A program made the translations under genes and the position numbers. This document shows positions 1-64,000 of a stretch of 64,000 nt of DNA, piece after piece. Position 1 is the first letter of the stretch. Each line of letters opens with the position of its first letter. The stretch comes from an uncultured Spirochaetales bacterium (lineage in GTDB: Bacteria; Spirochaetota; Spirochaetia; Sphaerochaetales; Sphaerochaetaceae), in the NCBI GenBank assembly GCA_949293335.1, contig CASFDA010000013.1:1-64000 (forward strand), written 5' to 3'. The notes under the pieces were generated by a model that had not been told where the DNA came from, searched no databases, and saw only the letters and a program-made list of their open reading frames with translations.

Positions 1-217
1 GCTGGATGAGGGTAAAGACATCCTGAACCGCTGGGCTAGCGGGGATAGCTCGCTGATACTGGCGCCATCAGGCGTCTTGAGTGAGAAGAAGCTCCATCCT
101 CAGGCTCACAGCAATGTGAGGCAGGGTGGAGAGTAGGTCACCATGCTCAATTTCCGGACGGCAGGAAGGGAAGATGACGAGAAGAATGATCAGCAGGATA
201 AGTAGGATTTTTCTCAT
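1..217 (-). pseudogene. Small lipoprotein gene, probably frameshifted (partial at window edge)
   Basis: Reading from 217 the frame has a strong Shine-Dalgarno (GGAGGT, 6 bases before ATG), a lipoprotein signal peptide (MRKILLILLIILLVIFPSC, Cys at residue 19 in a lipobox), then stops at 68-70 after 49 residues. In a different frame a coding-like stretch (SLKTPDGASISELSPLAQRF) continues open to position 1, so a frameshift near 85-97 is likely. The ATG overlaps by 4 bases (ATGA) the stop of the intended frame of the upstream beta-barrel gene, so the two were an operon. Function is unknown. An intact 49-residue lipoprotein is the alternative reading. Confidence 0.5.
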
Positions 218-898
218 CTGTTACCTCCGAACGCGAATGTATAGCCGAGTGTGATACTCAGCGAATCAATATAACGGTGCGTAAGCTCTTCCTGATAGTT
301 CCTCCAGTTCTGTAAGTGAGTATTGATAACGTGCCGTGATGTATACCTCATCAGCATTGTTTACTTTGAAGGCCACTCCGCATTCGGCAAGGATGCCAGC
401 GTCAAACAGATTGTCTACATTCGCATTGAGATCCAGCACTCCCCAGTAGTTCGACATTCCGAGATGCTGCATGAAGAGCGTCATATTGAAGCCTCCCATC
501 TCGGTTGAAAGGAACCGGACACCTATGTACGCACCTGCAGATACGAAACCACGTACCTTCTCATTTCCGTATGAGATCCGGAGCGAGAGTGGAAGTTCGA
601 AGAAATGCTTCACATTTCTTATGTCTCTGATCAATGAACTGTCGTAGTATTTTATCGTCTGGTAACTCTTTCCGATATACCTGATGCCAGAAGAGATGCT
701 GACATATTCATTTATCCTGTACTCAACTGGAACAGCCACCTCAAAGGCGTGCCCGGGGTTTTCATACCTTCCTTCTCGCTGTAAGCCTTTCATGTTCATC
801 AATCCAAGCGTGTAACCGGCTTCGAATGAGACATTCCAAGGGCTATAGGCGAAAACTGGAGATGCCAGCAGTAGAATGACAGATTACTTCTTTTTCAT
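214..898 (-). pseudogene. Outer-membrane beta-barrel protein, pseudogene (nonsense codon plus frameshift)
   Basis: From ATG 898 the frame reads MKKK, then a TAA stop as codon 5, then continues in frame as a normal signal peptide (SVILLLASPVFA) and a barrel-like protein rich in alternating aromatic and polar residues. Near 310-330 the frame breaks again: the open frame ends at 266, but the shifted frame continues with a C-terminal strand (YIDSLSITLGYTFAFGG) ending at 214-216. Total length 685 bases is not a multiple of three, as one net frameshift predicts. A start inside the gene (TTG at 802) would leave no signal peptide. Family: small Gram-negative outer-membrane barrel, function unknown. 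Sequencing error is possible but would have to occur twice. Confidence 0.6.
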
Positions 899-976
899 TA
901 CCTACATAAAGAAACAGTGGCTGTCTCTTGTCAATTCTAAATTAACAATTTCTTTGAATTTGTCATAAAAGGAGTA

Positions 977-1042
977 ATGGACAGAAAAGCCAGCTTACGA
1001 CACAATACTATTCTCGGTAATAAAGATGTTCATAAGATATAA
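977..1042 (+). CDS. 21-codon upstream ORF overlapping the pcnB start
   Basis: A short frame with an excellent ribosome site (AAAAGGAG then TA before ATG at 977) encodes 21 residues (MDRKASLRHN...) and stops at 1040-1042, 17 bases inside pcnB, in a different frame. The pcnB ATG at 1026 has only a weak site of its own. This arrangement would let ribosomes ending the short frame re-initiate on pcnB. It could instead reflect a single-base frameshift at the pcnB 5' end, but PcnB from 1026 already begins like other spirochaete members (as I recall them). Confidence 0.35.
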   Translation: MDRKASLRHNTILGNKDVHKI

Positions 1043-2189
1043 AGCGGAAGATGGAAAAGAGATACCCGTTGCAAAGGTATACTCGCAGAAAGAACACCCG
1101 ATAAGAAACAGCCAGATAGATAAGGACACACTCTGGGCAATAAGGAAGATCCATGCCCATGGTGCCGAAGCTTATGTAGTAGGGGGTGCCATCAGGGATC
1201 TGATGCTTGGAAAGAGACCAAAGGATTTTGATGTTGCGACAAGCCTCTCACCAAGACAGGTTGCCAAGATCTTCTGGAACGCCCGCATAATCGGCAAGAG
1301 ATTTAAGATCGTACATCTTTATTTTTCGGAAGATAAGATCATTGAGGTGACTACATTCCGGTCTGATGAAGAGAACTTCGAAGAGGGAAACAACAATGTT
1401 TTCGGTTCGATCGAACAGGATGCGAGGAGACGTGATTTTTCCATAAACAGCCTTTACTATAATCCGGAAAACGGACAACTACTAGATTTCACTGGCGCCA
1501 TGGAGGATTTCAGGAAGAGGGTGATCCGTTCTCTGATACCTCTTTCATACTCCTTCCGGGAAGACCCTGTGAGGATGCTCAGGGCGATCAAGTATCAAGT
1601 GACAACAGGATTCAGGTTCAAGCTGAATGTCTCCTTTGCCTTGAGAAAATATGCATCATATCTTTCCCTTGTGAGCACTTCTAGGCTCACCGAGGAGGTG
1701 ATGAAGATCCTTTCTTCCGGATATGCGAAGGACATATTCCTTTCTTTGGTTAAATACAAGATGCTCGCATATGTTCTTCCCTGTCTGTCCGTCTACATAA
1801 AATATGACAGCATGCATAAAGCACTCTCTGAGCTTGATGAGGATGTGCGGGCGAAGAAAAAAGAGAACAATGGCCTTGACCGGGCAAGGATGATCTACCT
1901 TATTGCTCGCCCAGTAATCGCGCTCAAGGATATCGACCAGATGAAGGACGATGAGAGGATGCGGGAAGTGTTTAGGGAGATAAAGGTATTCATCAATCCC
2001 ATAACTCCGCCCAATTATGAGATAGAGAGAGCCAGTGCACTTGTTCTTGATGATCTTGGATACAAGAAGGAAAGGAAGCGGAAGGAAATTATAAAGAAGA
2101 GGGAGAATAATCTTGTCATGCGCAAAGAGGGGAAGAAGAAAGTCCGCAGAAGACGCAAACCTAACCCCACTCCTCAATCTCAACAGTGA
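1026..2189 (+). CDS. pcnB: Poly(A) polymerase I
   Basis: Adds 3' poly(A) tails to RNA, a step in bacterial RNA decay; cytoplasmic. The 387-residue protein has the class II nucleotidyltransferase signature GGAIRD (53-58), the metal-binding DFD (67-69), and the PcnB-type stretch IIGKRFKIVHLYF followed by IEVTTFR, which separates it from CCA-adding enzymes. RRRDFSINSLYY follows near 135-146. The C-terminus is very basic (KKVRRRRKPNP), as in PcnB. Start at ATG 1026; ribosome site weak, with a well-initiated 21-codon ORF overlapping the start. The 3' end overlaps the convergent gene by 29 bases. Both tRNAs in this window lack CCA, so a separate CCA-adding enzyme should exist elsewhere. Confidence 0.88.
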   Translation: MFIRYKAEDGKEIPVAKVYSQKEHPIRNSQIDKDTLWAIRKIHAHGAEAYVVGGAIRDLMLGKRPKDFDVATSLSPRQVAKIFWNARIIGKRFKIVHLYFSEDKIIEVTTFRSDEENFEEGNNNVFGSIEQDARRRDFSINSLYYNPENGQLLDFTGAMEDFRKRVIRSLIPLSYSFREDPVRMLRAIKYQVTTGFRFKLNVSFALRKYASYLSLVSTSRLTEEVMKILSSGYAKDIFLSLVKYKMLAYVLPCLSVYIKYDSMHKALSELDEDVRAKKKENNGLDRARMIYLIARPVIALKDIDQMKDDERMREVFREIKVFINPITPPNYEIERASALVLDDLGYKKERKRKEIIKKRENNLVMRKEGKKKVRRRRKPNPTPQSQQ

Positions 2190-3006
2190 CGCTCTTGAGC
2201 AGAATACCCCCGAACTTCTCAACGCACTCTGTTATATATTCCTGCAAATCTGAAATTGTCGTCGTCATGTAATGTTTCACCGGAAGTTGCAGCGTGACAT
2301 GAATGGAGTAGGTCCCATCGCTGTTCTTGGTCCTTCTCGTCTTTTTCACTTTGATCACAGGGTCATAGTCTCCGATTGCATGTTTGACCATTTGTGTTAT
2401 CGCCTGCTCTGAGATTTCTTCTTTATCGGGACGCGAGAACTCAGGGCGTACTATTGTCTTCTCATATGCATCTTTCTTATGGCCCTTACGGAATATCTTC
2501 ATGGAGTCATATACAATTTTCGGATAGTTGCGTGTTATCTCTATCGGTGGAATAGGGATTACGTGCTTGCCTTCTGTAAACCTTATCCTCATCGCAGTTT
2601 CTATCTCTTCCTCGCTGGCAATATCTTCGATGTGCAGTACTTTCTCAACCTCGGGAAGTTCCAGCCGTCTTGTGATTTTCCCGATCATTTTCTCACTTGT
2701 TCCTATGATGAGGATCTTCTTGTACTTTTCTTTCTGGAGGGCAGCCATAACCTCATCCCTGTGTTCCTCATCGTCAAAGACAGCAGTTCGCACAGCACTG
2801 ATGAAATTCGGATCGTTCTTTGCTGAACGCCCTGCGAGGATCTTGTCTCCCTTGATCAGCAGGCCATCGTCGATAATCAGATCTATGTGATATTTTGCAG
2901 CAACCAGCTTGCTATGGTAGCTTTTGCCTGTGCCCGAACGTCCAACGAGGGCATAAACCTTCACTCCGCTGATCTTTTTGAATGCAAACTGGAACAATCT
3001 GTTCAT
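2161..3006 (-). CDS. P-loop nucleotide-binding protein with Asp23/Gls24-like C-terminal domain
   Basis: 281 residues. A Walker A motif GRSGTGKS lies at 22-29, followed by a kinase-like region (LIIDDGLLIKGDK, and ILIIGTSEKMI as a possible Walker B strand). The last ~90 residues (from about 195) resemble the Asp23/Gls24 alkaline-shock fold, with a repeated V-x-V-x-L strand pattern. The pairing suggests an ATP- or GTP-responsive envelope-stress or metabolic protein, but its function is not known to me. No Shine-Dalgarno precedes ATG 3006; instead a near-consensus promoter sits directly upstream, suggesting a leaderless transcript. It is convergent with pcnB and overlaps its 3' end by 29 bases. 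Confidence 0.7.
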   Translation of the reverse strand: MNRLFQFAFKKISGVKVYALVGRSGTGKSYHSKLVAAKYHIDLIIDDGLLIKGDKILAGRSAKNDPNFISAVRTAVFDDEEHRDEVMAALQKEKYKKILIIGTSEKMIGKITRRLELPEVEKVLHIEDIASEEEIETAMRIRFTEGKHVIPIPPIEITRNYPKIVYDSMKIFRKGHKKDAYEKTIVRPEFSRPDKEEISEQAITQMVKHAIGDYDPVIKVKKTRRTKNSDGTYSIHVTLQLPVKHYMTTTISDLQEYITECVEKFGGILLKSVTVEIEEWG

Positions 3007-3014
3007 AAAACAGT

Positions 3015-3044
3015 ATTGTAGTCTGTCTGTTTATCCGAGGTCAA
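3015..3044 (-). promoter_or_regulatory. Promoter for the P-loop/Asp23-like gene, probably leaderless
   Basis: Reading the minus strand, TTGACC (3044-3039), 18 bases, TACAAT (3020-3015), then 8 bases to ATG at 3006. With transcription starting about 7 bases after the -10 element, the mRNA would begin at or within two bases of the start codon. Confidence 0.55.
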
Positions 3045-3146
3045 ACTCTCTTTCATAGCATCTGGTATTTGCAATAATTCTGTGTGCTTTTGAGGTGAAA
3101 CTTTGAGATGTCTTTTGGAATGGGGTTTCTTTATCTTTCTGCGTGA

Positions 3147-3155
3147 TGCTAAAAT
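3147..3155 (+). promoter_or_regulatory. Extended -10 promoter for lipoprotein gene, leaderless candidate
   Basis: TG-C-TAAAAT (extended -10 form) ends 6 bases before the ATG at 3162, and no Shine-Dalgarno is present. The -35 region is weak, which is common with an extended -10. Confidence 0.45.
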
Positions 3156-3161
3156 ATCATC

Positions 3162-3863
3162 ATGCGTATCCGCTTAATTCTCATTTCTATATTGGCTTTC
3201 TTAGTTCTTTCTTCTTGTTCTATCGATGGTCCTATCTGGGGTGTTGATCGCCATCAAAGTCTTGTTGCAGGCCAATACAGTACCGAAGACGATACAAGAA
3301 AACTCATAATGGAAATTGGAAGTGGAGACGTTGGAACAGGAGTTGATGTCACATTGTACCTTTATGAGCGTGATGAAAACGACAATAGCATTTGGTCTTC
3401 TACTCCAAGTTATACTTATGAGGGAACCTATAAGAATTTTGATATTATGTGGGAAGACGGATATACATATTATTATGATTTCCCTCGCACATTTTTGGGC
3501 CCGCTATTAAGAGGCGAGATCCGTTATCCGATAGATGAATTCAATTTCGCATCCTGCGTCGATGCCGATGGTTCTCCTGTCCAAGATCTAGAATCTGCAT
3601 TGGACGAAGTTAATGGAAAAGTTGGAATTATCATCAATCCGTCGACAGCATATCTGGAGAGTGCATATTACGATTCGAGCTATCACTGGCGTGATTTTGG
3701 CAATAATGTCTACATTACGTGTACTCCGTTTACAAAAAGTGAGATAAAGATGATTGATTATTATGGCTATGGAGAAGATAGTTCCCGTCTTAGTGAAATT
3801 CACTGGATTGTCGAAAGCTTGTCTGATTCGGTTTCTCTACCTTCCGCAGGCGTGAATATATAA
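3162..3863 (+). CDS. Predicted lipoprotein, function unknown
   Basis: 233 residues with a type II signal peptide: MRIRLILISILAFLVLSSC, lipid-acceptor Cys at 19. The mature part is acidic and rich in Tyr and Asp (for example YTYYYDFPRTF), with no domain I recognise; it is probably a surface or periplasmic lipoprotein. Base composition is more AT-rich than the neighbouring rnf operon, which hints at a lineage-specific or acquired gene. It stands alone, 138 bases before rnfC, with its own extended -10 promoter. Confidence 0.7.
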   Translation: MRIRLILISILAFLVLSSCSIDGPIWGVDRHQSLVAGQYSTEDDTRKLIMEIGSGDVGTGVDVTLYLYERDENDNSIWSSTPSYTYEGTYKNFDIMWEDGYTYYYDFPRTFLGPLLRGEIRYPIDEFNFASCVDADGSPVQDLESALDEVNGKVGIIINPSTAYLESAYYDSSYHWRDFGNNVYITCTPFTKSEIKMIDYYGYGEDSSRLSEIHWIVESLSDSVSLPSAGVNI

Positions 3864-4000
3864 GTAGCAATATATCGATATAGTTTTCTCTATTTCTAGA
3901 TATAGTATTCTTTTGCATGATTTCTTGGTTGAAAGCTTTGCATAAGTAAGAGCTTTGGATGTATCATCGTAATGATTCAATTAGCTAAAAGGAGAAGAGA

Positions 4001-5317
4001 ATGAGCCGTATAAGCACATTCGGAAGGGGCGGCGTCCATCCAAACGATGGAAAGAGTCTTTCTAAAGACATGCCGATTGAAAAACTACCTCTTCCTGGCG
4101 AGCTTTTTCTCTCGATGAGCCAACACCTCGGTGCACCTGCTACTCCTCTGAAGAAGAAGGGTGATAGGGTTGAGCGTGGCGAACTTGTCGGAGAGTCATC
4201 GTCTTTCATCAGTGCCAATGTGCATAGCCCTGTGAATGGAGTTGTCAGCGATGTACGTCCTGTCCGTCTTGCAACAGGGGGAAATGCCATGTGCCTTGTG
4301 ATAAAAGTTGATGAGGACCAGGGCGAGGATCCGTTTGTTAGAAGTTATCCTTATGAGGATATGAGCTCGGAAGAGCTTCTTGCCCTTGTAAAGGACATGG
4401 GCGTTGTGGGAATGGGTGGTGCCACGTTCCCGACATCTGTCAAGTTGATGATACCCAAGGGAAAGAGCGTTGACGATCTGGTGATCAATGGAGTCGAATG
4501 CGAGCCATACCTTACAAGTGACTATCGCTCGATGCTCGAAAGGGCAGAGGGTATTGTTGAAGGTGTGATGATCCTTTCGAGAATCACAAATCCGAAGAAG
4601 ATATCTATCGGAATTGAGATGAACAAGATGGATGCGGTTGCCCATCTCGAGAAGGTGATTGCAGAAAAAGGGTATCCTATCGAGGTTGTTGCTCTGAAGA
4701 TGAAGTACCCGCAGGGAGATGAGAAACAGCTGATCAAGGCTGTAACTGGAAAAGAAGTGCCTTCCGGAAAGCTCCCTATCGATGCAGGTGCTGTAGTCGC
4801 CAATATCTCGACAACCTATGCAGTTTATGAAGCAGTTGTATTCCATAAACCGTTGATAGAGCGTGTTGTATCTGTCACGGGCGAGGGTGTTGTCTCCCCG
4901 AAGAACGTACTTGCCCCGATCGGTACAAAAGCATCCGATCTGTTCAAGTACGCTGGTGGTCTGAAGGATGACGCTGTCAAGATGATATCCGGAGGTCCTA
5001 TGATGGGATTTGCATTCTCTGATGAGGACACTCCGATAGTGAAAGGTACTAGCGGTATTACAGTCCTTACATTCCAGGATGAACTCCTGTCTGCATTTCC
5101 ATGTGTTTCTTGCGGTAAGTGTGTAGAGCACTGCCCGATGGGGCTTATGCCTAACAAGATGTTCAGGAACATCAAGTATGGGAACTATCAGGTTGCAATG
5201 GATTTGGGTCTCATGGATTGCAAGGAATGCGGATGTTGCGCATATTCATGTCCGAGCCACATACCACTAGTTCAGGGATTCAAGCTCGGCAAGAAGCTTG
5301 GGAGGAAGAAGAAATGA
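4001..5317 (+). CDS. rnfC: Rnf complex subunit C (ferredoxin:NAD oxidoreductase, NADH-binding subunit)
   Basis: Peripheral subunit of the Rnf complex, which moves electrons from reduced ferredoxin to NAD and pumps Na+ or H+. 438 residues: N-terminal GRGGVHP, a lipoyl-like barrel (SPVNGVV), the NADH/FMN-binding region (GMGGATFP, then NGVECEPYLTSDYR), and two 4Fe-4S motifs near the end: Cys 368/371/374/378 and Cys 407/410/413/417. Start chosen at 4001 behind AAAAGGAG. First gene of an operon in the order C-D-G-E-A-B, the order usual in clostridia. The stop overlaps the rnfD start (ATGA). Confidence 0.95.
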   Translation: MSRISTFGRGGVHPNDGKSLSKDMPIEKLPLPGELFLSMSQHLGAPATPLKKKGDRVERGELVGESSSFISANVHSPVNGVVSDVRPVRLATGGNAMCLVIKVDEDQGEDPFVRSYPYEDMSSEELLALVKDMGVVGMGGATFPTSVKLMIPKGKSVDDLVINGVECEPYLTSDYRSMLERAEGIVEGVMILSRITNPKKISIGIEMNKMDAVAHLEKVIAEKGYPIEVVALKMKYPQGDEKQLIKAVTGKEVPSGKLPIDAGAVVANISTTYAVYEAVVFHKPLIERVVSVTGEGVVSPKNVLAPIGTKASDLFKYAGGLKDDAVKMISGGPMMGFAFSDEDTPIVKGTSGITVLTFQDELLSAFPCVSCGKCVEHCPMGLMPNKMFRNIKYGNYQVAMDLGLMDCKECGCCAYSCPSHIPLVQGFKLGKKLGRKKK

Positions 5318-6375
5318 AAGTAGTTTCATCAAGCCCGCATATTCATGGTAGTCTGCGCACAGACCGCGCGATGTTATATGTGCTCATCGCACTTCTTCCT
5401 TCTGCCTTATGGGGTGTGTATGCATTCGGTATGAGAGCGCTTCTTGTTCTCCTCGTCTCGATCGCATCATGCCTTGTGACAGAGTATCTGCTGGAAAGGC
5501 ATAGCGGAAAATTCACGCTCAACGACTTCTCCGCTACAGTCACAGGACTACTTATCGGCATGAATATGCCAAGTACGATCCCTCTTTACATTCCGATTAT
5601 CGCATCTGTTTTCGCGATACTTGTCGTGAAGTGGACCTTCGGAGGACTAGGCGCGAACTGGATGAATCCTGCACTTGGCGGTAGGGTATTTGTGTTTTTC
5701 TCCTTCTCAAGCCAGATGAGCACTTTTGTCCTTCCTCGTGCGCTCTCAGTGGATTTTGTCACCAGTGCAACCCCTCTTTCCGCAATCAAGACGATGGTCT
5801 CTTCTGGAAATACGGGACTTTCCAACAGCGAACTCCTTTCTTCTGTGAACATGCCAGTATCCTCACTAGCATCTGGCCTTTCTTCCTCTTTAGGCATTTC
5901 TCCATACACGATAGATGCCTTTGTGGGAAATATTGGAGGATGTATCGGGGAAGTATCTGCTCTTCTACTTCTCGTAGGCGGATTGTTCCTGATCTTCAAA
6001 AAGATCATCACATGGCATATTCCTGTCACATTCCTCGGTTCGTTTGCAATTCTTTCCTGGATATTTGGTGGAGTACCTAGGGGCTTGGGATTATTTTCAG
6101 GAGAGGTTCTCTATCCTCTTTTCACAGGTGGTCTCTTCCTTGGTGCCTTCTTCATGGCAACTGACTGGGTTACAACCCCTACGACAAAGAAAGGCGAGAT
6201 AATCTTTGGAATCGGATGCGGATTCTTCACGTTCCTCATCAGGTACTTCGGAAGTCTTCCTGAGGGTGTTTCACTGGCTATACTCCTGATGAATATTGTA
6301 ACCCCTACGATTGATAGGTTTGTTCGTCCGAAGAGATTCGGGTTTGTTAAGGAAAAGAAGGAGGAGAAGGCATGA
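5314..6375 (+). CDS. rnfD: Rnf complex membrane subunit D
   Basis: 353 residues, about nine to ten membrane helices; carries a covalent FMN in the Rnf complex. The attachment motif TSATPLS is present, with the acceptor Thr at residue 153. The start ATG at 5314 overlaps the rnfC stop and follows GGAGG; an upstream in-frame extension would lie inside rnfC and is not needed. SSPHIHGSLRTDRAM at the N-terminus is typical of RnfD. The stop overlaps rnfG. Confidence 0.94.
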   Translation: MKVVSSSPHIHGSLRTDRAMLYVLIALLPSALWGVYAFGMRALLVLLVSIASCLVTEYLLERHSGKFTLNDFSATVTGLLIGMNMPSTIPLYIPIIASVFAILVVKWTFGGLGANWMNPALGGRVFVFFSFSSQMSTFVLPRALSVDFVTSATPLSAIKTMVSSGNTGLSNSELLSSVNMPVSSLASGLSSSLGISPYTIDAFVGNIGGCIGEVSALLLLVGGLFLIFKKIITWHIPVTFLGSFAILSWIFGGVPRGLGLFSGEVLYPLFTGGLFLGAFFMATDWVTTPTTKKGEIIFGIGCGFFTFLIRYFGSLPEGVSLAILLMNIVTPTIDRFVRPKRFGFVKEKKEEKA

Positions 6376-6914
6376 AAACCATAGTGAAAACTGGAATTAC
6401 CCTTTTCCTGATCTGTGCTCTCTCTGCAGGACTTTGTGGTGTGATAAACAGCATAACAGCCCCAAAGATCGCACAGAACATCCTCAATGAGACAATAGAG
6501 GCACGTTCTGAGGTATCAGGCGGCTATGAGCTTGGAAACGAACTAGAATCTACAGACAGCAATATCCTGAGTGTCATGGAAATCAAGGACGGGGATGAAG
6601 TTGTAGGTTATGAGCTTGAGCTTGTCGGATCTGGATATGGCGGAAGCTTCACGATCATGGCATCGTTTCTTAACGATGGTTCTCTCATCGCTGCGAAGAT
6701 GATGGGCAATAGCGAGACTCCTGGACTTGGAAAGAAGGCTGAGGAACCTTGGTACATGGAGATGTTTACTGGGTTGGGAGGCGATACTCCACTTCCTTCA
6801 AGCAGGAATGATCTGGATGATCCTTCTCTTGTTGCTGGTGCATCTGTCACGTTCAACGGGGTGTCTCAGGCCCTTGCCAACGGTTCATCTTATGTAAAGG
6901 GCATGGAGGTATGA
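6372..6914 (+). CDS. rnfG: Rnf complex subunit G (FMN-binding)
   Basis: 180 residues: one N-terminal membrane anchor, then the FMN-binding domain facing the cell exterior. The flavinylation motif, normally SGAT or TGAT with Thr as the FMN acceptor, reads AGAS here with Ser at about residue 158 (in LVAGASVTFNGV). ApbE-type flavin transferases attach FMN to Thr; whether Ser works here is not known. GETPGLG-like sequence (NSETPGLGKKAEEPWY) is conserved. ATGA overlap with rnfD; one base before rnfE. Confidence 0.92.
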   Translation: MKTIVKTGITLFLICALSAGLCGVINSITAPKIAQNILNETIEARSEVSGGYELGNELESTDSNILSVMEIKDGDEVVGYELELVGSGYGGSFTIMASFLNDGSLIAAKMMGNSETPGLGKKAEEPWYMEMFTGLGGDTPLPSSRNDLDDPSLVAGASVTFNGVSQALANGSSYVKGMEV

Positions 6915-6915
6915 T

Positions 6916-7545
6916 ATGGCAAACCATATGTATGAACTGAAAAAGGGTATTTTCAAGGAAAATCCTACATTCATAATCATGCTTGGAATGTGTCCGACAT
7001 TGGGTGTATCCACTCAGGTGTCAAACGCACTCGGTATGGGCGCGAGCGTTCTTTTCGTTTTGTTCTTCTCAAATATTGTAATCTCGATGTTGCGCAAGGT
7101 TATTCCCGATACGATCAGAATACCTTCCTATATCGTTGTTATCGCATCGTTCGTTACGATCGTTGAGATGGTCCTTCATGCTTTTGTTCCATCAGTCTAT
7201 TCAGCTCTTGGAGTTTATCTCCCTCTGATAGTTGTGAACTGCATTATTCTTGGGCGCGCTGAGGCTTTTGCTAACAAGAATACAGTTCTTGACAGTGCTC
7301 TCGATGCAATCGGAATGGGAATTGGCTTTACACTCTCGCTCTCTCTTATCGCCCTTATAAGGGAAATATTCGGAGCTGGAACCATTACACTTTTCCCGAT
7401 CGGATCTTTTGATGGAGTAATCACTATCCCCGGACTTTCTGAGTCACCTGTGAGGGTGCTGACACTTGCAGCTGGTGCTCTTCTGGTCATGGGTTATCTT
7501 AAGGCGTTCTTCCAGTGGAAGAGTGCAAGGAGCGCAAAAGCATGA
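6916..7545 (+). CDS. rnfE: Rnf complex membrane subunit E
   Basis: 209 residues, six membrane helices, homologous to RnfA. It begins YELKKGIFKENPTFIIMLGMCP, the family signature with the conserved Cys (GMCPTLGV) that in the complex helps bind the membrane-embedded iron-sulfur centre; the second conserved motif is LPLIVVNCIILGRAEAFA. Starts at ATG 6916 directly after rnfG; its stop overlaps the rnfA start. Confidence 0.94.
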   Translation: MANHMYELKKGIFKENPTFIIMLGMCPTLGVSTQVSNALGMGASVLFVLFFSNIVISMLRKVIPDTIRIPSYIVVIASFVTIVEMVLHAFVPSVYSALGVYLPLIVVNCIILGRAEAFANKNTVLDSALDAIGMGIGFTLSLSLIALIREIFGAGTITLFPIGSFDGVITIPGLSESPVRVLTLAAGALLVMGYLKAFFQWKSARSAKA

Positions 7546-8135
7546 GCTATATTGGAATTCTAGTAACATACATTTTCGTACAGAACTTCATTCTCGTACA
7601 GTTCATGGGGCTCTGTCCGTTCATCGGCGTTTCACGGAACAGCGAGAGTGCTATCGGAATGGGAATAGCTGTCACATTCGTCACTGCAATCGCATCTGTC
7701 GTATGTTGGGCTGTATACCACTTCCTTCTCGTTCCTTTCGCACTCGATTATCTGAGGACGATCGCTTTTATTTTAGTTATTGCTGCACTTGTACAGCTTG
7801 TTGAGATGGTCATAAAGAAAATGAGTCCTGCCCTATACAAGGCACTTGGAATCTATCTTCCTCTGATTACTACAAACTGTGCTGTTCTTGGTATTGCAAT
7901 TATCGCAATCGACAATAATTACAATCTGCTTGAGTCGTTCTTTGCAGGTCTTGCCGCAGGTCTTGGCTTTACTATGGCAATCATCCTGATGTCAAATATC
8001 AGGGAGAAGCTTGAGATGACAGAGGTGCGTTCTGTCTTCAAGGGTGTTCCGATTGCGTTCATATCTGCAGGTCTGATGGCTTTGGCGTTCATGGCATTCG
8101 ACAAGAGCTTGATCGTAAATCTTCATTTGGCATAA
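7542..8135 (+). CDS. rnfA: Rnf complex membrane subunit A
   Basis: 197 residues, six membrane helices. Family motifs: FVQNFILVQFMGLCPFIGVS and LPLITTNCAVLG, whose cysteines sit in mirrored half-repeats with RnfE to hold the membrane iron-sulfur centre. Start at ATG 7542 (MSYIGILVTY), overlapping the rnfE stop; an upstream ATG at 7515 in the same frame lies inside rnfE. Twelve bases before rnfB. Confidence 0.94.
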   Translation: MSYIGILVTYIFVQNFILVQFMGLCPFIGVSRNSESAIGMGIAVTFVTAIASVVCWAVYHFLLVPFALDYLRTIAFILVIAALVQLVEMVIKKMSPALYKALGIYLPLITTNCAVLGIAIIAIDNNYNLLESFFAGLAAGLGFTMAIILMSNIREKLEMTEVRSVFKGVPIAFISAGLMALAFMAFDKSLIVNLHLA

Positions 8136-8147
8136 GGGGAGGATCAT

Positions 8148-8939
8148 ATGGCTATATTTCTTGCTTTCATAGTAATTGCGGTTTTGGGCCTCCTCCTTGG
8201 TCTGGGATTGTCGTTTGCAGATAGCAAGCTCAAGGTCGAAAAGGCCGAGAAGCTTGAGCAGATGGAGGCTATAATGCCAGGGGCAAACTGTGGCGGCTGT
8301 GGTTTTGCTGGTTGTTCGGCATATGCTGAGGCTGTCTATAAAGGAGAGGCAGAGATCGGTCTTTGTGCTCCTGGTGGAAATGCTCTCAGTGAGAAGATGG
8401 GAGAGATCATGGGCGTTAAGGTAGAAGAGAAGGAGAAAATGGTTGCCTTCGTATTCTGCCAGGGAAACCCGGAAGTCACAGGCATCGATTACGATTACAG
8501 AGGCATGAAGGACTGCAATGCAGCATCATTGCTCCTTTCAGGTCCTAACTCATGTAAAGCTGGATGTCTTCATCTCGGATCATGTATTGCAGTATGCCCT
8601 GCTGGTGCTATATCAAAGAATGAGAAGGGGAATATCGTTGTTGACAGGGAGAAGTGCATAGGATGCGGAAAATGCACTCGCATCTGTCCGAATGGGGTCA
8701 TCAAGATGATTCCATATTCGGCCAAGTACGTAGTTGCCTGCAATAACCATGAACCAGGTGCTCTTGTGAGAAAAGAGTGCAAAGTCGGCTGTATAGGATG
8801 TCGGCTGTGCCAGAACAAGGTTGAGTCATCTCCTTTCGTGGTTGAGGATAATCTTTCTTCTGTCGATTATTCAAAGGATATGGCTAATGGGGACAAGGCA
8901 GTCGAGATCTGCCCCCAGAAATGTATTCTTAAGAGGTAA
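8148..8939 (+). CDS. rnfB: Rnf complex iron-sulfur subunit B
   Basis: 263 residues; the ferredoxin-facing subunit. An N-terminal membrane helix (1-23) is followed by the Fe-S domain ANCGGCGFAGC (Cys 48, 51, 56), and further Cys-rich motifs: CLHLGSCIAVCP, CIGCGKCTRICP and CKVGCIGCRLCQ. The Cys count fits several 4Fe-4S centres. Ribosome site GGGGAGG before ATG 8148. Last gene of the rnf operon; the next gene follows after 6 bases and may be co-transcribed. Confidence 0.94.
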   Translation: MAIFLAFIVIAVLGLLLGLGLSFADSKLKVEKAEKLEQMEAIMPGANCGGCGFAGCSAYAEAVYKGEAEIGLCAPGGNALSEKMGEIMGVKVEEKEKMVAFVFCQGNPEVTGIDYDYRGMKDCNAASLLLSGPNSCKAGCLHLGSCIAVCPAGAISKNEKGNIVVDREKCIGCGKCTRICPNGVIKMIPYSAKYVVACNNHEPGALVRKECKVGCIGCRLCQNKVESSPFVVEDNLSSVDYSKDMANGDKAVEICPQKCILKR

Positions 8940-8945
8940 GCGCCT

Positions 8946-10769
8946 ATGCACATTGCCATAGGAATGTACTCGACGCTTTCTGAAAAAACACCTGCGCCCG
9001 CTTTCGAACGGGCGTTTTCCCTCTGTTATCAACCTCTTATCAGATGGATCTATTCAGATACTTCGGTACGTTTTTCACTCTATCAGTCTGCACCTTTGAT
9101 AAAATACTTCGAGAAGATGCATCCCGAGGTCAATATGGCATTCCAGGCGCTCTTGTCAAAAGGCAGCCTGGAACTCTTTACTGGAGTCTATTCCCAGTCA
9201 ATCATCTCCCAAAGCTATCCGAAGGAAAGGAGCAGCCAGCTTGAGAAGATGACAACTCTGATAAGGCGTACATATCGCTACAGACCATCAACTGCGTTCT
9301 TTTTCGGACAAGTATGGGCAACAAGTTATATACACGCATTGTTGAATTGCCAGATTTCATCTATCGCCATTTCCACTTATTCTCAGGACAGGAAGAAAGT
9401 CCTTTTCAATCATCCTTCAACGATGAACGAGCTTGGAAAGAAAATAGATATATACCCGCTTGCAGATGAAGCGAGCAGGGCAGTCTCTGCTTATGCCCAA
9501 GGCGAGTATGGCCTCGAGGAACTGAAAAGTCGCTTGGTTGATGTAGTTGAGAATAACAGGGAAGAGGATCTTTTCATATTTCTCAATCTGGATCAGCTTA
9601 TTGAAGGTCTTTTGAGGAACAAAGGGGATGAAGAGGAAGATCTCGCATCGCTATTTGTTGCTGTCGGCAAGAAAGCTTCGGAACTTGGGTATGAAAACAC
9701 TTTCCTCTCTTCCTTTTCCGTGAGGGAGAACTGTTATCTCCCTTCTGGCTGGTATTCACGCGATGCGTACTCTGGTTCCCTTTCATCTTTCGAAGAGCTT
9801 TTCATCAATAATGGATATTTCAGATATCTCAGGAACCGATATTTGTTCTATTCATCAATTCTTGAATCCTTCCGCAAGGACAGGGACGTGAAGAGGAAGA
9901 GTGAAGACGAAAAGAATAGTATGATGAGTGGCACTCTCCTTATTCATGATTCACAATCTGGGCCTCTAAGGAGCGATGAGCACCGGAAATTCTGGCGCCT
10001 TTTGCTTGAAGGAGAGAAGAGACTAAGGTCATTCGGATGCATATATCCGCTTGAGTATGATTTTGAGGAAGTCGGAGAGAAGAACTCGATTGCATATAAT
10101 GAGAACTATCAGGTGGTCTATTCTCCATATGGAGGTTCTGTGATCGAGTTCGATATTCTCTCTGATTCTGTGAACGTGCTTGATCAGAAAAGTCACTTTG
10201 ACAAGAACTTCGAAGTATTTACTTTGAAGCATTCTTTTTCAGACAAGATAGCATATGGAGACAAGCTATATAAAACCAAGCATTATCTGTTCTCGTCTGA
10301 TGCCCTTAACAAGAACAGGAGGGAAATGCTCTTTTCCCTCGATGCAGAAGAGCTTCCTTTTTCCCTTGTGAAGAATTACAAGCTGCGTACACAAACCTTC
10401 ATATTGGAATCAACTTTAGTTGCAAAGGAGGCTATGGAGGATGGGAGTTACAGCATCACGCTGTATCTTGCGTTCGAAGAGTCGGGGCTTTCCTCTTCAG
10501 AGCAGAAGACACTGCTACTTCTTGGAGAACTTGACAATGTGAAGACAATCAAGGTATCTGATCAGAACAGCCCATTTGAACTCAGTTTTACTTCGACTAC
10601 TCCGTTCAAAGTCACACGTGACCAAAAGCGGCAGAGTCAGTACACTGTATTGGGTTATGAGACCTTTACGCTCTATGAGAAGTTTACGTTCAGTTTTCCC
10701 TGTTCTCTGAAGGAAGGTGAGAGCGCGACATACAGACTTCTGATGAGAGCTAATGAGAGAAAATATTAA
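8946..10769 (+). CDS. GH57-like protein without recognisable catalytic motifs
   Basis: 607 residues, cytoplasmic (no signal). The overall layout follows glycoside hydrolase family 57 4-alpha-glucanotransferases: AFERAFSLCYQPLIRWI matches the region after the HQP motif, GSLELFTGVYSQSII (73-87) matches the GxxEI motif, and PKERSSQLEKM follows as expected. But the HQP motif is absent (MYSTLSEKTP instead), the nucleophile motif ERVW reads GQVW (121-124), and the acid motif DDGE reads LNLDQ (213-217). A C-terminal beta-rich domain remains. It may be a non-enzymatic glucan-binding or regulatory relative, or a very diverged enzyme. Sits 6 bases after rnfB, 13 before prfB. Confidence 0.6.
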   Translation: MHIAIGMYSTLSEKTPAPAFERAFSLCYQPLIRWIYSDTSVRFSLYQSAPLIKYFEKMHPEVNMAFQALLSKGSLELFTGVYSQSIISQSYPKERSSQLEKMTTLIRRTYRYRPSTAFFFGQVWATSYIHALLNCQISSIAISTYSQDRKKVLFNHPSTMNELGKKIDIYPLADEASRAVSAYAQGEYGLEELKSRLVDVVENNREEDLFIFLNLDQLIEGLLRNKGDEEEDLASLFVAVGKKASELGYENTFLSSFSVRENCYLPSGWYSRDAYSGSLSSFEELFINNGYFRYLRNRYLFYSSILESFRKDRDVKRKSEDEKNSMMSGTLLIHDSQSGPLRSDEHRKFWRLLLEGEKRLRSFGCIYPLEYDFEEVGEKNSIAYNENYQVVYSPYGGSVIEFDILSDSVNVLDQKSHFDKNFEVFTLKHSFSDKIAYGDKLYKTKHYLFSSDALNKNRREMLFSLDAEELPFSLVKNYKLRTQTFILESTLVAKEAMEDGSYSITLYLAFEESGLSSSEQKTLLLLGELDNVKTIKVSDQNSPFELSFTSTTPFKVTRDQKRQSQYTVLGYETFTLYEKFTFSFPCSLKEGESATYRLLMRANERKY

Positions 10770-10782
10770 GGAGAGGTGAACT

Positions 10783-11881
10783 ATGTTTATTGAGAACAAG
10801 AGCGCATTTGAAGATATCAAGGAAGAAGCCTATCAAGTATGGAGGCGTCTTTGAAGCCTCTGGTATCGAGAAGAAGATAGAAGAGGAAGAAAAGAAAACG
10901 CTCGATCCTGATTTCTGGAACGATAAGGATAACGCAGAAAAGACATACCAGAAGATAAATATGCTCAAGGATAGTTATTATCCCTGGCGTGACATCATTG
11001 GAGAGATCGATGAACTGGACGAGATGATTGGTCTCTATCAGGATGAAGAGGATGAGGAGATCCGTCTCCAGCTGGAAGGCCAGATCAAGGATCTTGAGGA
11101 GAAATTCAAGCCCTTGAAGCTCAAGACGCTTCTTGATGGAGAGACAGACAAGAATAATGTATATCTCTCTATTCACTCTGGTGCAGGTGGAAATGAGGCT
11201 TCAGACTGGGCCAGCATGCTGATGAGAATGTATCTGCGCTGGGCTGAACGGAAGGGTTTCAAGTGTGAAATTCTTGATCTTCAGGAAGATGAAGGGGGAA
11301 TCAAGAGTGTCACTATCAAGATCAACGGACCTTATGCTTTCGGCTATCTCAAGGGTGAGGCTGGAGTCCATAGGCTTGTGAGGATATCTCCTTTTGACGC
11401 ACAGAGCAGAAGGCATACATCATTTGCTTCTGTGTACGCATCTCCGGAAGTAGACGATACGATCGAGATCGATATAAAGCCGGAAGACTATAGGCTTGAT
11501 ACATACCGGGCAGGTGGTGCTGGCGGCCAGCATGTCAACAAGACAGACAGTGCTGTCAGGATAACTCACTATGCAACTGGTATAGTTGTACAGTGTCAGA
11601 ATGAGAGAAGCCAGCTGATGAATAAGGAAATGGCCTTCAAAATGCTCAGGAGCAAACTCTATGAGTATTACCAGAGGGAGAAGGAGAAAGAGAAGGAGAA
11701 GAATGCCATCCAGAAGAAGGATATTGCATGGGGCAGTCAGATCCGGAGCTACATTTTCCAGCCTTATACAATGGTGAAGGATCACAGGACGAATTACAGT
11801 ACGGGAAACATTTCACGTGTTATGGACGGAGATATTGATGATTTCATCGAAAGCTACCTCCACTATCAGAAGGACGCTTGA
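10783..11881 (+). CDS. prfB: Peptide chain release factor 2 (programmed +1 frameshift)
   Basis: Releases finished proteins at UGA and UAA. Translation starts at ATG 10783 (site AAGGAGAGG) and reads 23 codons (MFIENKSAFEDIKEEAYQVW, then RRL) to TGA at 10852-10854; the rest, to 11881, is in the +1 frame. Joining 10783-10851 to 10853-11881 gives 365 residues, the usual RF2 length. The class motif SPF (in RISPFDAQSRRHTSF) marks RF2 rather than RF1, and GGQ lies in YRAGGAGGQHVNKTDSAVRI. Expression is autoregulated: low RF2 slows termination at the internal TGA and favours the shift. The downstream gene overlaps its 3' end. Confidence 0.96.
10841..10854 (+). promoter_or_regulatory. prfB programmed +1 frameshift site
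   Basis: GGAGG (10841-10845), CGT, then CTT-TGA (10849-10854). The internal Shine-Dalgarno sits three bases before the slippery CTT, which precedes the in-frame TGA that RF2 itself reads: the classic RF2 recoding arrangement. Confidence 0.95.
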
Positions 11882-13067
11882 TCTCCTCCTGTTATTGTTC
11901 TTTTCTTTCTCTCTCTACGCGGCAGATTACCGCGTAGGCTTTGTTTTCTCTGGAAGCGATGCGGAGTTTGCCTCGGATGTGCGTGATGCGATTCTGTTTT
12001 CTGGCCGGATTGTAGACAATAAGGATGTCCTGAGAGAACGGAAGGCAAAAGAACTTGAGAAGCTTGAACGTGCATGGAGGGAAAGCGAGAACAGTGCGAT
12101 CAGAAATAGCGGTGTGATCTCAGAGCCTTCTTCATCTAGGACTGAGTGGATTTTTCCAGAGGAAGGGTATTCCACAGCTATTGTGGAGCTTACTCTGTCA
12201 GAAAATGACAGCGAGTATTTAGCTCTTTCTGATCCTGTCGCAATTTCCTATATCAAGCTTCTCAATGATCTTGATGAGCTTGTCTATGTGACGAGCTTCT
12301 ATTCAGATGGGCTGTTTGAGAACAGGATATATATTGATGGAGAGGAGGTTGCTCTCTTTTTAAGTGTTCCTGGACTTACTTCGCTTTTTCAGAGCATCAA
12401 CGATTTCTTTCTCTCCAGATATCGCGAGAGTGAGATGAGGACAGTGCTGCTAGATGGAAATATTGATGCAGAGATAAGGGAAGATGGAGTTCTGCTCCCT
12501 GTCTTCGAAAACTATCTTCTGCTCGCCTCAGGAGCGCACAGTCTCATGCTGCACGCAGAAGGATATGATGACCAGAGCATTGACTATGATCTTTCTTCCT
12601 CATATTCCCTTCCTGTATTGTCTTATAATCTCAGCGAGATAAGGAGTGTCCCGATATTCATCTCTACAGTGCCGTATACGGAAGAAGTGTTTTATCAGGG
12701 ACATCTCGTGACTTCTGGTTATGTCAGGGAGACGACATTGCCGTTTGTGATAACAGCATCGTCGCCTGGCTTTGAAACAAGGACAGTACAATCTTCTCGT
12801 GAGGTCAGGATGATGGAAGTCCGCATGCTTCCTAGTGCATACTATGATCCGGACAGACTTGAAAGGGCAAAGAATACGTTCTATTGGTCACTTCTTGGTA
12901 CCCTTGGCGCGTTCGGTCTTACTGTTGCTTCAGGTGTTGTTGATAATATATATGATGCGGATCTGTCTCCTCTTACATATACGTTCACTGGCGTGAGCAT
13001 AATCTCGCTGGTAAGAATGTTCGAATCTCTTTTTGAATACAAGGATGCTGCGATAATGAGCATCTGA
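11838..13067 (+). CDS. Exported protein with PEGA-like region and C-terminal membrane segments
   Basis: 409 residues. Start chosen at ATG 11838, inside the 3' end of prfB, because GGAG lies 6 bases upstream and it yields a sensible signal peptide (TIRRTLDLLLLLFFSFSLYA). The region around 255-330 (VPIFISTVPYTEEVFYQGHL and following strands) resembles a PEGA surface-carbohydrate-type domain, and the last ~60 residues hold one or two hydrophobic segments (FYWSLLGTLGAFGLTVASGV). Likely a periplasmic or membrane-bound envelope protein. Function unknown. Followed 12 bases later by ftsY. Confidence 0.65.
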   Translation: MISSKATSTIRRTLDLLLLLFFSFSLYAADYRVGFVFSGSDAEFASDVRDAILFSGRIVDNKDVLRERKAKELEKLERAWRESENSAIRNSGVISEPSSSRTEWIFPEEGYSTAIVELTLSENDSEYLALSDPVAISYIKLLNDLDELVYVTSFYSDGLFENRIYIDGEEVALFLSVPGLTSLFQSINDFFLSRYRESEMRTVLLDGNIDAEIREDGVLLPVFENYLLLASGAHSLMLHAEGYDDQSIDYDLSSSYSLPVLSYNLSEIRSVPIFISTVPYTEEVFYQGHLVTSGYVRETTLPFVITASSPGFETRTVQSSREVRMMEVRMLPSAYYDPDRLERAKNTFYWSLLGTLGAFGLTVASGVVDNIYDADLSPLTYTFTGVSIISLVRMFESLFEYKDAAIMSI

Positions 13068-13079
13068 GGATGGTGTATT

Positions 13080-13958
13080 ATGGCTTTCTTTTCAAAACTC
13101 GGATCAAAACTGAAATCACTTTTCTCGATAAAGGTAATCGATGAAGAGTTTTTCGATAATCTTGAAGATACGCTGATCGAAGGTGATCTTGGCGCAAGGC
13201 TCACAGATGAGGTGATGGAGAAACTGAGAGCTGAAGCGAAGAAGAACAAAGATCTGACTGGTGAAGAACTTCAGAAAAGGATGAAGGATATCCTTTCTGA
13301 GTATATCTATCCTTTTGAAGGCAAGCTGGAGAAGGGAAAACTGAATCTCATCATGGTTCTCGGTGTTAATGGAGTCGGGAAGACTACTACAATTGCAAAG
13401 ATGGCAAAGAGACTGGAGAGAGATGGCTATAAAGTTCTTCTTGCCGCAGCAGATACGTTCCGCGCAGCTGCTGTCGAACAGATAGATATACATGCAGAAC
13501 GACTCGGGGTGAGGATCGTAAAGCAGAAGACTGGTTCTGATCCGGGTGCTGTAGTATTTGATGCACTTACATCTGCGCAGAGTCAGAAAGATGATGTGGT
13601 GATCTGTGATACTGCAGGACGTATGCACAACAAGGAAAACCTCATGAAGGAGTTGAAGAAGATCGACAAGATCATAAACGCGAAAGGTGTCGATCCTGAA
13701 AACTACAACCGTTTCCTTGTGATAGATGCGACTACTGGACAGAACGGAGTATCTCAGGCCCTACTGTTCAATGAGGCAATACCGCTTACCGGGATTATAC
13801 TGACTAAATATGACTCCCTGTCGAAAGGTGGGGCATTGCTGCAGATAGGAAAAATGCTGAAATTGCCGATCGTCTATGTCTGTACAGGCGAGGGTTATGA
13901 TGACATCTCTCTCTTTGACAAGGATGAGTTCCTGAATTCACTGGTCGGTATCAAGTGA
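13080..13958 (+). CDS. ftsY: Signal recognition particle receptor FtsY
   Basis: GTPase that docks ribosome-SRP complexes at the membrane. 292 residues, a short form lacking the long acidic A domain. NG-domain motifs: GVNGVGKTTTIAKMAKRL (G1), DTFRAAAVEQ (insertion box), DTAGRMHN (G3) and TKYDSLSKGGALLQI at the G4 position, where TKLDGTAKGG is usual. The G4 Lys and Asp are kept. The 3' end overlaps the GTG start of the next gene by 4 bases. Confidence 0.93.
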   Translation: MAFFSKLGSKLKSLFSIKVIDEEFFDNLEDTLIEGDLGARLTDEVMEKLRAEAKKNKDLTGEELQKRMKDILSEYIYPFEGKLEKGKLNLIMVLGVNGVGKTTTIAKMAKRLERDGYKVLLAAADTFRAAAVEQIDIHAERLGVRIVKQKTGSDPGAVVFDALTSAQSQKDDVVICDTAGRMHNKENLMKELKKIDKIINAKGVDPENYNRFLVIDATTGQNGVSQALLFNEAIPLTGIILTKYDSLSKGGALLQIGKMLKLPIVYVCTGEGYDDISLFDKDEFLNSLVGIK

Positions 13959-14860
13959 AGAAAAAAGCGCTTTTCATTTTCCTTTTTTCATCGTCCCTCC
14001 TCTTTGCTTCATACTATGAAAGCAATCCTCTGTCGCAGGCTTTGCTGGAAAAGGATGAACTTAGCGGGAGCGGATATGAGCTTGAGCTTGATGAGAGCGG
14101 AAATGGAAAGCTATATCTAGATGGAAATGTAATTGAAGAGCGGAATGCCCTTGAGGATGGTTATACCGTTATTTCACCCTCTGGGAGTGAAGAATATCAT
14201 TATGACCAGAACGGGCGCCTTGTTCATTACTCATCTGCAGATGTGGATGAGTACATGACATATTCGGAAAGTGGACATCTGGAGACACTCAGAACGCTGG
14301 ACAAGGACGGAACACTAATCTCTCTTTTAATCTATGACTATGGTGGGGATGGAAGCCTGTTGAGAATGAGGAAGGATGGTGACAGGTATTACCTTCTTTC
14401 TGATGGTCTCTCCTACAGCGTCGGGGATGAGATGAGGAATGTTAATATAACTCCGTCCATGGTCTTATCCTCAGATATCTCTGATGGCAGCATGGACTAT
14501 AGGGTCAATGAAGATGGATCATTCACACTTTTTCAGGATGATGGTGAGAGCACTTATTCAGAGTCAGGCCTTCTGATAAGACGTGATTTCCCCTCTGGAC
14601 GTTATATTGAGTACAGCTATGATGGAAATGAACTTTCTGAAGAGGTGGAGAGAAACGGAAATGTGGAAGTCAGGCGTACATTCACATCCGATGGTTCTCT
14701 TTCGTTTGAGGAGATGAGGGAAAACGGAATTCTCAGACGGGATTTGACACTTCAGGATGACGGAACATTCCTCGAGCGCAGGTTCAAGGACGATAGACCA
14801 TATGCGGCAGTTCACTATGACAGGGACAGGCGTACTATCCTGGAGGCTTATGGCCTATGA
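13955..14860 (+). CDS. Exported repeat protein, YD/MORN-like
   Basis: 301 residues, GTG start at 13955 overlapping the ftsY stop. Signal peptide MKKKALFIFLFSSSLLFA. The mature part is a run of short beta units of the type GRLVHYSS, GHLETLRTLDKDG, YSESGLLIRRDFPSGRYIEY, as in MORN or YD-type repeat proteins found outside the inner membrane. Function unknown. It overlaps the first permease gene of an ABC transporter by 4 bases (ATGA), so it may be part of that system. Confidence 0.65.
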   Translation: MKKKALFIFLFSSSLLFASYYESNPLSQALLEKDELSGSGYELELDESGNGKLYLDGNVIEERNALEDGYTVISPSGSEEYHYDQNGRLVHYSSADVDEYMTYSESGHLETLRTLDKDGTLISLLIYDYGGDGSLLRMRKDGDRYYLLSDGLSYSVGDEMRNVNITPSMVLSSDISDGSMDYRVNEDGSFTLFQDDGESTYSESGLLIRRDFPSGRYIEYSYDGNELSEEVERNGNVEVRRTFTSDGSLSFEEMRENGILRRDLTLQDDGTFLERRFKDDRPYAAVHYDRDRRTILEAYGL

Positions 14861-15879
14861 TAATCACATATCTTTCAAAGCGCATGATAAAAGGGAAGAA
14901 GAGAGGAATGAGGCGCTGGTTCTCCCGGACACTCTTGCTTTCCCTGTCGCTTGCTGTGGTATTTTCAATTATGTCTATCCTGATTTCGATGCAGGAAGAA
15001 AGAGTTTCTGTCCTGATGGGGTCGTCCTGCTATCCGCTAAGTGTCAGGACCGATGATCTGAAACTTGTCCAAAGCCTCTATCCCGGCAAGAAAGTGTTCC
15101 TATATGGTGAAGAGGTGGCACTCATTGACGGAAAGGCGATGGTGATAAGATATGCAGATGATGCATTCTCCTCCGATAATCTCATGCTCTTCTCTGGAGA
15201 TGACTCTGCTCTCGTCGTATCGCCATATTCTCTTGGAAGAAGCAGTGACGAAGTGAATCTATTACGCATGGCAGGCCATAGGATAGATAACCTGAATGTA
15301 CAGAAAAGCGGGTATTTCTTTTCCCAAAATCATGATGTTGAGGAAAGATACGCGTTTCTTCCACTTTCATATTGTCCTGAAGGGATTGCCCTGAATGTTG
15401 CTATTCTCGATTCATATGATGCAGGTCCACTTGAAGAAAGGAATATTGATTACTTCACATGGAAAGATAGCGAGATTGATTTGTATTCTGCACTTGTACT
15501 TGAGCGATTCCTTATCTTCTTTATTCTTTTCTTTCTTTTTTTTGTGATATATCTTTCTTCCAGGAACAGCGTGCGTTCCTTTGTATTTGAAAAGAGAAAG
15601 GAGAGGCTTTCCCTCTCGGTTATGGGGATGGGAAGGAAGGGCATAGAGCTGACGTATCTTCTTTCATTCCTCTTTTATGATATTCTTGCTCTTCTTTTTT
15701 CCATTGTGATTTCCATCATGTTGCTTTCTTTTTCGCGTTCCTTTCTGTTCCTTTCAAATCCGCCAGATCTTTCCATTCCATTCATCGTTATTCTCTCTCT
15801 TTTCTTTTTGCTGATGAGAGTTTTTGACATACATCAGATTCTCAAGAAGACGGAGGTGGATGTTCGCCATGCAAACTGA
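14857..15879 (+). CDS. ABC transporter permease, FtsX/MacB-like (first)
   Basis: 340 residues. One N-terminal membrane helix (LLLSLSLAVVFSIMSILI), a large extracytoplasmic domain (about 45-205), then three helices near the C-terminus (LIFFILFFLFFVIYLSS, YDILALLFSIVISIMLL, and FIVILSLFFLLMRVFDI): the four-helix plan of LolC/E and MacB-type permeases. These proteins use ATP to push envelope substrates such as lipoproteins outward rather than import. It is followed, with overlap, by the ATPase and a second permease. Confidence 0.75.
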   Translation: MIITYLSKRMIKGKKRGMRRWFSRTLLLSLSLAVVFSIMSILISMQEERVSVLMGSSCYPLSVRTDDLKLVQSLYPGKKVFLYGEEVALIDGKAMVIRYADDAFSSDNLMLFSGDDSALVVSPYSLGRSSDEVNLLRMAGHRIDNLNVQKSGYFFSQNHDVEERYAFLPLSYCPEGIALNVAILDSYDAGPLEERNIDYFTWKDSEIDLYSALVLERFLIFFILFFLFFVIYLSSRNSVRSFVFEKRKERLSLSVMGMGRKGIELTYLLSFLFYDILALLFSIVISIMLLSFSRSFLFLSNPPDLSIPFIVILSLFFLLMRVFDIHQILKKTEVDVRHAN

Positions 15880-16543
15880 AATACTCAGGGCAGAGGGGTT
15901 ATGCAAAAGTTATCCATCAGGGAAGGGTAAGCTGAAGATACTGAAGGGACTTGATCTGAGCGTCAGGAAAGGAGAAACCCTCTCCATTATTGGAAAGAGC
16001 GGAAGTGGAAAGAGTACTCTTCTTCTCATACTTTCCCTTCTTCTCTCAAAAGATGACGGAAAACTCTATTACTATGGCAAAGAAGTTGGATGCATGTCTG
16101 AAAAAGAGATATCCAGACTGAAGATGGAGAAGATTGGCTACCTCTTCCAGTCCTCTCTGCTGATGGAAGACTTCACTGCCCTTGAAAATGTCATGATGCC
16201 CTGCCTGATAGCCAACAAAAATAGAAAGGAGGCTGAGGAAGAGGCCAGGAAGCTGATTTCGTCTTTTCATCTGGAGAAAAGGATGAATGCATTTCCGAAT
16301 GAACTGAGCGGAGGAGAAAAAGAGCGTTTCGCACTCATTCGCGGGATAATAAGGCATCCGGATATATTATTTCTCGACGAACCTACAGGCTCACTCGATG
16401 AGGAGAGCAGGAAGGACGTGATCGACTCCATATTCTCACTTGATGGGGAAGTGTCCATAGTCCTTGTTACTCATGACTTGGAATTGGGAAGAATGGCTGG
16501 CAGGAGATTACTTTTGGAAAAAGGGGTTTTGTGTGAGATCTGA
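15860..16543 (+). CDS. ABC transporter ATP-binding protein, LolD/MacB-like
   Basis: 227 residues. Walker A GKSGSGKST, Q-loop YLFQSSLLMEDFTALENVM, signature LSGGEKERFALIRGI, Walker B DILFLDEPTGSLD and H-loop VTHD are all intact. The family is that of LolD/FtsE, which pairs with four-helix permeases. Start is ambiguous: ATG 15860 lies 3 bases after GGAGG, ATG 15869 lies 12 after it; both overlap the upstream permease gene. Energises the flanking permeases. Confidence 0.88.
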   Translation: MFAMQTEILRAEGLCKSYPSGKGKLKILKGLDLSVRKGETLSIIGKSGSGKSTLLLILSLLLSKDDGKLYYYGKEVGCMSEKEISRLKMEKIGYLFQSSLLMEDFTALENVMMPCLIANKNRKEAEEEARKLISSFHLEKRMNAFPNELSGGEKERFALIRGIIRHPDILFLDEPTGSLDEESRKDVIDSIFSLDGEVSIVLVTHDLELGRMAGRRLLLEKGVLCEI

Positions 16544-17651
16544 TCTGGCCTTCTATGTAGAAAAGAAAGTAATCAGACATATAGGAAGGATGTTCCTCCG
16601 CCTTTTTGTGATGTTCTTCTTTTCCATTATCCTCTCTTTCTCTCTCATATTCATTTTCTCTATGCGTTCAGGACTTGAGAAGCTTATTGTCAGTCTCGGA
16701 TCGGGAAATGTCCTCACTTCCGCGCATGTGCAGGATGGGATGATAATATCATCAGAAGAGGTGAAGCGAGGAAGCGGCATGATATTCTCCAGATCCGGAA
16801 GTTATCCTGTTACGCTCAAGGGCATTTCGTTTGACAGCTATTTCTCTGAAGAAAGGAGATCTTTGCTTTCTCTTGACGATTCTGCAATAGCGGGGGATAG
16901 GGGAATAGTACTTAGTGATTCGATCGCGGAAAGCCTCGATGTTTCTTCTGGTGATAACGTCACTCTGATGGTCTGGGATGAAGGGGAGAATAGGGCGCGT
17001 CCTGTGCTTATGCGAATTCTTTCCACCTATAGTTCCGGCTATTCATCCTTAGACTCAACTCTGGCCTTTGTCAGCATGGATGTGCTTTCTTCTCCATCCT
17101 GGTGGGAGAATGAATGTGATGATATAAACGAACTTGGAAAACAACTTGAAAACGAGGGTATCCGGTACTATACATCTGAAGAATTGTATCCAGTATTGTA
17201 TGAGAATATGGATATGAGCGTGCGCATGCTCCTTTTTGTATTTGCTCTTGTATCTGTCCTTTCTTCATTCCATGTCTCTTCGTTTGCTGTTTCCCTGATC
17301 GACGAAGATAGGAAAAGCATAGCAAACCTCCTTCTTCTCGGAATGGGAAAGAAGAGAGTGTTTGCGCTTTACCTCATCATATCCTGTACATTCTTGCTGC
17401 TGTCTCTCCTTCTTGGCTTCTTCGCCGGTACCTTCCTTTCTTTCTTGATTCCCGAATTTCTTTCTCTGCTTTCATCAACTGGATTTGATGCGATGGGGAT
17501 GTACCTGACAAAGTTTGATATAGTGCTTCCTGTCCTTCCTCTTTGCATCTTGTATTTTGTGCTTCTTCTTGCTTCCTTTCTTGTCCTTGCATACTCCATG
17601 AGGAATGTGTTTGTTCTGGATGAGAGCATGATTCTCAGGGAAGAAGAGTAG
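16533..17651 (+). CDS. ABC transporter permease, FtsX/MacB-like (second)
   Basis: 372 residues. GTG start at 16533 chosen because AAGGGG lies just upstream; it overlaps the ATPase gene by 11 bases. An N-terminal helix (FLRLFVMFFFSIILSFSLIF), an outer domain (~60-220) and three C-terminal helices, as in LolE/MacB permeases. With the first permease and the shared ATPase it would form an asymmetric exporter like LolCDE. Lipoproteins are abundant in this window, so lipoprotein sorting is a reasonable but unproven role. Confidence 0.75.
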   Translation: MRSDLAFYVEKKVIRHIGRMFLRLFVMFFFSIILSFSLIFIFSMRSGLEKLIVSLGSGNVLTSAHVQDGMIISSEEVKRGSGMIFSRSGSYPVTLKGISFDSYFSEERRSLLSLDDSAIAGDRGIVLSDSIAESLDVSSGDNVTLMVWDEGENRARPVLMRILSTYSSGYSSLDSTLAFVSMDVLSSPSWWENECDDINELGKQLENEGIRYYTSEELYPVLYENMDMSVRMLLFVFALVSVLSSFHVSSFAVSLIDEDRKSIANLLLLGMGKKRVFALYLIISCTFLLLSLLLGFFAGTFLSFLIPEFLSLLSSTGFDAMGMYLTKFDIVLPVLPLCILYFVLLLASFLVLAYSMRNVFVLDESMILREEE

Positions 17652-17765
17652 TGTGCTTCTCAAGCGCCTGCCAAAAGGATAGATTATTGGATTATAGAAA
17701 AGCGGATATGCAGAAATAAGGTTACTGTATTCTCTTAGGCGTGCTTTTTCCAGAACACTTTATTA

Positions 17766-17774
17766 TGTTATGAT
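17766..17774 (+). promoter_or_regulatory. Extended -10 promoter for rnz, leaderless candidate
   Basis: TG-T-TATGAT ends 8 bases before the GTG start of rnz at 17783, and there is no Shine-Dalgarno in between. Confidence 0.4.
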
Positions 17775-17782
17775 TCCAAATT

Positions 17783-18706
17783 GTGAATCTTGAAGTTTTC
17801 TCTTTGGGTACTGGTGGCATGATGCCACTTCCTGGACGGTTCCTTACATCAATATTGATAAGGCGTGATGGCGATCTGTTTTTATTCGACGCGGGAGAGG
17901 GGACGCAAGTCTCTTTGAAGATGCTGTCTCTGAAGTGGAAGAAAATCAGTGCGATCTTCATTTCCCATATGCATGCGGATCATGTAACGGGACTTCCAGG
18001 AATACTGATGCTCTCGAGTCAGGTAGACAGGAGTGAACCTCTTTACATATTCGGTCCTCCCAGACTTAAGGAATATGTGGAGCAGACAAGGCGCATTCTC
18101 GATATGTACATAAACTATGAGATAGTTGTTGTGCCTGTGGAAGAAGGGAAAGTGATGGAGGATGATGAGTTTTCTATCGAGTGTTTCCGCCTCGACCATA
18201 CAAAGCCCTGTTTTGCATATAGCCTTGTCGAGAAGAAGAGGAAAGGGGAGTTTTTCCCTGAAAAGGCTTTGTCTTTAAATGTTCCTAAAGGTCCTCTCTG
18301 GGGAAAGCTACAGCGTGGAGAGAGCATAAAACTTGATGATGGGAACGTGGTAACTCCTGAGATGGTGATGGGAAAGGAACGCAACGGAAGGAAGATAAGC
18401 TATGTAACCGATACTCTCTATTTCCCAGAGATCTCTGATTTTGTTCATGACAGTGATATTCTCTTCTGTGAAGGGATGTTTGAAAGAGCTTTGCTGGAGA
18501 GCGCTCTCGAGAAGAAACATATGACAGCAGAACAGGCTGCCATGATTGCCCGAGACGGAAACTGCAGGCGCCTTATGCTCCAGCATTACTCCCCTCGGTA
18601 TTCAAAGGAAGAACTGAAGATACTGGAAAACGAAGCAAAGGCCATTTTCCCTGAAACTGTCCTTACCCGTGACAGGATGGCATTTTCCGTTCCTCTAAAA
18701 GACTGA
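17783..18706 (+). CDS. rnz: Ribonuclease Z (tRNA 3' processing)
   Basis: 307 residues; metallo-beta-lactamase-fold endonuclease that trims tRNA 3' ends. Metal-binding SHMHADHVTGLPG is present, together with the family start LGTGGMMPLPGRF and the C-terminal HMTAEQAA..LQHYSPRY pattern. This enzyme creates the end to which CCA is added, fitting the CCA-less tRNA genes here. GTG start at 17783 is directly behind a -10 element. Confidence 0.93.
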   Translation: MNLEVFSLGTGGMMPLPGRFLTSILIRRDGDLFLFDAGEGTQVSLKMLSLKWKKISAIFISHMHADHVTGLPGILMLSSQVDRSEPLYIFGPPRLKEYVEQTRRILDMYINYEIVVVPVEEGKVMEDDEFSIECFRLDHTKPCFAYSLVEKKRKGEFFPEKALSLNVPKGPLWGKLQRGESIKLDDGNVVTPEMVMGKERNGRKISYVTDTLYFPEISDFVHDSDILFCEGMFERALLESALEKKHMTAEQAAMIARDGNCRRLMLQHYSPRYSKEELKILENEAKAIFPETVLTRDRMAFSVPLKD

Positions 18707-18718
18707 AGATGAAAAATA

Positions 18719-18747
18719 ATGCATCCGCGAGTTTTTCACGGATGCAT
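18719..18747. terminator. Bidirectional terminator between rnz and the VPVE-repeat gene
   Basis: Inverted repeat ATGCATCCG ... CGGATGCAT with an 11-base spacer. On the minus strand it is followed by TTATTTTT, a good terminator tail for the minus gene; on the plus strand the tail is weaker. Confidence 0.7.
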
Positions 18748-18771
18748 CCTCTATAAATTTTTGGAGAGCTA

Positions 18772-19773
18772 TCACGCTCTATCTATCTCTCTATCGAGTA
18801 CTTTCAGCAGAGAATCTGCATTTCCCCGGAATTCTCCGACCGCTACCTTTTCAAATGGGCGGAGGGCACTCAGAGCTTCAACCCTATTATAAAGAGGGAG
18901 TATCACATAGTATTTGTCATCATCGACATTGAAAGACAGGCTCTCACCTCCGAATGCATTTGAAATGGCCTCATCGCTTGCGTCCTTGTCTCTGACAAGG
19001 GCAACAGAGAACGAATAGCCGTATTTCTTGCTGTTTGCAATCTCCTCATCAAGCGCATCCTTGAAATCGAGCATCTTGACTTCTTCCTCTGCTGGAACTG
19101 CAACTTCAACAGGCTTTTCGACGATCTTCTCGACTTCAACAGGTACTTCCTTCACAACCTCGACAGGAACTTCCTTCTCGATCTCTTTTACGATCTCAAC
19201 TGGTACCTCTCTGACGACTTCGACAGGCACTTCAACGATCTTCTCGACAATTTTCTCGACTTCGACCGGTTTTTCGACTACCTTCTCAACCTCGACAGGC
19301 ACTTCCTTTATGATCTCTACAGGAACTTCCCTCACTACTTCCCTGACAACCTCAACAGGCTTTTCAACGATCTTCTCGACTTCAACAGGTACTTCTCTGA
19401 TGATCTCAACAGGTTCCTGATGCTCTGTCGTATCGTTCTTCATCATCTCTGAAGCGACATCAATGCCATTTGCCATCGGGTCATCTGAAGGTTCCTTGTA
19501 TAATGGACGGTCATAGGCGTTCGGACTGAGTACATCCGAATCAATTTCTTCGTCTTCCCTGTTCCCCCTGCCTGCTATGAAGCCTACCTCAACAAGCACG
19601 ACTGCAATTACCAGAGGGAAAATATTCATCAGCACATTGTAGAGATCTTCATCAGAAATTGAGAAAGATGGAACTATTACTAAAAGGAAAATCGCAAAGA
19701 AAAGACCGATTACCAAAGCAGAGATAACAACAGAAGAAATCACCAGCTTCAGCGGGCTTGAAGGTTTTGACAT
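18772..19773 (-). CDS. Membrane protein with long VPVE/VEK repeats and degenerate GGDEF-like domain
   Basis: 333 residues. Start at ATG 19773 (MSKPSSPLKL), preceded by GGAGGAG. Two membrane helices (about 9-36 and 50-68), an acidic linker, a ~105-residue repeat of units such as REVPVEV, EKIVEKPVEV and KEVPVEI (121-225), then a C-terminal domain (~235-333). The last domain has the GGDEF-family frame (LDEEIANSKKYGYSFSVALV, then DDDKYYVILPLYNRVEAL) but no GGDEF active-site motif or catalytic acids. It may be an envelope spacer with a sensing or scaffold domain; enzymatic cyclase activity is not expected. Confidence 0.7.
   Translation of the reverse strand: MSKPSSPLKLVISSVVISALVIGLFFAIFLLVIVPSFSISDEDLYNVLMNIFPLVIAVVLVEVGFIAGRGNREDEEIDSDVLSPNAYDRPLYKEPSDDPMANGIDVASEMMKNDTTEHQEPVEIIREVPVEVEKIVEKPVEVVREVVREVPVEIIKEVPVEVEKVVEKPVEVEKIVEKIVEVPVEVVREVPVEIVKEIEKEVPVEVVKEVPVEVEKIVEKPVEVAVPAEEEVKMLDFKDALDEEIANSKKYGYSFSVALVRDKDASDEAISNAFGGESLSFNVDDDKYYVILPLYNRVEALSALRPFEKVAVGEFRGNADSLLKVLDREIDRA
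19099..19413 (-). repeat. Coding tandem repeat, VPVE/VEK-type
   Basis: About 105 residues of degenerate units alternating P-V-E-V with E-K-I-V-E or R-E-V, encoded by recurring GTTGAA/GTCGAG-type codons. The strong codon periodicity also creates a long open frame on the opposite strand, which is an artefact. Confidence 0.85.
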
Positions 19774-19989
19774 GAGCTCCTCCATCAAGATATTCAAAAA
19801 AATTATAAACGATGGAGAAATACCGGTAAAGCATTTTTCTTTCATAAATCATGGAACGGTAATGAGAAGTGAAACTGGTCTGAATAAAGAAGTTTTTGCC
19901 TGCTTTTATTGGATTGCCAGCTTTTGGATCCTGTACTTTTCTATGAAGAGTAAAATGATTACTATTTTCTTGAATTTGGAGAAAGAGGA

Positions 19990-20412
19990 ATGTGGAGATA
20001 TCGTCTTCTGACATTTTTTGGTCTTTATGTGATCTCATTTTCCTTGATCGTGACCTTCTTTGGCGAGCGGGGCGTGTTTGTGAACAGCATCAGGGAAAAG
20101 AGGCTTGAAGAAGAAAATAGATTGCTTTCCCAAAGAGAAATGGAGATGGATATTCTCTTCTGTCAGGTAGATGGGTATGACACATCGGTATTCACATCCC
20201 ATGGTCTCAATGCATTTGGAAACTGGTTTGATGAACATGGCGCTCCGGATGAAAAGGAAAACAGTCCCATATTTGAAGGCTTCCCTCTCTGGCTTTCTCT
20301 TCTTCTTTCCTTCATTGTTCCGACTTTGTATTTGACGCTTGCCTTGACTGTTTTGCGTAATGGTGTCGCTACTTGGCAAGAAAGGAGAAGTGATGGAGAT
20401 CGTTGGATGTGA
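19990..20412 (+). CDS. Small membrane protein, FtsB/DivIC-like N-terminus
   Basis: 140 residues. An N-terminal membrane helix (LLTFFGLYVISFSLIVTFF), a short coiled coil (INSIREKRLEEENRLLSQRE) as in septum initiators FtsB/DivIC, then a soluble region and a second hydrophobic stretch (LWLSLLLSFIVPTLYLTLAL). The family match is by pattern only; the second helix is unusual for FtsB. TTGGAG lies upstream of ATG 19990. The end overlaps the next gene by 20 bases. Confidence 0.5.
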   Translation: MWRYRLLTFFGLYVISFSLIVTFFGERGVFVNSIREKRLEEENRLLSQREMEMDILFCQVDGYDTSVFTSHGLNAFGNWFDEHGAPDEKENSPIFEGFPLWLSLLLSFIVPTLYLTLALTVLRNGVATWQERRSDGDRWM

Positions 20413-20956
20413 TGAAAAGGGTCTTGAAACCCTTTCAATGCTTTTGCTTGAAAAGAAAGTGGGGATTCTTCCTTGCGATACAATCTATGGACTTTCTGGA
20501 ATCGTTGACGAAAGCGTGTCTAGAAAACTCTATGAGATAAAACGACGGCCTCAAAACAAGAATTTCATTGAATTGTGGTCGCTTGACAGGCTAAAGGAGA
20601 GCTCAATCATAGTTCCAGAAGAGCTATATTCACTCTGGCCTTGCCCTCTGACTGCAATTTTGAATGATCAGAGAGGGGTATCCCATGCAGTTCGTGTTCC
20701 TGCAGATCCGTTCTTGGAAAAACTTCTTCCTCTGACTGGGCCCATTTTTTCGACAAGCGTAAATTTCTCCGGGGAGAAGAGTCTGGTACGGCTTTCCGAG
20801 ATAAAGGAGGTTTTTTCATCTCTTGTGGATTTCATTGTAGAAGGAAATGGTTCAGATGAAGGAAAGGCCCTTCCTTCAACGTTGGTCGATATGAGGGAAA
20901 GGCCATATAGGATTATTCGTAATGGTGCATTTGATGCATCAGTACTTGTCAGTTGA
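20393..20956 (+). CDS. Sua5/YciO/YrdC-family protein (threonylcarbamoyl-AMP synthase type)
   Basis: 187 residues. Start at ATG 20393 behind AAAGGAG. The YrdC core is visible: GILPCDTIYGLSGIV, the KRRPQNKN motif matching KxRPxxKP, VRVPADP and the ISTSVNFSGE-like TSVNFSG. The family makes threonylcarbamoyl-AMP for the t6A modification of ANN-reading tRNAs. The protein is shorter than Sua5 and lacks its C-terminal domain, as TsaC does. Convergent, 8-base overlap with the DUF1015 gene. Confidence 0.82.
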   Translation: MEIVGCDEKGLETLSMLLLEKKVGILPCDTIYGLSGIVDESVSRKLYEIKRRPQNKNFIELWSLDRLKESSIIVPEELYSLWPCPLTAILNDQRGVSHAVRVPADPFLEKLLPLTGPIFSTSVNFSGEKSLVRLSEIKEVFSSLVDFIVEGNGSDEGKALPSTLVDMRERPYRIIRNGAFDASVLVS

Positions 20957-22238
20957 TCTCTCGGATCAGACGTGCCTCCATGTAATAGCGTTTTTCTACG
21001 CTCTTTCCGATGCTGAAAGTTTTTCTCGGGAATGAGCCCTCTCTGATAATTGTATCAAAGAAGGTGTTCTTGCTTATATCTGGCATTATGATGCCTAGAT
21101 TGTCAGCGCTATTCGCAATTTTAATTGTCGAGTCAACTCCATGTATGTAGTCAACCATCACGCCAGATGTATCTATCACATCCTGAATGAGCGTTGCAGC
21201 TGAGATCTTGTCTCCACCTGTGAGTTCCAGAATATAGAGGTTCTCGTTCTGTGCAAGTCCGAGACGGAGATTCTTTCCTTCGTTGATTCTCTTGATAAGT
21301 TCGTCCCTGCCACTTACTTTTTCAAGCCAGACGCTCCTGAAAAGCTTCGATGCGTACGTTATCAGATTTTCCTTTTCGTAGTTGAAGAAAACTCTGTGGA
21401 TCGGCTCGAACTCAATTCCCTCGTCAAATATGTTCTCGATTTCCACAAGAGCATATCGCATAGGATTATCTTCCTTTTCCTTCTTCCCGAGTGATCTCTT
21501 TGTCTCTTCCCACATTGCCTTGGCTGTTGCAAGAGAGTGATTCCCGTCTCCCATGGCATAAAGAAGTGGGTTGTCTTTGTCGAGGTTTTCATAGAGATTC
21601 TCAAGGCCGTCATAGATGATGTCTTCTCCTTTGTCGCCGACGAGGAAACCCTCGATATGGCCGCCATCCATCATCAGATCAGTCTCATAGATTTTTCTTG
21701 AATCAGAATTGATCAGAGGTTCTATGATGTTCCTTTTCTCATCTGAGATGAGTACCACGATGTGTGGCAGTTCCATTGGCGCGTTCTTCCTGATTTCAAG
21801 TCTTGGTGGAATCCTTTCGAGTATCGTTCCTTCTGTTGCCCGCACAAGAGAACGGGATGTTTTCGAATAGTCGTAGCACTCTAGGTCGATAAGGACCATC
21901 AGACCATAGCGGCATTTGCTGCCGAAGCTCCTTTTCACAAGGATGAAAGAGTCTTTGTACTCACGGAATATTCCATTTTTAAGATAGCTTTCCATCGTAC
22001 TGTCAATACTTTCGATCCTCCGTTCTTTGTCGCTGTCGTTTATATAGCACTCTGGAAGGATCATGCGTAGAGTAGACGGACTTTCTCCGACATACCGATC
22101 AACCTTCTCCCAGTATTCACGTTCCGATGTGAACTGATCACACGCGATCGTCGCCCATTTTTCAAGATCTATAGTCTCCTTTGGCAGGAGTATGTCCGCT
22201 TTCCTGATACCGAATTTCTCAAATCGATTCGTTTCCAT
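20949..22238 (-). CDS. DUF1015 family protein
   Basis: 429 residues. Start at ATG 22238 (METNRFEKFGIRKADILLP) preceded by AGGAAGG. Sequence follows DUF1015 (SpoC-like, HTH-associated) proteins: ATIACDQFTSEREYW, and the GDGNHSLATAKAMWEE motif that is the family signature. Found in many anaerobes; biochemical role not established. Divergent from the thiamine pyrophosphokinase gene, sharing a near-palindromic promoter. Confidence 0.85.
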   Translation of the reverse strand: METNRFEKFGIRKADILLPKETIDLEKWATIACDQFTSEREYWEKVDRYVGESPSTLRMILPECYINDSDKERRIESIDSTMESYLKNGIFREYKDSFILVKRSFGSKCRYGLMVLIDLECYDYSKTSRSLVRATEGTILERIPPRLEIRKNAPMELPHIVVLISDEKRNIIEPLINSDSRKIYETDLMMDGGHIEGFLVGDKGEDIIYDGLENLYENLDKDNPLLYAMGDGNHSLATAKAMWEETKRSLGKKEKEDNPMRYALVEIENIFDEGIEFEPIHRVFFNYEKENLITYASKLFRSVWLEKVSGRDELIKRINEGKNLRLGLAQNENLYILELTGGDKISAATLIQDVIDTSGVMVDYIHGVDSTIKIANSADNLGIIMPDISKNTFFDTIIREGSFPRKTFSIGKSVEKRYYMEARLIREIN

Positions 22239-22284
22239 CTGACCTTCCTTCTTTTTCTGCAGTATTCGGTCTATGCCCTCTTTT

Positions 22285-22299
22285 ATGCTATTATAGCAT
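22285..22299. promoter_or_regulatory. Divergent promoter with overlapping extended -10 elements
   Basis: ATGCTATTATAGCAT is palindromic except at its centre. On the plus strand it gives TG-C-TATTAT ending 7 bases before ATG 22302; on the minus strand TG-C-TATAAT (consensus) with a ~45-base leader to the DUF1015 start. RNA polymerase could bind in either direction but not both at once. Confidence 0.55.
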
Positions 22300-22301
22300 C
22301 T

Positions 22302-22943
22302 ATGGGAATGAATATGAGGCAAAGATCTCTGATAGCAATCGGAGGGGAGGGACCGGAGAGAAAACTTGCTCTTCCTTCATATGATAAGGTTATCGCAGCA
22401 GATAGTGGTGGAGACCTGACCCTTGAAATGGGACTGGAGCCAGATATTGTCGTCGGAGACCTCGATTCCTATTCTGGTCTTGATGAATTGAAGTCCAAAG
22501 TGCTTTTCAAGGCAAAGGAAGACAAGGATGAGAGCGATTTTGAGCTTGCCCTGATGGCACTTGGAGATAACGAATATGATCTTATCGGAGGAGGTGGGGG
22601 AAGGATGGATCACTTTATCGCTATCTGGTCTATGTTCCTCAAGTACAGGCCTCCTCATTACTGGTTCACAGCTCATGACTTCCTGATTTCATTTGATGAG
22701 CTGAGAATACGCCTTCCGCTTGATACTCTTCTTACTGTCATGACAATAAAGCCAGGTGTTGCTTCTGTTGTCTCTGATGGCCTCAAGTGGGAGCTTAATG
22801 ATTTTCCTCTTTCATATAATGCCGTATCGCTCTCAAACAGATCCTCGAAGGCTGAGGTCTATATCAAGAGCGACACGACACTTTTCATGTGTCTTCCTCT
22901 GTCCATATACGAAAAGGGTGATTTTGAGGTTGTGAAATGCTGA
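22302..22943 (+). CDS. Thiamine pyrophosphokinase
   Basis: 213 residues; converts thiamine and ATP to thiamine diphosphate. Family motifs: IAADSGGDLTLEMGLEPDIVVGDLDS and DKDESDFELAL, then GGGGGRMDHFIA. The start at 22302 falls 7 bases after a -10 element (leaderless candidate); ATG 22314 is an alternative with equally poor ribosome site. The stop overlaps the next small gene. Confidence 0.86.
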   Translation: MGMNMRQRSLIAIGGEGPERKLALPSYDKVIAADSGGDLTLEMGLEPDIVVGDLDSYSGLDELKSKVLFKAKEDKDESDFELALMALGDNEYDLIGGGGGRMDHFIAIWSMFLKYRPPHYWFTAHDFLISFDELRIRLPLDTLLTVMTIKPGVASVVSDGLKWELNDFPLSYNAVSLSNRSSKAEVYIKSDTTLFMCLPLSIYEKGDFEVVKC

Positions 22944-23275
22944 ACTACAGGAGGTTGGTGGAGTTTTCATCAAGAGCGCATACTTACTTGATAACACTCT
23001 ATGTGTTCCTTTTTCTGCTCTTTGCCATCACTCTTGCATTTCCTTCTCCTGACGAGTTTGTAGCGTTTGTCCTCTATTTTTCCTCTCTTCTTTCTTGGCT
23101 GATATTTCTTTTAGGTCTTTTTATAATCTTTTCTTCTATACATCTGAGCATCATTTCGAGAGTGCTTGTCATCAAGCCTCTTTTGCTCACATTCCTACGT
23201 CTTTCTGTAGCATTCATTTTTTCTTTTCTGATAGATTTTGTTAATCAGCTTGTTGTGCAAGGAGTTGGAAAATGA
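22937..23275 (+). CDS. Small integral membrane protein, unknown
   Basis: 112 residues with three hydrophobic segments (about 17-36, 42-66 and 82-103). No family recognised. Overlaps the preceding thiamine pyrophosphokinase gene by 7 bases and the chorismate mutase gene by 4, so it is translated as part of this operon. Confidence 0.6.
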   Translation: MLNYRRLVEFSSRAHTYLITLYVFLFLLFAITLAFPSPDEFVAFVLYFSSLLSWLIFLLGLFIIFSSIHLSIISRVLVIKPLLLTFLRLSVAFIFSFLIDFVNQLVVQGVGK

Positions 23276-23634
23276 CATACAAAGCAATAAGAGGGGCGAC
23301 CTCTGTAGAATTTGATACTGAGAAAGAGATCGATCTTGCAGTGAAGGCAATGATGGAAGAACTTTACGAGAAGAACGGACTTCAGGACGATGATATAGCG
23401 TTCATCCTCTTTTCTCAAACGGAGGATTTGAAGAGCAAGAACGCGGCGGCAGCGTTCCGTTCTTCAACTGGAAAGGGATCGCTTCTTCCTCTTTTCTGTC
23501 TTCAGGAAGCAACAGTGCATGGACAGCTTCCACGAATCATCAGGGTTCTTGTTTCTTTGAAAGAAGAGAGGGAGAACGTATTTGTCGTATATCAGCGGAA
23601 TGGCAGGAAGCTGCGTCCTGACTTTGTGAAATGA
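23272..23634 (+). CDS. aroH: Chorismate mutase, AroH type
   Basis: 120 residues; converts chorismate to prephenate for phenylalanine and tyrosine synthesis. It fits the trimeric AroH fold of Bacillus: start YKAIRGATSVEFDTEKEI with the active-site Arg, the segment DIAFILFSQTEDL, and C-terminal VFVVYQRNGRKLRPDF with the catalytic Arg region. Overlaps both neighbours by 4 bases. Its presence contrasts with the broken trpA elsewhere in the window. Confidence 0.9.
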   Translation: MTYKAIRGATSVEFDTEKEIDLAVKAMMEELYEKNGLQDDDIAFILFSQTEDLKSKNAAAAFRSSTGKGSLLPLFCLQEATVHGQLPRIIRVLVSLKEERENVFVVYQRNGRKLRPDFVK

Positions 23635-24962
23635 GAGAGAATAGTCTGACAGAAGGAAAGATACTTCCTTCACTTCTATTGTTTTCACTTCCTCTGATTG
23701 TCGGGAACTTCTTTCAGACTTTCTACAATATTGCTGATTCGATAATCGTCGGCCGGTTCATAGGGCCAGAAGCTCTGGCCGCAGTCGGATCAGCATATTC
23801 CCTGATGACATTCCTCACTTCGCTGATGATAGGACTGTGCATGGGAGCAGGCATCGCATTTTCCTATGCGTATGGGGCGAAGGATTTTGAGAAACTCAAG
23901 GCTTCTTTAGGCCTGTCGTTTCTCCTCATCGCAATTATAACTTTCGTTGTTTTTGCCTTTTCTTTCCTGCTTCTTGACGTGATCCTCCGTCTGTTACGCG
24001 TTCCTCCGGATGTATATGTGTCGATGAGGGATTACATGAAAGTAATCCTCCTTGGTCTTCCAGGGGTATTATTGTATAACTTTGAAGCGCAGGGAATGAG
24101 AGGTATAGGCAATTCGAGAACTCCGCTCTTTTATATGATCTTCTCAGCAGCACTGAACATTGTGCTTGATCTTCTATTTGTCCTCGTTATTCCGATGGGC
24201 GTAGTAGGTGCAGCTCTTGCTACAATCATAAGCCAATACGTTTCAGGCATCGGCCTGTTCATTCACGGATTTGTCTTTTATCCTGTGCTGCGTTTCTCCA
24301 GAAGGCATATGCGTTTTGAAAAGAAGCTTTTCAAGGAACTTTCGTCTCTATCCATACTTACGAGTATGCAGCAATGCGTTATGAACTTCGGAATACTGAT
24401 GGTCCAGGGGGTTGTGAACAGCTTCGGCTCTTCTGTCATGGCAGCGTTCTCTTCAGGGGTGAAGATCGATAGTCTCTGCTATCTTCCGCTCCAGGACTTC
24501 GGAAATGCAACATCTGTCTTCATAGCGCAGAATATGGGAGCGAAGAAAAAAGAAAGGGCAGGAAAGGGTGTTCGCCTTGCATTTATTTCCGTCTCATTAT
24601 TTTCTATCCTGATGTCTTTCTTCATTGTCGCATTCTCACATGAATTGATTGGCCTTTTCACGACAGATGAGAATGTGATACGCATCGGGATGCGCTATCT
24701 TCTTCTCGAAGGTTCGTTTTATATTCTCATTGGATATTTGTTCCTTTTCTACGGATATTTCAGAGCAAGAAAGAGGGCAGGAGTGTCTCTGTTCCTTACT
24801 GTAGTGAGCCTTGGCCTGAGGGTTCTCCTCGCGTATGTCCTCTCTGCTGTTCCTGCTCTCTCTGAGAATGGAATCTGGATGAGCATTCCGATAGGGTGGG
24901 CATTGGCGGATCTTTCAGGCCTTTTGCTGATGAGAAAGGAAAAGATCAAGAACATACCATAG
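23631..24962 (+). CDS. MATE family efflux transporter
   Basis: 443 residues, twelve predicted membrane helices in two halves. Typical N-terminal signature LTEGKILPSLLLFSLPLIVG followed by FQTFYNIADSIIVGRFIGPEALAAVG. Exports drugs or metabolites using a Na+ or H+ gradient, which Rnf or the decarboxylase pump could supply. Last gene of the operon that begins at the thiamine pyrophosphokinase; substrate not predictable. Confidence 0.9.
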   Translation: MRENSLTEGKILPSLLLFSLPLIVGNFFQTFYNIADSIIVGRFIGPEALAAVGSAYSLMTFLTSLMIGLCMGAGIAFSYAYGAKDFEKLKASLGLSFLLIAIITFVVFAFSFLLLDVILRLLRVPPDVYVSMRDYMKVILLGLPGVLLYNFEAQGMRGIGNSRTPLFYMIFSAALNIVLDLLFVLVIPMGVVGAALATIISQYVSGIGLFIHGFVFYPVLRFSRRHMRFEKKLFKELSSLSILTSMQQCVMNFGILMVQGVVNSFGSSVMAAFSSGVKIDSLCYLPLQDFGNATSVFIAQNMGAKKKERAGKGVRLAFISVSLFSILMSFFIVAFSHELIGLFTTDENVIRIGMRYLLLEGSFYILIGYLFLFYGYFRARKRAGVSLFLTVVSLGLRVLLAYVLSAVPALSENGIWMSIPIGWALADLSGLLLMRKEKIKNIP

Positions 24963-25039
24963 CTAAGACAATTTATTTTCACACAAACTCCATTATTGTC
25001 AGCGAACATAATAAGCACGTAGTTCAAATGGAGGAATAA

Positions 25040-26215
25040 ATGTCAAAGTCGAAAACAAGGGTGTTCATTTTTATTCTGATTTTGGTTCTTTCTTCCTCGC
25101 TGGTTTTCGCGTCAGATGCATCGGAGTTGTACCAGTCTTTCTCCCAGGCTGTCGAAAGTGGAGACCTCGAGGGTGCAATGGGGTATTATGACGATCTTTC
25201 TGATAACTTGGCTAAAGAGAAAGAGGACGGTGCGCAGATGCTTGAGAAAGCATTCAGGCAAGGTAATGATGTCATGTACTACACCGCTCTTGGCAATTTA
25301 CGGGAACTGGATCAGTACAAGATTTCGAAAGAGCAGAGTGACAAGTTGCTTTCTCTGATTGTGAACGAGGAAGATGAGAAGCAGCTGGAGGATGCAAAGT
25401 GGCTTTATGAGAACAGTGCATTCTACTCTCCTCGCCTTACATTCAGCTACACATCATCTGGCGACGGCTATAACTACCGCTATACAAGGGCAATCTCCTC
25501 ATGTCCAGGCAATTCCGTGATTCTTCCGGATGAAGGGACCATGAGGATCAACAACAGCGTCCTTGGTCGTCTTGTCGGGTGGGGTATCCTCCCTGGCAAG
25601 ATAGATTATCAGCCGGGAGAGACGATTCAGATGCCTCTTGTCGATCAGGTGCTGTACGCTGTTTACAACAGTGAGGTTTCATTCAAGGATGAAATTACCG
25701 GACTTGAGGATGTCATAAGTGACACGTCAAGCGGAGACGTGATTGCGGTTCCTTCAGTAAGTGATGTTCCGGAGGGTTATTATTTCTCTGGCTGGTATGA
25801 TAACGGAACAGGAGAGTATCTTCCGAAAGATGTTACTGAGTACAGGGTAAAGGGCAATGGGGCATCATTCGAGGCCCTTTACAAAGCGCTTGATGTTTCC
25901 AATATCTCAGCTGGTCCGTACACTACACTGCGTACCCAGAGCCAGCATGAGCTTACATTTGATGTAACATCGATCGGGAACGAAGATGTTTCCAGCATCA
26001 CAGTCAAAGTCGAGAGCGGGAATGATGATGTCAAGTTCATTACGGATAGTGCATACATCCGCGATCTGCCTGCAAAAAGGGCCTGCCGCATCTCTTCTCT
26101 GAGATTTGTAGTTGATGCTGACTATGAAAGCGGCACGCAGATTCCATTCACAGTCACTCTGGAAGATGGAAATGGTGCTGTCTGGACAAAAGATTTTACA
26201 TTTAGCATCAGGTAA
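25040..26215 (+). CDS. Exported protein with Listeria-Bacteroides-type repeat motif
   Basis: 391 residues, signal peptide (VFIFILILVLSSSLVFA), ribosome site GGAGGAATAA before ATG. An N-terminal helical region (~25-115) is followed by a beta region; PEGYYFSGWYDNGTGEYL leading to FEALYKA resembles the InlB B-repeat/Flg_new motif. The C-terminal ~120 residues (HELTFDVTSIGNEDVSSIT) look like an immunoglobulin-like module. Likely surface or periplasmic. Function unknown. Ends at a strong terminator. Confidence 0.65.
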   Translation: MSKSKTRVFIFILILVLSSSLVFASDASELYQSFSQAVESGDLEGAMGYYDDLSDNLAKEKEDGAQMLEKAFRQGNDVMYYTALGNLRELDQYKISKEQSDKLLSLIVNEEDEKQLEDAKWLYENSAFYSPRLTFSYTSSGDGYNYRYTRAISSCPGNSVILPDEGTMRINNSVLGRLVGWGILPGKIDYQPGETIQMPLVDQVLYAVYNSEVSFKDEITGLEDVISDTSSGDVIAVPSVSDVPEGYYFSGWYDNGTGEYLPKDVTEYRVKGNGASFEALYKALDVSNISAGPYTTLRTQSQHELTFDVTSIGNEDVSSITVKVESGNDDVKFITDSAYIRDLPAKRACRISSLRFVVDADYESGTQIPFTVTLEDGNGAVWTKDFTFSIR

Positions 26216-26224
26216 ATCGATCAG

Positions 26225-26257
26225 ATCTCTCCTCTTTTTTCGGAGGAGAGATTTTTT
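26225..26257 (+). terminator. Rho-independent terminator
   Basis: 10-base-pair stem ATCTCTCCTC / GAGGAGAGAT with an 8-base T-rich loop and a T6 tail, just after the exported repeat protein. Confidence 0.85.
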
Positions 26258-26382
26258 GATAACAACAGTAAGAGCAGATCAAGAAGGCAAAAAACTTGAG
26301 AAAAAAGTCAAATTATGCCTCAAAGGTACTTGATAAACAGAGCCAATGACGTTAGTATGCTCTTGCTTGTGAATTAACAATT

Positions 26383-26456
26383 GCCTCCTTAGCTCAGCTG
26401 GCCAGAGCACGTGATTTGTAATCTCGGGGTCGTTGGTTCGAATCCGACAGGGGGCT
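26383..26456 (+). tRNA. tRNA-Thr (anticodon TGT)
   Basis: Cloverleaf: acceptor GCCTCCT/AGGGGGC, D stem GCTC/GAGC, anticodon loop TTTGTAA with TGT at 26417-26419, T arm GTTGG-TTCGAAT-CCGAC. The anticodon stem (CGTGA/TCTCG) holds one T-T mismatch at its middle pair. No CCA is encoded (TTTAATG follows). Reads ACA and probably other Thr codons. Twenty bases before a 56-residue protein gene and probably co-transcribed with it. Confidence 0.92.
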
Positions 26457-26475
26457 TTAATGGGAGGATATGCAT

Positions 26476-26646
26476 ATGGCAGGTAACGTATCAAAGAACG
26501 CTCACCGTGAAGGAGCCAAGGTTCTCACTAGCAGGTGGGGTGGTGCAATCAAGATGAAGAGTGTCTTCGAGAATGGTAAGCTTCGTCACGTAGCATATTG
26601 CGAGAAGACAGGTAATACAGCTAGAAAGCCAAAGGATCTGATGTAA
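26476..26646 (+). CDS. 56-residue basic protein, unknown
   Basis: ATG 26476 follows GGGAGG by 8 bases. The protein is compact and basic, with 10 Lys and 4 Arg; recognisable pieces are NAHREGAKVLTSRWGGAIKM and KLRHVAYCEKTGNTARKP. No signal peptide or membrane helix. It might bind RNA or ribosomes, but no family is recognised. It is followed by a strong terminator, so tRNA-Thr and this gene form a unit. Too short for common gene-finders to call reliably; the ribosome site, codon use and terminator support it. Confidence 0.7.
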   Translation: MAGNVSKNAHREGAKVLTSRWGGAIKMKSVFENGKLRHVAYCEKTGNTARKPKDLM

Positions 26647-26677
26647 TCAAGCCTGATGGTTTTAATTTTCAGTTAAG

Positions 26678-26707
26678 CCTCTGCAATTTGCAGAGGTTTT
26701 TCTTTTT
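26678..26707 (+). terminator. Rho-independent terminator after the tRNA-Thr/56-residue unit
   Basis: CCTCTGCAA / TTGCAGAGG nearly perfect inverted repeat followed by TTTTTCTTTTT. Confidence 0.85.
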
Positions 26708-26734
26708 CCCAAGCTTTCTATGTTCTGTTGATTC

Positions 26735-26744
26735 ATGCTATTAT
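26735..26744 (+). promoter_or_regulatory. Extended -10 promoter for the 5'-nucleotidase-like gene
   Basis: A-TG-C-TATTAT, identical to the plus-strand element at 22285-22294, 34 bases upstream of the GTG at 26779. Confidence 0.4.
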
Positions 26745-26778
26745 CTGAAGAAATTAGTGACCATTAAGGAGGTTTGAG

Positions 26779-27915
26779 GTGAAGCACTTCAAAACTGTTT
26801 CGAACTTGCTCATAATTGCACTTCTTGCACTTACTCTTGCAGGTTGTGCTTCAAATGTTGACTCTGTGCCTGCGATCGTTCTTCCTTCGCTCGGATCTCT
26901 GCCTGCACCAGCTCCAGCCCCGGCACCTGCTCCATCACCAGCTGAAGAGGCACCTGTGCCTGCTGAGGAGGTTGTAGCGCCTGCTGACGAACTGCTTTAC
27001 GGTGTTACTCCGATTGTGAAGGATGCTGATTCTGCCACAGATGTATATATCGCATTTACAGGTGATTCGCATGTGCGCGCAATTGAAGGCGAAGATGGCT
27101 CGATGGGTTACTCGAAGCTTGCAACCATATCCAAGTATGCACAGGCATATACAGATGATCTTTTGCTGCTTGATGCCGGCGGAACTTTTGTTCGCCCTGA
27201 GTATGGTCCTGAGGCAGCCGGAGCTGTCGCATCTGCTCTTTCAGTCATTGGATACGATGCGGTAGTCCCAGGTGACAGTGATTATGAATATGGTTATCAG
27301 ACGCTTCTTGATGTAGATGGCATGATGGAAGATGTCGCGCTTCTGAGTGCTAATACTTTCTATGAGAGCAATGGGGATTTCCTCTTCCAGCCTTATCAGG
27401 TATATGCATTCGGTGATTTCAAAGTTGCGGTGACAGGTCTTACTACACCAGATACAAAGGCTCTTTATCCAGAGGGGACAGAAGGAGTCGGATTCATCAG
27501 TGATCAGATTGTAGCGAATGCCCAGATAGCTGTTGATTACCTTAATCAGATTGCAGATTATGTAATTGTTCTCGGCCACATCGGAAACAGTGATACGATC
27601 ACAAGCGAGGAGATCATCAGTTACCTTGATGGAATCGATCTCTTCATAGACGGACACAATCACGAAAGTGTGAACAAGATGGTCGGATCGACCCTCCTCG
27701 TTTCTGCTGGAAGCTTCCTGAATAACGTGGGAGTCGTTCACCTCACGGTAGATGGAAATGAAGCAAATGTCGCAGAGACATTCTTCATTTCATCTTCTGA
27801 TGTCCTCAACCCATCAGAGAGTGCCCTTATGAAGGCAAATGGAGTCACAAGCGTGCCTTCTGACAGTGAGATTGATGCTCTTGTAGCAGCAACAGCAGAA
27901 AATCTTGGCCTTTGA
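26779..27915 (+). CDS. 5'-nucleotidase-like lipoprotein with altered metal site
   Basis: 378 residues. GTG start behind AAGGAGG. Type II signal peptide (LIIALLALTLAGC, Cys 23), then a Pro-Ala linker (PAPAPAPAPAPSP, 42-54) that lifts the domain from the membrane. The catalytic domain follows metallophosphoesterases of the UshA/5'-nucleotidase type: FTGDSH (94-98), GHIGNSD and GHNHE are kept. But LDAGDTF reads LDAGGTF (Asp to Gly at 135) and GNHE reads GDSD (165-168), removing usual metal ligands and the catalytic His. The C-terminal nucleotide-binding domain of 5'-nucleotidases is absent. It may be inactive or use another metal site. Confidence 0.72.
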   Translation: MKHFKTVSNLLIIALLALTLAGCASNVDSVPAIVLPSLGSLPAPAPAPAPAPSPAEEAPVPAEEVVAPADELLYGVTPIVKDADSATDVYIAFTGDSHVRAIEGEDGSMGYSKLATISKYAQAYTDDLLLLDAGGTFVRPEYGPEAAGAVASALSVIGYDAVVPGDSDYEYGYQTLLDVDGMMEDVALLSANTFYESNGDFLFQPYQVYAFGDFKVAVTGLTTPDTKALYPEGTEGVGFISDQIVANAQIAVDYLNQIADYVIVLGHIGNSDTITSEEIISYLDGIDLFIDGHNHESVNKMVGSTLLVSAGSFLNNVGVVHLTVDGNEANVAETFFISSSDVLNPSESALMKANGVTSVPSDSEIDALVAATAENLGL

Positions 27916-27933
27916 TATTTTGATTGATTTAGT

Positions 27934-27963
27934 GGGGACTATCTTCGGGTAGTCCTCATTTTG
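27934..27963 (+). terminator. Rho-independent terminator
   Basis: Stem GGGGACTA / TAGTCCTC with an 8-base loop, followed by ATTTTGT. Confidence 0.75.
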
Positions 27964-28096
27964 TCTCATTTCTTCCTTGCTTGATGAATGCTATGTCATT
28001 CGGATAATATGCATATATTCCAACTGGAAAAACTTTCTTGGAAGAAAATTTCGCGTAGTCTGTAATACAGAGATGAATTGAGGTTGTAGTGCCGGG

Positions 28097-29320
28097 ATGA
28101 AGCTTAAATATATATTCCTACTTCCGCTTTTCCTTTTAGCTTTGTTTCCGGTCCATTCCAAAGAGTATGATGAATCAATCAGCCTGAATGCTGGTATCAC
28201 GAACATAACAGGTGGAGAGTACTCTTTTGGCCTCGGCATGCTTCCTCTTGGAACGTCTTTTGAGTATGAACGCTATGTGAACATGTTTCCGTCACTTACC
28301 CACGACGCGTATTTCAATACGGGTATCACATTCTCTTTCCTCAATGAGGACTTCGAGGACTATGAGTACGATACTGGAATACCTTTCTGGAGTCTGAAGA
28401 AGTTCGAGCAGGATCCAGAGAAGCTTATTTACCATGGTTCTGGAAGCGATGAATACTTCAAGCCGTCAGCGGCAATCGATATCTACTTCGAGCAAGGTTT
28501 CGGGCGGAATGAAAAGTCTCTGGAGGATCCGTATTTCATTATCCGCCTTGGACTCAATGTCCACTTCACCATGGCTGTCGAGCCGTTGTCGCTTTCAAGG
28601 GGCGACACAACAGTCCCTGTCTTCGTAGACGAGTATGGAAACCTGAGACAGCAGTTTACCGGAGACATAATGGCTTTTCCTTGGCTACAGGGAGACAGGA
28701 AGAGCTTGAATAGCATTATCTATACTGCGATGATCTTTGACTTCGACCATCCGATCGATTCGAATACAGATGAAGGTCTTTATGGTTATATCACGCTGGA
28801 ATGGGGCCCTTACTGGCTCTTCAATAGTCTTCCGGGACGATACACAACCAGCGATTTTTACCGTGTGCAGGGATACCTTGAGGAGAAGATGCTTCTCTTT
28901 TCAATAAAGCAGGACAATGGCTGGAACTGGGTTTCAATGCATTTCGGGCATTCTAATTCGGTCAGTTATGTAGGAGGGGATATAGTTCCTGACAACAGGA
29001 TACCTACAGATCATCTGCGTGGTTATGTGAGCGATAGAATCTGGATTACTTTCACAGGCCCGCAGTTTCTCACCAGTGACTGCTATACTTATATTTCACT
29101 GATCATGACAAACAGCTGTTACTTCGGTACTCTCGTGAACAGCAGTTCGGATATGAATGCGTTCGAATTCAAGGGAGATTGTTCTATCGTTTTCCATCTC
29201 CGTCTTTTTGGATTCATAAGGTTTGAATATGTATGCCGCTATGTTTACATGGTCGGTTTCGAAGCACGTAACCCGGGATGGGAACAGGGGGCAGCCCTGA
29301 GCTTTTATATCTCGCTGTGA
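28097..29320 (+). CDS. Outer-membrane beta-barrel candidate 1
   Basis: 407 residues with signal peptide (FLLPLFLLALFPVHS). The mature part has alternating aromatic/polar strands and many Tyr, Phe, Gly and Asp, and ends in Ser-Phe-Tyr-Ile-Ser-Leu, the terminal strand type recognised by the BAM machinery. It shares layout with the next gene, including WFNS/WRN-like segments and a TFTGPQF block (compare TFYGPQI), so they are probably paralogues. Ribosome site is poor. First of four tightly linked envelope genes. Confidence 0.6.
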   Translation: MKLKYIFLLPLFLLALFPVHSKEYDESISLNAGITNITGGEYSFGLGMLPLGTSFEYERYVNMFPSLTHDAYFNTGITFSFLNEDFEDYEYDTGIPFWSLKKFEQDPEKLIYHGSGSDEYFKPSAAIDIYFEQGFGRNEKSLEDPYFIIRLGLNVHFTMAVEPLSLSRGDTTVPVFVDEYGNLRQQFTGDIMAFPWLQGDRKSLNSIIYTAMIFDFDHPIDSNTDEGLYGYITLEWGPYWLFNSLPGRYTTSDFYRVQGYLEEKMLLFSIKQDNGWNWVSMHFGHSNSVSYVGGDIVPDNRIPTDHLRGYVSDRIWITFTGPQFLTSDCYTYISLIMTNSCYFGTLVNSSSDMNAFEFKGDCSIVFHLRLFGFIRFEYVCRYVYMVGFEARNPGWEQGAALSFYISL

Positions 29321-29331
29321 AGGGAGAGTAA

Positions 29332-30477
29332 ATGAAAAAGAAGTTAATCCTGTTCATCTTCGCATTCCTTTCTTCTCTTCCGCTCTTCTCGATCGGGTTC
29401 GGTTATCATGTGTTCGAAGTCCGCACGACACCGGAATTTTCCGATGGTACGTTTCCTGTAAGTGTCCTCTACCAGTTCAATTTCCCTATGCCGGATTTTA
29501 TACATGGTAGCAAGACAGAGATGGCTTTCCGACTTGATAATGGCCTTGTCTACAGGACGTTGAGGCAGAATCCATACACAGGAGAATATGAGTACATAGG
29601 GGATTACACCACGCAGTTCGATGAATTCAACCTCTATATCTCACAGGGATTTTATCGTACTGATTTCGCTTCAGATGATCTTCTGACCCTGACTGTATCG
29701 ATAGATGGCAGATGGGAGAACGCGTTTGAGCGTCTTTCCTGGATGAACAACCCGAATGAGTTGGTTGGAGTCTTCAGAGAGTTCAAGAACGGAGAGAATG
29801 TCGATCGATGGCCAGGTGCCTCGTGGCCGGCTAATCCAGAGCTTGCGGGAAACCGTTCGGCCGCGACAATATTCTTTTCCTTCGGGCTTGAACTCGATTA
29901 TATGCGCAATATCATAACGAGAAAGGATGGCGTGTACTTTTCTTCATTCGTGCGTTATGCCCCTGGTGTGATACAGTTCTTCGGACGTACTTCTGATTTC
30001 ATCCTATGGCGCAATGAACTGGATTTTGCCTGGACCATATTCTCCGTCAGGCAGGCCTATACAGATAGGAACACTACGTGGGTAAGTCTCGTCCTTGAAG
30101 ACAAGTTCCGTTATCAGTATGTCACGGGAAGCCAGATTCCAGCCTTCACAGAGTGGAATGAGATATGGGGAACCGAGGGGCTGAATACCGAGCATTCAAT
30201 CAGGAACCGGCTGATGCTCACTTTCTATGGTCCGCAGATCAATAGCTATGATTGCTATCCGAGGGCATCTTTCTTCTTTGATTTGGGAATTTCATGTGGC
30301 AGACTGAACGGGACGGACAGCAGTGTCTTTGAGGTCTATTCCTCATATGGATTCCGTGCTGAATTCGTTATTTTCAATATTGCGAACCTTTATTATGAGA
30401 TCGGATCGGTCTTTGATCCGATAAAAGATGAGAAAGAGGAGGTAATACAGCGCTTCGGCGTTTCAATCGGAATATGA
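29332..30477 (+). CDS. Outer-membrane beta-barrel candidate 2
   Basis: 381 residues, signal peptide (LILFIFAFLSSLPLFS), GGGAGAG before ATG. Barrel-like strand composition ending in QRFGVSIGI. The segments ENAFERLSWMN, RNIITRKDGVYFSSFVRYAP and LMLTFYGPQINSYDCYP parallel the first gene (SDRIWITFTGPQFLTSDCYT), supporting common origin. Role unknown; porin or surface adhesin are the options. Its stop overlaps the next start by 4 bases. Confidence 0.62.
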   Translation: MKKKLILFIFAFLSSLPLFSIGFGYHVFEVRTTPEFSDGTFPVSVLYQFNFPMPDFIHGSKTEMAFRLDNGLVYRTLRQNPYTGEYEYIGDYTTQFDEFNLYISQGFYRTDFASDDLLTLTVSIDGRWENAFERLSWMNNPNELVGVFREFKNGENVDRWPGASWPANPELAGNRSAATIFFSFGLELDYMRNIITRKDGVYFSSFVRYAPGVIQFFGRTSDFILWRNELDFAWTIFSVRQAYTDRNTTWVSLVLEDKFRYQYVTGSQIPAFTEWNEIWGTEGLNTEHSIRNRLMLTFYGPQINSYDCYPRASFFFDLGISCGRLNGTDSSVFEVYSSYGFRAEFVIFNIANLYYEIGSVFDPIKDEKEEVIQRFGVSIGI

Positions 30478-31184
30478 AGAAGTTGACCCTCTTACTGCTA
30501 TTGCTTTCGCTTTCATTTCCTCTCTTTTCTTTCACTATGTATATCTCGCCGCTTTTCACAACGACGTTCGATACGAATTATTTTTCAAATCCGCTTCCGC
30601 AGGATGCTGATGTGGATTACCTCGAATGGAAGAATATGTATCCATTTGAAAGCAGGGTAGATCTTGGTGGAAGTTTGAAGATCAACATGTACTTTGAGGA
30701 CAGTGCCCGTACAGGTCTTTCCATCCTTTTGTCTGCACGTTATCCGATCTGGAGACATACAATAACACCGCATGCAATAGATGATGATGGGAACTTTATA
30801 GAAAATGGAGGTTTTACTGAAGGCGGGAGATGGGATTATGTCGAGACTTCGGATATATCATCGGCCGTACCTGCCCTCTATTTTGCCCTCGGTCCTAGTT
30901 TCCGCTTCCAGTATGGGGTGATGGACATTGGTTTTGATGTCCGGCTCAGTGTCGGCTCGAGGAATCTATTCCAGAGCACAGAGCTCGGAGTACAGGCTGA
31001 ACCGTATATAAATATCGTGATGAATAAGAATGTATACTTTACATTCAGTATGACTTATGATGCCCATTTCTATAATTTCATACAGAATGACAGGTATATC
31101 TATGAGCCAAATTTCTTCAAGCTCTCTTTGTCTGCAAACATCGGTTTCGGATTCCTCTTCGGGGGAAGGAGCGGACATTCATGA
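30474..31184 (+). CDS. Outer-membrane beta-barrel candidate 3
   Basis: 236 residues; signal peptide (LTLLLLLLSLSFPLFS) and a barrel-like body (SFRFQYGVMDIGFDVRLSVG, FFKLSLSANIGFGFLFGG). ATGA overlap with both neighbours. Shorter than candidates 1 and 2, roughly an 8-10 strand barrel. Function unknown. Confidence 0.58.
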   Translation: MKKLTLLLLLLSLSFPLFSFTMYISPLFTTTFDTNYFSNPLPQDADVDYLEWKNMYPFESRVDLGGSLKINMYFEDSARTGLSILLSARYPIWRHTITPHAIDDDGNFIENGGFTEGGRWDYVETSDISSAVPALYFALGPSFRFQYGVMDIGFDVRLSVGSRNLFQSTELGVQAEPYINIVMNKNVYFTFSMTYDAHFYNFIQNDRYIYEPNFFKLSLSANIGFGFLFGGRSGHS

Positions 31185-31822
31185 AAAGATTGGTTTTGCT
31201 TGTGATGCTGGCAATTGGAATCTCTTGTCCGGCTTTTTCTTCCCCGGAAACCTGGCTCGGACTGAGTTTCATTGCTGGCAGAAACTACATAAATGGTGAT
31301 GTCGGGAAATACTATACTGTGTACGATCTCGATGGCCAAGTGCTTATCGACGGAATGGATATAGGACTTGTGAGGAGAGTGGGGGGAAAGATTGATGTGA
31401 CTATTTTCCCTCTCTCCTCTGTCCGTGTCGGGATTGTCGTCTCTGGTTCCTTGATGTTTCCTGTCGGCTTTGACTGGCGGAGCGGGGGATCCGAGGGATA
31501 TTTCTCGCGAAATCTCGATTTGGTATTCGATGGCGAGATAGGTGTAAGCTATTATCAGCTTTTTGGCAGTGCCGGGTTCTTCATCGATGGCGGAATGTTC
31601 TACAGTTACAACAGAGTTGCCAAGGAAAACGAGAAGAATTATCGGGAAGAGACTACATACGATATTTTTCACGAATGGGGCGTCTGGGGTGAATTAGGTC
31701 TTCTTGCGACATTCCACAACGGCTTTTTTCGTTTGGGTTTCAAATACAATCATGATCTCTGTTACAGTGACATGAACTTCAACATCTCTCTTTTTGCCGG
31801 AGGGGGTGTGATTTTCCGTTGA
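31181..31822 (+). CDS. Outer-membrane beta-barrel candidate 4
   Basis: 213 residues; signal peptide (LVLLVMLAIGISCPAFS) and barrel-like strands ending in MNFNISLFAGGGVIFR, with a C-terminal Phe-Arg. ATGA overlap with the previous gene. Its size and pattern resemble the decayed barrel gene at 214-898. Confidence 0.58.
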   Translation: MKRLVLLVMLAIGISCPAFSSPETWLGLSFIAGRNYINGDVGKYYTVYDLDGQVLIDGMDIGLVRRVGGKIDVTIFPLSSVRVGIVVSGSLMFPVGFDWRSGGSEGYFSRNLDLVFDGEIGVSYYQLFGSAGFFIDGGMFYSYNRVAKENEKNYREETTYDIFHEWGVWGELGLLATFHNGFFRLGFKYNHDLCYSDMNFNISLFAGGGVIFR

Positions 31823-31841
31823 GTTTTCTGACATTTTCCTA

Positions 31842-31871
31842 TTGAACTTCACTATATGTAAGGAATAACAT
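31842..31871 (+). promoter_or_regulatory. Promoter for ilvE
   Basis: TTGAAC, 18 bases, TAACAT, then 25 bases to ATG 31897 with CGGAGGAA as ribosome site. Confidence 0.4.
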
Positions 31872-31896
31872 CTACTAAATTCTCGGAGGAAATAAA

Positions 31897-32922
31897 ATGG
31901 AGAAGAAGAACATCGATTGGTCTTCACTCGGTTTTGGATATATGCCTACCGACTTTAGGTATAACGCTGAGTGGAAAGATGGAAAGTGGGAAAAAGGTGG
32001 CCTTACTTCTGAGAGCACTGTGACTATCAGTGAATGTGCAGGGGTACTGCAGTATGCACAGACATGTTTTGAAGGACTCAAAGCCTATACATGGAAAGAT
32101 GGCAGCATTGTCGCTTTCAGGCCGGACCTGAACGCAGAGAGACTTCAGAATTCTGCCAGAAGGCTCCTCATGCCTGAAGTACCTACAGAAATGTTCCTTG
32201 AGGCACTCGATGAGACTGTCAGGGCAAACGCTGCATACGTTCCTCCTTATGGTTCAGGTGCAACGCTCTATGTCAGACCTTTCCTTTTCGGCTCTGGCCC
32301 GGTAATTGGTGTAGCTCCGGCTCCTTCATATATATTCAGGCTCTTCTGTACTCCTGTTGGCCCTTATTTCAAGGCTGGCGTGAAACCGATCAAGATCTGT
32401 GTTTCCGATTTTGATAGGGCTGCTCCGAAGGGAACAGGACACATCAAGGCAGGTCTGAATTATGCAATGTCCCTCTATCCTGGTGATCTTGCACACAAGA
32501 AAGGATATTCAGAGAACCTTTATCTTGATGCGAAGACGAGAACGCATGTAGAGGAGACAGGAGGAGCTAACTTCATATTCGTCACAAAAGACGGAAAGCT
32601 TGTAACTCCTAAGTCAGACACCATCCTTCCTTCGATCACTCGAAGATCTCTTGTCGCAGTTGCGAAGGACTATCTCAAGATGGAAGTTGAAGAGAGGCCG
32701 GTTGCATTTGAAGAGTTGTCATCGTTTGTTGAGATCGGACTGTGCGGGACAGCGGCAGTCATTTCTCCGATCGGTCAGATAGACTATGATGGCGGATCCA
32801 TCAATGTTCCGTCAGGTATGGCAGAGATTGGCCCGATGCTCGGCAAGCTACGTTCACTTCTCACTGGAATACAGAATGGAGATGAGAAAGCTCCTGAAGG
32901 CTGGATCAGGAAGATTATGTGA
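31897..32922 (+). CDS. ilvE: Branched-chain amino acid aminotransferase
   Basis: 341 residues; fold-type IV PLP enzyme that interconverts Leu, Ile and Val with their 2-keto acids. The PLP Lys lies in GTGHIKAGLNYAMSL; other BCAT markers are CFEGLKAYTWKDG, FRPDLNAERLQNSARRL, YVRPFLFGSG and EETGGANFIFV. The usual GDVK/GDCK before the Lys reads GHIK. Single gene between a promoter and a strong terminator. In a fermenter it may run in either direction. Confidence 0.94.
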   Translation: MEKKNIDWSSLGFGYMPTDFRYNAEWKDGKWEKGGLTSESTVTISECAGVLQYAQTCFEGLKAYTWKDGSIVAFRPDLNAERLQNSARRLLMPEVPTEMFLEALDETVRANAAYVPPYGSGATLYVRPFLFGSGPVIGVAPAPSYIFRLFCTPVGPYFKAGVKPIKICVSDFDRAAPKGTGHIKAGLNYAMSLYPGDLAHKKGYSENLYLDAKTRTHVEETGGANFIFVTKDGKLVTPKSDTILPSITRRSLVAVAKDYLKMEVEERPVAFEELSSFVEIGLCGTAAVISPIGQIDYDGGSINVPSGMAEIGPMLGKLRSLLTGIQNGDEKAPEGWIRKIM

Positions 32923-32930
32923 TTTTCAGA

Positions 32931-32956
32931 GGACCCGTGATGAGCGGGTCCTTTTT
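32931..32956 (+). terminator. Rho-independent terminator after ilvE
   Basis: Stem GGACCCG / CGGGTCC, 7-base loop, T5 tail. Confidence 0.88.
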
Positions 32957-33262
32957 CTACTTTTGGTTATCATGTCCTGAAGAATTTTGTCCTCGCTTTC
33001 CGTAAAGGGCTTTTCTCCTTTTCTGTGTCAGTCGGAAAAGGTCCAGCCTTGAGTCGCTTCTTGACTTTGTTTCAGGGTTCTCGCTGATGTCTTTGTCTAC
33101 AAGATAAGAAAAATACCCGGATACAGACTTCATATAGCCTTTCGAGGCAATCTCCTTATAGCGAAGTTTTATGAAGTCGTATTGTTCACCGTAAAATCGC
33201 ATTGAGGTTGACTTTACGCCTTTTTCCTGCTCCTTTTTCCCGTTTTTTGTCTCCCCTTTCAC
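32957..33262 (-). CDS. Small basic protein, unknown (accessory region)
   Basis: 101 residues from GTG 33262, which lies 9 bases after AAAAGGAG; ATG 33271 sits directly on that site and is less likely. Rich in Lys, Arg and Gln; central part STSMRFYGEQYDFIKLRYKE. No signal or membrane helix. It resembles small DNA-binding or mobilisation accessory proteins only by composition. It lies in a stretch of plasmid-like or remnant genes that ends at tRNA-Arg. Confidence 0.5.
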   Translation of the reverse strand: MKGETKNGKKEQEKGVKSTSMRFYGEQYDFIKLRYKEIASKGYMKSVSGYFSYLVDKDISENPETKSRSDSRLDLFRLTQKRRKALYGKRGQNSSGHDNQK

Positions 33263-33488
33263 AAAAATCATCTCCTTTTTTGTAAATTATGCATTAAAAT
33301 TTGGAAAAGGCAAATCTGACATGGATTCACATCTTCATATCCTGTGAAACTGAGAAGAAGCTATCCGGCGACAAGTTCGCTTCGCTAGAAGGTTTCAGTC
33401 TAAAGCAGGCGTGAGCCATTGTCCTTTAAGCAAAAGAGCATATGTTTTCTCTCTTTTTCCCTCGGGGGAGGAACTCGGGAGATTATTT

Positions 33489-33608
33489 TTGCTTGCTGTT
33501 CATTCTATAGTCGTTTCTGGCACTGCCATAACGGTGGGCAGTAGCCTCATCGGACTGATGATTGTTTTTACGGTCATCGGATTGCTGATAGCTATGTTCA
33601 AAAGATAA
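33489..33608 (+). CDS. Single-helix membrane peptide resembling OadG N-terminus (possible fragment)
   Basis: TTG 33489 follows GGGAG by 7 bases and gives 39 residues: an outer segment then the helix VGSSLIGLMIVFTVIGLLIA ending FKR. This is like the membrane segment of gamma subunits of sodium-pump decarboxylases, without the usual C-terminal tail. Read from ATG 33411 it would be 65 residues with an unlikely N-terminus. It may be a fragment; the real decarboxylase pair is at 37216-38464. Confidence 0.3.
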   Translation: MLAVHSIVVSGTAITVGSSLIGLMIVFTVIGLLIAMFKR

Positions 33609-33816
33609 ACCGCCCATTTAGCTCTGCAACAGCTTTCTGGATGAATTTGCTTATAGACATGCCATTTTCATCGGCCTTTTCCCTTATCTTGTCGATGTAC
33701 TCGACAGGGAATTTCACGGAGAAAGCCTTGTAAGGCCTGTTGATTCCTTTAGGCCTCCCAGTCCCGGGGCGTGCACCGCCTCTGGTATCCTTCTTATCTT
33801 TTATATTGTTCTCCAA
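33598..33816 (-). CDS. Ribbon-helix-helix DNA-binding protein, antitoxin/repressor-like
   Basis: 72 residues. Basic N-terminal arm GGARPGTGRPKGINRPYKAF, then a ribbon-helix-helix core VKFPVEYIDKIREKADENGM and SISKFIQKAVAEL. The layout matches CopG/Arc-type repressors of plasmids, phages and toxin-antitoxin modules. The start is TTG at 33816 with no ribosome site; TATATT lies 5 bases upstream, so a leaderless mRNA is possible. No toxin partner is visible beside it. The end overlaps the OadG-like peptide's end by 11 bases. Confidence 0.6.
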   Translation of the reverse strand: MENNIKDKKDTRGGARPGTGRPKGINRPYKAFSVKFPVEYIDKIREKADENGMSISKFIQKAVAELNGRFIF

Positions 33817-33853
33817 GTACGAATATAGACTTGGCTTATGCTCTCTTGCAGAT

Positions 33854-34180
33854 CTATCTTGTGTTCAAGGTCTCGACTTTTGGCAGAAGATGATATAAAG
33901 GAAGATGTTCCGTTTCTTTCTTGAATTCATTCATCCTGCTATGCAGAGGATATTCCGCCTGCACATTTACAAAGAAGTTCAGGCTCATCCCGAAGTACCT
34001 GGCAAGCCTCTAGCAGACGTCATCAGGCATCCGGTTCCTGTTATTCAGGATCTTGCTGAGAGCCATGGAAGAGATTCCGAAGTCCTTTGCCAGCTTACAA
34101 GCAGAGAGTCCAAGAGGTTCTAGCCAGTCTTCCTTCAGGTAGTTCCCGAACGTTCCGATATTGATTTCATATGTGATCAT
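33854..34180 (-). pseudogene. HigA-type antitoxin pseudogene (internal TAG)
   Basis: From ATG 34180 the frame reads MITYEINIGTFGNYLKEDWL and on through the Xre/HigA helix-turn-helix (LGLSACKLAKDFGISSMALS, then KILNNRNRMP). At codon 57 (34010-34012) a TAG stop interrupts, where HigA proteins have Ala-Leu before RLARYFG; the frame then goes on unchanged with RLARYFGMSLNFFVNVQAEY to a stop at 33854-33856, 108 codons in all. One point mutation therefore silenced it. The expected HigB toxin should be upstream; only degenerate sequence lies there. Confidence 0.75.
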
Positions 34181-34553
34181 ATCTTTATCCTTGAACGACT
34201 TGATCGGATGTACTACCTATTCAGACAACACTAACATTGACTTCTTTTGGCTATGCTTATGTCAGGACCAAAGCTGAAAAGAAGCTTCTGTCCTTCCTCG
34301 CTGCACGGACAAGCGCCTGAAGTTCTGGATCTTCGGCTACAGCCTTTGCCTCTGCTCAGAAAGCTTCCTGTAAATTCTCTCCTGTAAGTAAAAACTCTAT
34401 GGATGTATTCAAATTGTAGAGACGGAGAAATAGGTGGCATACATCTCCAATAAAATTGATTCAGGTTTTTAAAAACAACAATTTTGGTAACAATTTACAT
34501 GACCAAAAACAAATAATTCCATTTATTATAAATAACTATATACAATTAAAAAA
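34181..34553 (-). other. Gene-free remnant region next to tRNA-Arg
   Basis: No convincing intact gene. At 34264-34380, minus strand, a coding-like stretch (EAKAVAEDPELQALVRAARK in one frame, preceded by a stop) suggests a decayed small protein, perhaps part of the toxin-antitoxin remnant. The part 34441-34553 is very AT-rich with no ORF. No copy of the tRNA 3' end was found that would mark an integration site. Confidence 0.4.
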
Positions 34554-34625
34554 TACTCCTGAGCGGAATCGAACCGCTATTTGTCCCTCCGGAGGGGACC
34601 GTTGTATCCGTTCAACTACAGGAGC
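34554..34625 (-). tRNA. tRNA-Arg (anticodon CCG)
   Basis: Minus strand: acceptor GCTCCTG/CAGGAGT, anticodon stem GTCCC/GGGAC with loop CTCCGGA (anticodon CCG), T arm AGCGG-TTCGATT-CCGCT. Reads CGG. No CCA encoded. The 3' side of the gene faces the accessory stretch 32957-34553, the usual side for element integration. Confidence 0.9.
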
Positions 34626-34674
34626 ATTACCTTGATATTAAGCCAATTTGCCCTGAAATAGAAGTCCATCATTG

Positions 34675-34683
34675 TGGTACTAT
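34675..34683 (+). promoter_or_regulatory. Extended -10 for the NYN-domain gene, leaderless candidate
   Basis: TG-G-TACTAT ends 6 bases before ATG 34690; no ribosome site between. Confidence 0.4.
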
Positions 34684-34689
34684 TTGCTC

Positions 34690-35439
34690 ATGAATGATTA
34701 TCAGAAAATGGTTGTCCTCATAGACGCGGACAATACACAGTTATCAAAGATAGAAGATATCCTGCATGAAGTATCGACATATGGACGTGTGATTTCGAAA
34801 AAAGCCTACGGGAACTGGAAAAAGAAACAGCTTTCCAAATGGGAGGACGAGATCAAGAGACTTGCAATAAAGGCAGAGCAGCAATTTGATTACGTTGCGG
34901 GAAAGAACACTACGGACATTGCCATGGTGATCGATGCTATGGACATGCTACACAGCGGAATGTATGATGCGATGGTCCTTGTCTCGAGTGATAGTGATTT
35001 CACGCCTCTTGCTGTCCGGCTCAGGGAATCTGGGATTTTTGTCATCGGAGTAGGGGAAAAGAAGACTCCCGAATCTTTTTCAAACGCATGTGACAGCTTT
35101 ATTTTCATCGAATACCTCTCTTCGGGGGAGAAGAATGAAAAGAATGAAGAAAAGAGGCAGAGCGATGGAAATGAGAAAAGAGAGAAAGAGAGGCCGGAAA
35201 TACTCAAGCTCCATGATCTTCTTGCTCTCGCTTATGTTAAATACCAGCAGGAGGATGATGATTATGTGAATGTCAGCAGTGCAGGTACATACATCAAGCG
35301 CGTAATGCCTGAATTCAATATAAATGCATATGGATATAAGAAACTGTCTGACTTCATAAGTGCGTTTCCCAAGCGATACGAGATGAGAAAATCGCAGAAT
35401 AAAGGGTATGCTCCTGTTGTCGAGTACCGTTGCATCTAG
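34690..35439 (+). CDS. NYN-domain ribonuclease-like protein with C-terminal OST-HTH/LOTUS domain
   Basis: 249 residues. The NYN (PIN-like) domain runs from VVLIDADN through TDIAMVIDAMDML to VSSDSDFTPLAVRLRESG, carrying the four acidic residues that bind metal in this nuclease fold. A charged linker (KNEKNEEKRQ) leads to an OST-HTH/LOTUS domain (HDLLALAYVKYQQ, then VSSAGTYIKRVMPEFNINAY), an RNA-binding winged helix known from animal germ granules and found in bacteria. Suggests an RNA-decay role. Start at ATG 34690 because nothing upstream has support. Confidence 0.85.
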   Translation: MNDYQKMVVLIDADNTQLSKIEDILHEVSTYGRVISKKAYGNWKKKQLSKWEDEIKRLAIKAEQQFDYVAGKNTTDIAMVIDAMDMLHSGMYDAMVLVSSDSDFTPLAVRLRESGIFVIGVGEKKTPESFSNACDSFIFIEYLSSGEKNEKNEEKRQSDGNEKREKERPEILKLHDLLALAYVKYQQEDDDYVNVSSAGTYIKRVMPEFNINAYGYKKLSDFISAFPKRYEMRKSQNKGYAPVVEYRCI

Positions 35440-35471
35440 CATTTGTCTTGATTTTTTGAGAAAATCAGTCT

Positions 35472-37175
35472 ATGGAAAACGAGGATAGGAACTTCAGCTT
35501 CATAAGGGACAAGTATTTGCTGATCCTTGTCTCTTTTCTTGCTCTTCTTTCAGTCGTTTTCCTTTCATCCCGTTTCTCTTTCTTTTCTCTGTCACTTGCA
35601 GTTTTGTTTGCATTCTTTTCTTTCTCATATTCTTCTGCCAGTTTCTTCTCTGCCTGGAAGGACAGACAAAGAGGAAAGAGCCTCTTAGAGAAGGTGTTTT
35701 CATCGCTTCCTCTTTTGTTGGGATTGATAATATCATCTCTATTTTCGATAGTTCTCGTTGCACGGCTCTTATCATTTGAAGCGGGTGGCTTTATCTCTTT
35801 CTTCCTACTTTTGCCTGTTTCCGTGATCATCAGGTATGCATTTGCCCATCTTCTTCCATTTTCCCGCATAGGCAGCGATGAGATGAGAATGAGGAAGATA
35901 GGGGGTATTCTTACGCTATTTCTTTCCGCGCTCTTATATCCATTCTTCTTCCTGATGCTCAGGGATGTTGAGATTTCCCTGTTCCCGCTCGGCTATTCAG
36001 GCAAAGGAGGACTCTTTTCCTCCCTCGTTTCGCTCAATATGAATTTCGATGAGAGTGTGGATGCAATATTCCTTCTTTCAGGAAGAGGAGAAATCCCGTT
36101 CTCATTTGTCGTCCTTTCTTTCTTCCTGCTTTTCCTGGAAGGTGGAATTCTCTTTTTCGTCACTACATGGACATATGAGTTCTTGTCTTATCTTTCAGAA
36201 AGGGAAGTGAAGCATGATGCAAGGGGGATCTTGAAAGGAATCTTATTTTCATCTTTCAATCTTGTTTCTGTCATTGTCCTCACTTTCTTCCTCTTTTCTC
36301 TTGGAAACAGCGAGAGAGTAAATGGCTTTCTCGCCTCTTCAGGGCTCCTTGTCAGGGAGAACATAGATGGTGTTGTCGTGCGTGCAGGAACGCTGGATCT
36401 GCTTCAAGCAGAGAAAGTGCGTATCGAGGGGGAGACAGAAGAAGAGCTTGTCGCTTTGGTGGGAAAATACTTTGATGATCTTGAGAAAGATGTGGATGAA
36501 TATCTTGACTGGTATTACAGCATTCCATCGCAGTATGAGCAGATTGCCTCAATGATCGCAGGTGCCGTACGCGGAGATGTCGAGAAGAGCGTAGAGACTC
36601 TGATGCGAGGAAAGATGGAAGAGTACATTTCTCCTGATGTCGACCTATCAGAAGAGAGTGGAAGGATAATAGCGGAGAAGGAAGAAGAACTTCATAATTC
36701 TTATGAGAAGATAATTTCAGAAAGGAGCGTGGAAGGATCTTCAGGAGGGCTTTCAATTGAGTTTGACTACGATTTGAAAGACAGGGCACTTGCTCTTGCT
36801 CCTGACCCTGTGCTTTCTTTGCCATTGACGCTTAGCGCATCTGCCGCAGGGGGCATTGCCACAGGTGTTGTTGTCAGCAGTATTGTGGAAAAGGCATTCT
36901 CGACAGCGATATCCAGAAATGCCGTCCAGGTTGTCTCAAAAAGCATAGGGTCAAAGGCAATTTCTTCTGGAGTGAGCGCCGGTCTCACTCTGGTCAATCC
37001 TGTGATAGGGGTACTTGCAGGAATCGGTTCAGCCCTTGTCATAGACGGGATAATCACAAACATCGACGAAGCTCTCAACCGGGAAGAATACAAGAAGGCC
37101 ATAATGTCCTCGATAAACGATGAGAGGGCGAATTTGTTAAATAAGATTAAAGAAAGTTTCGAAGGTATCACTTAA
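35472..37175 (+). CDS. Large membrane protein, unknown
   Basis: 567 residues. The N-terminal ~300 residues contain about seven hydrophobic segments (for example YLLILVSFLALLSVVFL, LPLLLGLIISSLFSIVLVA); a soluble coiled-coil-prone acidic part follows (300-440), then a Gly/Ala/Ser-rich stretch (LSASAAGGIATGVVVSSIVE, VLAGIGSALVIDGI) like a glycine-zipper membrane insert. The C-terminal end is helical and charged. No family recognised. The combination of a polytopic head and a glycine-zipper tail suggests a channel or assembly protein, but this is inference. Confidence 0.65.
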   Translation: MENEDRNFSFIRDKYLLILVSFLALLSVVFLSSRFSFFSLSLAVLFAFFSFSYSSASFFSAWKDRQRGKSLLEKVFSSLPLLLGLIISSLFSIVLVARLLSFEAGGFISFFLLLPVSVIIRYAFAHLLPFSRIGSDEMRMRKIGGILTLFLSALLYPFFFLMLRDVEISLFPLGYSGKGGLFSSLVSLNMNFDESVDAIFLLSGRGEIPFSFVVLSFFLLFLEGGILFFVTTWTYEFLSYLSEREVKHDARGILKGILFSSFNLVSVIVLTFFLFSLGNSERVNGFLASSGLLVRENIDGVVVRAGTLDLLQAEKVRIEGETEEELVALVGKYFDDLEKDVDEYLDWYYSIPSQYEQIASMIAGAVRGDVEKSVETLMRGKMEEYISPDVDLSEESGRIIAEKEEELHNSYEKIISERSVEGSSGGLSIEFDYDLKDRALALAPDPVLSLPLTLSASAAGGIATGVVVSSIVEKAFSTAISRNAVQVVSKSIGSKAISSGVSAGLTLVNPVIGVLAGIGSALVIDGIITNIDEALNREEYKKAIMSSINDERANLLNKIKESFEGIT

Positions 37176-37215
37176 GCTGTGGAATAGATTTTGATTTTAC
37201 TGTAGTGTCTAAATC

Positions 37216-38316
37216 ATGGAAAACGAATTAGTCACACAAATCATTATGATTGGAGTGGGACTTCTGTTGATTTATCTGGCAATCGGAAAGCAAATGGAGC
37301 CCACTCTCCTTCTTCCGATGGGATTTGGATCTATCCTCGTGAATCTTCCTGGATCTGTTATCGCGGAAGAGCATGGTATTCTCAACTTTCTCTATAATGT
37401 TGGAATCGCAGAGGCGGAAGTATTCCCACTACTGTTGTTCATCGGTATTGGTGCAATGATCGATTTCGGGCCTGTCCTTTCAAAGCCATGGCTCATCTTC
37501 ATTGGTGCCGCCGGACAGGGTGGAATCTTCATTTCTATGGCTATCGCCTCCGCTCTTGGTTTCCAGCTCAACGATGCGGCAAGCATCGGAATCATTGGAG
37601 CCGCTGATGGTCCTACAGCTATTCTCGTAAGCCAGCAGCTTCAGAGCCAGTACATTCCAGCGATTCTTGTAGTCGCGTACTGTTATATGGCTTTGGTCCC
37701 GATAATCCAGCCTGTCGTCCTCAAGTGCACGACGACAAAGCACGAGCGCACGATCAAGATGAAGTACAGCCCGAATGCAGTAAGCAAGAACACACGCATA
37801 CTTTTCCCGATCATCTCAACAATTGTATGCGGACTCCTTGCTCCGGATTCAGCTGCTCTCGTTGGCATGCTCATGTTCGGTAACCTCCTTCGTGAGTGTG
37901 GTGTCCTCAATTCCCTTTCGAATGCGGCTCAGAACATGCTCAGCCCGCTCATCACACTTCTTCTCGGACTTGCAATCGCTCCACAGATGTCTGGAGACAA
38001 GCTCCTGCAGTTCGAGACTATCATGATCATGGGATTCGGACTTGTTGCGTTCATCTTCGATACAGCTTGCGGTGTCTTCTTCGTGAAGATCATCAACCTG
38101 TTCCTGAAGAAGGACAAGAAGATCAATCCGCTTATCGGTGGTGCTGGCATTTCTGCATTCCCAATGAGCAGCCGTGTTGTACAGAAGGTTGGTATCGAGG
38201 CTGACAAACAGAACCATCTCCTTCCATTTGCACTTGGAGCTAATGTCTCTGGTCAGATCGGAAGTGTTCTTGCCGGTGGTCTGTTGCTCTCTATGATCCT
38301 GCCTGTAATGGGCTAA
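37216..38316 (+). CDS. Sodium-ion-translocating decarboxylase, beta subunit
   Basis: 366 residues, about nine helices. The family motif GAADGPTAI (Asp 131) in the Na+ channel matches OadB/GcdB/MmdB; FDTACGVFF near the end and SRVVQKVGIEADKQNHLLPF are also typical. These subunits pump Na+ out while a carboxybiotin group is decarboxylated (oxaloacetate, methylmalonyl-CoA or glutaconyl-CoA). Neither alpha (carboxyltransferase) nor biotin-carrier gene is adjacent; they must be elsewhere. A short second subunit follows 10 bases later. Confidence 0.93.
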   Translation: MENELVTQIIMIGVGLLLIYLAIGKQMEPTLLLPMGFGSILVNLPGSVIAEEHGILNFLYNVGIAEAEVFPLLLFIGIGAMIDFGPVLSKPWLIFIGAAGQGGIFISMAIASALGFQLNDAASIGIIGAADGPTAILVSQQLQSQYIPAILVVAYCYMALVPIIQPVVLKCTTTKHERTIKMKYSPNAVSKNTRILFPIISTIVCGLLAPDSAALVGMLMFGNLLRECGVLNSLSNAAQNMLSPLITLLLGLAIAPQMSGDKLLQFETIMIMGFGLVAFIFDTACGVFFVKIINLFLKKDKKINPLIGGAGISAFPMSSRVVQKVGIEADKQNHLLPFALGANVSGQIGSVLAGGLLLSMILPVMG

Positions 38317-38326
38317 GGAGGCGATG

Positions 38327-38464
38327 ATGGAAAACATTACATTTCTTGACGTTGTTGCCATTGGACTCGAAAGCTGGGGAACTCTTGCCCTTGGTATCGG
38401 TATTCTTTTTGTAGCAATCGTAATACTCAATAAGCTCACAGGTAATAAGAAAAAAGATAAGTAA
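38327..38464 (+). CDS. 45-residue OadG-like small subunit of sodium-pump decarboxylase
   Basis: ATG 38327 (5 bases after AGGAGG; ATG 38324 is adjacent). One membrane helix (GTLALGIGILFVAIVILNKL) preceded by a short outer end and followed by a Lys-rich tail (TGNKKKDK). Size, helix position and location directly behind the beta subunit fit the small membrane subunit (gamma/delta type) that ties the pump to its soluble partners. Shorter than most gamma subunits (~80 residues), lacking the Pro-rich/zinc-binding tail. Confidence 0.72.
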   Translation: MENITFLDVVAIGLESWGTLALGIGILFVAIVILNKLTGNKKKDK

Positions 38465-38485
38465 GAGTAGTAGATTGCATTCTCT

Positions 38486-38518
38486 GGGCCCATCCTTTCC
38501 GGATGGGTCTAATTTTTT
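38486..38518 (+). terminator. Rho-independent terminator after the decarboxylase pair
   Basis: Stem (G)GGCCCATCC / GGATGGGTCT with loop TTTCC, then AATTTTTT. The last T is the base before the IS left end. Confidence 0.85.
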
Positions 38519-39912
38519 GGCTCTTCACGTTTTTCTGTGGGATTGAGATCTGACAGAAAGGATGGAGATGAACTGAATCAATGAGAAGAAATAGTCTTCA
38601 TCCCTGTATCCATAGGCAATTCTCTTAGCAACCTTAATCCTGTTGTTGAATCCTTCAAGCTTTCCTGTTGAGATCGGATGGGAGGCATGGGCGATGAGCC
38701 CGTCAATCCTCTTCTCTTTGAGTTCGGCGAATCTCACGAGAGCAGGAATACCGCTTGCCTTGGCACCATCAAACCATGCGGTCCAGCCCTTCCTGGCTTC
38801 TTCTGCATCCCTTATATCGAAGAGCCCTTGCCATCTCCTCCTTCATCGCATGGCACAGGGCAAGATCGGCATGGTCATCAAGTATCCTCTTCAGGGATGA
38901 GGCTTCATCATCTGAAAGGCTGTTCTCTCCAGCAAGGAGGATCCATCTTGCACTCTTCACCTCAGAATAAAGACGCTTTTCTTCCTTCATCTCATCCCTG
39001 GGACCTCCGTCCTCCCTCAGCTGCCTTGCATTGTCCCTGTGCTTCCTCGCTTCCTCCAGCCTGACTGTTCCGAGGACATCCTTGCCGAACTGTGCCTGCA
39101 TATGGCATATGCTCGCTTACCAGCGCATTGTATGAGGCATTCATGTCCATCGCCACGGCCTCGACCTCTGAGAGGTAATCCATATCCATTTCATGGAAGA
39201 AGATAGAGAAATCCGCCTTCGTCCTTCCTTTCCCGACCCAGAGAACATCCCCGGTATCGAGATCCATGACGCATGTTGCATACCTGTGCCCCTTGTGGAT
39301 GGCGAACTCATCCACTGCCAGATGCTTCGGCCTGTATCCCTGCATAAGGAGTTCCCGCATCCTGTCTGCAGCCGCCTCATCCATGATCTCTTTCTGTATG
39401 TGCTTTATCGTATCCCAGTGCACCCCTGTGATCTTCTGGACTGTGGAGATAGGTATATTGAAGCGCAGGAATGCGCTTATCCATGACGCGGCACGCTCAT
39501 TTATCCTTGTCCCGGGATACCTGAATGGTATCTCCTCGCAGAATGTCCTTGCGCAGTTCTGGCATCTGTAGCGATGGTGCTCTATCTCCAGATCCTGCCT
39601 CGTCCCTGTATAGACCGGCATGTCCCTCAGCCTCATGCTCAGGCTGCCAAGGATATGCAACATGCCCCTTGCAGTAGGGGCACCTTTCTTCTGCTGTATC
39701 CTTCCGGCTTGCTAGATGCAGTATCAGCCGCTGCCCGTCCTCTGCTATCTCTGTATTGATGTATTCATATGGTTGAAGTGTTGGGTCGTTTGCTATAATT
39801 TGTTCTAAGAGCATGTGTTCGTCCTATGTTTTGTGTGGTAACTAAACTTTAGAACTCACATGCTCTCTTTTTCAATCTTTTTCCCTCATCCCTCATCTTT
39901 CCGTGAAGAACC
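38519..39912 (-). mobile_element. ISL3-family insertion sequence, inactivated
   Basis: 1394 bases. Ends carry an imperfect inverted repeat: left 38519 GGCTCTTCACG, right (minus, from 39912) GGTTCTTCACG; with TG.GGGAT further in, 17 of the first 25 bases match. The interior holds one ISL3-type transposase gene broken by frameshifts. Flanking 8 bases (AATTTTTT, GTAATAAT) are not duplicates, so the element is not flanked by the usual 8-base target repeat; deletion or recombination at one end is likely. Confidence 0.85.
38525..39814 (-). pseudogene. ISL3-family transposase, frameshifted
   Basis: Four overlapping pieces make one protein. Piece 1 (from 39814): zinc-ribbon start, RCPYCKG. Shift near 39665 in a G run. 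Piece 2: RYRCQNCARTFCEEIPFRY, helix-turn-helix INERAASWISAFLRF, and the DDE core (LAVDEFAIHKGHRYATCVMD, AMDMNASYNALVSEHMP). Shift near 39095. Piece 3 (FGKDVLGTVRLEEARKHRDN). Shift near 38810-38830. Piece 4: IAHASHPISTGKLEGFNNRI carrying the last catalytic Glu, then KVAKRIAYGYRDEDYFFSLI. At least three frameshifts, so no functional enzyme. Confidence 0.9.
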
Positions 39913-40029
39913 GTAATAATAGGTTCGAGGATAGTGAAGATAATTGAAGAAAAAGGGAAGGACTCTGTTGCTTCTGTATATACTTTCGCAAAAGAAATAA
40001 GAGAAGCAATCGGTGAGAGTATTGGATAA
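39913..40029 (+). pseudogene. trpA: Tryptophan synthase alpha chain, C-terminal remnant
   Basis: Starting at the base after the IS end, the frame reads VIIGSRIVKIIEEKGKDSVA and continues to SVYTFAKEIREAIGESIG, stop 40027-40029: 38 codons. This is the C-terminus of TrpA, whose conserved loop is DG-V-(I/V)-(I/V)-GS-x-(I/L)-VK-(I/L)-I (phosphate-binding Gly-Ser). Nothing of the other ~220 residues or of trpB is left in the window. A hairpin downstream looks like the original operon terminator. Confidence 0.8.
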
Positions 40030-40072
40030 TCAGATATCTATTGCCACAGGAAGGGTAGTTTCATTAATATTG

Positions 40073-40108
40073 GATGCGGATGGGTAGAATCCCGCATCTA
40101 TTTAATTT
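40073..40108 (+). terminator. Terminator-like hairpin behind the trpA remnant
   Basis: Stem GATGCGG / CCGCATC, 12-base loop, tail TATTTAATTTT. Probably the original end of the lost trp operon. Confidence 0.55.
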
Positions 40109-40129
40109 TACTTATATAAAGGACTTTCT

Positions 40130-41326
40130 ATGAATCTTTCAAAAGTAGTCGTTGATGATATCCATTATGTCGGAGCTAGCGATAGAAGGCTTGCCTTGTT
40201 TGAGAACATTTACCCGATTGACAGAGGTGTGAGCTATAACTCATATCTGGTCATGGATGAGAAAGTGGTTCTCCTTGATACAGTAGATCATTCTGTTGCA
40301 TCCCAGTTCTATGAGAATGTTTATGCAACACTCTCTGGACGTACTATCGATTACCTCATCGTCAATCACGTCGAGCCTGATCATGCTGCCATGATCGGGG
40401 ATATCCTTGAGAAGTTTCCTGCAATGAAGGTTGTTGGAAATCAGCTTATCATCAGGTTCCTCACTCAATTCTTCGGATCGAAGATCGAAGAGCGTGCGTA
40501 TGTGGTGAAGGAGGGTGATGTCCTTGAGACAGGAAAACACAAGTTCACATTCGTGATGGCCCCGATGGTGCACTGGCCTGAGGTGATGATGACCTATGAC
40601 ATGACAGACAAGGTCCTCTTCAGCGCAGATGCGTTCGGAACTTTCGGCGCACTTTCTGGGAGCATCTTTGCAGATGATTATGAGTTTGACAAAGAGTGGC
40701 TTGATGACGCGAGAAGATATTACACGAACATCGTCGGAAAGTATGGCCTCAAAGTTCAGGAAGTCCTGAAGAAGGCAGGTGGAATCGAATTGAAGATGAT
40801 CCTCCCTCTCCATGGCCCGATCTGGAGGAAGGATCTGGGATACTTCATCGGAAAGTATCTTACCTGGGCCAGCTATGGCGTTGAGGAGGAAGGCATCCTC
40901 ATTGCTTATGCATCGATTTACGGGAATACTGAGAATGTTGCCAGCTATCTTGCACTTGCTCTCGGAGAGAGGGGCGTGAAGAACATACACATGTACGATG
41001 TGTCGAAGACAGATCCGTCATACATACTTTCTGATTGCTTCAAGTATGGCAAGGCGCTCTTCCTTTCGCCTACATACAATCTTGGCCTCTTTCCGAAGAT
41101 GGAGACACTCCTTCTTGAGCTCAAGGCCCATCTCTGGCAGAAGAGGAAGGTCGCGCTCGTAGAGTCTGGTACCTGGTCGATCCAGAGCGGCAAGCTGATG
41201 AAGGAGATACTCTCATCACTTCCCGAGATCGAATTCATTGGTGAGAAACCATTTACGATCAAGAGCCACGCTGGTGATGATATGAAGTCAGGGCTGGATC
41301 AGATAGCGGACGAACTTGTAAAATAA
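40130..41326 (+). CDS. A-type flavodiiron protein (FprA-like)
   Basis: 398 residues. The N-terminal metallo-beta-lactamase-like domain has the di-iron ligands NHVEPDH (His 80, Glu 82, Asp 84, His 85), MVHWPE, SADAFG and LPLHGPIWR; the C-terminal flavodoxin domain begins ILIAYASIYGNTENVA. These enzymes reduce O2 to water or NO to N2O, protecting anaerobes from air or nitrosative stress, usually using rubredoxin or coenzyme F420. Typical class A length. Single gene, ending in a terminator shared with the convergent kamA-family gene. Confidence 0.93.
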   Translation: MNLSKVVVDDIHYVGASDRRLALFENIYPIDRGVSYNSYLVMDEKVVLLDTVDHSVASQFYENVYATLSGRTIDYLIVNHVEPDHAAMIGDILEKFPAMKVVGNQLIIRFLTQFFGSKIEERAYVVKEGDVLETGKHKFTFVMAPMVHWPEVMMTYDMTDKVLFSADAFGTFGALSGSIFADDYEFDKEWLDDARRYYTNIVGKYGLKVQEVLKKAGGIELKMILPLHGPIWRKDLGYFIGKYLTWASYGVEEEGILIAYASIYGNTENVASYLALALGERGVKNIHMYDVSKTDPSYILSDCFKYGKALFLSPTYNLGLFPKMETLLLELKAHLWQKRKVALVESGTWSIQSGKLMKEILSSLPEIEFIGEKPFTIKSHAGDDMKSGLDQIADELVK

Positions 41327-41336
41327 GGACAATATG

Positions 41337-41361
41337 GAGGCAGGATTTTCCTGCCTCTAGT
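41337..41361. terminator. Bidirectional terminator
   Basis: Perfect stem GAGGCAGG / CCTGCCTC with ATTTT loop. Plus tail TAGTTTTC. It overlaps the last base of the minus-strand gene that ends at 41357. Confidence 0.75.
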
Positions 41362-42460
41362 TTTCAATTTCATCAAACCAGCACTCTTCTTCATCTAGTT
41401 TGCGTGTGAATATTCTCCCGAGATTATCCCTGTTCTTTGCCTGATGGAACTTGTATATCATCCTGTTTTCCAGAATGCCGAGGATCTCTATCTTTCCTTC
41501 GGGGTGAGACATCACGTATCTGAAAGGCTTTTCAAGCCCGGAGAGCATTCCCTTTGCTCCATCTGTTATTTCAATGCCTCTCTTGAGCGGGACCTGAAAT
41601 TGATTCTTCACGCCTTCCACTGGTCGGCATTGGAAGACGTAGTAGGGCATCACGCCGGAAGAAAGGAGATTCTTCATGAGAAGGGCAAGTGTGTCCGCAT
41701 TGTCATTCACTCCTTTCAAGAGCACAGTCTGATTACGAACCATGCACCCTGAATAGCGCAGCATGGCAATTGCTTTTCTTGCTTCTTCTGTCAGCTCATT
41801 CGGATGATTGAACTGCGTGACGATCGTTATTGGCTTTATCTTGTTGTACCTTTCGAGGATTGATGTGAGTTTTCCATCATCTTCCGTGATGCGATAGGGG
41901 AATGATACTGGCACTCGTGTGCCGAATCTTATGAATTTGATATTCTCCAGAGGAGCAAACGTTTCGAGGTACTTTTCAATCATCTCATCCGAAAGCATGA
42001 ATGCATCCCCTCCGGAGATAAGTATGTTGTCAATTTCCTTGTGTTCCTTCACATAGTGACGCATCTCTGGAAGCTTGGAAGCGATTTCCTCGCTTGACAG
42101 TCCGACAAGACGCTTCCTGAAGCAGTGCCTGCAGTACATTGCACATTGATTTGTTGAGAGTATCAGTGCGGTCTCTCTGTATTTGTGCTGCATTCCCTGA
42201 ACGACAGTATTATCCTTTTCTCCGCTGGTATCAGAACTCCCTCCAGATGAGAACTCCATCAGGGATGGAACAGACATCTTCCTTATAGGATCTGCCAGAT
42301 TATTCTTGTCGATGATCTCAAGATAGTACTTGGGGACTGCTATCGGATAACGCTCTTCGATCTTCCTTATTTCGTTTACTTCCTCATCAGAAAGAAGAAG
42401 TACATTTTTTAGGTCCTCGATACTTGTATAGTTCTCTTCCAGTCTCTTCTTCCAGTTCAT
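41357..42460 (-). CDS. KamA-family radical SAM enzyme (lysine 2,3-aminomutase-like)
   Basis: 367 residues. The radical SAM cluster motif is CAMYCRHC (Cys 106, 110, 113), followed by FRKRLVG; ILISGGDAFMLSDEMI, GTRVPVSFPYRIT and TIVTQFNHPNE are standard KamA-family blocks, and QTVLLKGVNDN follows. Family members move an amino group from C2 to C3 of lysine or glutamate (beta-lysine, osmolyte or EF-P modification). At 367 residues it is shorter than clostridial lysine 2,3-aminomutase, so substrate is not certain. AAAAGGGG precedes ATG 42460; a TATAAT lies in the 5' region. Confidence 0.88.
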   Translation of the reverse strand: MNWKKRLEENYTSIEDLKNVLLLSDEEVNEIRKIEERYPIAVPKYYLEIIDKNNLADPIRKMSVPSLMEFSSGGSSDTSGEKDNTVVQGMQHKYRETALILSTNQCAMYCRHCFRKRLVGLSSEEIASKLPEMRHYVKEHKEIDNILISGGDAFMLSDEMIEKYLETFAPLENIKFIRFGTRVPVSFPYRITEDDGKLTSILERYNKIKPITIVTQFNHPNELTEEARKAIAMLRYSGCMVRNQTVLLKGVNDNADTLALLMKNLLSSGVMPYYVFQCRPVEGVKNQFQVPLKRGIEITDGAKGMLSGLEKPFRYVMSHPEGKIEILGILENRMIYKFHQAKNRDNLGRIFTRKLDEEECWFDEIEN

Positions 42461-42669
42461 ATCATCCCCTTTTTCTTATAATTATAAGTTATGCAATGAG
42501 ATCCCACACTCGATAATTTTTTATTTCTTTTTTGCTGTGAGAAAAAAAGGTGAAATGTTGTTTCTGGATTTGAAAACAGCCTTTCAGTGATGAAACGGCA
42601 AAAAACACATTGTATAATATTGTAAGTGGTAAAAATTGTTTTAAAATGGAAATCGGAGGAGGTTCCAGT

Positions 42670-43323
42670 ATGGGCGAGAAAACAATCTATTCAATAGGAA
42701 GACAATTCGGATCAGGTGGAAGGAAAGTCGGACGTGAGCTTGCATCCCGCCTGGGTATTCCATTTTATGACAAGGAGCTTCTTGCCCTGGCCGCCAAGGA
42801 CAGCGGGCTTTCAGAGGCACTTTTCAATAACGCAGATGAGAAACCGACAAGTTCGTTGCTGTATTCTCTCGCTATGGGCAATTATCCTATGGCGACTGGT
42901 ACACTTGGTTTCAATGAGATGCCTCTCAATGATCAGCTCTTCCTGATTCAGTCCAAGACGATTAAGAAGATTGCGGAAAGTGGATCTTGTGTGATAATCG
43001 GACGCTGTTCGGACTACATCCTTCGCGACAATCCGAATGTAATAAGCATTTTCATCCATGCTCCTCTCGATGCAAGGGTATACAGGGCAATCCATACGTA
43101 TGAGATCGATCCTGAGAGAGCTGAGGACATTTGTCTCAAGAACGACAAGACGAGAGCTAATTATTACAACTATTATTCAGATCAGAAGTGGGGTATGTGT
43201 CGTACGTACGATCTGTCTCTTGACTCGGCAAGACTTGGAATCGATGGCTGTGTGGAGCAGATTCTATCTTTCACTAAGCTTTTCGATGAGCATATGAAAG
43301 AGCTCGGACTATTCATAAAATGA
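42670..43323 (+). CDS. Cytidylate kinase-like family protein
   Basis: 217 residues from ATG 42670 behind GGAGGAGG. N-terminal P-loop GRQFGSGGRKVGRELASRLG, then IPFYDKELL, as in the cytidylate_kin2 family of spirochaetes and clostridia; SGSCVIIGRCSDYILRDNPN matches the nucleotide-binding core and KTRANYYNYYSDQKWGMCRT the lid. Substrate of this branch is unproven. The stop overlaps the next start. Confidence 0.82.
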   Translation: MGEKTIYSIGRQFGSGGRKVGRELASRLGIPFYDKELLALAAKDSGLSEALFNNADEKPTSSLLYSLAMGNYPMATGTLGFNEMPLNDQLFLIQSKTIKKIAESGSCVIIGRCSDYILRDNPNVISIFIHAPLDARVYRAIHTYEIDPERAEDICLKNDKTRANYYNYYSDQKWGMCRTYDLSLDSARLGIDGCVEQILSFTKLFDEHMKELGLFIK

Positions 43324-43706
43324 TTGCATTCGATACTTTGGATAATCTGGAGGGGTATATTGCCCTCTCCGGTCATCTCCAGTCCCTGATTGACATAATG
43401 GACCGGTCCCTTCCATACGATGCGAAGGTCGGAAAGTATGTGTATGAAGATGACAAGAAAGTCTCGTACGAGGTAAGTGCCTTTTTGACTGGAAGTGGCT
43501 TTACTGTCCCTCTTGAGCTTGACAAGACCTATGTTGACATAACTCTTGAAGGGGACAGTATTTCAAGTGTTGGTGAAAATGTATTCAGGCTTTCTGAAGG
43601 ACGCTTTCTCCTCATCAGGGGAGAGCGTGAACTGAAGAGGGGAATCGCCCCTGACCTGAAAAAAAGTGTCAGGAGCGTGCTTTTCTCTATCGAAGAATCG
43701 TTATAG
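43320..43706 (+). CDS. YhcH/YjgK/YiaL-like protein with altered cupin ligands
   Basis: 128 residues. Layout follows the YhcH/YiaL (DUF386) cupin family: GKYVYEDDKKVSYEV near the start and LELDKTYVDITLEGDS at the metal site, where the family has H-x-x-Y-(I/V)-D. Here the His is Asp, and the later His in the PxexH motif reads ERELK. So the metal centre is probably lost. The family acts on sugar or sialic acid intermediates. ATGA overlap with the cytidylate-kinase-like gene; 6-base convergent overlap with the FKBP gene. Confidence 0.6.
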   Translation: MIAFDTLDNLEGYIALSGHLQSLIDIMDRSLPYDAKVGKYVYEDDKKVSYEVSAFLTGSGFTVPLELDKTYVDITLEGDSISSVGENVFRLSEGRFLLIRGERELKRGIAPDLKKSVRSVLFSIEESL

Positions 43707-45041
43707 CGTTTCCCCTTCCGCCTGCTGAGTACTTGTATCTGTGCTTTCTGCAGTTGTGTCTGTACTTGTGCTATCTTCTATTCCATTGAGCGTGATGTCG
43801 AACACAAGGAGCTTATTTGGCTCTACGCCACCTGCTCCCATCTCGCCGTATCCAGCCGCTGGGTGGACATATGCTATTGCACTTTCTCCGACATGCATGT
43901 TCAGTATTGCATCCCTGAATCCATCGATTACACCAGTGAGTGCAAAAGACACATCCTGTCCCTCATCAATGAGATTCCCAGCAAGATCCCTGAGCGTATA
44001 GTTTACGTTTACAGTATCCTCAACTGTAGGCATCTCGCCCTCTGTTGTCTCGCTGGTTCTGTCTATGAGGAGATATGATCCGATTCTCTCATAAGCACTT
44101 CCTTCTCCATCTTCACTGAAGAATGCATCGGCTTCTGCGAGGTTTGTCTTTGCCATCTCTTCGATCATCGCCATGACCTTTTCATTGTAGAGATCCACAT
44201 ATTCATTTGCAGCAGCTTCCTTCTCTTCTGTACTCAGTCTGGAAGGATCTCCATAGAGAGCTTCGGTAAGGCCTGTGATGAATGCGTTCGCTTCCAGATC
44301 CATGTTGTTGTAAATCAGCTGGCTTGCAAGCATGAAACCATAAGAGTATGCAAACTTCTCATCTACTGTCCTTGGAGCTGGCAGGGCATTGATTTCATCT
44401 TGGGAGATCCTTGTCCCGGCATCCCCGACATACCCTTCCTGACCATAGACGTTTGCGAAGTAATCTTCTACAGAAGAAAGGATTTCATCTACTGTGAGGA
44501 GTATATCTGTCCTGCCGTTGAAGGCATCGAGAATACCACGGGAGAAATAGTCTCCGCGAACAATGAGTCCCTGATCCATCAGTGATGCCATCGAGTCATA
44601 ACCATAGCCATAACTGAATCTTGAAATCACATCCTCAAGTACGAGTTCGCCATCATTCTGCCCGAATTCCGCGATGATTGACTGGGCCATCTCGTCGGTG
44701 ACGGGAGGGAATGTGTATTCTGTTTTATCCACTACTTCGTATGACAGGGCGAACGCCTGTGGCGGAATACTCATCGTCCTTATTCCGTTGTCTTTGATCA
44801 AAAGGACATCGCCTTCATTCAATTCATCAAAGCTGACACTTCCCTCGGTCGTGCTGTCCAAATTGAAAAGGATGAGGTTTCCTTCCTGATCTTCTGCGAA
44901 AATTCTCCATCCAGCATCTGTCTCTCCAGCTGCCAGTACCTGATAGTAATCCTCATTTTCCATATTCTGTGGTACATCCGCTGCGAACAGAATTGCCGGA
45001 ATGAGGAGAAGCAGAAGTGATAATCTAAATTTCTTGAGCAT
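43701..45041 (-). CDS. FKBP-type peptidyl-prolyl isomerase, exported
   Basis: 446 residues, signal peptide (LSLLLLLIPAILFA). The central part (~150-300) has a FKBP N-terminal-type helical dimerisation domain (KFAYSYGFMLASQLIYNNMD), and the C-terminal ~100 residues are the FKBP domain (VNVNYTLRDLAGNLIDEGQD, VIDGFRDAILNMHVGESAIA, YVHPAAGYGEMGAGGVEPNK). The Tyr/Phe/Asp/Trp pocket is partly conserved. The tail is Thr/Ser-rich. It assists folding in the periplasm, as FkpA and Mip do. Confidence 0.85.
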   Translation of the reverse strand: MLKKFRLSLLLLLIPAILFAADVPQNMENEDYYQVLAAGETDAGWRIFAEDQEGNLILFNLDSTTEGSVSFDELNEGDVLLIKDNGIRTMSIPPQAFALSYEVVDKTEYTFPPVTDEMAQSIIAEFGQNDGELVLEDVISRFSYGYGYDSMASLMDQGLIVRGDYFSRGILDAFNGRTDILLTVDEILSSVEDYFANVYGQEGYVGDAGTRISQDEINALPAPRTVDEKFAYSYGFMLASQLIYNNMDLEANAFITGLTEALYGDPSRLSTEEKEAAANEYVDLYNEKVMAMIEEMAKTNLAEADAFFSEDGEGSAYERIGSYLLIDRTSETTEGEMPTVEDTVNVNYTLRDLAGNLIDEGQDVSFALTGVIDGFRDAILNMHVGESAIAYVHPAAGYGEMGAGGVEPNKLLVFDITLNGIEDSTSTDTTAESTDTSTQQAEGETL

Positions 45042-45163
45042 CCTAATACTCCTTTGCTTTTTTAGATAAATCTACATAGTAGGAGTTATAGGGTCAATCG
45101 TGGCAGGATGTAGTTTTCGTATGCTTGTTCTGTATCAGTCTTTGCGCTAATGTATTTGCTGTT

Positions 45164-45646
45164 ATGACCGAAAGAGATAAAGCTTTGTTGAGAGAATGCG
45201 TCAAGATCGCACATGAGGCGATGCTCGAAGGCAATCATCCGTTTGGAGCCCTCCTTGCAGATAAGGATGGGAATGTGCTCATGCGGCAGAAGAATGAGTT
45301 CTCGGTAGGTGGAAGCGCATATCATGCTGAGACGCTGTTGGTCTTCCGGGCCGCAAAGACCTATCCCGCTGAGTTCTTGAAGGAATGCACACTGTATTCC
45401 AATTTCGAACCATGCTGCATGTGTACCGGTGCTATATACTGGTCGAATATCGGGCGTCTGGTTTTTGGAGCAACAGAAAAGGACCTTCTCTCCTACACAG
45501 GGAACAATGAGGAGAATCCTACGTTCTCCCTTTCATCCAGAACAGTTCTTTCCTATGGACAGAAGGACGTCGTTGTCGAAGGGCCTACAGACGATGAAGA
45601 GCTCTTGGGCATCATCATCAAAGATCATATCGAGTTCTGGAAATGA
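45164..45646 (+). CDS. Nucleoside/nucleobase deaminase, CMP/dCMP deaminase superfamily
   Basis: 160 residues. Zinc-binding motifs AYHAET (His 54, Glu 56) and EPCCMC (Cys 84, Cys 87) are intact. The sequence NHPFGALLADKDGNVLMRQ is typical of the guanine/adenosine deaminase group rather than the tRNA-editing TadA, though the substrate cannot be set from sequence. No ribosome site is clear before ATG 45164. Overlaps the MtnA-like gene by 4 bases: one unit with methylthioadenosine-salvage genes, where deamination of an adenosine-type substrate would be plausible. Confidence 0.8.
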   Translation: MTERDKALLRECVKIAHEAMLEGNHPFGALLADKDGNVLMRQKNEFSVGGSAYHAETLLVFRAAKTYPAEFLKECTLYSNFEPCCMCTGAIYWSNIGRLVFGATEKDLLSYTGNNEENPTFSLSSRTVLSYGQKDVVVEGPTDDEELLGIIIKDHIEFWK

Positions 45647-46566
45647 GACTTCCTGACCTTCTTGCAGACGATAAGATCGCCATCTACAGAAAGGGAAGTC
45701 TTTCAATTTTTGACAGGAGACGTTATCCGTTTGAAAATGAGTATGTGGTCCTTCACAGCGTCGGTGAGGTTGTCTCTGCTCTGAAGTGCATGGTGACTCA
45801 GGGAGGAGGAGTCCTTGTCTCCGGCCTCAAGGGCATGATGCTTGCCAGAGATGAGGATCTGGATTTTGAAACTGCGTCAAAAATGCTTTCTTCGGCAAGA
45901 CCGACCAACAGTGAACTGAAAAGGGCTCTGGAAAACCTCCAGCGACTTGTTTCCAAAGGTATTGATCTTGAAAGTGCGGTGGAGATGATTCTTTCTGAGT
46001 ATAGGCAGAAGTATGAAAGGATGGGGACTTTCGGTTCTTCCCTTATAGAAGATGGGGACGGTATACTCACAACATGCTTTCCTGAGCATTCTTTTACAAT
46101 TTCCCTGATGAAGGCAAAAGAAGGGGGAAAGCAGTTCTCTGTGTTTGTCATGGAGACCCGGCCATACTTGCAGGGTGCGCATCTGACAGCTCCGATGCTC
46201 TCTGAAATGGGTTTTGACGTGAAGCTGATCACAGACTCTGCCCAAGGCCATTACATGCAGGAAGGGAAGATAAGCAAATACATGACCGCGGCTGATCGTT
46301 TTCTCCCAGATGGAAGCATCATAAACAAGGTTGGAACGCTTTCTGCGGCAATCTCTTCATCTTATTTTTCAATTCCATACTACGCTTTCTCTCTTGGTAT
46401 CTCCGAAAATAGCGAGTATGTTATGGAAGAAGGGAACGGAGAAGACATAAAGAGGGTTGGAAATGAAAAGATTACAGCTGATCATGTCTCTGCCCTTTAT
46501 CCTCTTTTTGATAGAGTTACATCTGATTTGATAACAGGAGTGATCACACCGGAGGGAATAGTTTGA
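45643..46566 (+). CDS. Methylthioribose-1-phosphate isomerase-like protein (eIF2B/MtnA fold)
   Basis: 307 residues; MtnA is ~350. The ETRPYLQGAHLTAPML, ITDSAQGHYM, AADRFLPDGSIINKVGT and IPYYAF blocks match MtnA. The catalytic Cys (GILTTC) and Asp (AADRF) are present. But two hallmark motifs differ: RGAPAIG reads TQGGGVLVSG, and the NAGxLAT following Cys reads FPEHSF. So it is a diverged MtnA or another sugar-1-phosphate isomerase of the fold. Genes overlap on both sides. With the MtnP-like enzyme it forms a MTA-to-sugar-phosphate route. Confidence 0.7.
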   Translation: MRLPDLLADDKIAIYRKGSLSIFDRRRYPFENEYVVLHSVGEVVSALKCMVTQGGGVLVSGLKGMMLARDEDLDFETASKMLSSARPTNSELKRALENLQRLVSKGIDLESAVEMILSEYRQKYERMGTFGSSLIEDGDGILTTCFPEHSFTISLMKAKEGGKQFSVFVMETRPYLQGAHLTAPMLSEMGFDVKLITDSAQGHYMQEGKISKYMTAADRFLPDGSIINKVGTLSAAISSSYFSIPYYAFSLGISENSEYVMEEGNGEDIKRVGNEKITADHVSALYPLFDRVTSDLITGVITPEGIV

Positions 46567-47279
46567 CAAATAAAGCTCTGATCGTTGGAAGTGAGACAGA
46601 AGATCGGTTTTCCGGACTTGAAGAAAGGAGGGAGAACACTGAATACGGCCCTGCAGATTACATGGTTGATGGAAATGGGATAATAATCCTCCCACGTCAT
46701 GGTTTCGGACACAAGAAGAGCCCAGGGAACATCAACTATAAGGCAAATGCAAGCCTGTTGAAGGAAAAAGGTGTGAAGTATGTGATCACAACTCATGCAG
46801 TCGGTTCGATCACACAGAAGCTCGTGCCTACGCATATAGGTCTCATTTCTGATTTTATCGACTTCACGCACAGAAGGGATTCTTCCTTCTTCTCTGAAGA
46901 TGGGAAAGTAATCCATACAGAAATGACTAAGGTCTTTTCCGATGAACTCAAGTTTGCATTTCTGAATAACGCTTTGAAGGTTAGGGAGAAGATTGTACCA
47001 AACCTGACATACATAACGACAGAGGGGCCTCGATTTGAATCTCCTGCGGAGATAAAAGCCTTCAGGATCTGGGGTGCTGATATTGTCGGAATGACACTGA
47101 ACCCAGAGGTGAACCTCTTGCATGAACTCGGTTTGTCTGTCCTTTCTGTTGCATTCTCGATCAACTGGGCCTCAGGACTCGATGAAGAGGGCCTTTCCTT
47201 TATTGAGAAAGAGAGCATGAAGAGGCTATCAGATACTTTGATAGATGTTTCGATCAAGACATTGGAGAGCATCGGATGA
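46563..47279 (+). CDS. 5'-methylthioadenosine/purine nucleoside phosphorylase-like
   Basis: 238 residues, TTG start at 46563 overlapping the previous stop. PNP_UDP_1 family of the MTAP kind: ILPRHGFGHKKSPGNINYKA (phosphate and base site), TTHAVGSITQKLVPTHIGLI, then ITTEGPRFESPAEIKAFRIW and DIVGMTLNPEVNLLHELGLS. The Thr/Asn at the TEGPRFES-to-GMTLNPE positions fits MTA phosphorylases, which release adenine and methylthioribose-1-phosphate. It would feed the MtnA-like isomerase upstream. Shorter than typical MTAP (~270). Confidence 0.75.
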   Translation: MTNKALIVGSETEDRFSGLEERRENTEYGPADYMVDGNGIIILPRHGFGHKKSPGNINYKANASLLKEKGVKYVITTHAVGSITQKLVPTHIGLISDFIDFTHRRDSSFFSEDGKVIHTEMTKVFSDELKFAFLNNALKVREKIVPNLTYITTEGPRFESPAEIKAFRIWGADIVGMTLNPEVNLLHELGLSVLSVAFSINWASGLDEEGLSFIEKESMKRLSDTLIDVSIKTLESIG

Positions 47280-47851
47280 AAGAAAATGTGCTCGTTTCAT
47301 GGATGAGGAAGAACGCATCTCTTTTCAGACATGCCGGGACATCTTTTCAAAGCCTTTCTGAAAATGGCAGCAAAATCCTTCTTTTCGGGCGTTTTTCTTC
47401 TTCTTTATATCAGTTCTATCGGAATATAGCGGGAGAGGGGTTTTCAATTTCTGTCTTCACTGATGATGAGGATGGCTCGATGATTCCTGTCCTTATGGGG
47501 TCGGAGATAATAGGGGAGATTGATGATATGTATGACTATGTATCATTTCCCCTCGAATTGTCGCTGATGGATACTCATACGGCAACAGGTGCCCTTATAA
47601 CGCTTTCTGAGCATATCTGTTCTGGCGGGATCCTTTATTTCTCGTTTGTGGAGAGGACCAGTCTCGGAGAAGACGAGGATGGATTGTATCATCTTCCATT
47701 TCTTCCGGATGGTGAAAGGGGATATCTGAAGCGCTATATGCTTGGCGATATTGTTGGAACCCTTGGTGCCTTGTCGTATGAGATAACAGCACTGGAACGC
47801 GATGATTCGCCGATAGGACCTGTTGTTTCAGTTGTCGCAAGGAAGAAGTAA
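47276..47851 (+). CDS. Unknown protein, possibly degenerate methyltransferase-like fold
   Basis: 191 residues; ATGA overlap with the MtnP-like gene, so translated with it. The segment SKILLFGRFSSSLYQFYRN could be the first strand and loop of a Rossmann fold, but no GxGxG is present; later strands GGILYFSFVERT and PVVSVVARKK also suit an alpha/beta sandwich. No family recognised. A partner or modifying enzyme for MTA metabolism is a guess from position only. Confidence 0.5.
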   Translation: MKENVLVSWMRKNASLFRHAGTSFQSLSENGSKILLFGRFSSSLYQFYRNIAGEGFSISVFTDDEDGSMIPVLMGSEIIGEIDDMYDYVSFPLELSLMDTHTATGALITLSEHICSGGILYFSFVERTSLGEDEDGLYHLPFLPDGERGYLKRYMLGDIVGTLGALSYEITALERDDSPIGPVVSVVARKK

Positions 47852-47923
47852 CTTGTTGTTTTAGTGAAGCTTCTTCCTTTTTGCCTTTTCCCGTCTTACT
47901 CTCAGGACAGGAGAGATAAAAGT

Positions 47924-48319
47924 ATGAAAAAGTACAAAACAATCTTTACTGTCCTCACTATAGTTTTCTATGTCCTGGCGCTTGTATTGTTCGTCACAGG
48001 ACTCATGCACTATGCAAGTCCAGTATCTTATTACGCGCATGGACCGCATTTCAGGGCGTATTCGTTCTCATATTCAATTTCAATTCCAACTGTGGCATTT
48101 GCTTTCTCTTCATCTCTATTGCTTTCATTTGCACTCTTTTTCGGAACACTTGGTTCTGTGTTCCTCACAGGTCTGCTGATAACACTTGGCCTCATGAAGA
48201 AGGATGCCGTGGAGAAGGGAAAGGAATCTGATAAAAAGAAGAAGGACGAGAAGAAGGAAGCTATAGATGTGGAGATAGTTGAAGAAAAAGATACAAAGGA
48301 TGAGGAAAAGACAGAGTAG
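47924..48319 (+). CDS. Small membrane protein with highly charged tail
   Basis: 131 residues from ATG 47924 (site GGAGAG). Two membrane segments (IFTVLTIVFYVLALVLFVTG and FSSSLLLSFALFFGTLGSVF) flank a Tyr/His-rich outer loop. The cytoplasmic tail is a dense Lys/Glu run (KKKKDEKKEAIDVEIVEEKD). No family recognised. Single gene before a terminator. Confidence 0.6.
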   Translation: MKKYKTIFTVLTIVFYVLALVLFVTGLMHYASPVSYYAHGPHFRAYSFSYSISIPTVAFAFSSSLLLSFALFFGTLGSVFLTGLLITLGLMKKDAVEKGKESDKKKKDEKKEAIDVEIVEEKDTKDEEKTE

Positions 48320-48340
48320 ACAAGTTTCTTTTCCAAGTGT

Positions 48341-48364
48341 GCCAGGGAAACCTGGCCTTTTTTT
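48341..48364 (+). terminator. Rho-independent terminator
   Basis: Stem GCCAGG / CCTGGC with a GAAA tetraloop and an eight-base pyrimidine tail, just upstream of the pst promoter. Confidence 0.85.
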
Positions 48365-48380
48365 ATGCCTCGTATAGTTG

Positions 48381-48429
48381 TTAACAAAATTAACATCCTC
48401 TTAACACGGATAAGATTCAGCTTTAATAC
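48381..48429 (+). promoter_or_regulatory. pst promoter with Pho-box-like TTAACA repeats
   Basis: Three direct repeats TTAACA at 48381-48386, 48390-48395 and 48401-48406, in a Gram-positive-style TT(A)ACA pattern with about 9- and 11-base spacing. The third repeat doubles as a -35 element, with TAATAC at 48424-48429 as -10 (17-base spacer). The repeats match the binding style of the PhoB-like regulator encoded at the end of this operon. Confidence 0.55.
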
Positions 48430-48494
48430 AGCTTTTCTACTATATGCGTAGAAAACAAAAATCAAGGCGGATGCCTTGTTGTAAAGGAGCAGAA

Positions 48495-49301
48495 ATGAAG
48501 AAGTTCATTGTTATTATGCTTGTTTCTCTCGTTGCAGTTGCATCTGTTTTCGCAAATGGAGACACAGATAGCGCAACGGTATCTACTGATGGATCAACAT
48601 CAATGGAGAGAGTAATTCTTTCTCTCGCTGAACAGTATATGGCTGATAATCCGGGTGTAAACGTAACTTATAACCCAACTGGAAGCGGAACAGGAATCAC
48701 AGCGGCTCTCGAGGGCAGATGTGACATCGGTCTTTCCTCCAGAGCTCTCAAGGACAGCGAGAAGGAAAGCGGTCTTGTCGAGACAGTTGTCGCTCTTGAC
48801 GGAATTGCAATCATCGTTAATTCCAGCAACACAGTAAGTGATCTTACAATTGCCCAGATCGCAGATCTTTTCACTGGAAAGATTTCAAACTGGAGTGAGC
48901 TTGGCGGTCCAGATGCACCAGTTGTTCCAGTAGGACGTGAGGCTGGAAGTGGCACAAGAAGCGGCTTTGAGGAAATCACAGGAACAGAAGATGCATGCAC
49001 ATATAGCCAGGAGCTCACAAGCACAGGCGCTGTCATCACAGCTGTATCACAGAACCCAGGTGCAATCGGATATGCATCTCTTGCAAGCAATCTTGATCAG
49101 GTCAAGGCTGTTACAGTAGAAGGTGTTGTCGCATCTGAAGAGACTGTAAAGAGTGGTGAGTACAAGATCCAGCGTCCGTTTGTATTCGCTACAAAGGCAG
49201 ACACTCCACTTTCTGAAGCTGCACAGAGTTTCTTCGATTACGCTACCAGCGCAGATGCTAGCACAATCATCCAGAATGCAGGTGCAGTTCCAGTAGTATA
49301 A
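48495..49301 (+). CDS. pstS: Phosphate-binding protein of the Pst transporter
   Basis: 268 residues from ATG 48495 (site AAAGGAG). Signal peptide (FIVIMLVSLVAVASVFA), then the substrate-binding fold: VSTDGSTSMERVI, PTGSGTGITAALEGRCDIGL, SSRALKDSE, VGREAGSGTRSGFEEITG, and NPGAIGYASL. The SGST-type and GSGTR motifs bind phosphate. No lipobox Cys in the signal peptide. First gene of pstSCAB-phoU-phoBR. Confidence 0.94.
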   Translation: MKKFIVIMLVSLVAVASVFANGDTDSATVSTDGSTSMERVILSLAEQYMADNPGVNVTYNPTGSGTGITAALEGRCDIGLSSRALKDSEKESGLVETVVALDGIAIIVNSSNTVSDLTIAQIADLFTGKISNWSELGGPDAPVVPVGREAGSGTRSGFEEITGTEDACTYSQELTSTGAVITAVSQNPGAIGYASLASNLDQVKAVTVEGVVASEETVKSGEYKIQRPFVFATKADTPLSEAAQSFFDYATSADASTIIQNAGAVPVV

Positions 49302-49322
49302 ATTACGGATAAGGATCTGGAC

Positions 49323-50228
49323 ATGAAAATAAACGAATACATCTCTTCGCGAAGCTACAAGGAAAATCCTCAGCGGCTGATGGAAGATGTCATACACCTA
49401 GTGTTCCTGATCCTCGGTTTGGTTGCAGTCGGCTCGGTCCTTGTTATCTCCTTCTACTTGGTGATCTCGGGCCTGCCGGCAATCTTCAAGATAGGCCCGG
49501 TAGAGTTCCTCTTCGGAACGCGCTGGGCTTCTACTGCATCCAATCCTGAGTTCGGAATACTTCCATTTATTCTTACGAGCATCTACGGTACGGCAGGCGC
49601 GATCATCCTTGGTGTGCCAATCGGATTCTTCGCGGCAGTCTATCTTGCAAAGATGGCACCAAAGAAGGTCAAGGATGTCATGGAACTATGCATTGGCGTT
49701 CTTGCAGGTATCCCTTCTGTTGTCTACGGCCTTGTGGGCATGACAATACTTGTTCCTGGAATAAGGATTATCTTCAACGTCCCTGATGGGGCAACGCTTC
49801 TTGCCGCGATAGTAGTCCTTGCTGTCATGATTCTCCCGTCTGTCATAAATGTCTCGCTCACTGCGCTTGAGGCGGTTCCAAGGGAATATGAGGAGGCGTC
49901 GCTTGCACTTGGGGCAACGAACATAGAGACTTATTTCAAAGTATCTGTACCGGCAGCAAAAAGCGGAATATTTACGGCTATCGTACTTGGCATAGGAAGG
50001 GCGATAGGAGAGGCAATGGCAATCATGATGGTTGCGGGAAATGTTGCGAATATGCCGTCTCTCTTCAAGTCGGTAAGGTTCCTCACGACAGCAGTTGCTT
50101 CAGAAATGTCATATTCTTCCGGGCTGCAGAGGGAAGCTCTCTTCTCGATTGCATTGGTGCTTTTTTTGTTCATCATGCTCATCAATGCGGTTCTCAATGT
50201 CCTCAAGCAGGGAGGTAAAGAGAAATGA
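49323..50228 (+). CDS. pstC: Phosphate ABC transporter permease PstC
   Basis: 301 residues, six membrane helices. ABC permease core is present: LGVPIGFFAAVYLAKMAPKK, CIGVLAGIPSVVYGLVGM and the EAA-loop LPSVINVSLTALEAVPREYE leading to EASLALGATNIE. Partner of PstA. Overlaps pstA by 4 bases. Confidence 0.94.
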   Translation: MKINEYISSRSYKENPQRLMEDVIHLVFLILGLVAVGSVLVISFYLVISGLPAIFKIGPVEFLFGTRWASTASNPEFGILPFILTSIYGTAGAIILGVPIGFFAAVYLAKMAPKKVKDVMELCIGVLAGIPSVVYGLVGMTILVPGIRIIFNVPDGATLLAAIVVLAVMILPSVINVSLTALEAVPREYEEASLALGATNIETYFKVSVPAAKSGIFTAIVLGIGRAIGEAMAIMMVAGNVANMPSLFKSVRFLTTAVASEMSYSSGLQREALFSIALVLFLFIMLINAVLNVLKQGGKEK

Positions 50229-51085
50229 TTGAACGTGTTTCAGGTAAGAGAAAGACATGGTGCAATGTGATGAAGGGGTTGTCTTACATCTCTCTTTTCA
50301 TTGTCACGGCACTTACTTTCTTCATGCTTATCTATGTTCTGGTCAGGGGACTTCCTCATGTGACATCCACGCTCTTGTTCACAAGTCCGAGCATGCTTCG
50401 CAACACGATAGGAATACTTCCAGATATCCTTAATACAATCTATATCGTGATTGCCACTCTCATAGTCGTGCTTCCGATTGGCGTCGGGGCTGCGATCTAC
50501 CTGAACGAGTATGCCACAAACAAGAAGGTCGTTGAGTTGATCGAGTTTGCAGCAGAGACCCTTTCCGGCATTCCTTCGATCATCTATGGTCTTGTGGGCA
50601 TGCTTATCTTCTGTCAGTTCTTCTCGTTCGGAACATGCCTGCTTGCAGGAGCCCTCACCCTTGTGATAATGAACTTGCCGACGATAATGAGGACGACTCA
50701 GGAGAGTCTGAAGACGGTTCCCGACAGCTATCGTGAAGGAGCGTTTGCACTCGGTGCTGGTAAGTGGAGAGTAATCCGCACAGTCGTGCTTCCCACTTGC
50801 ATAAATGGCATAATCACAGGATGTATCCTCTCGATCGGAAGGATACTCAGCGAGTCTGCTGCGCTTTTGTTCACTGCAGGCTTTGCACACAACATCAATG
50901 GTTTTATAAATGGAATGGGAAGTGCGGGAGCTACCCTCACAGTTGCCCTCTATGTATATGCAAGCGAGAGAGGTGAATTCGATATAGCATTCGCAATCGC
51001 GGCAATATTGATGATCCTTACTGTGCTTATAAATTTCTTAACAACTTATATGGGCAAGCTCATGAATAGGAGAAACGGACAGTGA
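50225..51085 (+). CDS. pstA: Phosphate ABC transporter permease PstA
   Basis: 286 residues, six membrane helices; [16 protein letters not shown] and [16 protein letters not shown] mark the PstA side of the pair, with EAA-loop [20 protein letters not shown]. Overlaps pstC and pstB by 4 bases each. Confidence 0.94.
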
Positions 51086-51834
51086 CAATTATTGAAACAA
51101 GGGACCTTGATCTCTGGTACGGCCAGATGCAGGCTCTCAAACATATAAACATGAAGATTGAGGAAAAGAGCATTACTGCTCTTATCGGCCCTTCCGGATG
51201 TGGAAAGTCGACTTTCCTGAGAACTCTTAACAGGATGAATGACCTCGTTCCAGGTGTAAGGATCGAGGGAGAGGTCCTTTATGACGGAGAGAATATCTTT
51301 TCCCCTAAAGTTGACGTGAATGGACTAAGATATGAAGTCGGAATGGTATTCCAGAAACCGAATCCGTTCATGATGAGCATCTATGACAATATCGCATATG
51401 GTCCGAGGACACATGGTATCAAGAACAAGTCGAAACTTGATGAGATTGTAGAGAAGGCATTGGTGAATGCTTCCCTCTTCGATGAGGTCAAGGACAGGCT
51501 GAAGAAAAGTGCACTCGGACTTTCTGGCGGCCAGCAGCAGAGGCTTTGCATCGCAAGGGCACTTGCAGTCGAGCCGAAGGTGCTTCTGATGGATGAGCCG
51601 ACGAGCGCTCTTGATCCTATTTCGACAGCAAAGATAGAAGAACTGGCAATGGGATTGAAAGATAGGTATACAATTATTATTGTCACACATAACATGCAGC
51701 AGGCGCTGAGGATTGCGGACAATACAGCGTTCTTCCTCCTTGGAGACCTTGTTGAGTATAGTGATACGGAAACTATGTTCTCCCGTCCAAAGGACCCGAG
51801 GACTGAAGATTATATTACAGGGAGATTCGGCTGA
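51082..51834 (+). CDS. pstB: Phosphate ABC transporter ATP-binding protein PstB
   Basis: 250 residues; GTG start overlapping pstA. Walker [10 protein letters not shown], the PstB-type [20 protein letters not shown], signature [15 protein letters not shown], Walker [13 protein letters not shown] and H-loop [13 protein letters not shown] are all intact. Full-length for PstB. Its stop overlaps the phoU start. Confidence 0.95.
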
Positions 51835-52466
51835 TGAAGGGAGTTATAGACGATACAATGTCCGTTCTGGACAAATCTCTTCTGAGAATGGCCTCACTGA
51901 CGGAGGACCTGATCGACAAAGTAGAGGTTTTTACATTCGAAGAAGGAGAGAAGCATATAGAGGATCTCAAACAGGAAAGTTCAGAGATCGAGATCGAATC
52001 GAGGGATATGGAAGCACTGTGTCTGAGAATCATACTCCGCAGGCATCCTGTTGCGCGTGACCTCAGGAGGGTAACTGCAGTAAACAGGATCGTTTCTGAT
52101 CTGGACAGGATAGGAAACAACGCATATGACCTTGCAGAGGTGTGCTCGTTTGTAGAGGAGAATGGAATACTTGAGGATGTTGGAATCAGACGGATGATTG
52201 CCGTTGTGAAGAAGATGCTTTCGATGAGCATAGACAGTTATCTTTCTTCAGACATCCAGAAGAGTTTTGATGTCATCAATTCTGATGATGAGCTGGACAA
52301 TCTCTTCATCAGGGCTAAAGACAATCTCGCAAAAGCGATAAAGAATGGTGAAAACGGTGCGGAGTTCGCTCCAGATGCTCTTCTTGCGGCCAAGTATCTT
52401 GAACGCATGGGCGACCACGCAGTCAACATTGCCCGTCAGATAATCTGGGCACAGACTGGAGATTGA
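51834..52466 (+). CDS. phoU: Phosphate signalling protein PhoU
   Basis: 210 residues, two PhoU helical bundles. Repeated core E-x-x-A-x-D-L-x-R-I / N-A-x-D-L is seen as DLDRIGNNAYDLAEVC and MGDHAVNIARQI; ALCLRIILRRHPVARDLRRV is a family marker. Links transporter state to the PhoR-PhoB pair and limits uptake. Overlaps pstB by one base. Confidence 0.92.
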   Translation: MKGVIDDTMSVLDKSLLRMASLTEDLIDKVEVFTFEEGEKHIEDLKQESSEIEIESRDMEALCLRIILRRHPVARDLRRVTAVNRIVSDLDRIGNNAYDLAEVCSFVEENGILEDVGIRRMIAVVKKMLSMSIDSYLSSDIQKSFDVINSDDELDNLFIRAKDNLAKAIKNGENGAEFAPDALLAAKYLERMGDHAVNIARQIIWAQTGD

Positions 52467-52472
52467 TGTCTT

Positions 52473-53177
52473 ATGACGAGAATTTACATACTTGAGGATG
52501 ATGAGTCTATTTCCGGGCTTCTGGAGTATGCTCTTTCTTCAAGTGGTTTTGATGTGAGCACATTTCCACGCCCGTCCGCGTTCTGGGATGGAATGGAGAA
52601 AAATATCCCAGATCTCGTGCTTCTGGATATCATGCTGCCTGAGGAATCAGGGCTGGATGTGCTAAAGAAAATAAGACGTAGCCACAAATGGAAGGATCTT
52701 GCAGTCATCATGCTCACAGCAGCTTCTTCTGAGTTTGACAAGGTGACAGGGCTTGATCTAGGTGCGGATGACTATATCACAAAGCCTTTCGGAATGATGG
52801 AGTTGCTTTCGAGGATCAAGGCTGTTCTCAGGAGAAGGGGACAGAACGTCGACGAGGAGAGGACGATCACATATGGTCCTGTCTCACTCGACAGGAGGGC
52901 ACATTCTGTGTTTCTTGATGGCAAGGAACTCAATCTCTCGCTCAAGGAGTATGAACTTCTTTCTCTGCTTATGGAGAATGAGGGGGCCTGCCTTTCGCGC
53001 GAGCAGATTCTCACATCCGTATGGGGATATTCGTCAGACAGCGAGAGCAGGACTGTGGATGTTCATATCAGACATATCAGGGAGAAATTGAAGGATTCGT
53101 CTGTTATGATTGAAACAGTGACGGGTGTTGGCTATCGCTTCAATGGAAAGGTTTTTGGAAATGAAGTTAAGTCGTAA
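52473..53177 (+). CDS. phoB: Phosphate response regulator, PhoB/OmpR family
   Basis: 234 residues. Receiver domain with acidic pair Glu-Asp-Asp (8-10), phospho-acceptor Asp 52 in VLLDIMLPEESG, and Lys in TKPFG; C-terminal winged helix with LKEYELLSLLMENEGACLSR and VDVHIRHIREKL. Encoded inside the phosphate operon, so PhoB is the reasonable call. A homologue of Bacillus PhoP is also consistent with the TTAACA repeats upstream of pstS. Overlaps phoR by 17 bases. Confidence 0.9.
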   Translation: MTRIYILEDDESISGLLEYALSSSGFDVSTFPRPSAFWDGMEKNIPDLVLLDIMLPEESGLDVLKKIRRSHKWKDLAVIMLTAASSEFDKVTGLDLGADDYITKPFGMMELLSRIKAVLRRRGQNVDEERTITYGPVSLDRRAHSVFLDGKELNLSLKEYELLSLLMENEGACLSREQILTSVWGYSSDSESRTVDVHIRHIREKLKDSSVMIETVTGVGYRFNGKVFGNEVKS

Positions 53178-54756
53178 GATCTTTTTTTCGCTTGTATCCA
53201 TAGTAACAGTCTCTTTCATTTTCTTATTCTTCATCTCTAGCTATTTCTTGCACATGCGCATGGAAGATGAGGTGAAAGCGGGAATGTATGATGAACTTGT
53301 GCTGATCAGGGATTTGGACGTAGATCCTGATGAACTTGAGTTGCGCAGGATGAGGCTCACCATGATATCGCCTGACGGAACTGTCCTATATGACAGTGAT
53401 GCGGAAGGGGAACTCGAGAACCATCTGATGCGTCCGGAGGTTCAGGAGGCAATCTCTCATGGTTATGGAGAGGACAAGAGGAGAAGTGATACCCTTCTTG
53501 TCGACATGCTTTACATGGCAATCAGTGATCAGGAGGGAAATGTAATACGGCTTTCCCTTCCTATTGACAGCATTTACTATGACATGCTGAATCTGATGCC
53601 TCCGTTCATAATCGTCCTGCTTCTTCTCTTCGCAGTTATTCTCATACTCAGTTATTGCATCACGAAATGGGTGATGAAGCCTCTTGATTCTCTTGATTTT
53701 TCTGGAAATGTCGATACACCTCCATATGATGAATTGTTGCCTCTTACAGAGAGACTCAACAGGCAGAAGATCGAAATCGAGAAGCAGATGACATCGCTGC
53801 AGAGGCAGAAGGATGAGACTTCGCTAATAATCAAGGGTATTTCTGATGGTATTGTTCTTTTCCGCGACGATGGAACAATTCTGATGATGAATGACGGGGT
53901 GCGGAATATCTTCTCGCTTCCGAAGGATGCCAATCCGAATTCAATACTTGAGCTATCCAGATCCCCTTTGTTCTTCTCGATTCTTGACAACAAAGGAGAG
54001 GGACAGGGAAAGATAAAAGTTGGAGAGAGGACGATAGATGTCAGAGCCACTCCTTCTGATGGCCTCGGTGCTGTCATGTTCCTCTTTGACGTTTCGGAAA
54101 AAGAGAGGATTGAAAGGAGAGAGCGTGAGTTTGTTGAGAATATCTCCCATGAGATCAGAACGCCGCTCACAAGTATATCCGGATATTCCGAGCTCCTTGA
54201 ACGTGGTGCTGTGACAGAGGATAACATTGTGAAATTCTCTCATCTGATCCATAAGGAAGCGCTTAGGCTCAAGAGTCTTTCCGATGACATCCTTCTTCTT
54301 TCATCTCTCGATGGAAAGAGCAGGATAGATATGTCTGAAGATGTGGATATCGTAGCTGTTTCGGAATCGGTAAAAGAGTACTTTGCAGGGAAGGGAGAAG
54401 TGAGCATATCAGTCAAGAGTCCGCTAGTTGTCAAGGGAAACTCATCTCTTCTTGAGGAGGCTCTTGTGAATCTTGTTGGAAACAGCATTAAGTACAACAG
54501 GAATGATAACCCGATTGAGATTATAATCTCTTCTGATCGCGTGACCGTGAAGGATCAGGGAATAGGTATCAGTGAACTTGATAAGGACAGGATCTTCGAG
54601 CGCTTCTACAGGGTTGACAAGTCAAGGTCCAGGGAGACAGGGGGAACTGGTCTTGGGCTTTCGATCGTCAATGAGATCGCTGAACTTCATGGGGCAAAGA
54701 TCAGTGTTGAATCGGAACTCGGAGTTGGAAGCAGCTTCTCCATTATCTTCAAGTAG
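53161..54756 (+). CDS. phoR: Phosphate sensor histidine kinase PhoR-like
   Basis: 531 residues from ATG 53161. Two membrane helices (IFFSLVSIVTVSFIFLFFIS and LMPPFIIVLLLLFAVILILS) flank an extracytoplasmic domain; then a PAS-like segment (IIKGISDGIVLFRDDGTILM), the phospho-acceptor His in ENISHEIRTPLTSISGYSEL, and the ATPase domain with N box LVNLVGNSIKYNRND, G1 DQGIGIS and G2 GGTGLGLSIV. Overlapping with phoB suggests coupled expression. Confidence 0.9.
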   Translation: MKLSRKIFFSLVSIVTVSFIFLFFISSYFLHMRMEDEVKAGMYDELVLIRDLDVDPDELELRRMRLTMISPDGTVLYDSDAEGELENHLMRPEVQEAISHGYGEDKRRSDTLLVDMLYMAISDQEGNVIRLSLPIDSIYYDMLNLMPPFIIVLLLLFAVILILSYCITKWVMKPLDSLDFSGNVDTPPYDELLPLTERLNRQKIEIEKQMTSLQRQKDETSLIIKGISDGIVLFRDDGTILMMNDGVRNIFSLPKDANPNSILELSRSPLFFSILDNKGEGQGKIKVGERTIDVRATPSDGLGAVMFLFDVSEKERIERREREFVENISHEIRTPLTSISGYSELLERGAVTEDNIVKFSHLIHKEALRLKSLSDDILLLSSLDGKSRIDMSEDVDIVAVSESVKEYFAGKGEVSISVKSPLVVKGNSSLLEEALVNLVGNSIKYNRNDNPIEIIISSDRVTVKDQGIGISELDKDRIFERFYRVDKSRSRETGGTGLGLSIVNEIAELHGAKISVESELGVGSSFSIIFK

Positions 54757-54795
54757 CTTGCCAAGCCCTTTCTTCGCTTGTAGACTCTTCATCGT

Positions 54796-55092
54796 ATGAT
54801 AAGTCTAACAAGTAAGGAAAGGGCAAGGCTGAGATCCTACGGATCAAGCCTTGAACCAATAGTATATGTCGGAAAAGACGGAGTGACAGAGAACATCGTC
54901 ACATTTCTCAAAGAAGCCCTTGATAAACATGAATTGGTGAAAGTTCGCTTCTCATCTTTCAAGGAGGATGTTGTTCCTCTTTCGAGAAAGCTTGAAGAAC
55001 TAACAGACTCGACATTCATCGCATCGACAGGCTTCACATCGCTTTTCTATCTGCAGAATCCAGACAAAGATAAACGGATCTATTTCTTTTAG
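54796..55092 (+). CDS. yhbY: YhbY family RNA-binding protein (CRM domain)
   Basis: 98 residues; single CRM domain that associates with pre-50S ribosomes. Family pattern LTSKERARLRSYGSSLEPIV and GKDGVTENIVTFLKEALDKH, where GKxG is the RNA-binding loop, then HELVKVRF. Short, cytoplasmic. Four-base convergent overlap with the minus-strand lipoprotein gene. Confidence 0.9.
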   Translation: MISLTSKERARLRSYGSSLEPIVYVGKDGVTENIVTFLKEALDKHELVKVRFSSFKEDVVPLSRKLEELTDSTFIASTGFTSLFYLQNPDKDKRIYFF

Positions 55093-55469
55093 TTTTTTAT
55101 ATCGAATGTATAGGTGGTGGTTTTCCCGTCAGAAGTATAGTCTAATTCCAGACAATTCTCCACGATAGAAAATTGATAACTATCTATGTTTTCTCCGTTT
55201 GGATGCCACACAAATAGTGCTGGTGCCATCTCATTTATTGAGAAACGATATCCATAATATCTCACAAGATCATTCATGCTGACTGAAGATGAATCTGAAA
55301 ACTCTATAACCATATCATAAATGGTCTCAGCCTTTGCATATACATCTTCGTCGCTGTCGAGCCAAGTCCCGAGCATCTCTTCCGGCACTCTGAAGCGTCC
55401 GTTTCCCTCAGTACAGGAGGCCAAGACGAGAATGACAATGACAGAAAGTAATGTAAAAATTTTCTTCAT
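55089..55469 (-). CDS. Small predicted lipoprotein
   Basis: 126 residues; type II signal peptide (IFTLLSVIVILVLASC, Cys 19). The mature domain is a small beta protein starting at EEMLGTWLDSDEDVY, resembling lipocalin-like lipoproteins that begin with a G-T-W motif. Starts one base after the galK stop and shares its ribosome site (GGAAGG), so recQ-galK-lipoprotein is one operon. Confidence 0.65.
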   Translation of the reverse strand: MKKIFTLLSVIVILVLASCTEGNGRFRVPEEMLGTWLDSDEDVYAKAETIYDMVIEFSDSSSVSMNDLVRYYGYRFSINEMAPALFVWHPNGENIDSYQFSIVENCLELDYTSDGKTTTYTFDIKN

Positions 55470-55470
55470 G

Positions 55471-56730
55471 CTAGAAAATCCTTCCGACAGGTAATTTCCT
55501 GATCGAAATATGTATCGAACAACCTCTACCGAATATGCTTTCCATCCTCTCTATGTACCTTTTTTCAAGATAGGGAGGAACGTATGCCTGTATTGTTCCA
55601 GCAAAGCCGCCGCCGTGCACGCGAACCGCACCCTCTCCTGAAAGCACTTCCTCACTGAGCGCAAGTGCGAGCGAGAGTCCCTGATTCTTCACGTCAGAGG
55701 CAGGGTATACATTCTGAAGGTATTTATACGAAGATGAGCCAGAGTCAGAGACGAGCATGAGGAATGTCTCTATATCACCATCGATGAGTTCTCTTCTCAT
55801 CATCTCAACCCTCTCATTTTCCGTGAAAAAGTGATATGCCCTCAAAATTGCCCTGTCGTCACATACACTTTTCCGAATGTCTGATATGGATGATAGGAAA
55901 TCATCGTATTTAACTTCAGAAAGATATTCTTTGCCGAAATAGGATGCGACTTTCTTCATTTCAACCGGAACAGCTGCGTATTCCATTGTCAGATCTGCAT
56001 GGTCTCCTCTGGTGTCTGTTATTATCATCGGGTATCCGAGCGCATCGAAATCGACATCAAGTTTTTCAACTTCAGGATTCTCATTGTTGGAGAAATCTAT
56101 ATAGGAAACTCCTCCAGCGGAAGAGCAGATCTGGTCGAGTAGGCCTGAAGGTTTGTCAAAGTAGACGTTCTCCGCATATTTCCCGATCTTCGACAATTCC
56201 AGCGGAGATGATTTGTCTCCGTTGTAGATATGATCGAATATTTCCGCTGCGAGAACTTCGACAGCCGCAGAACTGGACAGGCCAGAACCTTTCAACACAT
56301 TTGATGATGTGTTTCCTTCCCATCCTGAGACCTCTACGCCTCTCTCTTCAAACGCCTTTGCAATTCCACGCAAGAGCGCGTTTGTAGTATTCTTCTCATC
56401 TTCTCGAATGGAAAGGTCAGAAATGTCGATATCAACGACAGGGTATCCCTCGCTTTTGATTATAACCCTCTTGTCGTCCCTTTTTGTCACGGCTGCAATG
56501 GTATCGAGGTTTACGCTTCCTCCAATAGCTTTCCCATGATTATGATCGGTGTGGTTTCCCGCGATTTCTGTTCTTCCAGATGAAGAGAAGATCATGATTT
56601 CATTCTTTTTTCCGAAGAGCTGTTCATGATCACTGATAAGACGATCGAATCGTCTGTCCATCTTTTCGCTGTCAACACCTTCGCCGTACAGCTTGGGATA
56701 AAGTTCTCTTAGGCTTTCTCTCATATTCAT
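55471..56730 (-). CDS. galK: Galactokinase
   Basis: 419 residues from ATG 56730. GHMP kinase motifs: SSGRTEIAGNHTDHNHGKAI at the galactose site, NVLKGSGLSSSAAVEVLAAE (ATP loop), and VRVHGGGFAGTIQAYV near the end. The GNHTDHNHG form, rather than GEHTDYN, is common in clostridial-type galactokinases. Phosphorylates galactose to enter the Leloir pathway; no galT or galE is nearby. ATG 56724 is an alternative start. Ten bases after recQ; the further extension to 56844 would run inside recQ. Confidence 0.9.
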   Translation of the reverse strand: MNMRESLRELYPKLYGEGVDSEKMDRRFDRLISDHEQLFGKKNEIMIFSSSGRTEIAGNHTDHNHGKAIGGSVNLDTIAAVTKRDDKRVIIKSEGYPVVDIDISDLSIREDEKNTTNALLRGIAKAFEERGVEVSGWEGNTSSNVLKGSGLSSSAAVEVLAAEIFDHIYNGDKSSPLELSKIGKYAENVYFDKPSGLLDQICSSAGGVSYIDFSNNENPEVEKLDVDFDALGYPMIITDTRGDHADLTMEYAAVPVEMKKVASYFGKEYLSEVKYDDFLSSISDIRKSVCDDRAILRAYHFFTENERVEMMRRELIDGDIETFLMLVSDSGSSSYKYLQNVYPASDVKNQGLSLALALSEEVLSGEGAVRVHGGGFAGTIQAYVPPYLEKRYIERMESIFGRGCSIHISIRKLPVGRIF

Positions 56731-56740
56731 GATTCTAAAC

Positions 56741-58117
56741 TCACCTTTTGCGAGAGACAAATATTTCTTTGCGAAATAGCCTTCCATAGAATGAAGAAAA
56801 GATCTCCCATTTTCTAGCTCTCCTGACTGCCAATATGATTTCATCCATTTTCCAGCTTTTCAGCTTGCTGCTTTTCAAGAAAAGTTCAAGTGTCTTTTCT
56901 GTATGAAGGAAAGGAATGCGCAGAGCTGATCTGATTTCCTTCCATCCCTGGCCTGTAACATCCTCGCCCGTACAAGCAGAACATGATTGGCATCTCTCTT
57001 CTTCTCTCTTTTCTCCCATGAGCGAAAGTAATGATTTCCTCATGCATTTTCGAGAAATGAATATATTCTTCATCACGCTTTCCTCTTCTGGATAAATAAG
57101 GACATATTCGTCCATCATTCCGTTGTCCCTTCCTCCTCGTCCAGCTTCCTGCAGGAATGAGAGGGCATCCTCAGGAATATGGAGGTGTATGACTGTCCTT
57201 ATGTCTTTCTTGTCCACACCCATGCCATATGCGTTTGTCGCGATCATCACCCCATCTCTGGATATGGAAAACGCTTTCTCAATTTTTTCTTTTTCCTTCT
57301 TCTCAAGTCCTGCATGGTAATAAAAGGAAGGAAAATATTCCCGTATCTTCAGATACGTCTCTTTCGTCTCCGAGCGATACTTCGCAAATACTAAAGCAGG
57401 ACGTGATCTGTCTTCTTTGAGGATGAAAAGGATATCTTGAAGCTTCGAAAGCGAAAAAACAGAATGATAGAAAATATTCTCCCTGTCGCAGGAAAGTCGG
57501 AGTACCGTTATATCAGGCATGCCGCTATAGAGCACATCTCTAAGTCGCCTTTCTATCTTCCTGTCGATAGTTGCACTGAAAGACAAAATCTGGTGCGGTG
57601 ATATTTCAGCGATGATCGTACCAAGATTTCTGTAGGACGAGCGGAAACTCTCTCCCCATGAAATCACAGTGTGCGCCTCATCGAGCACAAACAGTTCGGT
57701 CTCTCCCTTGAGGAAGTTCAGTTCATCACGGAGAAACATCAGATAAAGAGACTCAACATTCGTAATCAGGATATTTGCTTTTCTCTCCTTGAGCTCTCTT
57801 ATTCTCTTTGCGCGTTCAGCACGTTCCAAACCTCCCCTGATAAGGACAGCCTGTACTTCCATTTCATCAAATCGTCTTTTCTGGTCGTTCATCAGCGAAA
57901 GCAGGGGATATATGATCACTGAATACCGTGGGAACATCAAAAGAGAAGGAAGCATGAAACAAAGGCTTTTTCCACCTCCAGTTGGAAAGATTGTGATTGA
58001 GCCTGATTTTTCTTTCCTCCGGCTATCTTCAAGTATCCTTCTGATCACCAGCTCCTGGTAAGGCATCATGTAACAGATTCCGAATCGTTTTCTTAGCATT
58101 TCGTTGACTATGTCCAT
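56741..58117 (-). CDS. recQ: RecQ-type DNA helicase, short form
   Basis: 458 residues from ATG 58117. Superfamily 2 motifs: I FPTGGGKSLCFMLPSL, II DEAHTVISWG, III LSFSATID, V GVMIATNAYGMGVDKKDIRT, VI QEAGRGGRDNG. A zinc module with cysteines in CMRKSLLSLM...CQSCSAC follows, but there is no HRDC domain and the winged-helix region is short. Unwinds forked DNA in recombination repair. Longer start (58126, TTG) is less likely. Confidence 0.9.
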   Translation of the reverse strand: MDIVNEMLRKRFGICYMMPYQELVIRRILEDSRRKEKSGSITIFPTGGGKSLCFMLPSLLMFPRYSVIIYPLLSLMNDQKRRFDEMEVQAVLIRGGLERAERAKRIRELKERKANILITNVESLYLMFLRDELNFLKGETELFVLDEAHTVISWGESFRSSYRNLGTIIAEISPHQILSFSATIDRKIERRLRDVLYSGMPDITVLRLSCDRENIFYHSVFSLSKLQDILFILKEDRSRPALVFAKYRSETKETYLKIREYFPSFYYHAGLEKKEKEKIEKAFSISRDGVMIATNAYGMGVDKKDIRTVIHLHIPEDALSFLQEAGRGGRDNGMMDEYVLIYPEEESVMKNIFISRKCMRKSLLSLMGEKREEERCQSCSACTGEDVTGQGWKEIRSALRIPFLHTEKTLELFLKSSKLKSWKMDEIILAVRRARKWEIFSSFYGRLFRKEIFVSRKR

Positions 58118-58126
58118 GAATATCAA

Positions 58127-58240
58127 AGCAATGCAAAGAGCATCAATGATGAAAAAGATTTAATAATTCAATATTAAAGTTCTGAATTCAGAATATATAA
58201 ATGCAGAAATAAAATTGAATGTACGTGAAGAGAAATATAG
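58127..58240. other. AT-rich intergenic region
   Basis: 114 bases, about three-quarters A+T, between the divergently transcribed recQ and a truncated exported-protein frame. No gene, terminator or convincing promoter is seen; the composition is unlike the surrounding genes. Confidence 0.6.
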
Positions 58241-58831
58241 TTGACGAAAATATACTGGGGCGATAGAATCCCTAGGGTCAATGACACAAAGATTATGAAT
58301 GAAGATGGGAGCATCACGTTTTCCACTATTGAAGGAGATACATCAGGAACCACCAGGTGGCAGGGCATCGTATCATACGTCGATATGGCAGAAGAAGGTG
58401 TGACATCATGGTCAGTTTCCACTACTGTCAAACTTCCTGCAGGCCTTGCTGCTGGCATGAATAGTGGAATCTGGATCGATTGTGATCCGACAGAGATCAC
58501 CAGGACTGATGCTATCATTGCCGCTGTTTATGACGAAACGGCAGAAGGTCTTGTCTGGAAAGTGTACGATGAAGAACCAAATAATGGCGAAGACTGGGTC
58601 GACATTGAAGGCCAGACAGCTCTTGATCCAGAAGGCGAATATGTCTTAACGATCAGCTTCGATGGAAAAGTCTTCACATATTATGTGGACGGACAGGAAC
58701 TTGCAACTGTCAATGCAGATGCCGGAATAGACAACACTGTAATCGAGAAGATTGCCCTGGAGAACCAGAACTACGGGACAATATACTCTTCAACTTGGAC
58801 AGTTCCTGAAGTCACATATACAACAGAGTAA
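58241..58831 (+). CDS. LamG/concanavalin-like protein, N-terminally truncated
   Basis: 196 residues, TTG start directly after an in-frame TAG; no signal peptide, although the sequence (SWSVSTTVKLPAGLAAGMNS, FDGKVFTYYVDGQELATVNA) looks like an extracellular beta-sandwich of the laminin-G/GH16-like kind, with many Asp and Trp. The missing leader suggests the gene is the 3' remnant of a larger surface protein. Function unknown. A hairpin follows. Confidence 0.5.
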   Translation: MTKIYWGDRIPRVNDTKIMNEDGSITFSTIEGDTSGTTRWQGIVSYVDMAEEGVTSWSVSTTVKLPAGLAAGMNSGIWIDCDPTEITRTDAIIAAVYDETAEGLVWKVYDEEPNNGEDWVDIEGQTALDPEGEYVLTISFDGKVFTYYVDGQELATVNADAGIDNTVIEKIALENQNYGTIYSSTWTVPEVTYTTE

Positions 58832-58844
58832 TTCTGCTTCATCG

Positions 58845-58866
58845 CAGGGCTGTGAAATCAGCCCTG
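58845..58866 (+). terminator. Hairpin after the LamG-like remnant
   Basis: Perfect 8-pair stem CAGGGCTG / CAGCCCTG with 6-base loop. It has no T run, so it is a terminator only by position. Confidence 0.4.
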
Positions 58867-58884
58867 TGATAACGTTCAGCAACT

Positions 58885-59070
58885 ATGACGAAGAAACGCA
58901 TCTCTGTTGAAAAAAGACAATCATGTCTGATGATGTTTGAAAATGGAAAGGGCTATAAGAAAGCAGCATCTATGCTTAATTTGAATGCCTACACGGTAAG
59001 AGAGTATCTCAGGCGTTACAAGAGAGGAGATGTCACATGGTCCTCTCGTGGTCCAAGTGAAAGAAAATAA
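58885..59070 (+). CDS. Small HTH protein, transposase N-terminus-like
   Basis: 61 residues, basic. The segment KGYKKAASMLNLNAYTVREY and following YLRRYKRGD matches the N-terminal helix-turn-helix of IS3/IS150-type OrfA proteins, which is normally ~100-170 residues. It ends early (SRGPSERK stop) with no OrfB behind. Either an intact small regulator or an IS remnant. Confidence 0.45.
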   Translation: MTKKRISVEKRQSCLMMFENGKGYKKAASMLNLNAYTVREYLRRYKRGDVTWSSRGPSERK

Positions 59071-59151
59071 ATAATTAAGATTTCATAAATCATAAAAGAA
59101 GCATTATCTGTCATCTATTTTTGATCCATGTCGTTGTGAATAATTATTTGC

Positions 59152-59631
59152 ATGGATGGAAAAATTGCAGTTGTAGTAGTAAATAAGGACAGGTATCTTT
59201 TGCAGCTCTATGAAGAGGATGGAAAGAAGGGAAAGTCGTACAGAGGCAGGATTGATACGCCCAAAGGCAAAGAGAAGGCTGATAAAGCACTGGAAAGTGG
59301 GGTGAAGGTCATTCTTCCAGAGTGTGAGCTGTTGCACTTTCTGAAAGAAAAACGGGACGATATCGAGGGATATGTCTACCCTTCAGATGTTCTCGAAAAT
59401 CTTGAAAAGGTTTCTGATGAGGAACTCTGTACGTTGATACATTCAGAACTTACAGGTTCCGGGGATGAGAATTTTACCCGCAAGCTATCATCTTTATGGA
59501 ACAAGATAAAGGCTTATCTGGAGGCATCCGAGCTTTTTACCAAGGCTTTGAGTGCAATAAAGGGAGATGTGACAATAACCGAAAGCGATGTGGAGAGAGG
59601 GGAGAAACTTGCCAAGATAACAAGAGAATGA
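59152..59631 (+). CDS. Unknown soluble protein
   Basis: 159 residues, charged, no signal or membrane helix. Starts VVVVNKDRYLLQLYEEDG; middle is KALESGVKVILPECELLHFL; the C-terminal half is helical (LSSLWNKIKAYLEASELFTK). No family recognised. Single gene between the IS-like remnant and ackA. Confidence 0.55.
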   Translation: MDGKIAVVVVNKDRYLLQLYEEDGKKGKSYRGRIDTPKGKEKADKALESGVKVILPECELLHFLKEKRDDIEGYVYPSDVLENLEKVSDEELCTLIHSELTGSGDENFTRKLSSLWNKIKAYLEASELFTKALSAIKGDVTITESDVERGEKLAKITRE

Positions 59632-59656
59632 AAAAAGGAGCTCCGGAGAGCTCCTT
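59631..59656. terminator. Bidirectional terminator, ackA side strong
   Basis: Stem GGAGCTC / GAGCTCC with CGGA loop. On the minus strand it is followed by TTTTTT (59636-59631), right for ackA; on the plus strand the tail is TTGATTTG. Confidence 0.82.
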
Positions 59657-59669
59657 GATTTGTTTGTCT

Positions 59670-61034
59670 TCAACAACCCTTGATTGAGCAGGATGCTTTC
59701 TTCGGAGGAAGGGCGATGATCCTTTCAAGTTCAGGATGCTTCTTCAAGTTTTCCTTCAGGCCGCGGGCACGTGCCTTGTTGACGTAGCCAGGATCCTCGA
59801 ATGTGTAATGGAAATTAGTATGCACATCGTATGTTCCCTGCATCAGGGCATATGCATCTTCTGTCATTACGAGCTCTTCGTCTGTAGGAATTACGAAAAT
59901 CTTCACTGGGGAAGAATCCTTGCTGATGACAGTTTCCGCATTCCTTGTGTGGCTCAGGAGGTTCTTTTCCTCATCAAGCTCGATTCCGAGGTTCTCGAGA
60001 CCGATTGTGCTGTAATATCTGATATGGTCTCCCATCTCACCGACACCAGCGGTGAATACAATTGCATCAACCCTTCCGAGGAGTGCGGAATAGGCACCTA
60101 TGTACTTCTTGATTCTCTGGGCTTCCATCTTGATGCCAAGAGCTGCCCTCTTGTCCCCTGCATCTGCTGCGGTATGGACATCCCGTCTGTCACTCTTTCC
60201 ACAAATGCCGAGAAGTCCTGACTTCTTGTTCAGATATGTATCCATCTCCTGAACTGTCAGTCCTGTGTTGTTGCAGATGTATGGAACAATCGCCGGATCA
60301 ATGTCACCGCTTCTTGTGCCCATCACAAGTCCTTCAAGTGGTGTAAGACCCATGGAAGTGTCCACACATACGCCGTTCTTGACAGCACAGGCAGATGCGC
60401 CGTTTCCGATGTGGAGGATAATTACGTTGGTATCCTTGTTTTCTTTTCCAAGGAGGACTGCTGCCCTCTTTGCACAGTACAAATGGCTTGTTCCGTGGAA
60501 GCCATACCTTCTGACGTTATATTTTTCGTACCACTCGTATGGAAGGGCATACATATAGCTTTCTTCTGGCATTGTCTGGTGCCAGGCTGTATCCATTATG
60601 ATTGCGTGAGGAACAGATGGCATAAGTTTCCTTGCAGCCTCGATACCCATAATGTTGGCAGGCATGTGAAGTGGACCTAGAGGGATGATCTGCTTGAGTT
60701 TCTCTACGACATCATCGTCAACGAGGGTGGATTTCTTGAACATCTCGCCACCATGCAGTACACGGTGACCGACTGCGCCGATCTCATCGAGTGATTTGAT
60801 GCATCCGTAGTCCTTGTCAATGAGCATCTTGAGGATGAGCTCTATGGCTTCCTTATGCGTAGGACTCGAAAACCTCGCCTCATATGTATCCTTTCCAGTA
60901 CATTTATGCTCGATAGTCGAGTATTCAAGTCCAATCCTCTCTACAACCCCTACAGAGAGGACATCCTTATTATCCCAGTCATAAACCTGGTATTTCGCGG
61001 AAGAGCTTCCGCAATTGAGCGTTAGGATAACCAT
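59670..61034 (-). CDS. ackA: Acetate kinase
   Basis: 454 residues from ATG 61034 (site AAGGAG, 7 bases). Makes ATP and acetate from acetyl phosphate. Motifs: [80 protein letters not shown] and [10 protein letters not shown]. Unusual: about 50 residues longer than the ~400 of most bacteria, with a tail of [20 protein letters not shown], ending SCSIKGC. Single gene with its own promoter region and terminator; pta is not in the window. Confidence 0.95.
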
Positions 61035-61125
61035 TGTCAACTCCTTAATATAGAAACGAGAAAGATTTTACCATAGGATTCGTTGTTTTGGTAGTCAAGA
61101 AAGGACACTGAAGGATTAGTAAGTT

Positions 61126-62145
61126 ATGAGAAAAACAGCTTTTCTTATCCTTCTTTTCCTCTCTGTTGCAATTTATGCTGAGGATGGAGGCAGTCTGCTT
61201 CTGTCCAACAGACGGCTAGTATTCTCCTACTCAGGGCTAAGTTATATCTTCCCAGACAATATATTCTCATATGAAGGGAAGTTCTTGTCTTATGGAAGAC
61301 TTGATAAGAAATCTTTTCTCAACACACAGTTCAATCCATACAGGGAGAAGCTCTATTATTCCTTTGACGCGAGGAAAAGCAATGTGAGGGGTATACGGGG
61401 GATGGAAGTCAAGTATGATGGATTCTCCTTTGTGCTTGCACTTGGCAAAGAGAGCTTGAGCGGACTTTCCTATGATTCAAAATTCGTCGACATTGCACTC
61501 CTGTATTACACCGAGGATGGGAAAATCCGGGAAGGTATCTATAATTACAGGAAAGATCTCCGGCGTGATGTATTTTCGCTTGGTCTTTCACTCTCCTTCC
61601 CGAATATGATTGATGCCTCCTTCATATTCTCTTATAGTCCGCATCTGGGATGTGAGTACTTTTTTCGTACAGGAATTCATATTGGACACTTCTTGTTATC
61701 TGTGAAAGCTGGAAATACCTTTCTTTCAGAAAGTGATGATGAACTTGAACTCGGTCTTGAATACCAGGAGGAGGAACTTACATTTGACCTGATGATCAGG
61801 TATGGGAAGGAGAGTGCGTATGCATCTCTTTTCAGGAAATACGAGAGCCTGTTCAAAGTACGTTACAATGTCTATGACGATTTTTACATCGAAACCAGCT
61901 GGAGGCTTGACTTTACAAAGGAAGGGGAGAGGAAGAAGAGAGGCAAGTTCATTTTGGAATTCGGACAGCTCCGCCTTGGTACCGATACTTCCCTCATGCC
62001 AATTTTCAGGGTAAAGGAGAAGAATATAGATATCGGTAGCAATAAGAAGGGACCTTATGTGAAAATAAAGTTTCCGCAAGAAAAATTCTCGATAAAACTC
62101 AACAGGCAGGAATTAGTACTCGAGTTTCGCATGGAATTTCCCTAA
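61126..62145 (+). CDS. Exported protein, probable outer-membrane/periplasmic beta protein
   Basis: 339 residues, signal peptide (TAFLILLFLSVAIYA). Body is made of long beta-prone strands (YYSFDARKSNVRGIRGMEVK, LFKVRYNVYDDFYIETSWRL), ending in KLNRQELVLEFRMEF. No family recognised. Convergent with the murB-like gene, with a 33-base overlap of the 3' ends. Confidence 0.6.
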   Translation: MRKTAFLILLFLSVAIYAEDGGSLLLSNRRLVFSYSGLSYIFPDNIFSYEGKFLSYGRLDKKSFLNTQFNPYREKLYYSFDARKSNVRGIRGMEVKYDGFSFVLALGKESLSGLSYDSKFVDIALLYYTEDGKIREGIYNYRKDLRRDVFSLGLSLSFPNMIDASFIFSYSPHLGCEYFFRTGIHIGHFLLSVKAGNTFLSESDDELELGLEYQEEELTFDLMIRYGKESAYASLFRKYESLFKVRYNVYDDFYIETSWRLDFTKEGERKKRGKFILEFGQLRLGTDTSLMPIFRVKEKNIDIGSNKKGPYVKIKFPQEKFSIKLNRQELVLEFRMEFP

Positions 62146-63021
62146 TAGCGATACAGAGAGGCGCAGGCGTATCCCTGTCAGTTTCTCCACCTCATCTCTG
62201 ACATCTGAAATAAGGGAGATTACATCGTTAGAGCTTGCGTTCATGCTGGCGAATATGCAGTTGCTCTGGAACGATGAGAACTCGGCGTTGTATCCGAAAT
62301 CTTTATCGAGATGGCAAGCCTTTATTATGTCTTTTGCACTCATCCCTTCCGGATCCTTGAAGACCTGTCCGATAAAGTTTGCAGTAGGCGGGATGAACAT
62401 CAGTTCGACGAATTTCTCTTTCTTGAGCCGCGCTTCAGCCGTTCTTTTCGATGGCTCCAGCCTCAGCGTGACAGAAAGCACGATCTCATCGTCTGAAATA
62501 GGACTTGTCTGATGTCCGAACAGGTCGATGTAGTCGGGACGGCGGTGAATCTTCCCATCTTTTGTCATGTAATCAGAGTAGAAATGGTAATCTGAAAGGT
62601 TTTTCCCGTTTGCGCTTGCATTTACTTTCAATGCTGCTGCTATCGTACCAGGAATGCCTCCAAGCTCCTCAAGTCCTACGAGGTTATGTTCAATCGCTGT
62701 GTTTATTATCCCGTCAAGGCTCTCTCCCGATGCGGCTGTGATGAGGTTTCCTTTGATCGTTATCCCCTTCATCTTCTTCATCGAGATCAAGAGGCCCTCA
62801 ATTCCCTCGTCAGAGATTATTACATGCGTACCACTTCCGAGCAGACTTGTACTGAGGTTCATCTTGTAGGCCTTTTCCAGTGCCTCGATGAGCATTTCAC
62901 TGCTTTCTGGTTCAACAAAGTATTCTGCCTTTCCTTTTGTCTTGAAGAAAGAAAGTCCGGACAGGTTCTTGTCTCTCTCGAAGTTGACTTTGCTGTTTCC
63001 GACTCTGACGAGAATTTCCAT
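62113..63021 (-). CDS. MurB-like protein with altered catalytic residues
   Basis: 302 residues from ATG 63021. The FAD-binding part fits UDP-N-acetylenolpyruvoylglucosamine reductase: LLGSGTHVIISDEG (61-73) and GLEELGGIPGTIAAAL (116-131). In the C-terminal half, the catalytic Ser of the GS-x-F-K-N-P motif is Gln (FIGQVFKDP, Gln 219), the His of the next motif (HANFI) reads Gln in FQSNCIF, and the catalytic Glu near the end reads Ser (LRLSVSL, Ser 289). So reduction of the enolpyruvyl group is doubtful unless chemistry is different. A separate true MurB may exist elsewhere. Confidence 0.7.
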   Translation of the reverse strand: MEILVRVGNSKVNFERDKNLSGLSFFKTKGKAEYFVEPESSEMLIEALEKAYKMNLSTSLLGSGTHVIISDEGIEGLLISMKKMKGITIKGNLITAASGESLDGIINTAIEHNLVGLEELGGIPGTIAAALKVNASANGKNLSDYHFYSDYMTKDGKIHRRPDYIDLFGHQTSPISDDEIVLSVTLRLEPSKRTAEARLKKEKFVELMFIPPTANFIGQVFKDPEGMSAKDIIKACHLDKDFGYNAEFSSFQSNCIFASMNASSNDVISLISDVRDEVEKLTGIRLRLSVSLLGKFHAKLEY

Positions 63022-63028
63022 ATTGGTA

Positions 63029-63057
63029 ATAATAGACGAGTCTTGATTTGCAAACAA
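63029..63057 (-). promoter_or_regulatory. Promoter of the murB-like gene, leaderless candidate
   Basis: Minus strand: TTGTTT (63057-63052), 17 bases, TATTAT (63034-63029), then 7 bases to ATG 63021. Confidence 0.5.
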
Positions 63058-63199
63058 TGGAAAACATAGCAAATGAAGTTAGCAATGGTATTTTTGCTTT
63101 AAGTACAATACCCTTGCATAAGGTTCCCTGAATTGCTGGCCTTTAATGACAAGGCAACGCTTAAGTGTTATTTTACCATATATAGATAAGGTATTTGAA

Positions 63200-64000
63200 A
63201 TGAGAATATACAATACGATGACAAGGAAGGTTGAGGAATTCGTTCCAATTGAGGAAAAAAAGGTTGGAATGTATTGCTGCGGACCTACTGTCTACAATTA
63301 TGCGCATATAGGGAATTTGAGAACATACATCTTTGAGGATCTTCTCCGCAGAACTCTTGAGCATGAGGGTTACAAAGTCAAGCACGTGATGAACATCACG
63401 GATGTCGGTCATCTTACGGGTGATGGAGATGATGGAGAGGACAAGCTTGAAAAGAGGGGAAGGGAGACCGGAAAGAGCGTATGGGAGATTGCGGACTTCT
63501 ACACAAAGGCATTTTTCCTAGATGAGGAAAGACTTAACATCAAGAGGCCTACAGTCGTTTGCAAGGCAACCGATCATATAAAGGAGATGATTGCTCTTGT
63601 AGAGACGCTCGAGAAGAAAGGGCATACATATATCGCAAATGGCAATGTTTATTTCTCGATAGACACAATTGATGATTACGGAAAGCTTGCCCGTCTCAAT
63701 CTTGATGAGCTGAAGGAAGGGGCGAGAATTGAAGTAGATAGCGGAAAAAAGAATCCTAAGGACTTTGTTCTCTGGTTCACAAACAGCAAGTTCAAGAATC
63801 AGGCGATGGTATGGCCAAGTCCGTGGGGAGTGGGTTATCCAGGATGGCATCTTGAGTGCAGTGCCATGAGCATGAAATACCTTGGTGCACATTTTGATAT
63901 CCATTGCGGCGGGATAGATGCTATTCCAGTGCATCATACGAATGAAATTGCCCAGAGCGAGGCTGCAAATGGAATCAAAAACTGGGTAAATTACTGGTGC
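63200..64000 (+). CDS. cysS: Cysteinyl-tRNA synthetase, 5' part
   Basis: 267 codons, running off the window end without a stop. Class I aminoacyl-tRNA synthetase: [15 protein letters not shown] with zinc-binding Cys and HIGN (36-39), [29 protein letters not shown] (second zinc Cys), and [14 protein letters not shown] (zinc His). AAGG lies 7 bases before ATG 63200. Full proteins are ~460 residues, so about 200 are missing beyond the window. Confidence 0.95.

Follow-up and report, generated by a model that had tools for sequence, protein, structure and literature searches.

A trpA remnant beside a dead ISL3-family insertion sequence in an uncultured gut spirochaete, and the apparent decay of tryptophan synthesis in its genus

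In the genome of an uncultured gut spirochaete of the genus Candidatus Ornithospirochaeta, a name already in use (PMC8035907), the 3' end of a trpA gene lies directly against a dead insertion sequence (IS) of the ISL3 family, between the oad operon and an fprA-like gene. The explanation that we favour, with moderate confidence, is that a trpBA pair peculiar to this lineage was lost here through an IS-adjacent deletion, late in a decay of tryptophan synthesis that runs through the genus. The locus itself is an ordinary gene relic and a product of ordinary reductive evolution, and it may record one of the late steps by which uncultured gut spirochaetes lost the ability to make tryptophan. A TrpB retained elsewhere in the genome shifts the predicted physiology towards indole salvage and away from a simple tryptophan dependence caused by the IS. 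The features considered here are collected in Table 1, with coordinates that refer to the window, the whole stretch of 64,000 nucleotides that was analysed (positions 1 to 64,000 of contig CASFDA010000013.1).

Table 1. Features of the window that bear on the trpA locus
Feature	Position	Strand	Evidence
aroH, chorismate mutase type I	23272-23634	+	PF07736, E 6.2e-32
oadB, Na+-transporting decarboxylase beta subunit	37216-38316	+	PF03977, E 2.3e-140
Small membrane ORF of the oad operon, 45 aa	38327-38464	+	Direct reading; counterpart directly downstream of oadB in sister species G001
oad operon terminator, hairpin (38489-38507) and T-run	38489-38518	+	Sequence; terminator hairpin also here in G001
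Decayed ISL3-family insertion sequence	38519-39912	-	DDE_Tnp_ISL3; ends; transposase frames
3' remnant of trpA, 38 codons, start codon absent	39913-40029	+	Identity to congener TrpAs; HMM; Pfam
Hairpin (40073-40098) then T-rich stretch, likely trpA terminator	40073-40110	+	Sequence
fprA-like flavo-diiron protein, right-hand anchor of the locus	40130-41326	+	PF19583, E 1.9e-22, Flavodoxin_1; 74% identical in G001

The trpA remnant

The forward frame at 39913-40029 translates directly to VIIGSRIVKIIEEKGKDSVASVYTFAKEIREAIGESIG and a stop, 38 codons that correspond to the C-terminus of TrpA. Pfam alone scores this stub weakly (PF00290, Trp_syntA, E 0.087, below the cut-off, profile positions 223-256 of 259), and so comparison with congeners was needed; its matches in the PDB are TrpA C-termini with E values of 0.07-1.4. 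When full-length TrpAs from congeneric genomes (G numbers) were compared with the stub by tblastn, identity was 57% over 35 aa for G033 and 61% over 33 aa for G035, and 52% and 45% for the proteins of G002 and G010. Identity to the TrpAs of G067 and G063 was 61% and 58%, respectively. An HMM built from six congener TrpAs and run over all six frames of the window returned the stub at E 4.7e-8, with the runner-up at 0.45.

A short open reading frame might resemble TrpA by chance, and the Pfam score taken by itself could be read in that way. A similar short match in G031 (58% over 24 aa; L109:2725-2796), considered as a second relic between oadB and fprA, did indeed turn out to be spurious, lying inside a P-II-like protein. 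The separation between the stub and the runner-up in the HMM search refutes this reading for the present case, however, and the identity to TrpA extends over almost all of the stub and takes in the VIIGS motif and the C-terminal helix, with a stop near the point at which TrpA ends; we consider a fortuitous match hardly credible. Similarity is thus present over the TrpA C-terminus, whereas the full barrel with its catalytic residues is missing, only 38 of about 260 codons being left. We read the stub as a pseudogene remnant of trpA that would yield no TrpA enzyme. An earlier, sequence-only reading of this DNA had placed a trpA stub hard against the right end of an IS, and the HMM and congener identities bear out both its identity and its position.

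The insertion sequence and its junctions

The element encodes a DDE_Tnp_ISL3 domain (PF01610, E 3.1e-18) and has the ends GGCTCTTCACG.../...CGTGAAGAACC, with imperfect terminal inverted repeats of the GGCTCTTC type (ends GGCTCTTCACG and GGTTCTTCACG), and both the transposase and the repeats are as expected for the ISL3 family. The transposase frames run 2-0-1-2, equivalent to three frameshifts, which bears on activity and not on family membership; the IS is a dead member of its family, a point that the sequence-only reading had left unmentioned. The octamers that flank it differ (left AATTTTTT, right GTAATAAT), confirming the claim that there is no 8-bp target duplication. Such a duplication is a property of the insertion event and is lost if a deletion or recombination takes one flank, and so the family assignment rests on the transposase and the ends. 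The stub starts on the base right after the right end of the IS, and the left end adjoins the T-run of the oad terminator, as had also been described.

Five further partial copies of the IS lie elsewhere in the genome and no complete copy was found in it, so that this IS family looks inactive here. The trpA piece is absent beside the other right-end copies and is therefore not part of the element, and the flanks of the other copies, as read, contain neither trp fragments nor oad sequence of the kind expected from a reciprocal recombination product. For the deletion, neither a second joint nor a donor site can be seen. A deletion that starts at the exact end of an IS, with no duplication, fits an IS-adjacent deletion and recombination between two copies equally. 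Adjacent deletions made by ISL3 and other DDE insertion sequences are established, and the present case is like them in that the end of the deletion is the end of the IS and the target duplication is missing; no difference from them was apparent, the present element having decayed with frameshifts. Literature searches on IS-linked trp loss and on adjacent deletions by ISL3 elements yielded nothing directly useful.

The locus in related genomes

The left-hand anchor of the locus, oadB, was found in 48 of the 48 genomes of the genus that we sampled. In the sister species (G001; OadB 92% and FprA 74% identical) fprA lies about 45 bp past the oad terminator, and the space between them holds neither an IS nor a trp gene. 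Near relatives (G003, G023, G019 and G020) carry an aminotransferase and a pyridoxal decarboxylase gene in this interval, identified by Pfam for G003, and G031 has a P-type ATPase-like gene there, judged from its sequence. In every relative examined the interval from oadB to fprA is free of trp genes, and the intact trp operon that the sequence-only reading had anticipated at this position was seen in none of them. This counts against that reading, but two points are in its favour: the genome has no full operon elsewhere, and the alignment of the stub to TrpA holds. The lack of trp genes there in relatives implies that trp genes were present here only in this lineage, or that they were cleanly removed in G001.

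The same comparison bears on a different history, in which a rearrangement brought the IS and an already broken trpA fragment here together and no working trp gene ever stood between oadB and fprA. The lack of trp genes at this position in the sister species and the outgroups would suit such a history, as would the variability of the oadB-fprA spacer within the genus, which holds the aminotransferase and decarboxylase pair, the P-type ATPase or nothing. Against it, the stub has a hairpin of its own behind it and fprA comes immediately after, which is the arrangement that a resident gene would show at its 3' end, and the pairing of IS and trpA piece does not recur at the other right-end copies. 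We regard arrival in a broken state as unlikely, and prefer the loss of a resident gene.

Tryptophan genes across the genus

Many of the 48 genomes are incomplete MAGs, so that single absences are weak evidence but the pattern over all 48 is not: TrpC was found in one genome (G010) and the TrpE N-terminus in three (G010, G028 and G070), leaving 47 and 45 genomes, respectively, in which they are missing. Full-length TrpA is encoded in six (G002, G010, G033, G035, G063 and G067), each time adjoining trpB, although the trpB of G035 is split between frames and that of G033 runs into the end of its contig. Congeners carry TrpA of the type closest to the stub only in trpB-trpA pairs, and the closest copies have no trpC after the pair. 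The sister species also lacks trpA.

Several genomes appear to have been caught with the pathway in decay. The operon on contig C5 of G010, trpE-G-D-C-F (L077:10064-14503), has frameshifts in E, G and D, with C and F still open; it adjoins oadB, on the side away from fprA. In G070 and G028 (loci L092 and L066) a 5' piece of trpE lies near 3' pieces of trpB and trpA beside mazG, a collapsed operon, and in G017 (L067) a 3' piece of trpA lies beside mazG. The routes of dismantling would differ, with a link to an IS at the present locus and either a collapse within the operon or decay by frameshifts in G028, G070, G017 and G010, and the genus offers a natural series for the decay of a pathway: frameshifted operon, collapsed operon, trpBA only, relic and nothing.

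These data are difficult to reconcile with the history first proposed for the locus, in which the IS, or recombination between two copies of it, removed a whole trp operon at this site and in doing so made the strain dependent on external tryptophan. The genome does lack trpA, trpC and trpE, and in G010 a trpEGDCF operon does adjoin oadB, albeit on the opposite flank. Given, however, that TrpC and TrpE are missing in nearly all 48 genomes, that the oadB-fprA interval of the relatives examined is free of trp genes, and that the site is empty in a sister species which is itself without trpA, we judge this history to be quite improbable. Because TrpC and TrpE are missing across nearly the whole genus, the loss of de novo synthesis did not depend on this IS, and auxotrophy cannot be attributed to one IS event. 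What survives from that proposal is a trpA relic abutted by an IS with no duplication, in a genome that has no full trp operon; the loss of an operon at this site is unsupported.

Tryptophan genes elsewhere in the genome

The genome (1.92 Mb in 35 contigs, 99.09% complete) encodes no TrpA, TrpC or TrpE above the family cut-offs. PF00290 matches of 15-20 bits occur in many congeners and at C13:252883 in this genome, and were rejected as TrpA, being partial, below the cut-off and located in other open frames (mostly of about 250-290 aa). The genome-wide search that the sequence-only reading had called for did return an intact, stand-alone trpB (G000:C6:16490-17623; L095:8415-9713) with no trpA neighbour. 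Its product scores 571 bits against TIGR00263, for which the curated cut-off is 392, and keeps the active-site motifs with K87, E109 and S377 (GAHKIN, AETGAGQHG and LSGRGDKD), the PLP lysine included. It is 88% identical to the copy in G001, with pN 0.085 against pS 0.75 and synonymous change saturated, and the protein is under strong purifying selection. No RNA leader above threshold was detected at the gene.

Stand-alone TrpB is present in 38 of the 48 genomes, as counted from rows at 55-59% identity. In a tree of TrpB the stand-alone and trpBA-type proteins form two separate, fully supported groups, and the protein from this genome falls beside that of G001. A C-terminal extension (...YPLxEYEPEE...GYDEFLSHIGG) is common to the orphan TrpBs of the genus.

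The stand-alone TrpB could convert indole and serine to tryptophan, a predicted activity that sits poorly with the strict dependence on external tryptophan claimed earlier. The genome further encodes two ABC_sub_bind proteins, and since this family includes the tryptophan-binding component TrpX, they make tryptophan uptake a possible, putative, second route. The strain is best described, at the level of gene content, as a predicted indole or tryptophan user. It has kept aroH, as the sequence-only reading stated.

Proposed history and comparison with known systems

In the history that we favour, trpA was probably the second gene of a trpB-trpA pair that stood between the oad operon and fprA in this lineage only. 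An ISL3-family element would have inserted into trpA, and a deletion running from its exact outer (left) end would have taken out the remainder of trpA, along with the genes before it, up to the oad terminator, after which the IS would have decayed by frameshifts. The loss would have come late in the genus-wide decay of trp genes, trpEGDCF having gone earlier, and the need for tryptophan would then probably have been met by uptake and/or by joining the indole of gut neighbours to serine. The content of the lost segment is reconstructed from one 38-codon piece, with no genome carrying an intact trp gene at this position, and is most likely to have been trpBA because the TrpA type of the stub survives in the genus in that form. 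A trpBA pair without trpC would itself have been indole-dependent, and so the cell may have stayed in the same nutritional class after losing it. More tentatively, members of the genus may have repeatedly dismantled the trp operon and trpBA pairs and kept a divergent stand-alone TrpB, which would represent a switch from tryptophan synthesis to the salvage of indole from neighbours.

Indole salvage with strain-specific loss of trpA is familiar from the trpRBA genes of Chlamydia trachomatis. There, as here, the de novo trp genes are reduced, trpA is lost and TrpB-type chemistry and indole salvage are at issue, but the spirochaete TrpB is intact, unlinked and stand-alone, and the trpA relic is found at a different locus, next to a dead IS. 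The TrpBs of Bifidobacterium and Thermococcus kodakarensis make tryptophan from exogenous indole and serine, and other gut bacteria are known to salvage exogenous indole through TrpB (PMC11085991). The spirochaete TrpB would join the same two substrates, although the bifidobacterial enzyme is fused to TrpC with trpA present, and T. kodakarensis differs in having two TrpBs with a biosynthetic role (PMC11085991).

Additional observations

TrpA-like barrel proteins that are about 25% identical to TrpA (L096:3570-4352, L097:15703-16503, L068:1820-2605 and L069:10179-10952) are encoded with sugar ABC transporter genes on one side and an FGGY kinase gene on the other, close to trpBA in G063 and G067. 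These proteins of sugar-transporter clusters (G002 contig C71, G005, G063 and G067) were left out of the TrpA count, the one tested scoring just under the TIGR00262 cut-off, and this TrpA paralogue possibly has an aldolase-like role. To the right of the locus, a kamA-like (lysine 2,3-aminomutase-type) radical SAM gene lies at 41357-42460 of the window on the reverse strand, between fprA and a cytidylate-kinase-like gene. It is absent between those neighbours in G001 and in the near relatives with an annotated locus, and appears to be a second lineage-specific insertion here.
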